From NCBI GenBank assembly GCA_027452245.1, contig DAIDGW010000105.1, forward strand, positions 1 to 49,211: a stretch of DNA of 49,211 nt, in the 5' to 3' direction. The notes under the pieces were generated by a model. The model was not told the DNA's origin and did no database searches. It saw nothing but the letters and a program-made list of their open reading frames with translations. Of this stretch, positions 1 to 49,211 are shown in pieces. The stretch's first letter is position 1. Each line of letters begins with the position of its first letter. A program made the position numbers and the translations under genes. This DNA comes from Acidobacteriaceae bacterium. Its GTDB lineage: Bacteria; Acidobacteriota; Terriglobia; Terriglobales; Acidobacteriaceae.

Positions 1-48
1 CAGAGACTTGCAGAAACGGGAAGCCGCGCACTCCGCGAAAATCTATGC

Positions 49-92
49 TAAGTCCTTGCGGCTGAGGATTATACGAGTAAGTCCTTGCGGCT
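49..92. repeat. Two 15-bp direct repeats at the left edge
   Basis: The 15-mer TAAGTCCTTGCGGCT occurs at 49-63 and again at 78-92, 29 bases apart, in the gene-free left edge (1-251). Only two units are visible and the window edge cuts off what precedes them. It could be the end of an intergenic repeat element or chance; no coding sequence or RNA gene is recognisable in this stretch. Confidence 0.5.
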
Positions 93-251
93 CATGACTT
101 TGCGGATATCTACCCCATATCCCGCCCCCGCAACTCTCACGCGCTCAATACTTTGCGCGTAGCCGCAGTTTTTTCGAATTTATAGCAAGTATCCTTGGGG
201 AGTCGTCCGCAATGGACCACATCAGTCGAACCAGTTTTCAGTCGTTGACGT

Positions 252-1190
252 CTACGCCGGGCGGTCCGGATAAATCACGTTGGGAAAGCGCACATGGATC
301 AACAGAGCACACAAGACCAGTGCGGCAATCGAAAGGATGCTTCCTTCCGGCCCGGCGCTGCCGCCGGTGAGCCAATCGGGCCCGTGCACCGAGGAGTTGA
401 GAAATCTTCCAACCCCGAGAAGTCCGCTGTCAGGCGTGCCGTAAAAAAATGTCTGGGCCCAATCCCAGGCCGCGTGATATCCGATCGCGAACCACAGGGT
501 GCCGGTGCGGCGGATCATCAGGCAAAACAGCATCCCGGTGGCAAACACGTGCAGGATGCCGATTGCGTTTTCCCCATGGTTGCCCAGGTGTGCCACCCCG
601 AAAACGGCGGAAACCAGCAGCGCCGTCCGCCAGAAGCGCAACCGCCGCGACATGCTGAAGAGCCAGTATCCGCGGAAGGTCAGTTCTTCATGGAGTGACA
701 CCGCCAGAAACGTCGCGCCCCAGGCCAGCGCGCCATGCAGAAACTCGGCTTGTGAAAGGCCTACGGAATCGATGCGAAACAGTCCAGCAGCCCGGAGCAC
801 GAGCACAATGAGGGAAAGCATGGCGAAGCCCCAAAGCATTCCTTCCCAGAACTTCAGTCCGAAAGCTCGGCGCAGAGGAAGGCCGTAATCGGACAGTGGG
901 CGTTTCTCCATGCGCGCGACGATCACCGTCGCCAGGGCGACGAAGAAGGCGAGCAGCGCTTTGACGGGCAGTTCGGTTCGGACCGACATGGCTGAGCGGC
1001 TTGCCGCTCCCGTCAAGTGCAGCCCATAGATGAGAATTGCTGGAGCAAAGGTGCTGATGACGAGCCATAACAGAAGCCGGTTGCGCTCGGGCCTTCCCCA
1101 AGGCGCGACGCGTGGTGGCCAGGGCTCGCCGTGGGCTGCTGACGGATTTTGTTGCTCGGGCAGTAAATCGAGATTCGACGGATCGGGCAA
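252..1190 (-). CDS. CPBP family intramembrane metalloprotease
   Basis: A 312-residue polytopic membrane protein. The CPBP/CAAX-protease signature is visible: the glutamate pair E168-E169 followed by R173 in a HEELTFRG context, a second motif with H201 in FGVAHLGN, and a third with a histidine near residue 240 (IGYHAAWDW). In this family (eukaryotic Rce1, bacterial CPBP proteins) the glutamates and histidines form the catalytic site inside the membrane. A proline-rich cytoplasmic N-terminus of about 35 residues precedes the first hydrophobic segment. Bacterial members have diverse or unknown substrates, so the target is not predictable. It lies alone, 92 bp downstream of the kinase gene on the same strand, and could be co-transcribed with it. 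Confidence 0.9.
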   Translation of the reverse strand: MPDPSNLDLLPEQQNPSAAHGEPWPPRVAPWGRPERNRLLLWLVISTFAPAILIYGLHLTGAASRSAMSVRTELPVKALLAFFVALATVIVARMEKRPLSDYGLPLRRAFGLKFWEGMLWGFAMLSLIVLVLRAAGLFRIDSVGLSQAEFLHGALAWGATFLAVSLHEELTFRGYWLFSMSRRLRFWRTALLVSAVFGVAHLGNHGENAIGILHVFATGMLFCLMIRRTGTLWFAIGYHAAWDWAQTFFYGTPDSGLLGVGRFLNSSVHGPDWLTGGSAGPEGSILSIAALVLCALLIHVRFPNVIYPDRPA

Positions 1191-1282
1191 GACAGGCGCT
1201 CCTTATGGAATATCCGATTATGCCAGCCGGAGTATCCCGGAACCAGATGACGGCTGTGCCGTTTTTGGTGCGGAGATGGTAG

Positions 1283-4084
1283 CTACTGCGTATTACTGGT
1301 TTGGCGCAGCAGGACGACATCGTCGGTGCGTTGGGTGCGTTTGACGGCCAGGGTTTTGCCGTCGGGCGACCAATGGAAATCATCGATATGATCGGAGGCG
1401 AAGTTGGTGATCTGATGTCCCGCAGCACCGTCGAGCGGCTGCACCCAGATGTTATCCACGCCCTTTTCGGTAATGACGTAAGCGACGGATTTGGCGTCGG
1501 GCGTAAGTCGAAGGCCTCCCGCAAAGCCGATATCTCCGCTGATGCGCGGATCGGTATCGATCAGGCGAGGCTCCGTCGCCGGCGGGTCGAGGCTGAGTAT
1601 GGCAATCTTTGGAATGGCTCGCTGGTTGGTGGCGTCGGTAAGCTGAGCGCCAAAGATCAGCTGTTTGCCATCGGGCGTGAACAGCACCTTGCCCATCTGG
1701 CCGAAGCTGCCTTTCACCTCCGTGCCGGGAACCGGCTCCGGGCTGCCTCCATCGATCGGGACCCGCAGGGCCGAGAACCCGGTGTTATCGGGCCAGTAAT
1801 AAACCCACTTGCCGTCTGGAGAGCAATTGGCGTTGTTGTCAAAATATCCTTGGGTGAGTTGCATGGCGCCTGATCCGTCATTGTTCAGGCGCCACAAACT
1901 CGTGCTGTTCGAATTGCTACGGAAAGTCCACGAGGCGATGATGTAACGAGGCCCACAGGTGGTGAGAATCAGCAGGTAGGCATTGGGATCGGTCACCAGC
2001 GTCATGGTATGGCCGCTAGTCGGGTCTTCACTGAATAAACTGGCCCCATCGCTCAGCAACAGCTTGCCGTCGGCGCTCCAATCGAAGGCAGCGAGATTCT
2101 GCGCGTCCGGCAAAGTTGCGGTGGTGACCGATGCTCCGGACATGAGATCCAGTTCGTGGTTCAGTTTGGTCTGCACGGTCGCGGCTGTCTTGCCGTCGGC
2201 AGAAAGGGTCAGTGTCTGATAGCTGTTGGTATCGCGTGTGATCGCTTGAGGATCCCCGCCCCGGGCCGAGATCCAACCGATCTGTTGCCTGTTGACAGAG
2301 GATCCTTTGTGCGCGAAAACGGCGATCAAGGATTGCCCGTCCGGCATCCACGAGATGGCGTCTACGAAATCATCCTTGAATGTGTCCAGCCGGCTTACTT
2401 TCTTGCTGGCGAGGTCGAACAGTTCGATGTCGCTCATTTCCGCCCCATGGCCGAAATGACTATAAGCGATTTGCTTCCCATCCGGAGACCACGCCAGATT
2501 TCGTGGAACGTCGTCCTTGTTGATGTCGCCGATATACAGAATGGTTTCGCCGGATCCGTCTGGATTGGCCATCAGCAGGCGAGACTTGCCGACGTCGGGA
2601 TCGTTGTCCCTGGCATATGTAATATGGCTGCCGTCGGACGAGAATGCGGGGCCAGCATCCACATCGCGGGCAATATCCTGCGGAGTGCCGCCCAGCACCG
2701 GAGCACGGTAGAGATCCCAACTCGTCCGCAGAACGCCATTGGACTTTCGGAAGTAAATGTAGTTGCCGTCGGGCGAGAACACGAGCGAGCGGTAGAAGGT
2801 GGGCTCGGGCGCAATGATCTGCGTGTCGCTGGCGGTGGGAATGTTGCGCAGCCACAGGCTAGCCGACCCCTTGGCACGCTGCACGCTCAGAACGTATTTT
2901 CCGTCCGGCGAAATCGCAGCTTCTTCGGCGTTTCCGGTGTTTGTGATCTGTCCGATGGTGAAATTCTGAAATGGAGCCGGGCCGCTGCGCTTGAGAAAGG
3001 AATAGATGCCGAATCCCGCCGCCGCAAGAATCAGAATCGCGATGAGCGATCCCAAAGTCACGCCGATGCGGTGCTGCCGGGCGACTTCGCTGATCGCGGA
3101 ACTGGAACTTTGGGACCGCACCGCCGATGATGACGCACTTGCGGGCGTAGCCGGTGCGCTGGGCTGTGCCGCCGAGACCTGGGCAGCATGACTTACGACG
3201 CCGGCGCTATCGCTGGCGGGATGGCGCCCGGAACTGGTGTCGCGCAGCAGGCGTTTCAGATCGCTGCGAACGTCGGACGCATGCTGATACCTCAGTTCGC
3301 GATCTTTCTCGAGTGCCTTGTTGATGACGTCTTCCAGCCGTGCCGGCAGGCTCGGATTCAGGCGAACCGGAGCGATCGGCGCCCGGTTCAGGATTCCGTC
3401 AAAGATTTCAGCCGTGCTCTCGCCGCGAAATGGCACTTGCCCAGTTGCCATTTCGTAGAGCACCACTCCGAGGGAAAAGAGGTCGGTGCGAGAGTCCAGT
3501 TCTTTGGCCCTGGCCTGTTCTGGAGACATGTAAGCAACGGTTCCGACCGCCGAGCCCGGGCTGGTCAAATTCGGATCGGCTGTGTCGGTGAGCGTGGCTT
3601 CTCCGGTGGGATTCGAGGTTATTTTGGCGAGTCCGAAGTCGAGGATCTTGGCGTGACCGCGCGTAGTGACAAAGATGTTTGCGGGCTTGATATCGCGATG
3701 AACGATGCCCTGACTGTGCGCGGCATCCAGGGCGTCGGCAATTTCGATGCCGAGGGAGAGCAATTGCTCGAGTTCCATGGGGCGGCTGGCGATGACATGC
3801 TTCAGAGTTCCACCGTCGAGAAACTCCATGGCGATAAAGGCCATTCCGTTTTCGTGGCCGATATCGTAAATGGTGCAGATGTTGGGATGATTCAGGGCTG
3901 ACGCGGCCTGGGCCTCGCGCTCGAAGCGGCTGAGCGCTTGCGGGTCTTTGGCTACGTCTTCGGGCAAGAACTTCAGCGCGACAAAGCGGTGCAGCCGGGT
4001 GTCTTCGGCTTTGTAGACGACGCCCATGCCTCCACCGCCGAGCTTTTCCACGATGCGATAGTGCGAGATTGTCTGACCGATCAT
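1283..4084 (-). CDS. Membrane Ser/Thr protein kinase with TolB-type propeller sensor
   Basis: A 933-residue Hanks-type kinase receptor. The kinase domain occupies about residues 1-275: glycine loop [10 protein letters not shown] near 16-25, catalytic lysine K38, HRD at 129-131 with D131, and DFG at 149-151, so it should be active. A Ser/Ala-rich linker leads to one transmembrane helix at about 343-365. The remaining 570 residues hold repeated 'SPDGK' beta-propeller blades of the PD40/TolB type, presumably outside the membrane. This architecture is common and much expanded in Acidobacteriota. The ligand is unknown. The gene starts 134 bp after the end of the M16 peptidase pair, with an ATG at 4084. 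Confidence 0.95.
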
Positions 4085-4217
4085 CCCCAGTGCCTTGGTT
4101 GTATCGGATCATGTTATGAGGCATCGGCGGGGGAGTCAACGAGGGGGCAGGGAACACGCCTGGATCGTGACGGGATCGGCTTTTCCGCAAACTACCTTTC
4201 AGATTGCGCGCCCCGGA

Positions 4218-6356
4218 TTATTGGGCCGGTTTGTCAAATATCTTGGTGTCGACCGTGGGATTCAGTTCGATGGAGTGGTATTCCGAGGAACTGGAATCCT
4301 CTCCATTTTGTTTGTTCTTGCGCAATGCAGGCAGGGTCAGGCCGGCCATGGCGGTCCAGTTCTCCATGTAGGTTTCACCCTGCACGGGTCCGCTGCGGGA
4401 AAGTGTACGATAAGTCTCTTTGACGATGTGCCCCGTGGCAGGATCGACATACCAGCGAATGGGGGTGCCTGCCGCGTTCACATCAACAATGCGAGTTTGC
4501 ACGTCGCCAACTTTCTCTGTGCCTCCCGCGTGGAAGAAAACATCGGGTGAATTCATGCGCGACAGGATGAAAATGGGATCGCGCTTGATCTGGTCGAGTG
4601 TCTCGGATTTCTGCGAGGCGGGCATGTCGCGCACTCCCGCGCCGGGGACCACGGCGAATCCGGCGTCGGGGGTGACCACGATGCTCATGTTTCCGTTTGG
4701 CGTCTGCATCTCCGCGCGAAGATGATCGGGGAAGATGATTGTAGTTTCCATGGGGATCTGAAAATCTCCCTGTGGCGTTTTCTGTGTGATCGTCAGCTTG
4801 GCGTGGACAGCCTTGACGGCCGCGAGTTTGGCTTCGCCACCCATGGCGGCGGCGACCTTCGCGGCGAGTTCCTTGCCCTCGGGATTCGATTCCGTGGGAG
4901 CGTTCGCTTCCGCTTCCTTTTCTCCCGGCGGAGGCGGAATCGTGATGTCGATAGTCTTTACCGCACCCAGCGACGAAAGCGGCTGATCAAAATCCTTGGT
5001 ATTGCCGACAACCAAGACCGCGAGCTGATCTTTATGCAGATATTTGGCCGCAACCCGATTCACGTCGGCGGCCGTGACCTTCTTGACTTCGGCTTGGTAG
5101 CGGTCGAGCCAGTCGGAGGGATATCCGTAAAACTCGTAGATCATCCGCTCGGCAAGGATTTTGTCTGGCGAATCGAGTCGGAAGATGAAGGCATTCAGAA
5201 TTGCGTCCTGCGCCTTCTTCACCTCGTCTTCGGTGATCGGATGTTTCGCGAGATCATCGATGTCCTCATCCAGTGCTTTCACCGACTCGATCGTGCTCTG
5301 GCTTTTCGTGCCCATGACAAACTGCAGCATTCCTGGATGTCCGTAGTTGGTGCCGATGCCGCCGCCCACGTTGTAAGCCAAACCGCGTGTCGTGCGAATG
5401 TCGTTGAATAACCGTGATGAGAAGCCGCCCGCGAATGCTTCGTTGAAAACAGTGACCGCATAGTAGTCGGGATTGTCGCGCTTGAGCCCGAGACCCACCA
5501 TGCGAATACTGCTCTGGTTCACATCTTCCTTCGGGATCAGATAGTAGCCGGGCGCGGCGGGATGAAAATCCACCTCGTCGTGTGGCACTGGCGCACCTTT
5601 TGGCCAGGACTCAAAGGCGGCGCGCAGCCTGGATTCCATGGCGGCCGAGTCGAAGTCTCCGCTGATTCCCAGAATGATGTTGTTGGGATGAACGTACGTC
5701 TGATGCCACTGGATCAAATCGGCGCGCGTGATGGCGGAGATGGTTGCATATTCGGGCACGCGCACGTAAGGATTGTCCGCTCCATACGCCAGCTTGGCAG
5801 CCTCACGGGAAGCAATCTCGCCGATATCGTCGTTGCGGCGGGAAATGGCGTCGAAGGCGCCCTTTTTGGCAATATCGAGCTTGTCGGCGCGGAACTCCGG
5901 ATTCTGCATTAAGTCCACAAAGATCTTGAAGACGTCGTCAAAATCGCCTTTCAGGCACGACAGGCTGATGCTGGTGGAGTCGGCGCCGCCGCCGGTCTCG
6001 ACTTTGGCCGCGCGCACTTCCAGATAGTCGTCCAATTGATCGCCGGTTTGCGACCTGGTGCCGCCGGTACGCCAGACTTCACCATAAATATCGGTGAGGC
6101 CGGTCTTGGCTGCCGGTTCGTTGTGGGATCCGCCCCGAATTCGCGCCGTGGCGCCGATCAGTGGAAGTTCGTGATCTTCCTGCAGGAAGATGATCATGCC
6201 GTTGGAAAGCTCGATCCGCTTGGGCTGTGGCGGATGGAACTGGTGGAGCGGCGGAATGGGAATCTGCTTATAAGTGGCGGCTTGCGCGGAAGCATCGGCC
6301 GCCGCCCACGACAGCAGTGCGACTGCGACAAACAGAAGGGAAAGAGTGCGTGTCAT
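4218..6356 (-). CDS. M16 peptidase, zinc-site-less subunit, with extra C-terminal domain
   Basis: A 712-residue secreted protein with an N-terminal signal peptide (hydrophobic stretch ending near ASA-QA, residue 25). Residues of about 45-470 form the two M16 (pitrilysin/insulinase) half-domains. The HxxEH zinc motif is absent: its place reads as D-I-Y-G-E in a GLTDIYGEVW context. The second half keeps the R-G-L-A-Y segment used for substrate binding in inactive M16 subunits. Together with the active partner encoded immediately upstream this suggests a heterodimeric processing peptidase, as in PqqF/mitochondrial-processing-like pairs. The last 220 residues form an additional domain after an E/A-rich linker and resemble lipoprotein-carrier-like beta proteins. 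Its start codon overlaps the partner's stop codon (ATGA, 6353-6356), implying translational coupling. Confidence 0.92.
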   Translation of the reverse strand: MTRTLSLLFVAVALLSWAAADASAQAATYKQIPIPPLHQFHPPQPKRIELSNGMIIFLQEDHELPLIGATARIRGGSHNEPAAKTGLTDIYGEVWRTGGTRSQTGDQLDDYLEVRAAKVETGGGADSTSISLSCLKGDFDDVFKIFVDLMQNPEFRADKLDIAKKGAFDAISRRNDDIGEIASREAAKLAYGADNPYVRVPEYATISAITRADLIQWHQTYVHPNNIILGISGDFDSAAMESRLRAAFESWPKGAPVPHDEVDFHPAAPGYYLIPKEDVNQSSIRMVGLGLKRDNPDYYAVTVFNEAFAGGFSSRLFNDIRTTRGLAYNVGGGIGTNYGHPGMLQFVMGTKSQSTIESVKALDEDIDDLAKHPITEDEVKKAQDAILNAFIFRLDSPDKILAERMIYEFYGYPSDWLDRYQAEVKKVTAADVNRVAAKYLHKDQLAVLVVGNTKDFDQPLSSLGAVKTIDITIPPPPGEKEAEANAPTESNPEGKELAAKVAAAMGGEAKLAAVKAVHAKLTITQKTPQGDFQIPMETTIIFPDHLRAEMQTPNGNMSIVVTPDAGFAVVPGAGVRDMPASQKSETLDQIKRDPIFILSRMNSPDVFFHAGGTEKVGDVQTRIVDVNAAGTPIRWYVDPATGHIVKETYRTLSRSGPVQGETYMENWTAMAGLTLPALRKNKQNGEDSSSSEYHSIELNPTVDTKIFDKPAQ

Positions 6357-7921
6357 TGCGCACCTCCTGCCGTTGCGGCCGATGCGCCTGGAGGCGGCGC
6401 ATTGGAACTTCGTTCCGATGTGCCCTGAGTTTTGGCGCCTGCATTCTCGATGATTCCCACGGTGCGATTGGTGTCGACAAAAGTTTCATTGGCCACGCGG
6501 CGAATATCGGCCTTGGTGACCATATCGATGCGATCGACCGAGCGGAATAACTCGCGCCAGTCCCCGTAACGTGTCTGGTAGGTTCCCAATTCCATCGCCA
6601 GCCCTTCATTGTCGGCGAGGCTGCGTAGCAGGTTCGCCTTGGATCGCGTCTTGATCATTTTCAGTTCTTCGTCGCTGATATCTTCTTTTTTCAGGCGATC
6701 AATCTCGGCATGGATGGCGTCGGCCACCTCTTGCGGCGTGTGTCCGGGGAGAGGGAATGCGTAAAAGGCAAACAGGTGCGGATATTTATCGCCGGGAAGT
6801 CCGGTGAATCCGGCGGAGAACGATGCAATTTTCTTGTCGCGAACCAGTGCGCGGTAGAGGCGTGAGGTGCGGCCATCTGACATCAGGTCGCTGATCGCGT
6901 CGTACACGGCGTCATCTTTGGAGCGGTAGTCGGGGCGATGGTAGCCCTCCAGATACAACGGCTGACTTTGCTCTTTGAGCACGACGCGGCGCTCGGAATT
7001 CTGCGGGGGTTCAACCGTAGTCGTCTCATCCGGCTTGGGATGAGAAGGGATGCGCGCGAAATATTTCTCGATGATCGGCATGGCAGTCGCCGGATTGATA
7101 TCGCCAACCACGGTGACGACCATATTCGACGGGACATAATACTCGTCAAAGAACTTTTGGGCGTCGGTTGCCGAGAAGGAATTTAGATCCGACATCCAAC
7201 CGACCGTCGGGCGATGATAAGGATGGGCTTCAAAGGCCGCGGCAGTGAATTGCTCGATCAAACGGCCAATTGGATTGCTGTCGGTGCGCATCCGACGTTC
7301 TTCGATCACGACGTTGCGTTCTTTATAAAACTCACGCATCACCGGATGCAGGAAGCGTTCGGACTCGAGGTAGGCCCAGAGCTCCAAACGATTTTCGGGA
7401 AGGGAATAGTGGTATCCGGTTTCGTCGTAGTTGGTGAAGGCATTGAGGTCTTCGCCTCCGTTTTGCTCGATCAGCTTGCCGAAGGCATTGTGGACGACGT
7501 ATTTATCGGCGGCAGCGATGTCGTCTTTCCAGGTTTTTTCCAGAGACTTCAGCTTCGTCTCATCGCGGCCGACCTGCTTGTCGCGTTCTTTGATGTAAGC
7601 CGCGTAGTCGTCCTCAACCTTGGCCAACTCCGGTTTTTCTTTTGCGTAGTCGGTGGTGCCAATCTTGTCGGTACCCTTGAATGCCATGTGCTCGAACATG
7701 TGGGCCAAGCCGGTCTCGCCCATGGGATCTTGTGCCGATCCGGCATCAACCAACGTGAAAAACGAGAAAACAGGTGCTTCATGCCGTTGGCAGATCAGGA
7801 CTGTCAGCCCGTTGGGAAGGGTCTTGACCGTAACCCGTTTTTCGAACGACGCCACGTCTTGCGCCGCGGCGAAGATTGAAATCAGAAGAAAGAAGAAAAG
7901 GAGCTGGAACTTGCGTTGCAT
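6353..7921 (-). CDS. M16 family zinc metallopeptidase, catalytic subunit
   Basis: A 522-residue secreted zinc peptidase. The HxxEH motif (H-M-F-E-H, H74/E77/H78) is intact, and the downstream third zinc ligand lies in the ERNVVIEERR segment. A signal peptide follows the chosen start at 7921, where a GGAG Shine-Dalgarno sits 5 bases upstream of the ATG; a longer frame to 7957 lacks such support. An insertion rich in charged residues (about 110-160) separates the motif from the third ligand. Its stop codon overlaps the start of the inactive M16 partner, so the two are probably made in equal amounts and assemble together in the periplasm. Confidence 0.94.
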   Translation of the reverse strand: MQRKFQLLFFFLLISIFAAAQDVASFEKRVTVKTLPNGLTVLICQRHEAPVFSFFTLVDAGSAQDPMGETGLAHMFEHMAFKGTDKIGTTDYAKEKPELAKVEDDYAAYIKERDKQVGRDETKLKSLEKTWKDDIAAADKYVVHNAFGKLIEQNGGEDLNAFTNYDETGYHYSLPENRLELWAYLESERFLHPVMREFYKERNVVIEERRMRTDSNPIGRLIEQFTAAAFEAHPYHRPTVGWMSDLNSFSATDAQKFFDEYYVPSNMVVTVVGDINPATAMPIIEKYFARIPSHPKPDETTTVEPPQNSERRVVLKEQSQPLYLEGYHRPDYRSKDDAVYDAISDLMSDGRTSRLYRALVRDKKIASFSAGFTGLPGDKYPHLFAFYAFPLPGHTPQEVADAIHAEIDRLKKEDISDEELKMIKTRSKANLLRSLADNEGLAMELGTYQTRYGDWRELFRSVDRIDMVTKADIRRVANETFVDTNRTVGIIENAGAKTQGTSERSSNAPPPGASAATAGGAQ

Positions 7922-8076
7922 GGAAACTCCGGTTGAATGACAGCTTGCGGCAGCCATACCTGGGATTTACGACGGAAACTTGAAAGTAAGGGTTTCGAAG
8001 GCCGATGTCAAACTACGATGAGCGCCGTATTTTGCGCGCGAAGGGGTTTCAGGCACAATGCACTCTGGAGCGTGCA

Positions 8077-9123
8077 ATGGATTCGAGCATCGAGATCCAG
8101 GGGCGGCACCTGAAACTCAGCAACCTGCAGAAGGTTCTGTATCCGGCAACCGGATTTACCAAGCAGCAGGTGATCGATTATTACCTGCGCATCGCTCCCG
8201 CGATTATTCCTCATCTTTCCGGCAGGGCGCTCACCCTCAAACGCTATCCCAACGGCGTCGATGATCCGTTCTTTTTCGAGAAGAACGCGCCCAAGCATCG
8301 GCCGGACTGGGTGAACACGGTTCCGATCTGGAGCGAAGGCAATGACCGAACCATGCACTATGTGGAAGTCAGCGATCTGCCTACGCTGGTGTGGCTGGCG
8401 AATCTGGCGGCGATTGAACTGCATCCGTCGCTGTCGCTGGCGAAAGACGTGATGTGCCCGACGGTGCTTGCGTTTGATCTCGATCCCGGGCCTCCGGCCA
8501 ACATCGTGCAATGCTGTCAGGTTGGGTTGTGGCTCCGCGAAATCTTCGAGCACTTCGGGTTGGAGAGTTTTCCCAAGACCTCAGGATCGAAAGGCCTGCA
8601 GATCTACATTCCGCTGAACACGAAAACCAGCTACGACCAGACGAAGCCGTTCGCGCACGCGCTGGCGCGATTACTGGAACAGGAACATCCGGAGCACGTC
8701 GTCTCGGAGATGAAGAAGACGTTGCGTACGAACAAAGTGTTCGTCGATTGGAGCCAGAATGACGAGCACAAGACGACGGTCAGCATTTATTCGCTGCGGG
8801 CACGGGAGCGGCCGACGGCGTCAACGCCGGTGAAGTGGGAGGAGGTCGAGCGCGCGCTGAGAAAAAACGATCCGAACCTGCTGGTGTTCGAAGCTGGACA
8901 GACGATTGCCCGCGTGGAAAAATTTGGAGACCTGTTCGAGCCCGTGCTCCAGCTGAAGCAGAAGCTGCCCACACTCGATCAGTTGGGAAGTGCAGCGACT
9001 GAGGTTGAAGAGCCGATCGAAATAGCGGCTCAGGCCGATACTTCTCGTCGTACTGCGAAACGCGCGGTGAAGCGGCCCCAGCCGCGGACGCGTGCTCCGA
9101 AGGCACGCCGCCGGGCGGTATAA
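8077..9123 (+). CDS. Stand-alone LigD-type polymerase/primase domain protein
   Basis: A 348-residue protein matching the polymerase (archaeo-eukaryotic primase) domain of bacterial LigD, the DNA end-joining enzyme. The metal-binding motif D-L-D-P-G is at residues 134-138 (D134, D136), preceded by the typical 'LYPATGFTK' N-terminal segment and 'ELHPS'. Residues after about 290 form a basic, alanine/arginine-rich tail. There is no ligase or phosphoesterase domain and no ku gene in the window. The start at 8077 is preferred because CTGGAG lies 6-7 bases upstream and the family begins there; the frame stays open to 8005. Likely role: adding nucleotides or gap filling during non-homologous end joining, possibly with a ligase and Ku encoded elsewhere. 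Confidence 0.92.
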   Translation: MDSSIEIQGRHLKLSNLQKVLYPATGFTKQQVIDYYLRIAPAIIPHLSGRALTLKRYPNGVDDPFFFEKNAPKHRPDWVNTVPIWSEGNDRTMHYVEVSDLPTLVWLANLAAIELHPSLSLAKDVMCPTVLAFDLDPGPPANIVQCCQVGLWLREIFEHFGLESFPKTSGSKGLQIYIPLNTKTSYDQTKPFAHALARLLEQEHPEHVVSEMKKTLRTNKVFVDWSQNDEHKTTVSIYSLRARERPTASTPVKWEEVERALRKNDPNLLVFEAGQTIARVEKFGDLFEPVLQLKQKLPTLDQLGSAATEVEEPIEIAAQADTSRRTAKRAVKRPQPRTRAPKARRRAV

Positions 9124-9140
9124 TCCCTACACTTCGCGCT

Positions 9141-9854
9141 ATGGCTCAACTCTTCGCCGGTACCTCGGGATGGGCATATCCAAGCTGGAAGCCGGAGTTC
9201 TATCCGGAAAAGCTGGCGCAGAAAAAATTCCTTGGCTACTACGCCACGCAGCTCAACACGGTCGAGGTCAACTTCACGTTTCGGCAGCTGGTGAAAGAGT
9301 CCACGATCCAGAACTGGCTGCTCGAGACGCCGCCGGGCTTTCGCTTCGGCATCAAGGCTCACCAGGTCATCACGCACATCAAGCGGCTGAAAGCTACGGA
9401 AGATTTCGTGAAACGCTTTCTCGCCACGGTGGAACCGTTGGCCGCGGCCGGGAAGCTGGGCCCGGTTCTATTTCAGCTTCCGCCAAATCTGAAAGCCGAT
9501 GCTGCGCTGCTCAAGGACTTTCTGGCTGTTCTGCCGCGCAGCGTTTCCAGCGCGTTTGAGTTTCGCCACGAATCATGGTTTGGAGATTCCACCTGGGATT
9601 TGCTGAAATCCTGTAACTCTGCGCTCTGCGTGGCCGAAACCGAGACGCGAACCACGCCTGACGAGGTCACATCATCGTTCGCCTACTATCGTTTTCGCAA
9701 GCCTGCCTACACGCCCGACGAGCGTAAGGCAATGGTGTGGCGGATACAGGAGCACATGGCTGCGGGCCGCAATGTTTTTGCCTATTTCAAGCACGAGGAA
9801 ACTCCGGCAGGCGCGCTTTATGCTCTGGAAATGCTGCGCGAGATGCGAGGCTGA
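9141..9854 (+). CDS. DUF72 family protein (YecE-like)
   Basis: A 237-residue protein of the DUF72/YecE family, recognised by the N-terminal 'GTSGWAYPSWKPEFYP' segment, the central 'GPVLFQLPPN' stretch, 'FEFRHESW' and the C-terminal 'YFKHEETPAGALYAL'. Members have a TIM-barrel-like fold and no established biochemical activity. The ATG is 17 bases after the stop of the LigD-type polymerase gene, so the two are probably co-transcribed; DUF72 genes are often found near DNA-repair genes, but that does not define a function. Confidence 0.9.
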   Translation: MAQLFAGTSGWAYPSWKPEFYPEKLAQKKFLGYYATQLNTVEVNFTFRQLVKESTIQNWLLETPPGFRFGIKAHQVITHIKRLKATEDFVKRFLATVEPLAAAGKLGPVLFQLPPNLKADAALLKDFLAVLPRSVSSAFEFRHESWFGDSTWDLLKSCNSALCVAETETRTTPDEVTSSFAYYRFRKPAYTPDERKAMVWRIQEHMAAGRNVFAYFKHEETPAGALYALEMLREMRG

Positions 9855-9920
9855 ACGCCGGTATCCACGTTCGCTACTTATACAAGCGTCCGATAACGCG
9901 CATAATAAAAGTCCTTCTTT

Positions 9921-10877
9921 ATGCCGGCTGGCTCCGATTCACGCGCGCTCTCTGCCTTTCTCGATTATCTCCGCATCGAGAAAGGACTGGCGCCGCTGTC
10001 GATTTCGGCCTATACGACTGACATCAGCCAGTTCACCGAATTTCTGAACCAGCGCAAACGAACTCTACTCGATGCTCGACGCGATGACGTGCGCGAGTTC
10101 CTGCAGCAGCTTTTTTCGCATCAGGTCGATGGACGCAGCGTAGGGCGCAAGCTCTCGGCATTGCGGCATCTCTACCGCTATCTGCTGCTCGATAAGAAGA
10201 TCGATCATGATCCCACGCTGAATATTGAATCTCCGAAGCAGTGGAAGGTTTTGCCCAAGTCGCTGGCGCGGGACGAAATGGAAATAACCCTCGCCGCACC
10301 GGCGAACCTGCACAAAGGAAACGATTCGAAATGGACGGGGGCTCTGGTTGCACGCGATCGCGCCTTGCTGGAACTGCTCTATGCCGGAGCGCTGCGCGTC
10401 TCGGAGGTCGTGAACGCGAAGCTGGATGATCTGAAGCTGGAGAGCGGTTACATGCTGGTGCGGGGAAAAGGGGATAAGGAGCGCATCGTCCCCCTGGGAA
10501 AGCCGGCACAGGAGGCGCTGGAAGATTATCTGAAGAATGCGCGTCCGACGCTTGCAGCAGGGAAGAGCGCCGGGTTTGGGAAGACATCGCCGCTTCTGTT
10601 CATCGCGCGCGGAGCACGCAAGCTTACGCGCCAGCGGGTATGGCAGATGGTGCGGGCGGCGTCAGCCGCATCTGGACGCAAAGCGTCACCGCACATGCTG
10701 CGGCATTCCTGCGCGACACATATGGTCGAAAACGGTGCCGATCTGAGAACCGTTCAGACGATCCTCGGCCATTCCGACATTTCAACTACGCAGGTGTACA
10801 CCCATTTGGCCCTCGACCGGTTGAGAACCGTGTATCAGAAGCACCATCCGCGAGCGAAAGAACACAAATCGCTATGA
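9921..10877 (+). CDS. xerD: Tyrosine recombinase, XerD-like
   Basis: A 318-residue site-specific recombinase. The N-terminal SAM-like DNA-binding domain (about 8-95) precedes the catalytic domain. Catalytic residues are all visible: R159 (AGALRVSEV), K183 (RGKGDKER), H258 and R261 ([10 protein letters not shown]), H284 (LGHSD) and nucleophile Y293. The C-terminal '[20 protein letters not shown]' style ending is closer to XerD than XerC. Its TGA overlaps the ATG of the next recombinase gene (ATGA at 10874-10877). The predicted role is chromosome-dimer resolution at dif with XerC. No clear Shine-Dalgarno precedes the ATG at 9921, but no better in-frame start exists before the conserved domain. 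Confidence 0.92.
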
Positions 10878-11785
10878 CCAAGACGACGACACAGACCGTT
10901 GTCGCTCGGGCCGTCGCCGACTTTCTTCTGCACCTGCGCGAGCGCAACGCGTCGGCCCACACGATCAAGGCATATTCCGGCGATCTGGGGAATTTTGCGG
11001 AGTACGTCGGCCCGCGCACATGGAAGGATATCGATCACGTTACGATTCGCGGATTTCTATCACGCTTGTATGAAAAGGGATTAGGCAAGACTTCGGTAGC
11101 CCGGTCGCTGGCCGCGGTCCGTTCCCTGTATCGCTGGCTGGCGCGCGAAGGTGTGGTCGAGCAAAATCCGGCGAAGCTGGTGGCCACTCCCAAGCTCCCC
11201 AAAAAGCTTCCGCGCGTGCCCACAATCGAAGAGATCAACTCCGTGCTCGACGGAGCTATGCCTGAGCAGGCAGCCTTTCCCGAGCGGGACCGCCTGATGT
11301 TGGAACTGCTTTACGGATGCGGTATTCGGAACTCGGAATTGATTGGCATCAACTTGGATGACATTCGGCTCAGTGCCGAAGCCATCCTGATTCGGGGCAA
11401 AGGAAAGAAAGAACGGTACGTTCCGTTTGGGGACTCGGCGAAATCCGCATTGGCAGCGTATCTTCCCGAGCGTCAGAAGATTGTGGCCGGTTCTCATAAA
11501 AATACCCCGGCACTTCTGGTCAATACTCGCGGCGGACGCCTCACCACGCGCAGCGTCGGCCGTATCGTCAAAAAAATTGCCGTGGCCAAGGGGCTCTCGC
11601 CCGACCTGCACCCGCACACGCTGCGGCACGCTTTCGGCACTCACATGCTGGAAGAAGGCGCAGACCTGCGTGCGATTCAGGAATTACTTGGCCACGAACG
11701 GCTCGCGACCACACAGCGCTATACGCAACTCTCGATGAAGCACGTGTTGCAGGTCTACGATCAGACTCATCCCAGGGCGAAGTGA
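10874..11785 (+). CDS. xerC: Tyrosine recombinase, XerC-like
   Basis: A 303-residue tyrosine recombinase, partner of the upstream xerD-like gene. Catalytic set: R152 (CGIRNSEL), K176 (RGKGKKER), H248 and R251 ([10 protein letters not shown]), H274 (LGHERL) and Y283. The ending '[10 protein letters not shown]' is XerC-like. The frame is open far upstream (to 10640) but that part overlaps xerD out of frame; the ATG at 10874, inside the ATGA overlap, is the natural start and gives the usual family length. The stop at 11785 is only 3 bases from the end of the convergent acyl-activating enzyme gene. Tandem, translationally coupled Xer genes are less usual than separate loci. Confidence 0.92.
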
Positions 11786-11788
11786 GAT

Positions 11789-14521
11789 TCACTTTCGCAG
11801 GCCTTGCCACATCCCGGCCACCCGCGCCTTCAACTCGGCCGTCATCTTTTCGTAAGCTTCTTCCGAAGCCTCCGATTCCGGCGGAGGAAATATTGGTTGT
11901 CCGAACTGCATCCGCAGCGGCGCAAATTTCTGGAAGCCTTTGCCGCGCGGCCACGCATCGTGAAAACCTTCGATCGCAACGGGAACGATCGGCACCTGCA
12001 CGTGAATTGAAAGGATCGCCGCGCCCTTCTTGAATGCCTTGGGCGTTCCATCAATTGATCGTTCGCCTTCCGGATACAGGAGAAGCACGCGCCCGCGCTT
12101 CAGTCCGAACGCTCCGGCACGCATCGCGGGTACGAGGTTAGCATCGGGATCGACCACGATGACCCGCAGCCACCGCGCCAACCGCCGCATGAATCCTCTG
12201 CCGAATATCTCGCTCGTTCCCACTGCGAAGGCATCGCGCAGGATGTTGCCGGGCACCACAGCGCCCATAATGGCGGGATCCAGAAAACTCTGGTGGTTGG
12301 AGCACACGAGGAATGGGCCCCGCTTGGGAAGGTTTTCCAGCCCTTCGACGCGCAGATGAAATAGATCGCGCCCGGCCATCTGCAGGATGCGCGAGATCAC
12401 ATACCAGAGGGTCTGAATCCCGGGCTGAGGATGCGCCAGTGCCAGCACGTCAGGGTCGGTCGGTTCTTCGGCCAGAATGGCCTTCCATCCAGCGAAGTGT
12501 GCGTGCCTGGGCGCGCCGCCCGCAGAGGCGCTCTCCAGGATTGTATCGACCAGGTCCCGGACCGTGTAGACTTCCGCCAATTGCGATTCATCCACATCGC
12601 CGCCGAGTTCGTTTTCGATTTTGCTCAGCAATTCAACGCGCTGCATGGAGTCGAGGCCAAGATCGAGTTCGAGATTGTGCGTCGGCCGCAGGTCTGCCGG
12701 AGCGTTCGGTGCGAAGTCATGCATGAGATTCAAGGCGCGCTGCACATCCGGCCGGTCCAGCCATGCACGCTCGTCATCGGTGAGAGGCCTTTCCGCCGGG
12801 AGTTCGGATCCATCGGAGACCTTACGCGCCTGATTCGCTTTTACTTTTTTCTCAAGTTCAAAGCGCTTGATCTTGCGGGTTGTGGTTCGCGGTAAATCTT
12901 CCTGCCAGATTTCGTAGCTTGCGATCCTCTTGGTGGAAGCGATCTGCTGCGAAAGTCCCTCGATGTCGAATCGGATCACTTCTTTGGCATTGACGATCTT
13001 GCGTTGGCGGAGAACGTCGAAGTCCGGCACGACCACGGCATGCAGACGGTCGCGATCCTCTCCCGGCTTGCCCTCCAGGCCCACCACGGCGATTTCCTTG
13101 ATGTAGGGCGATTTCAGGTAATGTGCTTCGATTTCTTCGGGATAGACATTCTTCCCGTTGCTCAGCACAATGACTTCCTTTTTTCTTCCGGTGATAAACA
13201 GGTGATGGTGCGAGTCGAAGTAACCCAGATCGCCCGTGTAGAACCATCCGTCGCGCATGACGGCCGTAGTTGCGTCGGGGCGGTTCCAGTATCCCTTCAT
13301 GACGACCGCGCCCCGCAATGCGATTTCTCCCACCGCTGGCCCACCATCTTCCTGCGGCTGAGGATCGACGATTCTGGCTTCGACTCCTTTCAGAGCCTTG
13401 CCCACGGACCCGATCACGTTGTCGTCGGGGTTGGTGCAGAAGACGGCGGCTGCTGTTTCGGTGAGTCCATAGGCCTGCAACACGTCAATGCCTAGCGCGT
13501 AGAAGTCTTCCGCAATTTCCGGAGCGAAGCGGGATCCTCCCGTGACCAGATAGCGCATGCCGTCGCCGAAGGTCTTATGAACTTTGCCAAAGAAGAGTTT
13601 TCCGGCGTTGATTCCGATCTTCCGCAGAATGCGGTTCAGCGCCATCAGGCGGCGAAAGATTCGCTCGACGAATGCACCACGTTTTTTGACTTCCTGAAAG
13701 ATGCGCTCGTGAATCAGATAAAAAAATTGCGGAACAACCGCGAATGCCGTGATGCCGCGCTGCTGCAAGGCGCGCAGCAATTCGGTCGTGTTCAGAGTTT
13801 CGAGATAGACAACGCGCGAGCCTTTCACCAGGGGAAGCAGCAGGTTCGCCATCTGCGCCAGAACGTGGAACATCGGCAGCACGCCGAGGAGCGCGTCGTC
13901 GGGGCCGATGCTCACCCAATCGAAGACGGCTTCAACTTCCCCGAGAATGTTGCCGTGCGTCAGCATGACGCCTTTGGCGTCGGCAGTCGTACCGGAGGTG
14001 TAGAGCAGGGAAGCCAGATCATCGAGTCGCGGATCAACGGCTTGGAATGTTCCCGGTCCGGCTTGGAAAATCTCCGGCAAAACGGCGAGCCACTTCTGGT
14101 CAGAATGGTGCTGGACGCGTTCGGGATCGGTCAGAACGGCGCCAATTTGAAGGTTGTCGGCGGCGGCCCGCGCTACCGCAGCATGCCGGGCGTCAACGAA
14201 CAATGCAGATGCGCCGCTGTCCTCTAATAGCTTCGCAACCTGGTCGGCGTGCAGCGTGGTATCGAGCGGCACAACTGCACATCCGGAAGCGATGATTCCC
14301 AGGTAAGCGGCCACCCAGCGTGGATGGTTATCGGCCAGAATTGCTAAACGCGATCCGCGGCCGAATCTTTGGTCGGTAATCCATCGGCCAACAGATTCGG
14401 CCATGCGCCGCACTTCGCCATAGGTGCAGCCTTCCACCTGATCATGACGCTGGAGTTCGAGGCAGGTATTGCTGGGCCAGCGTTCGGCACATTCCACAAA
14501 ACGGTCGTAGAAACTGGGCAT
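11789..14521 (-). CDS. Acyl-activating enzyme–ACP–acyltransferase fusion
   Basis: A 910-residue three-domain protein. Residues of about 1-560 are an AMP-forming acyl-CoA/ACP synthetase (ANL superfamily), with the ATP-binding loop Y-T-S-G-T at 174-178. About 590-670 is an acyl-carrier domain with the phosphopantetheine serine S625 in D-L-G-L-D-S-M. About 710-910 is a PlsC-type glycerolipid acyltransferase with NHQSFLD at 742-748 and PEGERS at 817-822. The likely chemistry is activation of a fatty acid, loading onto its own carrier domain, and transfer to a lysophospholipid or related acceptor, as in the Aas route but with a built-in ACP. The gene converges on xerC and starts at an ATG. Confidence 0.93.
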   Translation of the reverse strand: MPSFYDRFVECAERWPSNTCLELQRHDQVEGCTYGEVRRMAESVGRWITDQRFGRGSRLAILADNHPRWVAAYLGIIASGCAVVPLDTTLHADQVAKLLEDSGASALFVDARHAAVARAAADNLQIGAVLTDPERVQHHSDQKWLAVLPEIFQAGPGTFQAVDPRLDDLASLLYTSGTTADAKGVMLTHGNILGEVEAVFDWVSIGPDDALLGVLPMFHVLAQMANLLLPLVKGSRVVYLETLNTTELLRALQQRGITAFAVVPQFFYLIHERIFQEVKKRGAFVERIFRRLMALNRILRKIGINAGKLFFGKVHKTFGDGMRYLVTGGSRFAPEIAEDFYALGIDVLQAYGLTETAAAVFCTNPDDNVIGSVGKALKGVEARIVDPQPQEDGGPAVGEIALRGAVVMKGYWNRPDATTAVMRDGWFYTGDLGYFDSHHHLFITGRKKEVIVLSNGKNVYPEEIEAHYLKSPYIKEIAVVGLEGKPGEDRDRLHAVVVPDFDVLRQRKIVNAKEVIRFDIEGLSQQIASTKRIASYEIWQEDLPRTTTRKIKRFELEKKVKANQARKVSDGSELPAERPLTDDERAWLDRPDVQRALNLMHDFAPNAPADLRPTHNLELDLGLDSMQRVELLSKIENELGGDVDESQLAEVYTVRDLVDTILESASAGGAPRHAHFAGWKAILAEEPTDPDVLALAHPQPGIQTLWYVISRILQMAGRDLFHLRVEGLENLPKRGPFLVCSNHQSFLDPAIMGAVVPGNILRDAFAVGTSEIFGRGFMRRLARWLRVIVVDPDANLVPAMRAGAFGLKRGRVLLLYPEGERSIDGTPKAFKKGAAILSIHVQVPIVPVAIEGFHDAWPRGKGFQKFAPLRMQFGQPIFPPPESEASEEAYEKMTAELKARVAGMWQGLRK

Positions 14522-14551
14522 GGTTCGTCGCGAATATACACGAAAAGAGAA

Positions 14552-14572
14552 GGACGGGCTGTATGCCCGTCC
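14552..14572 (-). terminator. Probable intrinsic terminator after the DUF4034 gene
   Basis: A perfect 8-bp stem (GGACGGGC at 14552-14559, GCCCGTCC at 14565-14572) closes a 5-base loop. On the minus strand it is followed by a T-rich stretch (TTCTCTTTT), and it lies 25 bases past the stop of the minus-strand DUF4034 gene and before the start of the next minus-strand gene. The T tract is interrupted, so efficiency is uncertain. Confidence 0.6.
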
Positions 14573-14596
14573 ACAGGAAATGAGTTTTTTAAAAGA

Positions 14597-16126
14597 TTAT
14601 TTGGTGGAGGCCTGAAGGGCCGCTGCCGGATCGACTTCCACCTTGACCCAGTAATCCGCTTTCGGCGGGACGGGTAAGGCGGCGGGTTGGTTGGCGGCTC
14701 GCGGCGTCATCACCTGCGTCAGCAGGCAACCGGCGAGTTTCATGGGAGTGCTTGCCGGATCGAAGTAGATACCCTCGAAGTTCCCACTCTGCCCAACCTT
14801 AAGGAAGAGATCGAACTTGTCATGCGTATCTTTCGCGGTGTCGGCACAGGTGGTCAGAAGGCCGGAAAAGGTTTGCTCGACGGCTTTCCGGTACTTTGCG
14901 CCGTCCGGGCTCGATGAATTGGCCTCAGCTTCCTTCACCGATGCGCGATGAGCATTTTCCAGTTCCGCAAACTGAGTGGCCCACTTCCTGTTCTCGTCGT
15001 AATACTTTTCTGAGCCCCATGTGTGCTCGGACCAATTGTCGCCAATGCGTTGGAAAGTATCACTGGCTGTGACTGAGTCGTTGAATTTCGTCGCCATCAA
15101 CGCGTACACGTTCAGAGCCTCCATCGACATGCCGTATTTCTTTTCGACGTAGGCAAATCCCCTTTGCAGCCGGGGCCAAGACATGCGTGTGAACTCCGGC
15201 TCATCGCAGGTGCAGACCACCTCAGCCGACATCAGGAAATACATTCCGTCTCCTTCCGGGCCGGTCAGCTTGTCCGCGGCGAGTTGCAGAAATCCGGAGG
15301 TGTCGCCTTCTTGGCCATACCATTTAGGCAACAGGTAGCCGGCAAGCAGGCGATGGAAATAGAAGTAATCGGGTTCGAAAGCGACGGCCTGCTGAAAGAG
15401 TTCCAGAGCGCGTTGTTTCGGCCAGGACTCGCCCGTGGCGACCTGCTGCATGACCATATACCATTCCGGACATTTTTCTTTCAGCGAAGAGGCGTCATTC
15501 AGCACGGTCTCTGCCTGTACCATGCGCTTCTCAAACAGCTGCCAATTCCCGCCGCTGACGCTATCAGCCATGCCATCTCCACGCGCATACCATGCGTATG
15601 AGACATAGGCATGCGCCAGGGCTACGCGCGCGGTAATTGATTCGGGCCTGGCATCGACCCATTCATTCAGGAGATCAAGATGCGCGTTCCATTCTTCCTG
15701 GGTGGCGTTCATGTCGGGATTGGGCTCTTCCAGGCCGACATAGAGCTTGTGGATTTTCCATTCCCCGCCCACAAACCTGCTCTTCTGCGTGCGCGCTGCT
15801 CTGGCCACGCAATCCAATTGATCGAATTTCTTATCCTTAAGTAACTGAGAAACCCAGCGCTTGTAAGTCGTTATCGCGTGGACATCGGTGGCTGGGTCCA
15901 CCTCCGGTTCCTCTACTCCGCAGGAGCCTGAACTCACATCCGCATTGGTCGCGGTGGCGGCATTCGCCGAAGGGGGAACGGGGACTGGAGCTTTGGACTG
16001 CATCAGGGCCCGGGACGCCCAGACAGTAAGTACGCTGCCCGTCAGGATGGCCGCAATTGCCAGAAACTTGCCGAGTAGATCATGGGAGCCGAACGTAGAG
16101 CCGGGACCTTGACCAGGAGTAAACAC
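14597..16126 (-). CDS. DUF4034-like protein with membrane anchor
   Basis: A 509-residue protein with one hydrophobic segment near residues 22-40, which makes it a membrane-anchored or exported protein. The rest resembles DUF4034: a helical, TPR-like arrangement including 'AFEPDYFYFHRLLAGYLLPKWYG', typical of that family. Function is unknown. The GTG start at 16126 is supported by GGAGGA 4 bases upstream. A cysteine-containing segment (S-C-G-V-E-E-P-E-V-D) follows the anchor. The gene stands alone between secA (divergent, 222 bp away) and the acyl-activating fusion gene. Confidence 0.8.
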   Translation of the reverse strand: MFTPGQGPGSTFGSHDLLGKFLAIAAILTGSVLTVWASRALMQSKAPVPVPPSANAATATNADVSSGSCGVEEPEVDPATDVHAITTYKRWVSQLLKDKKFDQLDCVARAARTQKSRFVGGEWKIHKLYVGLEEPNPDMNATQEEWNAHLDLLNEWVDARPESITARVALAHAYVSYAWYARGDGMADSVSGGNWQLFEKRMVQAETVLNDASSLKEKCPEWYMVMQQVATGESWPKQRALELFQQAVAFEPDYFYFHRLLAGYLLPKWYGQEGDTSGFLQLAADKLTGPEGDGMYFLMSAEVVCTCDEPEFTRMSWPRLQRGFAYVEKKYGMSMEALNVYALMATKFNDSVTASDTFQRIGDNWSEHTWGSEKYYDENRKWATQFAELENAHRASVKEAEANSSSPDGAKYRKAVEQTFSGLLTTCADTAKDTHDKFDLFLKVGQSGNFEGIYFDPASTPMKLAGCLLTQVMTPRAANQPAALPVPPKADYWVKVEVDPAAALQASTK

Positions 16127-16348
16127 AATTCCTCCATGGAAACCTCAAAGGATGGAAGCAGGCTCCATGCTAGAGACCGGGAGAGGCATGTCGAGATTAC
16201 TGACGGTCAGAGGACTCTGTCGGGCCGGAATCGAGGGCCAGCTTCGGCTGTAACTCGAAGTGAACAATCGGAATTCTCGCCTTCCGCATCTAATATGCTA
16301 GGCTTCTAAAGATAGCCTCGGGCAGGTCGCCCTCCGAAGGATCTCAGT

Positions 16349-19300
16349 TTGATCGATAAAGCTTTTTCAAAGATTTTTGGCACGAAAAACGAACGCGTGG
16401 TGAAGTCGCTGATGCCACAGGTTGGAGCCATTAGTGCGCTCGAACCGGAGATGCAGAAGCTCAGCGATGCCGAACTGCGGGCCAAAACAGACGAATTCCG
16501 CAAGCGCATCCAGGAGCGCCTGGGCCGCCTGGCCAAGAACGCACAAGCTACTGCTCCCACCCCTGACGACGAGGAAGAAGAGGACGTCGATCGTCAAAAA
16601 CGGCTCGAGAAGGAAGAATACGAGGCGCTTCAGGAAGTCCTGAATGAGATTCTGGTGGAAGCGTTTGCCGTCGTTCGCGAGGCCGGGCGGCGCGTGCTCA
16701 ACATGCGCCACTTTGACGTGCAGTTGATCGGCGGCATGGTGCTGCATCAAGGGAAGATCGCAGAAATGAAGACGGGCGAAGGCAAAACGCTCGTCGCAAC
16801 GCTTCCGGTTTACCTCAATGCGCTCAGCGGACGCGGCGTCCACGTGGTCACGGTTAACGACTATCTCGCCAAGCGCGACTCCGAGTGGATGGGCAAGCTC
16901 TACCGTTTCCTCGGTCTTACTGTCGGTGTCATCGTGCACGATCTGGACGACGACCAACGCCGGGCCGCCTATGCTGCCGACGTGACCTACGGCACCAACA
17001 ACGAATTTGGATTCGATTACCTCCGCGACAACATGAAATTTGATCTCCGCGATTGCGTGCAGCGCGGGCACAATTATTCCATTGTCGACGAAGTAGACTC
17101 GATCCTCATCGACGAAGCCCGCACGCCGCTGATCATCTCCGGCGCCAGCGAGGAATCGACCGATAAGTATTACCGGGTGAACCGCATCATTCCCAAGCTG
17201 GAGAAAGGCGAGGAGCTATCGCAGCAAGAGGTGCGCGATTTGCTGGAAGAGGGCAAATTCTCCCCGGCGCGGCGGGAAACCTTGATCCGGGAATTGAACG
17301 ATTCCGGCAACGATCCCACCAGGATGATCCTTACCGGCGATTACGCGATTGACGAAAAACATCGCAATATCACCGTCACTGACGAAGGCTGGGAGAAGGT
17401 GGAAGGCCTGCTCGGAATTGGCAATATTGCTGATCCGGAGAACTGGCCGCTGAAGCATCACGTTGAGACTGCCATCAAGGCGCACGCGCTCTACCGCCGG
17501 GATGTGGAATACGTGGTGAAAGATGGCGAAGTGATCATCGTCGACGAGTTCACGGGACGCATGATGCCCGGGCGCCGTTGGTCTGATGGCCTGCACCAGG
17601 CGATCGAAGCCAAAGAAGGCGTGAAGATTGAGCGCGAGAATCAGACTCTGGCCACGATTACTTTCCAGAATTATTTCCGCATGTTCAAGAAACTCGCCGG
17701 CATGACCGGAACCGCGGAAACGGAAGCGACCGAATTCTCGAAAATCTACAACCTGGACGTGGTTGTTATCCCGACCAACCGGGTATTGCTGCGCATCGAA
17801 AATCCCGACGTCGTCTATCGCACGGAGAAGGAAAAATTCTTTGCGGTGGCAGACGAGATCCAGCAACTCTCGACCAAGGGACAACCGGTGCTGGTCGGCA
17901 CCACGTCCGTCGAAAAGTCGGAACGCCTGTCGGACTTGCTGAAGAAAAAAGCCATCCGCCACGTCGTGCTCAACGCCAAATTCCACGAGCGTGAAGCGGA
18001 AATCGTTGCGCAAGCCGGACGTAAAGGCGCGGTCACAATCGCGACTAACATGGCCGGCCGTGGTACAGATATCCTTCTTGGCGGCAACCCCGAGTTTATG
18101 GCCAAGCAGGAGATGGTTAAGAAGGGGCTCGCCCAGCAACTCCGGGTGGCGCAAGGCAAGATTGAAGGGCCGCAGGAAGATGGCCAGACTTCCATCTTCT
18201 ACTACAACGGAAATGAGTACACCGTTACGACCGACAAGTGGACCGAGGCCCTTGAGCGCTATAAGGCGCAAACCGATAAAGAGCACGACGAAGTCACCGG
18301 AGTGGGCGGCCTGCACATCCTGGGCACGGAGCGGCACGAATCCCGCCGCATCGACAACCAGCTTCGCGGACGTGCCGGCCGTCAAGGCGATCCAGGTTCC
18401 TCGCGTTTTTATCTGGCACTCGAAGATGACCTGATGCGCATCTTCGCCAAAGAGTGGGTCTCCAAACTTCTGCAGCGGCTGGGTATGGAGGAAGGCGTGC
18501 CCATCGAATCGAAGCTGATCAGCCGCCGCATCGAGACAGCGCAGGAGACGGTCGAAGCGCAGCACTTCGAGTCGCGCAAACACCTCATTGAGTACGACGA
18601 CGTGATGAACAAGCAGCGCGAAGCCGTGTATGGACTCCGCCGGCGCTTGCTCGAAGGTGTCGACCAGAAAGACCTCATTCTTGAGGACTACGTTTCTGCG
18701 ATCCTGGGAGACCTGCTGGAAAAGTATGCGCCACCCAAAGCCCACGTCGATGACTGGGATATCAAAGGCTTGAAGGAAGCGGTATTCACGCGATTTGGCG
18801 TCGACTTTGTCGCCGAGGGCGTGAAGGTCGAGCAACTCAATCGCCAGGAACTGGGCGACGCCATCTTCGACCGCCTCAAGGCCCGCTACGAAGCCAAGGA
18901 AGCGTTAATCGGGCCGGAAGCCATGCGCCACCACGAGCGCATGATCATGCTCAGCGTGCTGGACTCGCAGTGGAAAGACCACCTCCTCAGCATGGATCAT
19001 CTGAAGGAGGGTATTGGTCTTCGCGGATACGGCCAGAAAGATCCGCTCGTCGAGTACAAGCGCGAATCTTTCGACATGTTCGAAGAAATGATGCAGCGCT
19101 TCCAGGAAGACACCGTGCGGTATCTCTACCTGATGCAGATCCTGGAACGTCCGGCAGAGCCGCAGCCGCCCCAGCAAGCGGTTCCAGAGAATGGCGGATC
19201 GCGTCCCGACCAGATTGCCTTGGCGCAGCAAGGTGCCGACGGCAACGGACATCGTCGCCATAAGGTCTCAACTTCGGCGGACGAAATCGAAGAACAGTTC

Positions 19301-19459
19301 ATTCGCCGCAAGCGCCGCGAACTCGAGCAAGCCCGCATGGCTGGAGGGGGAGACGCCCAGCCTGTGCAACAAGTTGTTCGCTCGCAGGAAAAGGTGGGAC
19401 GGAACGATCCTTGCCCTTGCGGCTCTGGAAAGAAATATAAGAAGTGCCATGGAGCCTGA
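16349..19459 (+). CDS. secA: Preprotein translocase ATPase SecA
   Basis: A 1036-residue SecA, the ATPase that drives post-translational export through SecYEG. Visible are the Walker A region (M-K-T-G-E-G-K-T, near residue 146), the DEAD-like '[20 protein letters not shown]' segment, the '[12 protein letters not shown]' and '[10 protein letters not shown]' helicase motifs, and a C-terminal zinc finger (C1022, C1024, C1033, H1034) that binds SecB or ribosomes. The start is a TTG at 16349 with a GAAGGA Shine-Dalgarno about 8 bases upstream. A charged insertion (about 60-85) rich in D and E near the N-terminus makes the protein longer than the E. coli enzyme (901 residues). Confidence 0.98.
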
Positions 19460-19527
19460 CGAATCGATCGGCGCCGTGAGCCGGCTTCAAGTCTGAACCC
19501 TTTTTCCGCTTCCGCAATCCAATCACG

Positions 19528-20499
19528 ATGCAAGAACTGCTTACCATGATGGCGCGTCACGGCTATGCCTTGGTCGCCACCCTCTTGTTTGCGGAAGCCA
19601 TGGGCCTGCCACTTCCGGCCGCCATCGCTCTGGTCGGTGCGGGAGCTGCAATCGCGAGTCACACGCTGTTTGCACCGCTGGTGATTGCTTCTGCGCTGCT
19701 CGCGCTCGTTTTGGGAGACGCCGTCCAATACTGGCTCGGACGCTATACCGGCTGGGCGCTTCTCGGTTTTCTCTGCGGCCTGTCGATGAATCCTGAGACC
19801 TGCATCCTGCGCTCGGCGGAGTCTTTTTATAAACGCGGAAAAACCACCCTGATTTTTGCCAAGTTCATTCCCGGAGTGAACACGGTCGCGGCTCCATTGG
19901 CGGGCAGCATGAATATGCCATTTGCGCAATTTTTGCAATTCGAAGTTGCCGGGGCGTCACTTTACGCAATGACATACCTTCTTCTTGGATATCTATCGCG
20001 CGACTTCCTTGCCTCCGTCCTGCTCGGATTTCACGCCGCGGGCCGCGCGATGGAGATCATCCTCTTCTCTGCTGCCATTGTGTATTTGACTTACCGCGTC
20101 ATGAGTTATCGAAAGTTTAAAACTAACATTCTTGTTCCCCGCGTTCAGGTGAGCGATCTGGCCGAACGTCTCAGCTCGGGCGATGCCGGCCGCATCCTGA
20201 TCGTGGACGTCCGCAGTCACGGTTACTACGATTCCGGTGCAACGCGTATCAAAGGTTCGATTCGGATCGAACCCAACAATCTTGAGGAAGAACTCAAGAA
20301 TCTTCCCAAGGAGAAAGAGATTTATCTCTATTGCACTTGAGCGCGCGAAGCGACCAGCGCCCGGGTGGCGCACCTGCTGCGGGAAAAAGGATTCAACACG
20401 TTTGTCATTACCGGCGGCCTTGCCGCATGGCGTAAGGCCGGTCACCCGCTGGAGAGCGTGCCCGCAGACGATCTGGTGAAGCTCCCCTCGTTTCGCTGA
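19528..20499 (+). CDS. DedA/VTT–rhodanese fusion, selenoprotein with Sec at codon 271
   Basis: Read through the in-frame TGA at 20338-20340, this gene gives 323 residues. About 1-200 is a DedA/VTT membrane domain with several hydrophobic helices ('EAMGLPLPAA', 'KFIPGVNTVAAPLAG'). About 205-323 is a rhodanese domain. The TGA falls in the active-site loop, which reads L-Y-C-T-U-A-R-E-A-T-S-A-R; cysteine homologues of this fusion, as I recall them, have C-T-C-P-N-E-A-T-S-A-R. After the TGA the frame continues with a normal rhodanese end ('VAHLLREKGF', 'ITGGLAAWRKAGHP') to TGA 20497-20499. A hairpin follows the UGA. Stopping at 20337 would remove the catalytic loop and half the domain. Role inferred: membrane-bound sulfur/selenium or redox chemistry. 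Alternatives are nonsense mutation or sequencing error, made less likely by the intact downstream frame and a second such gene here. Confidence 0.88.
20338..20379 (+). promoter_or_regulatory. UGA-Sec codon and candidate bacterial SECIS hairpin (rhodanese gene)
   Basis: Downstream of the UGA two mutually exclusive folds are visible. Fold A: GCGCC (20357-20361) pairs with GGCGC (20367-20371) around loop CGGGU, whose second base is G, 23 bases after the UGA. Fold B: CAGC (20355-20358) pairs with GCTG (20376-20379), then a GCCC bulge, then GGGUG (20363-20367) with CACCU (20371-20375) closing loop GCG, whose first base is G at +28. Both satisfy the bSECIS rule of a G in the first two loop positions about 16-37 bases from the UGA. 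I could not compute which is favoured. Confidence 0.7.
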
Positions 20500-20567
20500 G
20501 CGGTTCTTCTTTAGCGGTAGTGGCTCTCCTGAGTCGATGCGACGGTGTACCATTGTCCGGCCCTCTC

Positions 20568-21857
20568 ATGCCGTCTCTCATCCAATCGAGCGAATCTATA
20601 GAGTCTTCCCCGGCGCCGAGTTCCCGCATGAACATGGTGCTGCTGCTCTTGTCACTGTCGGTGCTCATCAACTACATCGACCGCAGCAATCTTTCGATCG
20701 CGGCGCCTCTGATAAAGGACGAACTCCATCTCTCCGCCACGCAACTGGGCACGCTGCTTTCCGCGTTTTTCTGGGTCTACTGCTGTCTGCAAATACCTGC
20801 GGGATGGCTGGTCGACCGCTTCGACGTCAAATGGGTTTTCGCCGCCGGCTTCTTCCTGTGGTCGGTTGCCACCGCCGTCACAAGCCTCTTGCATGGATTT
20901 ATTGCACTCCTGCTGATCCGGCTTTTGCTCGGAGTCGGCGAATCAATTGCGTTCCCTTCCTACAGCAAGGTCATTCGCGGACATTTCCATGCCGCGCAGC
21001 GCGGATTCGCTAACTCCGTTCTCGTTGCCGGACTTGCTCTGGGTCCCGCGCTTGGCATGATGATCGGAGGCACGGCGGTCGGCCGCTTCGGGTGGCGTCC
21101 ATTCTTCCTCGGCCTGGGACTCATTGGCTTGCTCTGGCTGGTCCCATGGGTGTCGGTGATGCCTGCGCGTGTGTCCTCCAGTCGCGGGCCAACTTTCAGT
21201 TTCCGTTCCGGCTTTGCGGCAATTCTTCGCCAGCGCTCCGCTTGGGGTATGTGCCTCTGCCATTTCTCGATGAACTACGGGCTCTATTTCCTGGTCACAT
21301 GGCTGCCGTTTTATCTGGTCCGCGCTCGCCATCTCTCGATGGATCAGATGGCCCGCGCCGGCGGCCTTATATTTCTGGTTGCCGCCATCGTGGCATTGAT
21401 TACCGGGAAACTCGCAGATCGTTGGGTGGCTTCCGGCACTTCACCCACCCTTGTTTTCAAGGGACTGTGCACCGTCTCCTGCATCGGCCTTGGCGCCTGT
21501 CTCCTCGCGTGTGTGTTCGCTCCCGATTCTTCTTTTCTCATGCTTCTGGTTCTGGGTGGAGCATTCAACGGCCTTTCCTTCGGAAATATCTGGGCGGCGA
21601 CGCAGATTCTCGCCGGGCCGGAAATGGTCGGCCGCTGGATCGGTCTGCAGAACTTTGTCGGAAATTTTTCCGGCCCGATCGCCCCGGCCCTCACCGGTCT
21701 GCTTCTCGATGTCACCGGGCACTTCTACTGGCCGTTTCTCATCACCGCGGCCGTTCTTTGGATCGGTGCGCTGAGCTGGATTTTCTTTGTCGGTCCGCTG
21801 GAACCTGTCGAATGGGAGCGGTTGCCTTCCTCTACAGTTTCGATCGCCACCCGCTGA
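20568..21857 (+). CDS. MFS transporter, anion:cation symporter (ACS) type
   Basis: A 429-residue major facilitator with about 12 hydrophobic helices. The first helix 'INYIDRSNLSIAAP' is typical of the ACS family (hexuronate, phthalate, tartrate and sialate transporters), and 'GWLVDRFDVKWVFAAG' corresponds to the loop 2-3 signature. The ATG at 20568 is used; the frame is open upstream to a GTG at 20520 and another ATG lies at 20628. Substrate is not predictable; organic acids or sugar acids are typical. It follows the selenoprotein gene by 68 bases on the same strand. Confidence 0.9.
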   Translation: MPSLIQSSESIESSPAPSSRMNMVLLLLSLSVLINYIDRSNLSIAAPLIKDELHLSATQLGTLLSAFFWVYCCLQIPAGWLVDRFDVKWVFAAGFFLWSVATAVTSLLHGFIALLLIRLLLGVGESIAFPSYSKVIRGHFHAAQRGFANSVLVAGLALGPALGMMIGGTAVGRFGWRPFFLGLGLIGLLWLVPWVSVMPARVSSSRGPTFSFRSGFAAILRQRSAWGMCLCHFSMNYGLYFLVTWLPFYLVRARHLSMDQMARAGGLIFLVAAIVALITGKLADRWVASGTSPTLVFKGLCTVSCIGLGACLLACVFAPDSSFLMLLVLGGAFNGLSFGNIWAATQILAGPEMVGRWIGLQNFVGNFSGPIAPALTGLLLDVTGHFYWPFLITAAVLWIGALSWIFFVGPLEPVEWERLPSSTVSIATR

Positions 21858-21927
21858 CGAGCGTGGATCCGATCATAATTTCTGCGCAATCAGCCAGAAT
21901 GTCTGCTGCACGTAATACACTCGCAAT

Positions 21928-22485
21928 ATGAGCAGGGAAGTAGAGATCAAATTTCGGGTCGAAAGCCTACGTTCGGTTGCGCGCAAACTGAAAGACGCGG
22001 GATTTCACCAGAAGACTGCACGTACTCATGAGATGAATACGCTTTATGACCTTCCCGGGGCGGTGCTTCGCCGGCGAAAGGAGCTTCTGCGCCTTCGCCA
22101 ATACGGCCCGGAATGGAAGCTGACCCATAAGAGCGGCGGCAAATCCGGCAAGCATAGCAGCCGTCAGGAATTGGAAACTGGCGTAGAAGATGGCAAAATA
22201 ATGCATAAGGTTCTGCGCGCCCTCGGCTACGCCCCCTCGTTTCGCTACGAAAAGTTCCGTGCCGAATGGACCGACGGAAAAGGCGACGTCGTGCTCGACG
22301 AAACGCCGATCGGCAATTTTTGCGAGATTGAGGGACCTTCCCGCTGGATTGACCAGATTGCACGAAAGCTAGGCGTTGAACAGCAGGAATATATTACGAA
22401 GAACTATGCAACATTATTTGCTGAATGGAAGCATCAAACCGGAAATAAGGCGGGAGAAATGACCTTCGCCGCTCTGGGGAAATAA
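21928..22485 (+). CDS. CYTH domain protein (class IV adenylate cyclase/ThTPase type)
   Basis: A 185-residue single-domain CYTH protein. The N-terminal E-x-E-x-K signature reads E-V-E-I-K at residues 4-8, and the basic and acidic strands that line the triphosphate tunnel follow ('RRRKELLRLRQYG', 'RQELETGV', 'VVLDETPIGNFCEIEG'). CYTH enzymes bind organic triphosphates or polyphosphate with divalent metals. This form is closest to CyaB-like class IV cyclases and thiamine-triphosphatases; the real substrate cannot be told from sequence. It is followed after 23 bases by the next plus-strand gene. Confidence 0.88.
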   Translation: MSREVEIKFRVESLRSVARKLKDAGFHQKTARTHEMNTLYDLPGAVLRRRKELLRLRQYGPEWKLTHKSGGKSGKHSSRQELETGVEDGKIMHKVLRALGYAPSFRYEKFRAEWTDGKGDVVLDETPIGNFCEIEGPSRWIDQIARKLGVEQQEYITKNYATLFAEWKHQTGNKAGEMTFAALGK

Positions 22486-22508
22486 CTCTTATCAGTTTAG
22501 GAGCAGTT

Positions 22509-23975
22509 ATGAGATCGATCAGGTCTCTTTCTATTTTGGCCGTCGGCTTGTTGTGTTGCGTGGGAGCATTTGCGCAAGAGCCCCCCATCCCGCAGCTCAA
22601 GCCGGGATCGGCGCGCAAGCCCATCCCTCCCGTTATCGAAGTGATCGCTCCGCCACAGATGATCGACGTCACTGTGCCCAAGGGTACCCCGATTCAGATT
22701 GCACTCGACAATGAGGTTCGCCTGCGCAAAGTAGGGCAGACACTCAATGGCCGGGTCGTGGAGCCCATCTATGCCTTCGATAAGCTTGTCGTACCAGTTG
22801 GTTCCCAGGCCCTGGGCCACATTACGTCCATTGAACGCCCAACTGGTCTGCGGCGCGTCGAAGGCGCCCTCGATGCCGATTTCACTCCCGCCCGAAAAAT
22901 CCACGTTGAGTTCACCGAAATTGTTCTAAAGGATGGCCGCCACATTCCGGTCGATACCACGGTCAGCGCCGGGTCGGGACAGGTTCTGCAGTTCTCTTCG
23001 TCACCGAGTAAGGCCAAGAAGAATTCTGTTAAAACCAAGGCCGAGCAAAAGACTAATGAAGCCAAACAGCAGGCCCGTCAGCAATGGAATGATGCGATGG
23101 CGCAGCTGAAGACCCCGGGAAGAATGCATCGCTTTGAGCGCTACATCCAGGCTCAGCTGCCGGTGCATCCGCAATACATTCCGGCGAAGACTGTTTATCT
23201 TGCGTTGCTCAACCAGCCATTGAGTTTTGGCAAAGAAGAGATGACCGAGCAGATGGCAAACTCGATCGGCGGGTCTTTGCCCGAGGGGGCGGTTGTGCAC
23301 GCACGCCTGGTGACACCTCTGACGTCGGCGAATGCCAAAAAGAACGATCCGGTAGAAGCCGTCCTTTCGCAACCGCTCTTTGATGGAAAGCGGCTGGTTC
23401 TTCCGGAAGGCAGCCGGTTGACCGGGGTCGTCCTGCAAGCCCGGCCTGCGAGGCGCATGAAGAAGAACGGTCAATTGCGCATCACATTCCGCGAAATTGT
23501 GCCTCCCGATGGGATCCCCCAGAAAGTTCAGGCGACGCTTGAAGCTGTGCAGGCCGCCAAGAATGCCAACGTCAAGATCGACTCCGAAGGCGGCGCCGAG
23601 GCCACCAATCCCAAGAGCCGCTATCTCACAACGGGACTTTCTCTTGGGCTAGCGGCCATGGCAAGTAATCAGGACAGCGACGCAAATGCTGCCCGCAGCG
23701 CCAGCGGGGATGCATCCGGACGCGCGGCCGGCGGCGCGGGCGGATTTAAATTAATCGGCATTGCCCTTGGGATTGCCGTTAAGAACCCGATGCTCGGGCG
23801 CGCCATGGGAGTCTACGGCGCAAGCCGCACCGTGTATTCCAACTTCATGACGCGCGGGCGAGAAGTGATATTTCCAGAGAATACCGCCATGGATATTGGC
23901 GTTGGCCAGCATGCCACTAAATCCGCCGCAGTTCCCGATTCAAACAAGATATTCGCCAGCGCGGGCGGGAACTGA
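22509..23975 (+). CDS. Exported protein with two VirB10/TrbI-like beta domains
   Basis: A 488-residue exported protein of unknown function. A signal peptide ends near residue 23 (A-F-A-Q). Two related segments are visible at about 50-155 and 255-350. Each has the pattern 'P-x-G-(T/S/A)...v-x-a-x-l...l-V-x-P-x-G-S-x-x-x-G-x-v' and then 'h/l-x-I-x-F-x-E-I-v' followed by 'D-G...(I/V)-P-V', the sort of beta layout seen in VirB10/TrbI-like domains. They are joined by a K/Q/A-rich helical linker (about 165-200). A Gly/Ala-rich hydrophobic region (about 390-430) follows. The ATG at 22509 has AGGAG 6 bases upstream. No secretion-system neighbours are present, so a conjugation role is not supported. 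Confidence 0.7.
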   Translation: MRSIRSLSILAVGLLCCVGAFAQEPPIPQLKPGSARKPIPPVIEVIAPPQMIDVTVPKGTPIQIALDNEVRLRKVGQTLNGRVVEPIYAFDKLVVPVGSQALGHITSIERPTGLRRVEGALDADFTPARKIHVEFTEIVLKDGRHIPVDTTVSAGSGQVLQFSSSPSKAKKNSVKTKAEQKTNEAKQQARQQWNDAMAQLKTPGRMHRFERYIQAQLPVHPQYIPAKTVYLALLNQPLSFGKEEMTEQMANSIGGSLPEGAVVHARLVTPLTSANAKKNDPVEAVLSQPLFDGKRLVLPEGSRLTGVVLQARPARRMKKNGQLRITFREIVPPDGIPQKVQATLEAVQAAKNANVKIDSEGGAEATNPKSRYLTTGLSLGLAAMASNQDSDANAARSASGDASGRAAGGAGGFKLIGIALGIAVKNPMLGRAMGVYGASRTVYSNFMTRGREVIFPENTAMDIGVGQHATKSAAVPDSNKIFASAGGN

Positions 23976-24500
23976 GTTCTCACATTGTTCAAGCCTGTAG
24001 AAACGACCGGCTTGGCTTTCTCGGATTTCTATTGCAGGATGCAAAATGCCGGGCGCTAGCCCGAAAGGATAGCGCCCGGCCTTATACGCGGGGTGTGGCG
24101 TCTCTCAGGAGGACTTACCCCGGTTAAGAGCTTGCCGGCAGCGGCTTGCACTCGAAGTCTCTTCCGATCCTAGCCGGACCGGCGCGTCGAAGAACCAAGG
24201 CGCCTTTCGTTGCAAAGCTTCGACTGAGGCCGCTGCCTGGGCTGGTGACGGCTAGCGGTCACGATTCGGGTCCCGAGGCTGCCCGCCTTTCTTCAGGCGC
24301 CACGGGGAGGTTTGTGGACGACGGTTTGTTCGTCCACCGCATGCCAGTGCGTCTCATAAGCCTTCCTCGAAGGCCGACGCCGCCATTACCCAAACTCATT
24401 GTCTGAGCAAAAGCGCAGGGAACGCAGTGGCCACACGCACGCCTCTGCGTGATTGGGCTCAAAGGCCGGTTACTCCGACCGCAATATCCAGGCTCACAGC
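23976..24500. other. Gene-free region with strong nested inverted repeats; candidate structured RNA
   Basis: No convincing coding sequence lies between the stop at 23975 and the terminator at 24501. Nested complementarity is visible: GGCAGCGGC (24137-24145) with GCCGCTGCC (24229-24237); inside it TCGAAG (24152-24157) with CTTCGA (24218-24223); inside that GGCGC (24181-24185) with GCGCC (24200-24204). A separate 8-bp hairpin is at 24314-24321/24330-24337. Such nesting suggests a folded RNA of unknown strand. I looked for RNase P, tmRNA, SRP RNA, TPP and cobalamin riboswitch landmarks and did not find them. Confidence 0.45.
24048..24080. other. Perfect 11-bp inverted repeat hairpin
   Basis: GCCGGGCGCTA (24048-24058) is the exact reverse complement of TAGCGCCCGGC (24070-24080), with an 11-base loop. 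It lies 72 bases after the stop of the plus-strand exported-protein gene. There is no T tract on either side (CTTATACG follows), so it is at best a factor-dependent terminator or transcript-stabilising hairpin, or the first stem of the structured region downstream. Confidence 0.6.
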
Positions 24501-24525
24501 AAAAAAGGGCGGCATCGAGCCGCCC
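24501..24525 (-). terminator. Intrinsic terminator of the small secreted protein gene
   Basis: GGGCGGC (24507-24513) and GCCGCCC (24519-24525) form a perfect 7-bp GC stem with a 5-base loop. On the minus strand it is followed directly by six T residues (AAAAAA at 24501-24506 on the plus strand). It lies 20 bases past the stop codon of the minus-strand gene ending at 24545. Confidence 0.88.
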
Positions 24526-24544
24526 TCCTGGCCCACCTCAGGTT

Positions 24545-24907
24545 CTAATGCGCCATGGGTTCGCTGGTCTTCGGTTCGCTCTTCAACATTTTGACGTGCA
24601 TGACGTGAATAGCGTCCTTATCTGCGTAAACGTGTGCCTTGACCTGCACCTGATGGCCTTCGTGCGCCTTCAGTTCCTCCGGATTCATTACTTCCCAACT
24701 TTTTCCGTTCTCGTCGACAAACACCACTTTGTCACCTTCGGCTTTTACTACGCCTCTCAAAGTCTTCAACGGAGCCTTCGTCTGTGTCTCCCCTGTCGTC
24801 TGTCCCATGCTTCCCTGAGTGCTCTGTCCCATGCTGTTTTGTTGAGCAAAGGCCGCAATACCCCAGGTGAACGTCAGAGCGGTCAAGCCAACCATGAGCT
24901 TTTTCAT
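24545..24907 (-). CDS. Small exported protein, OB-fold-like, unknown function
   Basis: A 120-residue protein with a signal peptide (M-K-K-L..., cleavage near A-F-A-Q, residue 22). A short Q/S/G/T-rich linker contains two S-M-G-Q units, followed by a compact domain 'LRGVVKAEGDKVVFVDENGK' ... 'GHQVQVKAHVY', with the strand pattern of small OB-like periplasmic proteins. The start at 24907 is chosen because AAAGGAGAGA lies just upstream and the signal peptide begins there; the frame is open further to 24985. A similar layout is seen in the protein at 35118-35510. Function is not known. Confidence 0.78.
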   Translation of the reverse strand: MKKLMVGLTALTFTWGIAAFAQQNSMGQSTQGSMGQTTGETQTKAPLKTLRGVVKAEGDKVVFVDENGKSWEVMNPEELKAHEGHQVQVKAHVYADKDAIHVMHVKMLKSEPKTSEPMAH

Positions 24908-25062
24908 CGCAGTCTCTCCTTTTGGGATGTCTACTTTCGGATCGTGCCAGAGTTCTGGTTCTGACGAGGGGCGAATACAAGCCAAGCTGGGAATTTGGTC
25001 GTGGAATTCCGAAGAAAGGTTGGCGAAAAAGGGATCAGGCCTGAGAAGTGTCCGGTACTCGC

Positions 25063-26052
25063 CTACTTATCCCGGGCGATGACGAACTCGGGAGCCCAAA
25101 GCAGGGCCCGTTTGATCTCCGAGTCGGGAAACCCACAAACCGCATTGGCGGCGGATTCGGCATAGCCGGCCGCGCAGGCGCTGGCGGCCTCAAGTGATTC
25201 ATAGTGCTGCAAGATGCTGAGAATATCTTTGTGCGTCACTCCATTGAAGGCACGATCCCGCAAAATCGTTTCGATTTTCACGCGCTCCTGCTGGGTACAG
25301 CGCTCTAATGCATGGATCACCGCCATGGTGGCCTTGCCCTCACGCAGGTCGCTGGCTACGGGCTTGCCTAGCACATCCTCTGAAGCGGTCAGATCGAGGA
25401 CGTCATCCACGATCTGGAAAGCCATTCCCAAGTCATGTCCGTACTTGGCAAGGGCCTCCTCTTGCTCCGGGGATGCTCCCCCAAGGATTGCCCCCAACCG
25501 CATGCACACCGAAAACAGGCATGCCGTTTTGCGGTAGATCAGGTCGAAATGCTCTTCGAGCGATATCGACTTGCCCAGCTTTTCCATTTGCAGCAGTTCG
25601 CCTTCGACCATCTGCTGCGTCAAGTCGATCAGCGTATCGAGGATGCGAAAATTGCGCTCCTGGACGGCCACTTTGAAGGCCTGCATGTAAAGCCAATCGC
25701 CCGCCAGAACACACTTCGAATTGCCCCACTTGGTATTGGCAGCGGCACGGCCGCGTCGTGTCTTGGCCTCGTCAATAATGTCGTCGTGCACCAGCGTTGC
25801 CGTGTGGATGATTTCGACGACCGCTCCCAGGCGGACGGCGCCGCGTCCTTGATAATCAAACAATCTGGCGGACAACAGGAGCAGCGCCGGACGAATCCTC
25901 TTTCCTCCGCCCGCGCGCAAGTACTCCCCGATCTCGGTGATGGCGCGAACATCGGAGACGGTTTCGTGGCCGAACTCGTCTTCCAGCGCGATCAGATCGT
26001 CTCGCAGCAGATCGAAAACTTCTTTTCCGTTAATAGTGGCGGTCGTCCCCAA
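25063..26052 (-). CDS. Polyprenyl diphosphate synthase (trans-isoprenyl, octaprenyl type)
   Basis: A 329-residue trans-prenyltransferase that condenses isopentenyl diphosphate onto an allylic diphosphate. The first aspartate-rich motif is D-D-I-I-D in 'LVHDDIIDEAKTRRGR' and the second is D-D-V-L-D in 'FQIVDDVLDLTASED'. 'GGGKRIRPALLLL' near residue 53 binds the diphosphate. Length and motifs fit long-chain synthases that make the quinone side chain (IspB/HepT type); chain length is not readable without structural comparison. It starts at a TTG (26052) and closes a minus-strand gene run. Confidence 0.93.
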   Translation of the reverse strand: MGTTATINGKEVFDLLRDDLIALEDEFGHETVSDVRAITEIGEYLRAGGGKRIRPALLLLSARLFDYQGRGAVRLGAVVEIIHTATLVHDDIIDEAKTRRGRAAANTKWGNSKCVLAGDWLYMQAFKVAVQERNFRILDTLIDLTQQMVEGELLQMEKLGKSISLEEHFDLIYRKTACLFSVCMRLGAILGGASPEQEEALAKYGHDLGMAFQIVDDVLDLTASEDVLGKPVASDLREGKATMAVIHALERCTQQERVKIETILRDRAFNGVTHKDILSILQHYESLEAASACAAGYAESAANAVCGFPDSEIKRALLWAPEFVIARDK

Positions 26053-26119
26053 GCGTGCAATTCCTTGATGTCGAACTTGCCTCAGTCGCCGGCAACGTTA
26101 TCCGGCGATGAGCTGAGCT

Positions 26120-26614
26120 TCAGTTTGTCCGGTAATTCGTAAACTGCATGTCGATTCCAAAATCCTTCTGCCGCAACAGTGCGATGATTTCCTGCAGCGT
26201 GTCGCGGTCTTTGCTGCTCACGCGCACCAGATCTCCCTGGATTGAGGCTTGCGCCTTTTTCTTTGAATCCTTGATAGATTTCACAATGTCGCGTGCCTTT
26301 TCGATAGGAATCCCTTGCTGCATCGTGACTCGGCGTTTCACAGTGCCTCCGGCGGCGGGTTCCAGCGCCTGGTAAGTCAACCCCTTCAAGGGCACTCCGC
26401 GCTTCACCAGTTTCGCCTGCAAGACGTCGTTAACCGCTTTGAGTTTGTACTCGTCCGCCGAGTGCAGCACAATGCCGTCTTTGTCCAGTTCTATGTTCGA
26501 TTTGGAATCCTTCAAATCGAATCGGGTATGAATCTCTTTCAGCGCCTGCTGGATGGCATTCGACACCTCCTGCAGGTCGATCTTGCTGACGACGTCGAAA
26601 CTGTTATCCGGCAT
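26120..26614 (-). CDS. yajQ: YajQ family nucleotide/c-di-GMP-binding protein
   Basis: A 164-residue YajQ/DUF520 protein of the usual family length, with the N-terminal 'MPDNSFDVVSKIDLQEVSNAIQ' pattern, 'TRFDLKDSKSNIELDKDG' and the C-terminal 'DKDTLQEIIALLRQKDFGIDMQFTNYR'-like segment. YajQ homologues have two ferredoxin-like domains and some bind cyclic di-GMP; others were reported to bind nucleic acids or nucleotides. It lies between tatD and the polyprenyl synthase gene, all in one direction. Confidence 0.95.
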   Translation of the reverse strand: MPDNSFDVVSKIDLQEVSNAIQQALKEIHTRFDLKDSKSNIELDKDGIVLHSADEYKLKAVNDVLQAKLVKRGVPLKGLTYQALEPAAGGTVKRRVTMQQGIPIEKARDIVKSIKDSKKKAQASIQGDLVRVSSKDRDTLQEIIALLRQKDFGIDMQFTNYRTN

Positions 26615-26674
26615 AGATTTCTAATTATTCTGAAACAAAGGAATCTTAGCTTGAGGGTATCAGAAACCGGCGTT

Positions 26675-27499
26675 TCAGCGCTCAGGAACTTTGCTTTCGG
26701 AGATTTCAGCCAATTTGAAAAAATTGTAGAAATTGCGCGCCGTAAGTTCTCCCACCTCGTCCCCGGACATCCCGCGCAGTTCACCCAGTTTCCCGGCGGT
26801 TTCCAGCACAAAGGCAGGTTCGTTTCGCTTGCCGCGGTGCGGTACGGGTGCGAGATAGGGACAGTCGGTCTCAATCAGCATGCGATCGAGCGGAACCTGG
26901 GCGGCCGCATCGCGAATCTGCTGGGCCTTCGGAAAAGTTACGTTCCCGGCGAACGAGATCATGAATCCCATATCGATCGCCCGCTTGGCTTGTGCCCAGT
27001 TCCCGGTAAAACAGTGCAGAATTCCCCCCAGCCCGCTCTGCGTCCATTGCTGTTCCATCATTCCCAGGCAATCGTTCCAGGCATCCTCGCTGCCATCCGA
27101 CGGACGGCAGTGAATCACGATCGGCAGCTTGGCTGTGGAGGCGAGTTCCATTTGCTTCGCGAACACTTCTTTTTGCACGTGACGCGGAGAATGATCGTAA
27201 AAGTAATCCAACCCAATTTCTCCCCAGGCAATTAGCCTGGGATGCCTGGCTAACTCTTCCATTCGATCAAACGCGGCCTGATCGGCGAGTTTGGCTTCAT
27301 GCGGATGGATTCCAATCGTGGCATAGATGAATTCGTATTGTTCCGCCAATTGGATGGCGCAATCGAAGTTCTGCGGGCCATCGCCATTGCCGATCGCCAC
27401 AATCGTCTGCACCCCGGCCTCCCGCGCACGCGCAATGACAGCTTCGCGATCGCTCGCGAATTGCTTTCCTTCGAGATGGGCGTGGGAATCTACAAACAT
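26675..27499 (-). CDS. tatD: TatD family metal-dependent deoxyribonuclease
   Basis: A 274-residue TatD/YcfH-type hydrolase with an amidohydrolase TIM barrel. Metal ligands: H6 and H8 in D-S-H-A-H, a glutamate in 'AWGEIGLDYFYD', histidine in 'PIVIHCRPS', histidine in 'GGILHCFTG' and the aspartate in 'LIETDCPYLAP'. Members act as 3'-5' exonucleases or are linked to DNA repair and tRNA quality control. It follows metG by 100 bases, an arrangement commonly seen in bacteria. Confidence 0.95.
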   Translation of the reverse strand: MFVDSHAHLEGKQFASDREAVIARAREAGVQTIVAIGNGDGPQNFDCAIQLAEQYEFIYATIGIHPHEAKLADQAAFDRMEELARHPRLIAWGEIGLDYFYDHSPRHVQKEVFAKQMELASTAKLPIVIHCRPSDGSEDAWNDCLGMMEQQWTQSGLGGILHCFTGNWAQAKRAIDMGFMISFAGNVTFPKAQQIRDAAAQVPLDRMLIETDCPYLAPVPHRGKRNEPAFVLETAGKLGELRGMSGDEVGELTARNFYNFFKLAEISESKVPER

Positions 27500-27599
27500 G
27501 CGGTGTCTGACCTTGGCGCTCGAACCTCGGATCTCGGATTTTGAAACGCGGGCCGCAAAGTCGTTTGCGAAGGACAGAAGTCCGCTGCCCGCTCCGCTT

Positions 27600-29630
27600 T
27601 TACTTCAGCCTTGCGCCCACCGGCACGTCTTCCAGAAAGCTCGCCAGCACAGGTCTGCCGCCTTCCAGAGATGCCGCCACGATCATGCCATTCGATTCGT
27701 AGCCGCGCAGCTTCCGTGGCGCAAGATTGGCGACGATCACAACTTTGCGCCCTACCAGCGTTTCCGGCGCGTAGGCTTCGGCGATGCCAGCCAGCACCTG
27801 GCGTACTTCCGTCCCTATGTCCACTTCGAGGCGCAGCAGCTTATCCGATTTCGGCACGCGCTCCGCCACTTTCACCAGTCCAACCCGCAATTCGACCTTG
27901 GCGAAATCGTCGATGGAAATCTTGTTGCCATCGCTGGAAACCACCGCCGGCGTCGGCGCCGCCGTGCCCATTGCTATTCCCGGGGGAGTCAGAGGTGCTT
28001 TCGCCGCCGTGCTCTCTTTGCTCTCCTCGGCCGCCGGACCTCGTGGCTGCTGCTCTTCCATCTTCTGCATCCTTTCAATCGCGCTTTTGTCGGCACGCGG
28101 GAATACCGGCTGCACCTCTCCCAGCTTGGTGCCTAGATGCAACTGTCCCCATGCCAGTTGGTTCAGGTTCACCTTCTTGATGTCGCCGAGCCCGATCTGT
28201 GCCCAGATTTTTGCCGTTGCATCCGGGATCACCGGATGCGCCAATGCCGTGGCGATTCTCAAAGCCTCCGCAGCCGTGTAAAGCACCGTCGCCAGCCGCG
28301 ACCGGCTATCCTCGTCCTGCTTCTCGCCCAAAGCCCAAGGCTCATTCTCAACAATGTATTTATCGACCGCCGCTACCAGGGCCCATGCCGATTCCAGCGC
28401 CCGCGAGAACTGGAACTGCTCAAATTGTGTGCCAAATTCTCGGATGGTCTTCCGCGCCAGATCGGCGATCGCATCATCGGCGGGCTTGCGCGCCGCCGCA
28501 TGCGAGGGATACGGCACCTCGCCCTTGAAATAGCGGTTGATCATGGTCAGCGTGCGGCTCGCCAAATTTCCCAGGCCGTTGGCCAGGTCCGAGTTGTATC
28601 GCTGCACCAGCGCATCAAACGAAAATGATCCATCCTGCCCGAAAACCACTTCACGCAGCAGGAAATACCGCAGCGCGTCTGCGCCCAGCACATCGAGGAT
28701 GGTTTCCGCTCGCACGATATTTCCCCGAGACTTCGACATCTTGCTTTCTTCAAACAGCAGCCAGCCGTGGGCCACGATCGTCTTCGGCAGCTCCAGCCCT
28801 GCGGCCAGCAGAAACGCCGGCCAATAGACACAATGAAAACGCACAATCTCTTTGCCGATCATGTGCACGTCGGCGGGCCAGTATTTCTTGAACGCTTCTT
28901 GCGCCCCCGCGTGCGACGAGCCGTATCCAATCGCGGTAATGTAATTGGCCAGCGCATCCAGCCAGACGTAAATCACGTGCTTGGGATCGTCCGGAACCGG
29001 GATACCCCAGGTAAATGTCGAGCGGCTGATGGAGAGATCGCGCAGCCCCGTTCGCACGAACGAAATCACTTCATTGCGGCGCGTTTCCGGACGAATGAAC
29101 TCCGGATTCGCATACAGTTCCAGCAACTTGTCCTGAAACGCCGACAGCTTAAAGAAGTAGTTCTCTTCGTGGACTGTCTCGGTAATTCGCCCGCAGGTCG
29201 GGCAGGGATCACCAGGCTTCGCGCCGTCCACATACAGTTCATCGGAGACGCAATACTGCCCGGTATAGGTGCCCTTGTAGATGTAACCGTTGTCGCGAAT
29301 CTGGCGGAACAGCGCCTGCACCCGCTTTTTATGCCGTTCCTCCGTAGTGCGGATGTAATCGTCATTGGAAATTCCCATCCGCTTCCACAGATTGCGAAAC
29401 TCGGCAGAAATTTCATCCGCATACTGCTGCGGCGTCTTTCCCGCGGCCTGCGCCGCCCGCTCGATTTTCTGCCCGTGCTCGTCCGTGCCAGTTAGAAAGA
29501 ACGTGTCCGCACCCAGCATCCGCTGCCGTCGAGCGATGGTGTCGCAGGCGATGGTTGTGTACGCGTGTCCGATGTGCGGCCGCGCATTCACGTAATAAAT
29601 CGGAGTCGTGATGTAGAACTTACGGCTCAT
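27600..29630 (-). CDS. metG: Methionyl-tRNA synthetase
   Basis: A 676-residue class I aminoacyl-tRNA synthetase. The HIGH signature reads P-H-I-G-H at 18-22 and the KMSKS loop is at 297-301. A CxxC knuckle is at C143/C146 with C127 nearby. A helical anticodon-binding domain follows (about 360-500), and after an A/E-rich linker a C-terminal tRNA-binding (EMAP/Arc1p-like) domain occupies about 575-676 ('DDFAKVELRVGLV', 'VIVANLAPRKLRGYESNGMI'). The start codon overlaps the stop of the upstream methyltransferase gene (ATGA, 29627-29630), indicating coupling. Confidence 0.97.
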   Translation of the reverse strand: MSRKFYITTPIYYVNARPHIGHAYTTIACDTIARRQRMLGADTFFLTGTDEHGQKIERAAQAAGKTPQQYADEISAEFRNLWKRMGISNDDYIRTTEERHKKRVQALFRQIRDNGYIYKGTYTGQYCVSDELYVDGAKPGDPCPTCGRITETVHEENYFFKLSAFQDKLLELYANPEFIRPETRRNEVISFVRTGLRDLSISRSTFTWGIPVPDDPKHVIYVWLDALANYITAIGYGSSHAGAQEAFKKYWPADVHMIGKEIVRFHCVYWPAFLLAAGLELPKTIVAHGWLLFEESKMSKSRGNIVRAETILDVLGADALRYFLLREVVFGQDGSFSFDALVQRYNSDLANGLGNLASRTLTMINRYFKGEVPYPSHAAARKPADDAIADLARKTIREFGTQFEQFQFSRALESAWALVAAVDKYIVENEPWALGEKQDEDSRSRLATVLYTAAEALRIATALAHPVIPDATAKIWAQIGLGDIKKVNLNQLAWGQLHLGTKLGEVQPVFPRADKSAIERMQKMEEQQPRGPAAEESKESTAAKAPLTPPGIAMGTAAPTPAVVSSDGNKISIDDFAKVELRVGLVKVAERVPKSDKLLRLEVDIGTEVRQVLAGIAEAYAPETLVGRKVVIVANLAPRKLRGYESNGMIVAASLEGGRPVLASFLEDVPVGARLK

Positions 29631-30322
29631 GCTTTTATGGACTTAACCCTTGCTTTCCCGGCGAAAATGTAAGCCCGGCGGCTTTGATATTCCACTTCCG
29701 GTGGATACGGCTCCCGCTCAATGATCTCTTCTATCTCTAACCCTGCGCTCTCCATCGAAGATCGCACCTGCTCGGTCGAGAAGAAGTAAAAATCCAGATC
29801 CACCATCTGTCCCCAGAGATCGTCTACGTGCTCCACTTCGTTGCCCACGTGGAAGCTCAACAGTAGCAACCCGCCCGGCCGGAGGACGCGTCCCATCTCG
29901 TGCACTGCAAGATTCAGTTCCTCGGGGCGAAGATTCACAATGGCATAAAACGCCACCAGCCCGCTACACGAACCGGTCTCAAGATTCAGCTTTCGCAGAT
30001 CGCCAACCGCAAATTCCACTTCCGGCGTCAGCCTGCGCGCCACTTCGATCATTTCCGGAGACAGATCAATGCCCGCTACATCCATTCCCCGGGCGTGTAA
30101 ATAACGCGCCACGTGTCCCGGACCGCATCCCAATTCGTATACCCGCCCCTTCACTCGATCCGCAAAGCGATTGAGCAATTCCCGATCCAGCGGTTTGTGT
30201 CGCAGTTCATCGAATATGTGGTTCGCATACTCTTCGGCGATGCGATCGTAACTCGAACACACGCGCCCATTCGCTTCTGGCGCAACGTTGGATTCCGCGG
30301 TCTCATTGGCCTTTGCTGGCAT
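29627..30322 (-). CDS. Class I SAM-dependent methyltransferase
   Basis: A 231-residue methyltransferase with the Rossmann motif I 'VYELGCGPGHVARYL', the acidic end of strand 2 in 'VAGIDLSPEMIEVAR', and 'GLVAFYAIVNL' as motif IV. The substrate is not indicated by sequence; it belongs to the large type-11 group. Its start lies within the last 20 bases of the larC gene and its stop overlaps the metG start, so all three are probably one transcript with coupled translation. Confidence 0.9.
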   Translation of the reverse strand: MPAKANETAESNVAPEANGRVCSSYDRIAEEYANHIFDELRHKPLDRELLNRFADRVKGRVYELGCGPGHVARYLHARGMDVAGIDLSPEMIEVARRLTPEVEFAVGDLRKLNLETGSCSGLVAFYAIVNLRPEELNLAVHEMGRVLRPGGLLLLSFHVGNEVEHVDDLWGQMVDLDFYFFSTEQVRSSMESAGLEIEEIIEREPYPPEVEYQSRRAYIFAGKARVKSIKA

Positions 30323-31652
30323 ACGCTCGATTCGCTTCCTGCAAAACGGTCTTCAAAGGAACATGATGCGTTTCCGCGATCTGCCGGCAGTCTTCGTACT
30401 CGGGAGCGTAGTTCGTGACCGCGCCATTCATGCTCGCAATCTTGATGCGGACCTCTCCCCACGGCGTCTTAACGCTCTCCCACCGCCGAGCCAGCGTGTT
30501 GCGTGATTCCTGCCGCCGCCGTACTCCCAAAGTCGTCGTTTCCGCGAATAGCAAGTGCGTGAGTCGATCTGCATTTTCCGGCGTGCAAAGCACCGTCAGC
30601 AGCATTCCAGGACGGCTCTTCTTCATCTGCACCGGCATCCCAAACGCGTCCAGCGCGCCTTCCGCGAGCAGACGATCCATGACGTAGCCAAATACCTGCG
30701 GATTCAGATCGTCGAGATTCGCCTCCAGCACGCTGATCGTTTCCGGCTTCGTTTTCGCCGCGAGGTCATCAACTGGTTCTCCAATCGACAACCGCAGTAC
30801 GTTCGGATGCCCGGGAAAATCCCGCGAACCCGCTCCATAGCTGCTCTTTTCAATCTTCATCTGCGGAAATTGCGAGAACCGCGCAACCAGCGTTTTCACG
30901 ATCGCCGCGCCTGTCGGCGTGACCAGCTCTGCCTGCAATCCCGACGAATACACCGGAGCGTCTTTCAACAACTCAACTGTCGCGGGTGCCGGGACCGGAA
31001 ACTCGCCGTGCGCGCATTTTACCGTTCCCCCTCCAACGTTCAGCGGCGAACACACAATCGCATCCACGCCCAGGGCTTCGGATCCAACCGCGGCGCACAC
31101 AATATCAACCATCGCGTCCACCGCACCAACCTCGTGGAAATGAATCTTCTCGATGGACGTGTTATGAATCTTGGCTTCGGCCGCTCCGAGCGCCTCGAAA
31201 ATAGCGATCGCTTTTTGCTGGGCAGTCCCGGAAATCGCCGCGCCCGAAATGATCTCGCGAATCTTACTCAGGCTTCTGCCGTGAGCGGGTGCAGTGCCAG
31301 AACCCGTTTGCGCATGGCTATGAGAATTCCCGTCATGCAACTCATGATCATGATGCTCATGGCTATGGGGATGCTTGTGCCCGTGCTCGTGCCTAGCATT
31401 CTTTTCGCTCTTCGCGGCAACTCCCGCCCAGTACTCCTCACGCGGCATATCTTTTTCGCCATCCACCCAAACGTCAACTTTGGTTGCGGAAATTCCGCTG
31501 CGAACTACCCGCGAAATCTCTAAACGCGCGCCAACGCCTAACGCCGCGACAGCCTTTTCCAGCAGCGCCGGCGGAACCCCGGCATCGACCAGCGCGCCCA
31601 GGAACATATCGCCGCTGATCCCCGAAAAACACTCTAGGTAAGCAATCCGCAT
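30303..31652 (-). CDS. larC: Nickel-pincer cofactor biosynthesis protein LarC, with His-rich loop
   Basis: A 449-residue LarC (DUF111), the cyclometallase that inserts nickel into the pyridinium-dithiocarboxylate cofactor of lactate racemase and related enzymes. It begins 'MRIAYLECFSGISGDMFLGA', the family start, at the ATG 31652; the frame stays open to 31835 but that part overlaps an intergenic repeat. A histidine-rich loop at residues 88-113 carries 12 histidines, consistent with nickel binding. Both LarC halves are in one open frame here, whereas Lactobacillus larC needs a programmed frameshift. larA, larB and larE are not in the window. It heads a minus-strand run into the methyltransferase and metG. 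Confidence 0.94.
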   Translation of the reverse strand: MRIAYLECFSGISGDMFLGALVDAGVPPALLEKAVAALGVGARLEISRVVRSGISATKVDVWVDGEKDMPREEYWAGVAAKSEKNARHEHGHKHPHSHEHHDHELHDGNSHSHAQTGSGTAPAHGRSLSKIREIISGAAISGTAQQKAIAIFEALGAAEAKIHNTSIEKIHFHEVGAVDAMVDIVCAAVGSEALGVDAIVCSPLNVGGGTVKCAHGEFPVPAPATVELLKDAPVYSSGLQAELVTPTGAAIVKTLVARFSQFPQMKIEKSSYGAGSRDFPGHPNVLRLSIGEPVDDLAAKTKPETISVLEANLDDLNPQVFGYVMDRLLAEGALDAFGMPVQMKKSRPGMLLTVLCTPENADRLTHLLFAETTTLGVRRRQESRNTLARRWESVKTPWGEVRIKIASMNGAVTNYAPEYEDCRQIAETHHVPLKTVLQEANRAYASKGQ

Positions 31653-31663
31653 GAGAAAAACCG

Positions 31664-31753
31664 CCGTCGGCCGTTGGTCATTCGTCGTGGCGCCGCGGAG
31701 TTGGGAGGTTCCTTCCGAGGAGCTGACGACCAAGGACCAACGGCCAACGACGG
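31664..31753. repeat. Imperfect long inverted repeat between larC and argS
   Basis: The left arm at 31664-31688 and the right arm at 31726-31753 are complementary with few mismatches; for example CCGTTGGTC (31671-31679) matches GACCAACGG (31735-31743). The right arm also carries repeated GACCAA-type units (GACCAAGGACCAACGG). It fills most of the 150-bp gap between the divergent larC and argS starts. It may be a mobile palindromic (REP/MITE-like) element or an operator. Confidence 0.7.
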
Positions 31754-31802
31754 AACTTTCATCATAGGGAACACCGGAATTTGCGTCAAACCTGCGCGGC
31801 TC

Positions 31803-33863
31803 ATGCTCTCTGCTAAAATCACTGTTTTCCTTCAACAGTTAGAGGCCTGCTTGTATCGTCATCTCGAACGTCGTCTGGCTCAGCGCGTGCTGGAGTGTTT
31901 GCAGCGCCGTTATCCCGATGCTGCCTTGCCGAATATCGTCATCGAGCAGCCGCCGAAGGTCGAACTCGGCGACTACGCCATCCCCGTTTTTCCCTTTGCC
32001 AAGCCGCTGCGCTCCGCTCCCTTAAAGATTGCCGAAGCCATTCGTTCCGAAATCGGACCGATCGAAGGCATCGCCGAGTTAAAAGTCACTCCTCCCGGAT
32101 ACTTGAACATCCGCATCGATCGAGCATGGCTGGCCGCAACCCTGGCGCGTGATCAGAGAGCGCCTGCGGAAGCTCCCTCGGGAAAAATTCTGGTCGAGCA
32201 TTCCAGTATCAATCCCAACAAGGCGGCCCACATCGGACACCTGCGTAACGCCATCTTGGGCGATACATTCGTCCGTCTTTTGCGCTATGCGGGCCGGGAA
32301 GTCGATGTCCAGAATTACATCGACAACACGGGCGTGCAGGTCGCCGATGTCGTCGTCGGCTTCACCCATCTCGAGAAGAAATCGCGCGCGGAGATCGAAG
32401 CTCTCTCCCGCCAGCCTCGCTTCGATTACCACTGCTGGGATATTTACGCCCGCGTCTCGCAGTGGTATGAGCAGGACAAGGCGAACCAAAAAGCCCGTCT
32501 CGACACTCTGCACGCCATCGAGCAAGGTGCGAACGAACCCGCCGCCATCGCCGATCTCATCTCCACCGCCGTTCTCCGTCGCCATCTCGAAACAATGGAT
32601 CGTCTCGACATCGAGTACGATTTCCTCCCGCGGGAAAGCGAAATTCTCCATCTCCACTTCTGGGACGCCGCCTTTCAGAAGTTGAAGCAAACCGGCGTGC
32701 TTTCTTACGAAACGGAAGGCAAAAATAAAGGTTGCTGGGTCATGCGCCGCGCCGGAACTGGGCGCGCCGCCGTTGGCTCAATAACCACGCCCCAGGAGCC
32801 AGAAGCATCGGATAATGAGCCCACGGCCGAGCGGGTCTCCGAAGAAGACCAGAAGGTCATCGTTCGTTCCAACGGCACCGTCGGCTACGTCGGCAAAGAC
32901 ATTGCCTACCACATGTGGAAGTTCGGCCTGCTCGGCCGCGATTTTGGATATTGCAAGTTCTATCGTTATCCCAACCAGCATGACTGCTGGATTTCGACTA
33001 CCGCTGGCCAGAAGGACCATCCGCACTTTGGCGATGTCGCCGAAATCTACAACGTCATCGATGCCCGCCAATCCGAGGCGCAGAGCACAGTCATCGAAGC
33101 CCTCCGCGGGCTCGGCCACGACGAGGCTGCCGGCCACTACACCCATTTCTCTTACGAGATGGTCGCACTTACTCCGCGCTGCGCCGCTGAACTAGGCTAT
33201 TTCCTTAGTGACGAAGACAAATCTCGCTCCTACATCGAGGTTTCCGGCCGCAGGGGATTCGGCGTGAAAGCCGATGACCTGATCGACCAGCTCATCGCTT
33301 CCGCGCAGAAGGAAGTCGATTCACGACATCCGGAACTCGCTGACGAAGAGCGTCTGCAGATTGCCGCTCAGATCGCCATCGGGGCCTTGCGTTACTTTAT
33401 GCTGAAGTACACCAAGCAGTCGGTGATCGCCTTCGACTTCAAAGAGGCGCTCAGCTTTGAAGGCGAGACCGGGCCCTATGCGCAATATGCGGTGGTCCGT
33501 GCCACCAGCATCTTCAAAAAGGCAGGACTTGAGGCAGAGAACTTCGCCCCCTCTAATTCCACCGAAGAATTCACTCAGTTTCTGAACCATGCTTCCGGCA
33601 ACGAAATCTGGGAACTATGGCTTGCCGCTTCAAAAACAGCGTATGTCGTGGATCAATGTATCGCCACCACGGAACCGGCCTACCTGGCCAAGCACGTTTT
33701 TCAACTGGCGCAACTGTTTAACACGTTCTACCACCGGCATCCGATCCTCAGCGAGCCCGATGAAAAGCGAAAACAGTTTCTACTGATGACCGTTGCCGTG
33801 GCGCGACGTGAACTCATTCGCGCGCTGGCGATCATGGGAATCACGGTTCCCTCCGTGATGTGA
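31803..33863 (+). CDS. argS: Arginyl-tRNA synthetase
   Basis: A 686-residue class I synthetase. The N-terminal additional (Add-1) domain occupies about 1-110, followed by the HIGH region 'NPNKAAHIGHLRNAILGD'. The C-terminal anticodon-binding DALR domain includes 'EGETGPYAQYAVVRA' and the ending 'RRELIRALAIMGITVP'. The ATG at 31803 is selected: upstream codons of the open frame (to 31674) run through the intergenic inverted repeat. It is longer than E. coli ArgS (577), partly because of an insertion with P/E/A residues around 320-345 ('SITTPQEPEASDNEPTAE'). Confidence 0.95.
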   Translation: MLSAKITVFLQQLEACLYRHLERRLAQRVLECLQRRYPDAALPNIVIEQPPKVELGDYAIPVFPFAKPLRSAPLKIAEAIRSEIGPIEGIAELKVTPPGYLNIRIDRAWLAATLARDQRAPAEAPSGKILVEHSSINPNKAAHIGHLRNAILGDTFVRLLRYAGREVDVQNYIDNTGVQVADVVVGFTHLEKKSRAEIEALSRQPRFDYHCWDIYARVSQWYEQDKANQKARLDTLHAIEQGANEPAAIADLISTAVLRRHLETMDRLDIEYDFLPRESEILHLHFWDAAFQKLKQTGVLSYETEGKNKGCWVMRRAGTGRAAVGSITTPQEPEASDNEPTAERVSEEDQKVIVRSNGTVGYVGKDIAYHMWKFGLLGRDFGYCKFYRYPNQHDCWISTTAGQKDHPHFGDVAEIYNVIDARQSEAQSTVIEALRGLGHDEAAGHYTHFSYEMVALTPRCAAELGYFLSDEDKSRSYIEVSGRRGFGVKADDLIDQLIASAQKEVDSRHPELADEERLQIAAQIAIGALRYFMLKYTKQSVIAFDFKEALSFEGETGPYAQYAVVRATSIFKKAGLEAENFAPSNSTEEFTQFLNHASGNEIWELWLAASKTAYVVDQCIATTEPAYLAKHVFQLAQLFNTFYHRHPILSEPDEKRKQFLLMTVAVARRELIRALAIMGITVPSVM

Positions 33864-33936
33864 GTAGCCGAATCCCGCAAATCGCACCACCAGAATTCGG
33901 CGATCGACGCTGCTAAAATGCTCTTGGAATCTGAAG

Positions 33937-34965
33937 TTGATACCCACCACGCAAACTCGTAGCACCACTTCTTCCCGCTCGTGGTTCCGCATCGCCCTCG
34001 TCTCGTTGCTGGCAGTTTTTGTGATGATTCTTCTCGTCGGGTTTTTCTACGAGAACATCTCTGAAGCACGGGACCGCCGTTTCAACCCCATGGGCGGGAC
34101 GCGCGTCGATATCGGTGGCTACGAACTTCACCTGCGTTGCAGCGGAGAAGGGAATCCTGCTGTGGTCTTCGACTCCGGCCTGGGAGATTCCTACGCCTCC
34201 TGGTGGAAAGTCCGCCCCCAGATTGCCAGGGTCACTCGTGCCTGTTCTTACGATCGCGGTGGAATCGGCTTTAGCGATTCGAGCCCTCATCCCCGCACCA
34301 GCCGAGTCCTCGCGGAAGAACTTCATACCTTGCTGCACAATGTTGGAATCGCACCGCCCTATATTTTGGTAGGCCATTCCATGGCCGGCTTCGATGTCCG
34401 GATCTTCACCAGTCTTTATCCAAAGGAAGTTGCCGGAATCGTCCTCGTTGATTCTTCCCATCCCGATCAACAGAAGCGATTTCCTCCGGCCATCAATGAC
34501 ATGGATCGCAGTTGGATGCGGGAGGCCGAATTCTTTGAGTTCACCATGCCATTCGGCATCCCGCGGCTTCTGGGTTTTTGCGGTCACGATGTCAAACTCC
34601 GCACCGCGGAATGCAATTTCCATACAGCACGAGAGAGCGTCGCCGAATTGAAGAATTTCAGCGAAAGTGCCCGGCAAACTGCAGCTACCGGGTCGCTTGG
34701 CGACTTGCCTCTCGTCGTGCTGTCGCACGATCCCAACAAGCCCCAGCCCGACTTGCCTGCGGACCTGGATAAGATCACCAACGAAGACTGGTCGCAGATG
34801 CAGCAGGAACTAACCCATCTCTCGACTCGCAGCACGCAAGTCGTCGCGGAGCACAGCGGACACTATATCCAGCTTGACCGCCCCGAGTTGGTGATCCAGG
34901 GCGTCCTGACCGTTTTGAATGAGGCACGTGGAATTCCTGCCGCAGCCCCGCCGATGTTCCATTGA
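33937..34965 (+). CDS. Membrane-anchored alpha/beta hydrolase
   Basis: A 342-residue alpha/beta-hydrolase. One N-terminal transmembrane helix at about 20-42 ('IALVSLLAVFVMILLVGFF') anchors it with the catalytic domain outside. The nucleophile elbow is G-H-S-M-A-G, an aspartate follows in 'VLVDSSHPDQ', and the terminal histidine lies in 'AEHSGHYIQLDRPELV'. The substrate is unknown; ester or lactone hydrolysis is most likely. It starts at a TTG (33937); no in-frame ATG precedes the membrane helix. It follows argS by 73 bases. Confidence 0.87.
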   Translation: MIPTTQTRSTTSSRSWFRIALVSLLAVFVMILLVGFFYENISEARDRRFNPMGGTRVDIGGYELHLRCSGEGNPAVVFDSGLGDSYASWWKVRPQIARVTRACSYDRGGIGFSDSSPHPRTSRVLAEELHTLLHNVGIAPPYILVGHSMAGFDVRIFTSLYPKEVAGIVLVDSSHPDQQKRFPPAINDMDRSWMREAEFFEFTMPFGIPRLLGFCGHDVKLRTAECNFHTARESVAELKNFSESARQTAATGSLGDLPLVVLSHDPNKPQPDLPADLDKITNEDWSQMQQELTHLSTRSTQVVAEHSGHYIQLDRPELVIQGVLTVLNEARGIPAAAPPMFH

Positions 34966-35117
34966 TGCGGGTTAGAGTACAAACTTCCGCTCCATCCTGG
35001 AGTCCGGCAACCTATTGATCCCCTCATTCTAGGCGCTCTGCATTCCCGAATTACGGCCGCGCCTGCTACACCGAATACGCATAACCTGCATCTCAATTCT
35101 TGGAAGGAGTCTCATCT

Positions 35118-35510
35118 ATGAAATCCGTTCTCTTGGGCCTCGTTCTTTTTGTGTCCGCGGGAGTGCTGTTGGCACAAAGCAATCAAGCGCAGAATGAAAA
35201 ATCGGGTAATCAGTCCGCGCAGCAGGGAAATGTGCAAACCATTCGCGGATGCCTCACTACCAGCGGACACACCTATATCATTCTCGGGAATAATCCCATG
35301 CGGCAATATCGTGTGACCGGCGGTGATATGGCCGCCTTGAAGCATCTCGTCAATCACACAGTCGAGGTCACCGGGCCCGTCGGGCACGTAAAGTCGGGGG
35401 CTTCCGAAGGCGGCAATTATGGCCCCGCGTCTACTACGGGCGTGGGATATGACACGGTCCGCGCCCAGTCCGTCAAAAATGCTTCCGATAACTGTGGGCT
35501 CGGCGGATAG
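35118..35510 (+). CDS. Small exported protein, OB-fold-like, unknown function
   Basis: A 130-residue protein with a signal peptide (M-K-S-V..., cleavage near L-L-A-Q, residue 20), a Q/N/S-rich linker and a small domain with 'IRGCLTTSGHTYIILGNN' ... 'NHTVEVTGPVG'. It has two cysteines (in RGCL and near the C-terminus in DNCG), which could form a disulfide. The ATG at 35118 is supported by GGAAGGAGT 7 bases upstream. Its domain order resembles that of the protein at 24545-24907, suggesting a paralogous family. Function unknown. Confidence 0.78.
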   Translation: MKSVLLGLVLFVSAGVLLAQSNQAQNEKSGNQSAQQGNVQTIRGCLTTSGHTYIILGNNPMRQYRVTGGDMAALKHLVNHTVEVTGPVGHVKSGASEGGNYGPASTTGVGYDTVRAQSVKNASDNCGLGG

Positions 35511-35521
35511 CACCGCCGGAC

Positions 35522-35563
35522 AAAAAATCCCTGAGACGTCCCGCGCGCCGGCTCTCTCAGGGA
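35522..35563 (-). terminator. Intrinsic terminator of pepA, possibly bidirectional
   Basis: TCCCTGAGA (35528-35536) and TCTCAGGGA (35555-35563) form a perfect 9-bp stem with an 18-base GC-rich loop. On the minus strand it is followed by TTTTTT (AAAAAA at 35522-35527), right after the pepA stop. The plus-strand gene ending at 35510 converges here, and a weaker T-containing stretch (CTTTAATTTT) follows on that strand, so the stem may serve both. Confidence 0.87.
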
Positions 35564-35570
35564 ACCATCT

Positions 35571-37079
35571 TTAATTTTGTTCGAAATCTTTCACGAACTC
35601 CACCAGGCTCCGCAGTGCGATTCCTGACGGACCCTTTGCGATCCACGGCTTCTGTTCTTCCATCCACGCCGTCCCCGCGATATCGAGGTGGATCCAGGGA
35701 GTTTCCTCGGCAAATTCTTTCAGGAACATTGCCGCCGTGATCGCACCGCCCCAGCGTCCCCCGGTATTCATGATGTCGGCGATATTCGAGCGGATCTGCT
35801 CTTTGTACTCATCATCCAGCGGGAGCCGCCACATCTTCTCGCCCGCTTTCTCGTTGGCGCGCTGGAAACGTTCGTACATCTCGTCGCTGTTGGTAAAGAC
35901 TCCGGCATTCGCATAACCCAGCGCTACCACCACGGCTCCCGTCAGCGTTGCCGCGTCCACCAGGTGCGTTGCACCTAGCTGCTTGGCGTAATGCAATCCG
36001 TCCGCCAGCACCAGCCGTCCCTCCGCGTCGGTGTTGATCACCTCAATCGACTTCCCCGACATGGCAATCTGCACATCGCCCGGCTTCTGTGCTTTACCGG
36101 AGGGCATATTCTCCGTCGCGCAGACCATGCCGATAACCTTGATCTTCGGCTTCAGCAGCGCGATCGCGCGCATCACCCCGATCATGGTCGCTCCGCCCGC
36201 CATGTCGTATTTCATCTTTTCCATGCCATCGGCAGGCTTGATCGAGATGCCGCCGGTGTCGAACGTAATTCCTTTCCCGACCAGCCCCAGCACCGGCTTT
36301 TCCGGAGCTCCCGCCGGCTCATATTTCATAACGATCAGTGCTGCCGGCTCATCCGATCCCTGTGCCACGCTCCAGAACGCTCCCATCTTCATTTCTTTGA
36401 TCTTTTCCGGACCGAGCACTTCGCACTTCAGGCCGACTTCCGCGCACATCTTCTTGGCGCGCTCTCCCAAAATTGTCGGCGTCATCCGGTTGGAGGGTTC
36501 GTTGATCAGGTCGCGCGCAAAGTTCTGCGATTCACCCGTGATTTGTGCCTCGTGCGCCGCTTTCTCCAGAGCTGCTTTGTCGCCGCTGGCAACCACCGTG
36601 AGATCGTCGATCTTCTGGTCTTTGCGATCGCTGCGGTAATAATCCGGATCGAAATTTCCGACGTGCACGCCTTCCACGATCGCCCGCGCCGCTTCTTCTG
36701 CTGCCACACTCGACGGCGCTGCAAAGGCGAAGCTGCGAATTCCGCGCGACTTCAGAGTCCGTGCCGCCGCCCCCGCCAGCCGCCGCAAATCGTAGCTCTT
36801 GAACTTCCGGGCGTTGCCTCCAGAGAGCAGCAGGATCCGCTTTGCCTTTAATCCCGCCGGCTTGTGCAGAAGATTGGTCTCGAAGGGCTTGCCATTCAGT
36901 TCGCCGCTGCCAAGCAGTTCGGCCGCCGCTGCCTGCACGGCTGCATCGGAGCTGTCGACTTTCAGTTGTGGTTTGCTGTTGTTTTTGGCTTGTGCCGGTT
37001 CCGCGTAATCTAGAACCACGGCAACCAGCGCTTCGGTTTCAACATTCGCAGGAGAGGAAGTAGAGAGGGTAATTTTCAT
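35571..37079 (-). CDS. pepA: Leucyl aminopeptidase (M17, PepA)
   Basis: A 502-residue cytosol aminopeptidase. The M17 signature N-T-D-A-E-G-R-L is present. The lysine and aspartate metal ligands lie in 'VGKGITFDTGGISIKP', and the catalytic region in 'KMKYDMAGGATMIG'. It releases N-terminal residues from peptides using two metals and usually forms hexamers. It lies 86 bases downstream of map on the same strand, pairing two N-terminal processing enzymes, and ends in a clear terminator. Confidence 0.96.
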   Translation of the reverse strand: MKITLSTSSPANVETEALVAVVLDYAEPAQAKNNSKPQLKVDSSDAAVQAAAAELLGSGELNGKPFETNLLHKPAGLKAKRILLLSGGNARKFKSYDLRRLAGAAARTLKSRGIRSFAFAAPSSVAAEEAARAIVEGVHVGNFDPDYYRSDRKDQKIDDLTVVASGDKAALEKAAHEAQITGESQNFARDLINEPSNRMTPTILGERAKKMCAEVGLKCEVLGPEKIKEMKMGAFWSVAQGSDEPAALIVMKYEPAGAPEKPVLGLVGKGITFDTGGISIKPADGMEKMKYDMAGGATMIGVMRAIALLKPKIKVIGMVCATENMPSGKAQKPGDVQIAMSGKSIEVINTDAEGRLVLADGLHYAKQLGATHLVDAATLTGAVVVALGYANAGVFTNSDEMYERFQRANEKAGEKMWRLPLDDEYKEQIRSNIADIMNTGGRWGGAITAAMFLKEFAEETPWIHLDIAGTAWMEEQKPWIAKGPSGIALRSLVEFVKDFEQN

Positions 37080-37165
37080 AGTTGAATGTCAGTCAGGAAC
37101 CAACCTTTCAGTATGATCGGCAGATCGGGAAAAGTGCAAGCAGGCGCTTCCGGCCGCGACAGTCC

Positions 37166-37909
37166 TCACGCTGCCGTGAGCAGGATCGGTTCGCCTTTGG
37201 TAATGACCAGTGTTTGCTCGTAGTGCGCCGCGGGACGCCCATCCGCCGTCCGCACCGTCCATCCGTCCCCGGCGACTACCGACCGGCCCGAGCCGGACGC
37301 GATGATCGGTTCCACGGTAATTACCAGTCCTTCCCTCAGAACCTGGTTAGCCTCGGCATCGGGAAAATTGGGTACCCTGGGCGGTTCGTGAATCGTTCGC
37401 CCGATTCCGTGTCCGGTAAGCTCGCGAATCACCGAAAATCCGCTGCGCCGCACTTCCCGTTCAATCACCCGTCCAATCTCCCAAACGCGGAAACCCGCGC
37501 GAGCCACCAGCATCGCCTTCGCAAACGCACGTTCGGCGCATTGCATCAGCCGCCGCTTCTCGTCCGAGATCTCACCCACCGGAACGGTCACGGCAGCATC
37601 CGCCATGAATCCGTCTTTTTCCAGCGTGACGTCCAGTTTGAGCAGATCGCCCTCGCGCAATGGCCGCTTGCCCGGAATCCCGTGTACCGCTTCCTCGTTC
37701 ACGCTGATGCAGTTCGCACCCGGGAACTTGTATACCAGCGCCGGGGCCGATTGCGCTCCATGTTCCCGCATCACCCTCGCTCCCACTGCATCCAGCTCCG
37801 CTGTAGTCACTCCCGGGCGCACGTTTTCGCTCATTGCCGCAAGCACTTGCCGCACAATGACTCCAACCGCCCGCAAACCTTCCAGCTCTCTTGGATTGTC
37901 AATCGACAT
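37166..37909 (-). CDS. map: Methionine aminopeptidase, type I
   Basis: A 247-residue M24 peptidase that removes the initiator methionine. Metal ligands are visible in 'LLKLDVTLEKDGFMADAAVT' (two aspartates), 'LTGHGIGRTIHEPPRVPN' (histidine) and 'LVITVEPII' and 'HYEQTLVITKGEP' (glutamates). The length and lack of an N-terminal extension fit bacterial type Ia. It is located apart from the ribosomal-protein/secY cluster where map often resides. Confidence 0.95.
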   Translation of the reverse strand: MSIDNPRELEGLRAVGVIVRQVLAAMSENVRPGVTTAELDAVGARVMREHGAQSAPALVYKFPGANCISVNEEAVHGIPGKRPLREGDLLKLDVTLEKDGFMADAAVTVPVGEISDEKRRLMQCAERAFAKAMLVARAGFRVWEIGRVIEREVRRSGFSVIRELTGHGIGRTIHEPPRVPNFPDAEANQVLREGLVITVEPIIASGSGRSVVAGDGWTVRTADGRPAAHYEQTLVITKGEPILLTAA

Positions 37910-38054
37910 AACCTCTCCCGGTTCGTGCTGAGCCCGCCTCCCTATGGGGAGAGCCGCCTATACCTGTTCTCAACGCGGAACATGTGGGGACCGCCATCCC
38001 CAGCTCGGCGGTCCGGATTCATCACGTCGCTCGTTGCGGGCGACGAGACCGCGT

Positions 38055-38525
38055 CTACCCGCTCAGCGCGCTCGGAAACCTCGTCTGGAAATCGAGCAGC
38101 CCCACCCACTCCGGGGTGACCCTGATCCTCACCATCGCACTGATCATGCCCCGAAGCTGTCTCAGCCAGGCTTCCGCTTGTTTGGCATCAAAGTAACGCG
38201 CAGCGCAAGCTTCATATTCGGGGGCGATCCCTTCCACATTTTCAAGACGCGCACTGCCCCGAATCAGAAGCACTTTCTGTGGAAATTCGTTCTCATCAAT
38301 CGTCAACGAAACTTTAGGATTTTTCGCTAATGCCTTTAGCTTGGGCGCTTTCGGCGGACTCGCCATTACGATTTCTTTTCCGTTCCAGTGGAACCAGATC
38401 GGCACCACTCGCGGCGTTCCATCCGTCGCGATATAAGCCAGCCGGGCAGGAATTCTTGAATGCAGAAGTTCCTGCGACGCGGGATGCTGCAGCAGGTTCA
38501 GATCTCCTTGGGCAACGGCACGCAT
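38055..38525 (-). CDS. Pyridoxamine 5'-phosphate oxidase-fold protein
   Basis: A 156-residue single-domain split-barrel protein ('RIPARLAYIATDGTPRVVPIWFHWNGKEIVMAS' pattern, 'LTIDEN', 'VLIRGSARLENVEG'). The family binds FMN, F420 or haem; many members are annotated PPOX-class oxidoreductases without a known substrate. A Shine-Dalgarno (GGAGAG) precedes the ATG. It lies 58 bases beyond the end of the deiodinase-like selenoprotein gene on the same strand, so they may be co-transcribed, though no functional link is known. Confidence 0.85.
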   Translation of the reverse strand: MRAVAQGDLNLLQHPASQELLHSRIPARLAYIATDGTPRVVPIWFHWNGKEIVMASPPKAPKLKALAKNPKVSLTIDENEFPQKVLLIRGSARLENVEGIAPEYEACAARYFDAKQAEAWLRQLRGMISAMVRIRVTPEWVGLLDFQTRFPSALSG

Positions 38526-38583
38526 AGTCTCTCCTTTCCACGGCAGGAGAAATCATAGCTCGGAGAACCGCTTCCGCATAAGC

Positions 38584-39294
38584 CTAATGTTGTGGGAACG
38601 TCTTCTGCAGCGCAGCCTTCAGTTCGTCTGCTTTGAATCCGAAGGGCCCGGGCTTGCTTTTATACGTGATTCGTCCGTGGTCATCGATCACGTAGAGCCG
38701 GTCCGGCCATGCTGTGTACGTAGTTTCCGTGGAGTTTCCGAATTCATCCAGAACAGCCGGAATCTTGATTCCGAGTTTCCGTACACACGTTCCCGCCAGT
38801 GACGCCCGCTCATCTTCGGTACGCGGACTCGCGAATACGACCCGGTCCTTGAGGTTGCTCTCCATCTGCCAGACGTCGCTCGGATGCGCTTCCGTGATGT
38901 AGACCACCAGGAACGCAGCGCGGTTTCCATACTCTTCGTACAGCTTGTTGAGGGCGGGAACCTCCCGCCGGAAAGGAGGTCAGGTATAGCTGCCGAAAAT
39001 CAATACCACCGGCTGATGCAACGCAACCAGGCTGGACAGTTGCACCTTCCCGCTCTTGTCCAGCTTTGTCAGGGTGAAGTCGGGAGCGCGATCGCCAGTC
39101 TCCAATGAGCCTGCCCGCGCATGGGTCCACAGCGTCTCGAAAGGAAATACCAGAAATGCCACCGGCGCCGGAACCTTCATCATGAACCGCCCAAAAGCTT
39201 CCGGCGGGCGCTCCATGACCGTATATAAATACGTGCACCCGATAACCCACAGCACTAGAATTACCGCGATCGCACGCACCATAAGTGTTTTCAC
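38584..39294 (-). CDS. Deiodinase-like redoxin, selenoprotein with Sec at codon 105
   Basis: Reading through the in-frame TGA at 38980-38982 joins two fragments into 236 residues. A transmembrane helix (about 5-25) is followed by a thioredoxin-fold domain. The active site reads F-G-S-Y-T-U-P-P-F, which aligns with animal iodothyronine deiodinase (G-S-C-T-U-P-P-F), and 'VVYITEAHPSDVW' after it matches the deiodinase I-Y-I-E-E-A-H-x-S-D-G-W motif. A near-ideal bSECIS hairpin follows the UGA. GTG at 39294 has AAGGTGGAG upstream; GTG 39378 and ATG 39282 are alternatives. Bacterial members are not known to act on thyroid hormones; a membrane-anchored peroxidase or reductive dehalogenation-like role is inference. 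Taking the TGA as a stop would leave two useless halves, each lacking part of the fold. Confidence 0.93.
38953..38982 (-). promoter_or_regulatory. UGA-Sec codon and bacterial SECIS hairpin (deiodinase-like gene)
   Basis: Immediately after the UGA (38982-38980) the transcript forms a perfect 7-bp stem, GGCGGGA (38969-38963) with UCCCGCC (38959-38953), closing a GGU loop (38962-38960). The stem starts 11 bases and the loop G 18 bases after the UGA. From memory of the E. coli fdhF element, the upper stem there begins at about the same distance and the loop also contains GGU, the contact for SelB. It meets every requirement I know for a bSECIS. Confidence 0.88.
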
Positions 39295-39435
39295 AGAATT
39301 CTGCTCCACCTTATTGGGTCTGTTTTGAGCTATCTTCCCCAGAAAGAATTCCGCGATTATACGGCTCCGATCAGCCACAGCAATAATAAGAAAAGGCTAT
39401 CCACCGGGCGCGCTCACCCTCCCTAGAGCGATGAA

Positions 39436-39990
39436 CTACTTCTTCGTCTTCGAGACGCTGTAGGGAGAAGATGCAACCAGATACTTACCTTCGTCGCTGT
39501 TCACTTTGTCCAGATCAAATGAATAATCATCGCGTCCCGGAAACACGCGCTCCCGGAAGTAATACGTCTTACCTGCTTCGGCCGTGAAGTTGGCAAAGGC
39601 AAAGGCGCGTGACCGCTCCGAGATGCGCGATTGCCAGTTGATGCATAGATGGTGTTCGCCCGGCGTCACCGCAAAGGACAAATAGGAGTTTCCCTTGTTG
39701 GCGCCCACCCATGCTCCATCCACTCCCACCTTGGTTATGGCCGACTGCACATTCGTGAAACTGAATGGTGATCTTGTCCCTTCGCAGTCGATGCATTGCC
39801 CCAGATCTTCCACTACGAATACCATTCCTTTTCCGGGCACAGGCTGCGCGTTTGGCCGTTGCGGAGTATCGGTGTTCACCGAGAAATTCACACTCGGTGG
39901 TCCGCAAGCGGCTTGAATACTCTCTACTGCCGCCGGATCCTGTGCAAACGCCATCGCACTGAGAATCGCGATCATGACCGCAGTTTTCAT
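39436..39990 (-). CDS. Exported DUF2846-like protein
   Basis: A 184-residue protein with a signal peptide (M-K-T-A-V..., cleavage near A-F-A-Q, residue 17). The domain has 'GKGMVFVVEDLG', 'VGVDGAWVGANKGNSYLSFAVTPGEHHLCINWQ' and 'TAEAGKTYYFRERV', which resembles DUF2846, a small beta domain of unknown function. Three cysteines lie in the first half, two of them as C-I-D-C. The ATG at 39990 is chosen because GGAGGAA is 4-5 bases upstream; the open frame extends to 40038. Confidence 0.78.
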   Translation of the reverse strand: MKTAVMIAILSAMAFAQDPAAVESIQAACGPPSVNFSVNTDTPQRPNAQPVPGKGMVFVVEDLGQCIDCEGTRSPFSFTNVQSAITKVGVDGAWVGANKGNSYLSFAVTPGEHHLCINWQSRISERSRAFAFANFTAEAGKTYYFRERVFPGRDDYSFDLDKVNSDEGKYLVASSPYSVSKTKK

Positions 39991-40173
39991 CCATTCCTCC
40001 GCCCGAAGCTCTATCCGCATCGCGGCAGTGCCTCGCATGCGCCAAAAGATTCTTGCTTGAATTTCCGGCAGCTTAGAAGCCTAGCCCCTCGAAGCCCCCA
40101 GCCTCGAATTATCCTACCTGGCGAGCCGCGAAAAACAAGCTTCGATCCATTAAACTGTTGTGACCCGAAAACC

Positions 40174-43100
40174 ATGACCGCGAAACTGCGTATCGCAGCT
40201 CTATCCCTTCTCGCCGGAATTCTAATTGGCTTCAATCTGACCGCCGCCGCGCAGGCCGTATCGCCCAACCTTTTCAACGGGCTGAGTTGGCGACTAATCG
40301 GCCCCTTTCGCGCGGGACGGGCCGTCGCTGTCGCAGGAGTCCACGGCGATGCCAACACGTTTTATTTCGGAGGAGTCGATGGCGGTGTCTGGAAGACGAC
40401 CGACGCCGGCGTGGTCTGGAATCCGACCTTTAACGAACCGGTGGCTTCCATCGGTGCGCTGGCCGTCGCGCCATCCGACCCTAACGTGATCTACGCCGGC
40501 ACCGGCGAATCTGACATCCGCTCCGATTTAGCTTCCGGTGACGGAGTCTACAAATCCAGCGACGCCGGAAAGACCTGGCAGCACCTCGGGCTACATGACT
40601 CCCGCCAGATCAGCCGCATCGTCGTGGATCCCCATAACCCGAACATCGTCTATGTTGGCGTTCTTGGCCACGCCTATGGCCCCAATAACGAACGCGGTGT
40701 TTACAAGTCGACCGATGGCGGATTGCACTGGGCGAGAACTCTCGATCAGGGTCCTGACATCGGAGTCGCCGATCTCGCAATTGCCACCGCTTCGCCCAAC
40801 GTCCTGTTTGCCACCACATGGCACGCTCGCCGTCCACCATGGAGCACCTATGCGCCCATCGACGGTCCGGGCAGCGGCATCTACCGCTCGCAAGACAGCG
40901 GAGAAACCTGGTCCCGCCTCAGCGGCTCCGGCCTTCCTGATGGAGATTGGGGACGACCCGCGGTCGCCGTTTCTCCCGATGGCAAGCGCGTTTACGCCCT
41001 CATTGACGAGGGCCAGAAGTCCGGCCTCTATCGTTCCGACGACGGCGGTAACTCATGGATCCTCCAGAATTCCGATAAGCGGCTCACCAGCCGCGCCTGG
41101 TACTTCGGAAACATCACCATCGATCCGCAAAATCCCAACGTCTTTTATGTCCCCAATGTTGCGTTGTATCGCTCCGAGGACGGCGGCAAGACGATTTCCA
41201 TCGTTCGCGGCGCGCCCGGCGGTGATGACTACCACCAGATCTGGATCGATCCCCAAAATTCCGCCCGCATGGTCCTCGGCACCGATCAGGGAACAACCAT
41301 CAGCGTCGATTACGGCAAGACTTGGAGCTCCTGGTATAACCAGCCCACCGCCCAGCTCTACCACGTCATCACCGACAACCGATTTCCTTACGTCGTCTAT
41401 GGAACCCAGCAGGATAGCGGCAGCGCGGCCGTTCTCAGCCGCACCGATCACGGAGAAATCACTCCGCGCGACTGGTTCCCCGCTGGGGGCAGCGAAAGCG
41501 GATACATGGCGCCAGATCCCAAGAATCCCAGCATTGTCTACATCACCCAGACCTACGGCGGCGTCGCCCGCTTCGACCTTCGTACCTCGTTCAGCCAGGA
41601 CATCACTCCTTGGCCATTCCCCAGTTGGGGGTCTGAGATTTCGCAGCGCAAATACCGCGACCCGTGGACACCCGTACTTCTCTTTTCGCCCTTCGACAAA
41701 ACTACCCTCTATCTCGGTACGCAATACGTGATGCAGACCACCGACGGTGGCTTGCACTGGCAGACCATCAGCCCCGATCTCACCGGCGCTGAGCCCCCGC
41801 AGTCCAGGCCGCAAGACAGGCCCACGGTCGAGAACTCCGCTCAACTCGGCTATGGTGTCGTGTTCACCATCGCGCCCTCCGCGCTGGACGGCCACTTACT
41901 ATGGGCAGGCAGTGATACCGGACTGATTCATGTCACTCGCGATGGCGGAAAGACTTGGAAGAATGTCACCCCGCCGGGGCTCACGACCTGGAGCAAAATC
42001 TCTCTGATTGAGGCTTCCCACTTCAATCCCGCTGAGGCTTACGCTGCAGTCGATCGCCATCGCCTCGACGATCAGACTCCCTGCCTTTACCGCACCCGCG
42101 ACTACGGAGCGACGTGGCAGAAAATCACGGACGGCATTCCCGCTTCGTCATTCCTCCGCGCCGTTCGTGAAGATCCCGCACATCCCGGTCTGCTGTTCGC
42201 CGGAACCGAGTTCGGCATCTACGTTTCGTTCGACGATGGTGACCATTGGGAATCTCTGCAGTTGAATCTTCCCATCACCTCCGTACGAGATATGACCGTT
42301 CACGGCGATGATCTCGTCGTTGCCACACACGGCCGTTCTTTCTGGATCCTCGACGACATGACTCCCTTGCGCCAGGCGGCGGACGCTGCGAAGGCTCAGC
42401 ATGCCTGGTTGTACCGCCCCGCTACTGCCACGCGGGTGGATAACGATTCGTTTGCCGGAACTCCGCTGCCGCCCGAGGAACCGACCGCCGGCAACCCGCC
42501 CAACGGAGCGATCATCGATTACTTCCTGAAAACACCCGCCCAGCACGTGAAGCTGGAAATCGTCGACCCGCAACGTAAATTAACTCGCACATACTCATCC
42601 GACGAAAATCGCGCGGCAACGCATCCCAACGTTCCCATCGCCGAACGCTGGTTTCCCAAAGTGCAAGCTATCGTCACCTCAACGGGAATGCATCGCTTGG
42701 CGTGGGATCTCGGTTGGACCAGCGGCCAGGAATCCTCTGATGTCGGCGAGTACGGCAGTCCTCGCCCCCCGCGCGCTGTGCCCGGGACCTATGAGGTCCG
42801 CCTCACGGTTGACGGCAAAACCTGGACTCAGCCGCTCACAATCGTCATGGATCCACGCTCCACGGCCACACCCGCGCAGTTAGATCGGCAGTTAACCTTG
42901 GCCTTGCAGGTTTATGCCGAAGCTCAGCAAGCCCGCAAAACTATGGCGCAAATCAACTCCGTCCAGAAGCAGTTGTCAGACTTGGGACCGAAACTGGCAG
43001 GGAAACCCGATCTTCAGGCGATCACGAATAAGGCCACCGCGGAACTGACCCAACTCATGACTGGCAACGGAGCGAACTCCCACGCGATGGGCCTCGTGGC

Positions 43101-43320
43101 CGCCAGCACCGGGCTAGCTTCGGCCCTCCGCGTTGTCGAAAGTGGCGATCGTACCGTACCGGCGCAGGCGCTCGATGTTTATCACACCGCGAGCGCCGCC
43201 TTTAAAGCGGGTGACGAAAGCTGGGCGGTCTTCCAGAAGACTCGCCTGCAGGCTCTCAACCAGCAACTGGAAAGGGCAAATATTCCACGTGTTTCTCTCG
43301 AACAAGCGTCACAGAAGTAA
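40174..43320 (+). CDS. Large exported BNR/sortilin-like beta-propeller protein
   Basis: A 1048-residue exported protein: a signal peptide ends near residue 28 (A-A-A-Q-A), then many Asp-box/BNR motifs of the type S/T-x-D-x-G-x-T/S-W ('TTDAGVVWN', 'SSDAGKTWQ', 'SQDSGETWS', 'SDDGGNSWI', 'TRDGGKTWK', 'TRDYGATWQ'). These build a sortilin/VPS10-like or sialidase-like propeller of about 700 residues. A C-terminal region from about 740 has beta and helical parts. Such proteins are often labelled 'glycosyl hydrolase', but catalytic residues are not evident. The start ATG at 40174 begins the signal peptide; the longer open frame upstream (to 39796) overlaps the opposite-strand gene. Confidence 0.87.
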   Translation: MTAKLRIAALSLLAGILIGFNLTAAAQAVSPNLFNGLSWRLIGPFRAGRAVAVAGVHGDANTFYFGGVDGGVWKTTDAGVVWNPTFNEPVASIGALAVAPSDPNVIYAGTGESDIRSDLASGDGVYKSSDAGKTWQHLGLHDSRQISRIVVDPHNPNIVYVGVLGHAYGPNNERGVYKSTDGGLHWARTLDQGPDIGVADLAIATASPNVLFATTWHARRPPWSTYAPIDGPGSGIYRSQDSGETWSRLSGSGLPDGDWGRPAVAVSPDGKRVYALIDEGQKSGLYRSDDGGNSWILQNSDKRLTSRAWYFGNITIDPQNPNVFYVPNVALYRSEDGGKTISIVRGAPGGDDYHQIWIDPQNSARMVLGTDQGTTISVDYGKTWSSWYNQPTAQLYHVITDNRFPYVVYGTQQDSGSAAVLSRTDHGEITPRDWFPAGGSESGYMAPDPKNPSIVYITQTYGGVARFDLRTSFSQDITPWPFPSWGSEISQRKYRDPWTPVLLFSPFDKTTLYLGTQYVMQTTDGGLHWQTISPDLTGAEPPQSRPQDRPTVENSAQLGYGVVFTIAPSALDGHLLWAGSDTGLIHVTRDGGKTWKNVTPPGLTTWSKISLIEASHFNPAEAYAAVDRHRLDDQTPCLYRTRDYGATWQKITDGIPASSFLRAVREDPAHPGLLFAGTEFGIYVSFDDGDHWESLQLNLPITSVRDMTVHGDDLVVATHGRSFWILDDMTPLRQAADAAKAQHAWLYRPATATRVDNDSFAGTPLPPEEPTAGNPPNGAIIDYFLKTPAQHVKLEIVDPQRKLTRTYSSDENRAATHPNVPIAERWFPKVQAIVTSTGMHRLAWDLGWTSGQESSDVGEYGSPRPPRAVPGTYEVRLTVDGKTWTQPLTIVMDPRSTATPAQLDRQLTLALQVYAEAQQARKTMAQINSVQKQLSDLGPKLAGKPDLQAITNKATAELTQLMTGNGANSHAMGLVAASTGLASALRVVESGDRTVPAQALDVYHTASAAFKAGDESWAVFQKTRLQALNQQLERANIPRVSLEQASQK

Positions 43321-43745
43321 TGGCAGGGCTGGTAATAGCAAGAAGCGGGAATTTTGAAAGCTGCTCCTAAGCAGGGCCCGCGCTCGCACAGCGGTTCTCG
43401 GCTGTCTGGCGGTCTTTTGAGCAACTCCAAGTCTCTCTCTCGCCGAACTTTAGGACAGCGAAGTCATCGCGATTTTTCGACTTTTTTTCGACGAGAACGA
43501 GTGTGCTTATTCCATTTTTCTGAGAGCACTCGCGAATCGTAGAGGCATGTTCCGAGGAACAGAATCCTTGCTGTGGCACGTGACGAAAACTGTCTGAGAT
43601 ACGAATGGACATTTTCCGCATGCTCGAACGTTTTTTTCATTTCTTACAGGGCGAAACCGGCTTTGCTACGGACAAGGTCATCGCAATGGAGGTCCTTATA
43701 ATTTCGGGAGAATTTCGCGGGGAGATCACTAGTTGAGGTATTGAG
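43321..43745. other. Intergenic stretch, nothing recognised
   Basis: No coding sequence with family resemblance, no tRNA and no clear terminator is visible. There are A/T-rich runs (for example TTTTTTT around 43480-43490 and 43630) unlike the surrounding GC-rich genes, and short palindromes such as GTTCCGAGGAAC. It presumably carries the promoter of the following oxidoreductase gene, but I cannot assign -35/-10 elements with confidence. Confidence 0.5.
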
Positions 43746-45743
43746 TTGAGCGAAGAAAACAGTGGAGCAAGACATAGTAAGAAATCGAATCCGGGCGCTG
43801 CGTCATGCAAGTCTTCTGGCGTGGATACCGACAAGGGGCTGGGCATGGATGCCGGTATCACGCGGCGGGATTTTGTGAATGCGACGCTGGCGGCGTCGGG
43901 TGGTTTGCTGCTGGGATCGGCTTCTCCGGCAGAGTTGCTGGCGCGGCAAAGCGGATCGGCGATGCCGGACGATGACTGGACCGGTTATGGAGGGGTCGGC
44001 GATTACGCCAACTCGAATGGCAATACGCTGCCCGTGATGATGGCGGGACATCAGATTCGCGATGGACGGTTTGCGAGTCTGCCTGCGGAGATGGTCGAGA
44101 CGGGTGAGATCTATGACTGCGTGATCGTGGGCGGGGGAATCAGCGGGCTGGCGGCGGCGCTCATCTTTTCGCGGCTGGCCGGAGAAGGGAAGACGTGCCT
44201 GATGCTGGATAACCATCCGATCTTTGGCGGGGAGGCGAAGCGCAACGAGTTCGTGGTGGATGGGCAGAAGGTGGTCGCGCATCAGGGGTCGGCGTTCTAT
44301 CCGATTCCTTATCCGCACAGCTTCATCGCACGATTCTACGAATCGATCGGGCTGAAGCAGCCAAAGCTGGAATATCAGGAGTGGGCCGGGCCGGAACCGG
44401 AGATTCGGCTGAGCCGCACTCCATACCTGTCAGGCGGGAAGACGTCGGCGTTCTACTTCGGAGCGAAGTTCGGGCATGCCGAGGGATTGTGGCTGACCGA
44501 TCCCTGGGGGAAAAAACTGGAGGGCGCCCCGATTCCGGCGGAGGTGCGGGCGGAGTTGCTGCGGTACAACGCGGGGGCGGTGAAGGTCAGCGATCCGAAG
44601 ATGCGTCCGCCGGAGTATGGCGGGGATGAGGTCTCGCGCTGGCTGGACCAGATCACGCTGCAAGAGTACCTGATGAAGAAGTATGAGATACGGCGCGAGA
44701 CGGTCCGGGAATATTTGGCAGACGAGGGCAGCGGATATGGGCTGGGTGCGGACGCGCTGTCGGGATATACGGCATACGCGGCGGAGATGCTGCATCCGCT
44801 GGACATCACAGATGAGACCGGGGACCAGATGTTTCCAGGAGGGAATGCAGGATTTGCGCGCCTGATCACGAAGACGATCATTCCCCAGGCGATTGCAGGG
44901 GACAGCTCGGTAGATGCGGTGTGCCGGGGTGCGGTGAACTTCGACGCGCTGGATCGTCCGGGGTCGCGGGCGAGGATGCGGCTGGGGGCGACCGTGGTGT
45001 CGGTGAAGCATGAAGGCGATCCAGGGAAGTCGGATTTCGTGGACCTGGTTTATACCCGCGAAGGGAAAGTGTGCCGCGTAAAGGCACGTTCGGTAGTGAT
45101 GGCGGGCGGCAGTTGGACGACCCGGCACATTGTGCGCGATTTGCCTGCAGATCGAAGAGCGGCCTATAGGCAGTTCTACCGGTCTCCATGCCTGATGGCG
45201 AATGTGGCGGTGAGGGATTGGCGGTTTCTCTACAAGATGGGCCTGACGGGATGTCAGTGGTTTGAGGGATTCGGCAGCTATTTTCAAATTCGGAAGCAAG
45301 CGCTATGCGGTGTGGAGTCGCAGAGGTTCGGTCCGGATTCGCCAACGGTGCTTACGCTGAAGGTGCTATATCCGTATCCGGGGATGAGTACGGAGGGCCA
45401 GGGAAATCGCGGGCGCGGAGAGATGCTGGCGACGCCGTTTCGTGAGTATGAGCGGAAAATTCGGGAGCAGCTGACGATGATGTTTGCGGCGCATGGATTC
45501 GAAGCGCGGCGGGATATTGCGGGGATCATATTGAACCGGTGGGGACATGCATATTTGAGTCCGGCGCCGGGATTTTTCTTTGGCAAAGATGGGCAGCCAG
45601 CGCCCGGAGAAGTGTTGCGGGCGGCTCCGTTCGGGCGGATTGCATTTGCGAACACGGATTTATCAGGAGTGATGGATCACAGATATTCGATTATCGAAGC
45701 GAACCGCGCGGTGGGACAGTTGCTGGACCAGGTGGTGACATAG
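43746..45743 (+). CDS. Tat-exported FAD-dependent oxidoreductase
   Basis: A 665-residue flavoprotein. A twin-arginine signal is present (I-T-R-R-D-F-V at about 38-44, then a hydrophobic stretch), so it is exported folded with its cofactor. The FAD-binding Rossmann motif is 'DCVIVGGGISGLAAA', followed by 'FGGEAKRNEF'. It resembles NAD(P)/FAD-binding proteins sometimes annotated as spermidine dehydrogenase; the substrate is unproven. The TTG at 43746 has GAGG 7 bases upstream. An ATG at 43845 with AAGGGG is an alternative, but the segment before it (D-K-G-L-G-M-D) resembles that of homologues as I recall them. Codon choice favours G-ending codons more than the gene upstream. Confidence 0.85.
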   Translation: MSEENSGARHSKKSNPGAASCKSSGVDTDKGLGMDAGITRRDFVNATLAASGGLLLGSASPAELLARQSGSAMPDDDWTGYGGVGDYANSNGNTLPVMMAGHQIRDGRFASLPAEMVETGEIYDCVIVGGGISGLAAALIFSRLAGEGKTCLMLDNHPIFGGEAKRNEFVVDGQKVVAHQGSAFYPIPYPHSFIARFYESIGLKQPKLEYQEWAGPEPEIRLSRTPYLSGGKTSAFYFGAKFGHAEGLWLTDPWGKKLEGAPIPAEVRAELLRYNAGAVKVSDPKMRPPEYGGDEVSRWLDQITLQEYLMKKYEIRRETVREYLADEGSGYGLGADALSGYTAYAAEMLHPLDITDETGDQMFPGGNAGFARLITKTIIPQAIAGDSSVDAVCRGAVNFDALDRPGSRARMRLGATVVSVKHEGDPGKSDFVDLVYTREGKVCRVKARSVVMAGGSWTTRHIVRDLPADRRAAYRQFYRSPCLMANVAVRDWRFLYKMGLTGCQWFEGFGSYFQIRKQALCGVESQRFGPDSPTVLTLKVLYPYPGMSTEGQGNRGRGEMLATPFREYERKIREQLTMMFAAHGFEARRDIAGIILNRWGHAYLSPAPGFFFGKDGQPAPGEVLRAAPFGRIAFANTDLSGVMDHRYSIIEANRAVGQLLDQVVT

Positions 45744-45778
45744 TCGCGCAAGCATCGGTGCTGGCAGGGACGGAAACG

Positions 45779-46549
45779 TCATGCATTCTCAATGCGGAAG
45801 GCGCCGGGGGGCGGCCAGCCGGGCTGCACATAGGCGAAATAGAGCGCGTCCAATTGCGCCCAAAGGATGTCGCACTTATCGCGCAGGGCCTGAGTGGCGA
45901 GTTCCTGTTCGGCGCGCGTTTTCGCATTCTCGAAGACGTAGTTGATGGCGAACTTGGAATCGTCGGGAGCCTGGTAAAGGCGGGCTTCGAAATAATCGAG
46001 GCCGCCGGCGAGCCAGGGATAATGCTGGCGCAGTTTTTCCACGCGCAACGTAATCAGTTCCGGCGAGAACATCTCTGTCAGCGAGGAGGCAACGGCCTCC
46101 AATAGCGATCGATTGCGGACGATGTTGAGGTATTCGTTCACGGCGAAGCGGGTGCCGGGGAGGATGCCTTGTCCGGTGCGGACCTGCTCCGGATTGAGAC
46201 CGGTTGCTTCGGCGAGTTTCAGCCAGCGCTTGATGCCGCCTTCGCTGGTGGCGTCGCCATCGTGATCGACCACGCGTTTACGCCAGGCGCGGCGGAAAAC
46301 CGGATCGGGGCCGCGCGAGAGAATGATGGAATCCTTGATGGGGATGATGCTCTGGTAGTAATAGCGGTTCAGGGCCCAAGCCTGCAATTGTCCGCGGCTG
46401 AGGCGGCCTTCGTGCATCATCAAGTGGAACGGGTGCTTGTGGTGATAGCGTTCCTCACCGACCGCGCGCAAGCGGGCGCGCAATTCATCAAAAGAGAGTA
46501 AGGCGTTTGCCTGGTCGGCCTGATTTGGTTCTACAGATCGAACTGCCAT
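45779..46549 (-). CDS. pqqC: Pyrroloquinoline quinone synthase PqqC
   Basis: A 256-residue PqqC, the cofactorless oxidase that performs the final ring closure and eight-electron oxidation giving PQQ. Family signatures are clear: 'RYHHKHPFHLMMHEGRLS', 'QLQAWALNRYYYQSIIPIKDS', 'DHDGD', 'GGIKRWLKLAEA' and 'HYPWLAGGLDYFEARL'. Its first 19 bases overlap the end of pqqB, so the two are translationally linked. pqqD and pqqE, which commonly follow, are absent: an unrelated plus-strand oxidoreductase gene ends 35 bases away. Confidence 0.96.
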   Translation of the reverse strand: MAVRSVEPNQADQANALLSFDELRARLRAVGEERYHHKHPFHLMMHEGRLSRGQLQAWALNRYYYQSIIPIKDSIILSRGPDPVFRRAWRKRVVDHDGDATSEGGIKRWLKLAEATGLNPEQVRTGQGILPGTRFAVNEYLNIVRNRSLLEAVASSLTEMFSPELITLRVEKLRQHYPWLAGGLDYFEARLYQAPDDSKFAINYVFENAKTRAEQELATQALRDKCDILWAQLDALYFAYVQPGWPPPGAFRIENA

Positions 46550-47460
46550 CCATCCTCCGCGATTTGCCAGCCGGCGTCGCGCACCTGGCGGAATGCGGCG
46601 CCGGACTCGTCCAGCATGGGGTTGGTGTTATTTATGTGCAAATAGATTTTACGTGGGCGGCGCAAAGCCGCCAACCGGCTGAGGCTTCCTTCCGGGGAGG
46701 AAACAGGGACGTGGCCCATCTGGCAGGCGGTTTGCCCGGAGCCCTGAAGGCCGATGAGTTCGTCATCAGTCCAGAAAGTGCCGTCGAACAAAAGCAGATC
46801 GCAGGCATCAAGTTCGTTGAGCAGTGCGGCGTCGATTTGAGGAACTGCGGGCATGTAGGCGAGGCGCTTGCTGGAAGCAGAATCAATGATGAAGCCGAGG
46901 GAGGATTCGCGAGGGTCAAGTTCAGAGCGGTGGGCAGAAGGGACGTAAGCCGGGAAATGCGATCGCAGGGAAATCGCGCGGCAGCGGAGGCCGGAGTCGC
47001 TGTCTTTTGCGTTGCACAATGGGAAAGGCGTGCCCGGAACGAAGTCGCTCCAGCTGGCTTGATCGGGGACGCGGTGGAGCATGGAAAAGAAGGAATTATC
47101 TTCGCGAAGCAGACGGCGCACGGAGGACGTGCAGTGGATGCGCAGTGGCTGCAACTCGCGGAGGAGAAGCAATCCGAGAACGTGATCGAGATCGGCGTTG
47201 GCGAGAAGGGCTCCGACGACAGGAGAATCACGCGGCGCCGTGCGGGGGTGAAGTTCGGGAGTGGCTTCGATTTGCGCGCGAAGGTCGGGAGAGGCTCCGA
47301 GGAGGAACCAGGATTGGTCATCTGCGCTGATCGCGACTTGCGTCTGTGTGCGGGCTTTGCCGTGGAAGGTTCCGGCGCGGAGGGAGCGGCAATTAGGGCA
47401 GGCACAATTCCACTGGGGAAATGCTCCGCCGGCGGCTGAACCGAGAATCTTGACCCGCAT
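46531..47460 (-). CDS. pqqB: PQQ biosynthesis protein PqqB
   Basis: A 309-residue metallo-beta-lactamase-fold protein of the PqqB family, thought to hydroxylate a precursor on the route to PQQ. It starts 'MRVKILGSAAGGAFPQWNC', the usual beginning. The CxxC after it (C-A-C-P-N-C) and 'LLANADLDHVLGLL' in place of the canonical HxHxDH motif are family features. No pqqA-like peptide with an E-x-x-x-Y motif is seen in the bases before it on this strand. Confidence 0.96.
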   Translation of the reverse strand: MRVKILGSAAGGAFPQWNCACPNCRSLRAGTFHGKARTQTQVAISADDQSWFLLGASPDLRAQIEATPELHPRTAPRDSPVVGALLANADLDHVLGLLLLRELQPLRIHCTSSVRRLLREDNSFFSMLHRVPDQASWSDFVPGTPFPLCNAKDSDSGLRCRAISLRSHFPAYVPSAHRSELDPRESSLGFIIDSASSKRLAYMPAVPQIDAALLNELDACDLLLFDGTFWTDDELIGLQGSGQTACQMGHVPVSSPEGSLSRLAALRRPRKIYLHINNTNPMLDESGAAFRQVRDAGWQIAEDGWQFDL

Positions 47461-47848
47461 GTTGGGAGTTTACAACGGGCTGCATCCCAGAGACTGAAGA
47501 CCATCGACCATCCAATAGCAAAAGATCGAGTTCAAAGTTGCTAAAGCTTGCAACTATGTAGCGCGGAATTCGCCAGAATGTGCAAGGGGCTGCAATACCC
47601 GCATGAAATCGCGCTTTAAGCGTTATTTTTGCTTGCGTTTAGCTGCGAATGGCTGGATACTACAGGTCGCTCGCACAACCAGCGGGTTTGTACAGTCCTC
47701 TCCCGCCCTCCCCAATTTTTCCTTCCTGGTTCAGCCGTTCGCGAATCGATATCCGACAAGTTCTTCTGGTTTTACCCGAAGTTGCCCGGCGCTGATAAGC
47801 CAAGTATTCTGGGCATCAAGGTATCGCGACCGTAAGCGTGAGGATGAC
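47461..47848. other. Divergent intergenic region between pqqB and the cytochrome gene
   Basis: This 388-bp stretch separates pqqB (minus) from the cytochrome c gene (plus) and must hold both promoters. Short open frames on the minus strand (16 and 13 codons) lack the Glu-x3-Tyr core of PqqA. The plus-strand frame open from 47603 has no family resemblance before the cytochrome signal peptide. No tRNA or riboswitch was recognised. Confidence 0.5.
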
Positions 47849-48163
47849 TTGAAAAGATATTGGGTTCCAGCAGCAGCCATTCTTTTTTTCTTAGTAATTC
47901 AACCTGCATTTGGACAGAGTTCGGCAGCAGGGACGTCGCTGACGGAAAATCCGGCCTATCGGAAAAACTGCGCGAAGTGTCACGGCAAGACGGCGGAAGG
48001 GCGGCATTTTGGCGGGCCGTCTTTGGTTTCGAGCAAGGCATCGGCAGACGATTTGCGGGCGATCATCGAGAACGGGAAGCATCGCATGCCGAAATTTGCG
48101 GGGAAGTTGAGTCCGGAAGAAATCAATACGTTGGTGGATCAGATTAAGGCCGCGGAGAAGTAG
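47849..48163 (+). CDS. Small exported c-type cytochrome
   Basis: A 104-residue class I cytochrome c. A signal peptide (about 1-23, ending F-G-Q) directs it to the periplasm. The haem-binding C-A-K-C-H is at 41-45, and M80 in 'KHRMPKF' is the likely sixth ligand. The TTG start at 47849 has GAGG 5 bases upstream and fits the signal peptide; the open frame begins at 47603 but is not protein-like before this point. It is divergent from pqqB and could accept electrons from a PQQ- or flavin-dependent dehydrogenase, which is inference from location only. Confidence 0.87.
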   Translation: MKRYWVPAAAILFFLVIQPAFGQSSAAGTSLTENPAYRKNCAKCHGKTAEGRHFGGPSLVSSKASADDLRAIIENGKHRMPKFAGKLSPEEINTLVDQIKAAEK

Positions 48164-48363
48164 GAGTTGGAGGAGCAGCAGATCCTCGGGGCTGCGCGGC
48201 TGATTATTTCGATAATGTGGTAACGTTCACCGATGTTCCGTTGTCCCTGCGCGAAGCACAAGGCCGTGGAACATAGCATCAGGAAGGCAAAGGGCCCAAG
48301 TACACAGAATTTGCCCATCGGCAATTTCTCCTGTTCTGAGTTGCCACCCGGGCCCGACACTTC

Positions 48364-49209
48364 TCAATATTTTGTGACCGTATTCTGGTTTAGGTTTGAG
48401 ATCCAGATATGGGCACCGTCGAATGCAACGCCGGTCGTCGGCGGGATCTTCCATTGAGCCACGAGTCCTCCGTCGGTGGCTCGCATAACCTGTACGTAAA
48501 GCGCTCCGGATATCCAAAGATATGTCCCATCGAAGGCTATTCCGTACGGTCCGTCTGGAGCGGCAAAAATGCCGATAACCGTACCGTCGCTGACACGGAT
48601 CTCACTTACCGTGCCGGTGCCGTTTCCCCCTGCGTTAACAACCCACATGTTAGCCCCATCGAAGGCGATGCCCAGCGGGCCGGAGCCCGTAGCAACCGTT
48701 CGTAGCACCGTCCCGTCGGAGCCCTTCAGCTCTGAGACGGTGCCGTCGCCGTAGTTCGTGACCCAAATGTTCACCCCATCAAAGGCGGCGGCGATTGGCG
48801 AAAGGCCCACTTTAAACGTACCCAGCGTCTTGCCGTCGCTGGCTCGGAGCTTGGTCACTGTATTGTCGGGACCGTTCGCCGTCCAGATGTTTTGGCCGTC
48901 AAATGCCAGCCAGAACGGGTACTTCCCTGTCGGGAAGTTGCCCAGGTTCTTGCCGTCGCTGGCGCGCAGCTTAGTGACGCTGTTCGTAAGGCTATTGGTC
49001 ACCCAGATGTTCGCCCCGTCAAATGCCACCCCTAAGGGCCCACCGGGAACATCGAACGTGCCAAGCAGAGCGCCATCGCTGGCCCTCACCTTGCTCACCG
49101 TATTATCCGCGTTATTGGCCGCCCAGATATTTTCTCCGTCGAAACACAGACCATAAGGCTGACTGCCAACGGGAAAGTGCGTGGAAGAGGGAGCAATATA
49201 CCACTTCAA
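48364..49209 (-). CDS. YVTN-type beta-propeller repeat protein, possibly 5'-truncated
   Basis: At least 281 residues made almost wholly of about seven repeats of roughly 40 residues with the pattern 'G-x-x-P-x-G-(I/V)-A-F-D-G-x-N-I-W-V-T-N' followed by 'N-T-V-T-K-L-R-A-S-D-G'. This is a YVTN/NHL-like propeller. Function is unknown; such proteins often bind ligands at the surface. A TTG at 49207-49209 begins the readable frame but the window ends two bases later, so the true start and any signal peptide may lie outside. The repeats are also visible in the DNA, with near-identical blocks about 120 bp apart. Confidence 0.82.
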   Translation of the reverse strand: MKWYIAPSSTHFPVGSQPYGLCFDGENIWAANNADNTVSKVRASDGALLGTFDVPGGPLGVAFDGANIWVTNSLTNSVTKLRASDGKNLGNFPTGKYPFWLAFDGQNIWTANGPDNTVTKLRASDGKTLGTFKVGLSPIAAAFDGVNIWVTNYGDGTVSELKGSDGTVLRTVATGSGPLGIAFDGANMWVVNAGGNGTGTVSEIRVSDGTVIGIFAAPDGPYGIAFDGTYLWISGALYVQVMRATDGGLVAQWKIPPTTGVAFDGAHIWISNLNQNTVTKY

Positions 49210-49211
49210 CT

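Follow-up and report, generated by a model that had tools for sequence, protein, structure and literature searches.

An in-frame UGA predicted to encode selenocysteine in a deiodinase-like gene of Acidobacteriota

Introduction

Does an in-frame TGA in a deiodinase-family gene of a soil Acidobacteriaceae bacterium encode selenocysteine (Sec), and what kind of enzyme would the resulting protein be? Both questions are raised by a locus in the window, that is the whole 49,211-nucleotide stretch of contig DAIDGW010000105.1 analysed here, for which a sequence-only reading had proposed a selenoprotein hidden from ordinary gene calling. In bacteria a Sec-containing deiodinase-like protein is already known in kind (sources are cited here and below for individual sections of their text). 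Four Sec and six Cys forms, of unknown function, were described from the Sargasso Sea in 2005 (Zhang and others, PMC1088965) and 22 deiodinase-like selenoproteins from GOS data in 2008 (PMC2398784). Reviews of 2022 and 2026 give the family motif as UxxC (PMC9312934, PMC13188914), the latter describing the functions of such proteins as largely uncharacterized. For Occallatibacter riparius a tool paper of 2025 puts the number of known selenoprotein genes at three, unnamed in the sections cited (PMC12013277), and the deiodinase-like protein may already be in its supplement.

Results

A single TGA interrupts a deiodinase-family reading frame

Read on the minus strand from an assumed GTG start to a TAG stop, the gene (here dio) contained exactly one internal stop, the TGA of codon 105 (Table 1), in agreement with the sequence-only reading of a frame open on both sides of a single TGA. 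The open frame extends upstream of the GTG and measures 270 aa from stop to stop. The two deiodinase motifs which that reading had named were both present in the joined protein, FGSYT-U-PPF around codon 105 and EAHPSD further downstream, the former fitting the pattern GSxTUPPF with Sec as the predicted residue. Under translation table 11 the gene is split into two ORFs (38980..39378 and 38584..38907), the two broken pieces that had been expected, and standard gene calling would cut such a selenoprotein gene in the same manner.

Table 1. Features of the deiodinase-like gene, with positions in the window
Feature	Position	Strand	Basis or remark
Deiodinase-like gene, predicted selenoprotein	38584..39294	minus	237 codons including stop; GTG start assumed; PF00837 1.3e-33
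In-frame TGA, codon 105, predicted selenocysteine in active site GSYT-U-PPF	38980..38982	minus	recurrence at the same codon
SECIS-like hairpin GGCGGGA-GGU-UCCCGCC	38953..38969	minus	starts at the 11th base past the UGA (10 nt between)
EAHPSD motif, codons 135-140, edge of deiodinase-type insertion	38875..38892	minus	E135 and H137 invariant
Cys170 codon, candidate resolving cysteine, +65 from Sec	38785..38787	minus	69/69 homologues; 146/160 rows of wider set
Predicted N-terminal membrane helix, residues 2-27	39214..39291	minus	helix in AlphaFold2 model; hydrophobic sequence

The protein matched PF00837 with 116.8 bits (cut-off 27) over profile positions 72-236 of 237. Among sequences with solved structures DIO2 (3.8e-23) and DIO3 (2.2e-21) were closest, and structural comparison likewise placed these two as the nearest solved folds, approximately 3 Z units ahead of the next. 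The match to NF038285 (deiodinase_rel) reached 195.9 bits, under its curated cut-off of 250, and covered profile positions 178-340 of 347 only. The term deiodinase-like denotes family and fold here, and not activity. Animal deiodinases are membrane-anchored (PMC9141512). The N flank of the predicted membrane helix was the more positive one in 45 of 64 sequences and the less positive in 8, which suggests a periplasmic location for the catalytic domain. A lipoprotein reading of V-I-G-C20 was dropped, Cys20 lying outside the conserved columns and a membrane anchor being likelier.

Relatives share the TGA at codon 105

Matches to PF00837 were found in 90 of 298 genomes of the order Terriglobales, and 56 of the 298 held a match of about 500 bp or longer with exactly one in-frame stop, a TGA (a short single-TGA match in G168 was left out of this count). 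Codon 105 was TGA in 56 of 57 distinct order-level sequences and TGC in the remaining one. A scan of named genome contigs gave 142 relatives, nearly all labelled as Acidobacteriota, for example Edaphobacter lichenicola X5P2, Acidicapsa dinghuensis 4GSKX and Occallatibacter savannae AB23; one is labelled Nevskia soli. The best 80 of the 142 were fetched, a biased sample since it holds the closest relatives and partly the same genomes as the order search, and 79 fit the motif pattern (L140 did not), with TGA in 79/79. Searching 396 genomes of the phylum returned 20 matches at E <= 1e-20, with one TGA in 18, two in one and none in one, and 19 of the 20 loci fetched matched the motif, all 19 with TGA; this locus set overlaps with the order and named-contig sets. 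A sequencing error as the source of the TGA is very unlikely given such recurrence.

SelA above the curated cut-off was found in 55 of the 56 genomes with a TGA-type dio, as against 80 of 242 others (Fisher p 2.4e-21, uncorrected for kinship). The genome with the TGC codon (G255; locus L027, G255:C34:117117-117608) was without SelA above cut-off, and its gene lacked the GGU loop of the hairpin described below, reading AACACC where the loop would be. L027 is the sole long Cys match of the group in the order search and a candidate Sec-to-Cys reversion.

As a separate observation, 27 order genomes carry a second PF00837 paralogue without an in-frame stop (profile positions about 70-216, frame mostly about 310-400 aa; a partial match in G210 was left out), and 25 of these 27 also have SelA above cut-off.

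The hairpin behind the UGA is conserved beyond its protein sequence

RNA folding predicted a hairpin of seven pairs with a GGU loop, placed as the sequence-only reading had described it (Table 1). Its identification as a bacterial SECIS was checked by RNA folding and by codon comparison. The folding energy of the single hairpin was ordinary (z -0.04 to -1.48 for the four stretches folded), and when 51-nt segments starting at the UGA were folded for 29 TGA regions, the window's included, the hairpin was by our count the minimum-energy structure in 15, a competing fold winning in the remaining 14, often by pairing bases just past the UGA with the 5' arm. Such competing folds would use bases that a ribosome at the UGA would cover. 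The thermodynamic z-score was rejected as proof of a SECIS, as it is not significant alone and competing folds are common.

Codon comparison gave a clearer signal. Among 95 testable codons in 56 TGA sequences, codons 109-113, within the hairpin, were the five most synonymously conserved and codon 114 was eighth; codon 110 was CGG in 54/56, codon 111 GAG in 54/54 and codon 112 GTT in 51/53. Of 98 distinct 45-nt sequences, drawn from 135 rows, 96 kept all four core pairs. After synonymous-codon shuffling, repeated 200 times, on average 13.4 and at most 22 of the 98 did so, and 0 or 1 when the partner was slid by 1 to 3 bases. The two failures were a single broken pair (L124) and what we read as a stem re-registered by one base (L171). 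The apical loop was AGGTT in 90 of the 98, AGGCT in 4, AGGTC in 2 and one of two others once each. Synonymous conservation together with retention of the core pairs relative to shuffled sequences indicates that the hairpin is under RNA-level selection across relatives.

Outside the main group different stems were seen by eye at roughly this location, GUCGCC-AGGUC-GGCGAC in L026, CCGCUC-GGUC-GAGCGG in L186 and, some bases further downstream, GAAGAUC-GGU-GAUCUUC in L183. The apex, again judged by eye, was GGU in 10 of 16 phylum loci outside the window's family, GGC in L185 and L188, GGGC in L192 and L193 and neither in L187 and L190, whilst the stem of L180 was weak.

The genome encodes selenocysteine machinery

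The sequence-only reading had called for a search for selA, selB, selD and selC in the source genome. The window's assembly (6.23 Mb, 274 contigs, 97.6% complete) contained SelA (549 bits), SelB (371 bits) and SelD (365 bits), each above its curated cut-off, and a tRNA-Sec (68.8 bits, RF01852) which ARAGORN also called as tRNA-SeC with anticodon TCA. Two weaker RF01852 matches at or above threshold were by their calls tRNA-Ser and tRNA-Leu. SelD of this genome (L020) itself contains one in-frame TGA, at AAG-U-ASK, which we equate with the active-site Cys that is usual in SelD. In about 20 order genomes (e.g. G014, G087, G161) the SelA profile was matched in two in-frame blocks, approximately 1-140 and 139-454, with a gap of about 20-40 codons where both were among the matches listed, an insertion in the SelA of that lineage.

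These data bear on two other readings of the UGA. Were it a true stop, the locus would represent two separate genes or a decayed pseudogene. The two pieces obtained under table 11 agree with this, as does G075 (L063 1-3630), where a TGA-type dio and ahpD-like gene are kept beside a damaged sel region in which SelB is N-terminally cut directly behind a DabA gene. SelA above cut-off was not found in the G075 genome, a possible case of recent loss or decay of Sec decoding, or of misassembly. Against a true stop stand the recurrence of a single TGA at one codon throughout the order and, a few exceptions apart, the phylum, the conserved protein sequence to either side of it, synonymous conservation behind it and its co-occurrence with SelA, and we regard a stop as very improbable.

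A second alternative, that UGA is read as another amino acid such as tryptophan through code 4 or a suppressor tRNA, has its basis in database proteins. In an alignment of the query with 120 listed of 765 homologues, column 105 was Cys or Trp apart from five rows with Arg, Gly or Ser (P0059, P0069, P0068, P0073, P0046), and Trp occurred in 49 of the 121 aligned rows. Every one of these 49 has jgi as its source, and the nearest of them match TGA genome loci (P0010 and L107 at 98%, P0025 and L129 at 95%); they are probably annotation products of TGA read by code 4, leaving metagenome proteins in public databases with a probably false tryptophan at the Sec site. No TGG was found at codon 105 in any genome locus read in the order, named-contig and phylum sets, and the Sec hairpin and machinery are present, making such a reading exceedingly improbable. 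The Cys or Sec that had been sought in this column thus appears as TGA, or once TGC, in genome DNA. Taken together, the machinery, the recurrence of the TGA and the selected hairpin support the selenoprotein proposed from the sequence-only reading, and the UGA of codon 105 is almost certainly decoded as Sec, judged from comparative sequence evidence.

Some relatives carry a sel-ahpD-dio operon

Of the 120 loci L054-L173, in which some genomes are represented twice, 24 had genes for SelA and/or SelB beside dio. Acidicapsa dinghuensis (L154) has the order selD-selA-selB-ahpD-like-dio on one strand, the ahpD-like neighbour having its own TGA in a CPYU motif. A protein of this type (P0123, from L161, with Sec written as Cys) matched PF02627 and TIGR01926, the latter with 105.5 bits. 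The ahpD-like gene was upstream of dio in 14 of 18 examined loci and not there in L086, L142, L162 and L163. TGA-type AhpD was present in 30 of 298 order genomes, 26 of which also have TGA dio, the two being adjacent by coordinates in 14 of the 26; their association among genomes with SelA was significant (p 2e-8, uncorrected for kinship). In G096 both TGA genes are side by side with selA far off. The window's own genome contained no TGA-type AhpD at E <= 1e-30, just a 37%-identical homologue without a stop, and the AhpD-dio pairing is consequently not valid for the window's own gene.

The part of tRNA-Sec in the operon was discounted, as among 13 loci searched with Rfam only Edaphobacter L086 and L162, which are the same stretch, carry one. 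At L162 4752-4842 (Edaphobacter lichenicola X5P2) this tRNA-Sec and dio share a strand, the tRNA gene lying approximately 160 bp upstream, and selA and selB are near on the opposite strand. Function could not be read from the window's neighbours: for six of seven searched, no match in the 120 loci (L054-L173) covered more than half of the neighbour, and the seventh matched 2 loci, so that the dio locus is not syntenic around the window. Elsewhere in the window (45779-47460) a TENA/THI-4/PQQC-family gene adjoins a beta-lactamase-fold gene, possibly pqqC and pqqB.

Active-site residues and a candidate partner cysteine that may have changed place

Cys170 was invariant in 69/69 homologues, among which column 105 is Trp, Cys or in a few Arg or Ser. 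A wider set of 160 rows (123 distinct proteins) was composed of the window, 57 order, 79 named-contig and 19 phylum loci and 4 database proteins. Cys170 was the only one of three candidate cysteines in 146 rows, a Cys at +48 or +50 took its place in 6 and a Cys at -2 (GSCTUPPF) in 3; the remaining 5 had none at the three positions. L191 of these five is cut short by a second TGA, a Cys occurs elsewhere past the Sec in L187, L192 and L193, and L027 has none. Two of the three positions together occurred in 0/160 rows, a pattern that would be expected of a resolving cysteine that has changed place among lineages. The three -2 rows (L183, L185, L188, one phylum family) read FGSCTUPPF; their Cys two residues before Sec is also found in the DIO3 chain, and past the Sec they have no further Cys.

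Whether the family resemblance extends to catalysis bears on a rival possibility, that the protein is a real dehalogenase which reductively removes iodine or bromine from halogenated aromatics in soil, the half-reaction of animal deiodinases. Consistent with this are the fold comparison above and the published Dio2 proton-relay residues Ser127, Thr129, Tyr157, Glu160 and His162, which correspond to invariant S102, T104, Y132, E135 and H137, as is the GSCTUPPF of L183, L185 and L188, since this proximal Cys is common to DIO1 and DIO3 and used by DIO1 for recycling. However, a counterpart of Dio2-His182 was absent, the aligned column being Pro157 in the window and Pro in 153 of 159 relatives, and the clamp column of Dio3-Arg275/Dio2-Lys241 was Pro215 in the window and Pro in 139/159; the adjoining K214 is Lys or Arg in 117/159. 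None of the ten window neighbours scanned matched a family which we associate with halogen metabolism, and a thyroid-hormone role is argued against in the cited section of PMC1088965. Dehalogenation is thus possible though rather unlikely. Of the original deiodinase-like designation, the PF00837 family, motifs and fold stood, whilst Dio2-His182 and the clamp were not clearly kept.

Discussion

Our preferred interpretation, which we consider very probable, is a deiodinase-family protein whose UGA is decoded as Sec through the SelA, SelB, SelD and tRNA-Sec of the genome and the hairpin, and which likely acts as a selenol redox enzyme with a membrane anchor, not on thyroid hormone. A role in peroxide or thiol redox chemistry seems reasonably probable, fold and residues being the grounds for the proposed chemistry. 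SelB bound to the hairpin would deliver Sec-tRNA to the UGA. At the N-terminus of helix 106-122, the selenolate of Sec105 would take up an electrophile, likelier oxygen from a hydroperoxide than halogen from an aromatic compound, and the conserved Ser/Thr/Tyr/Glu/His set would relay the proton. Cys170 could then capture the oxidised selenium as a selenenylsulfide, and an outside thiol reductant would regenerate the enzyme, in some relatives perhaps the neighbouring AhpD-like CxxU selenoprotein. If the catalytic domain is periplasmic, a cytoplasmic AhpD-like protein would be a less likely direct reductant.

We offer only tentatively, as a scheme more doubtful than probable, that the Acidobacteriota deiodinase fold constitutes a selenium peroxidase system. 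In several genera the operon selD-selA-selB-ahpD(CxxU)-dio(U) would then form a selenium counterpart of AhpC/AhpD with its own decoding machinery, the AhpD-like protein recharging Dio; the partner Cys would have moved between +65, +48/+50 and -2, and animal DIO1/DIO3 would derive from the -2 layout (GSCTUPPF).

A Sec deiodinase-like protein, described from marine metagenomes in the papers cited, is now placed in named Acidobacteriota. Several of these are designated strains (Occallatibacter savannae AB23, Acidicapsa dinghuensis 4GSKX, Edaphobacter lichenicola X5P2), and the function of the protein thereby becomes testable. How deiodinases recycle selenium could be tested directly on the three alternative partner-cysteine layouts. 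In a literature search no report of a selD-selA-selB-ahpD(CxxU)-dio operon was found, and the papers found with both 'deiodinase' and 'Acidobacteri' appeared to concern other subjects; one Prx-like/AhpD-like neighbour pair is described from GOS reads (PMC2398784). Apparently new are the Acidobacteriota group, its highly conserved candidate partner Cys170, whose place is taken in other lineages by a Cys at +48/+50 or at -2 (the DIO1/DIO3 position), and the operon, which relatives have and the window's genome lacks.

Compared with known systems, the protein resembles the bacterial PF00837 selenoproteins, which occur in Sec or Cys forms with a bacterial SECIS (PMC1088965, PMC2398784). As described in the cited sections those are from marine metagenomes and have UxxC in the reviews, whereas here UPPF is combined with a distant Cys at +65 and the gene can be assigned to named Acidobacteriota, a link to sel genes being present in some of them. 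Relatives' dio genes have a neighbour with CPYU like the AhpD-like CxxU selenoproteins (TIGR01926, CMD fold), although in these relatives it adjoins a deiodinase-like selenoprotein and selD-selA-selB. Unlike peroxiredoxins (AhpE) and ResA-type thiol-disulfide oxidoreductases, the protein would have Sec in place of Cys and has a deiodinase-type insertion, and its structural similarity to them is lower than to DIO2/DIO3. With DIO1-DIO3 (9h48, 4tr3) it shares the fold, GS-x-T-U-PPF, EAHPSD, a Tyr, a Trp and the predicted membrane anchor, but differs in having no proximal Cys at -2, no counterpart of Dio2-His182 and no clear clamp residue, in a bacterial-type SECIS inside the coding region, and in a partner Cys at +65 that lies 8 alignment columns before the distal Cys of the DIO proteins.
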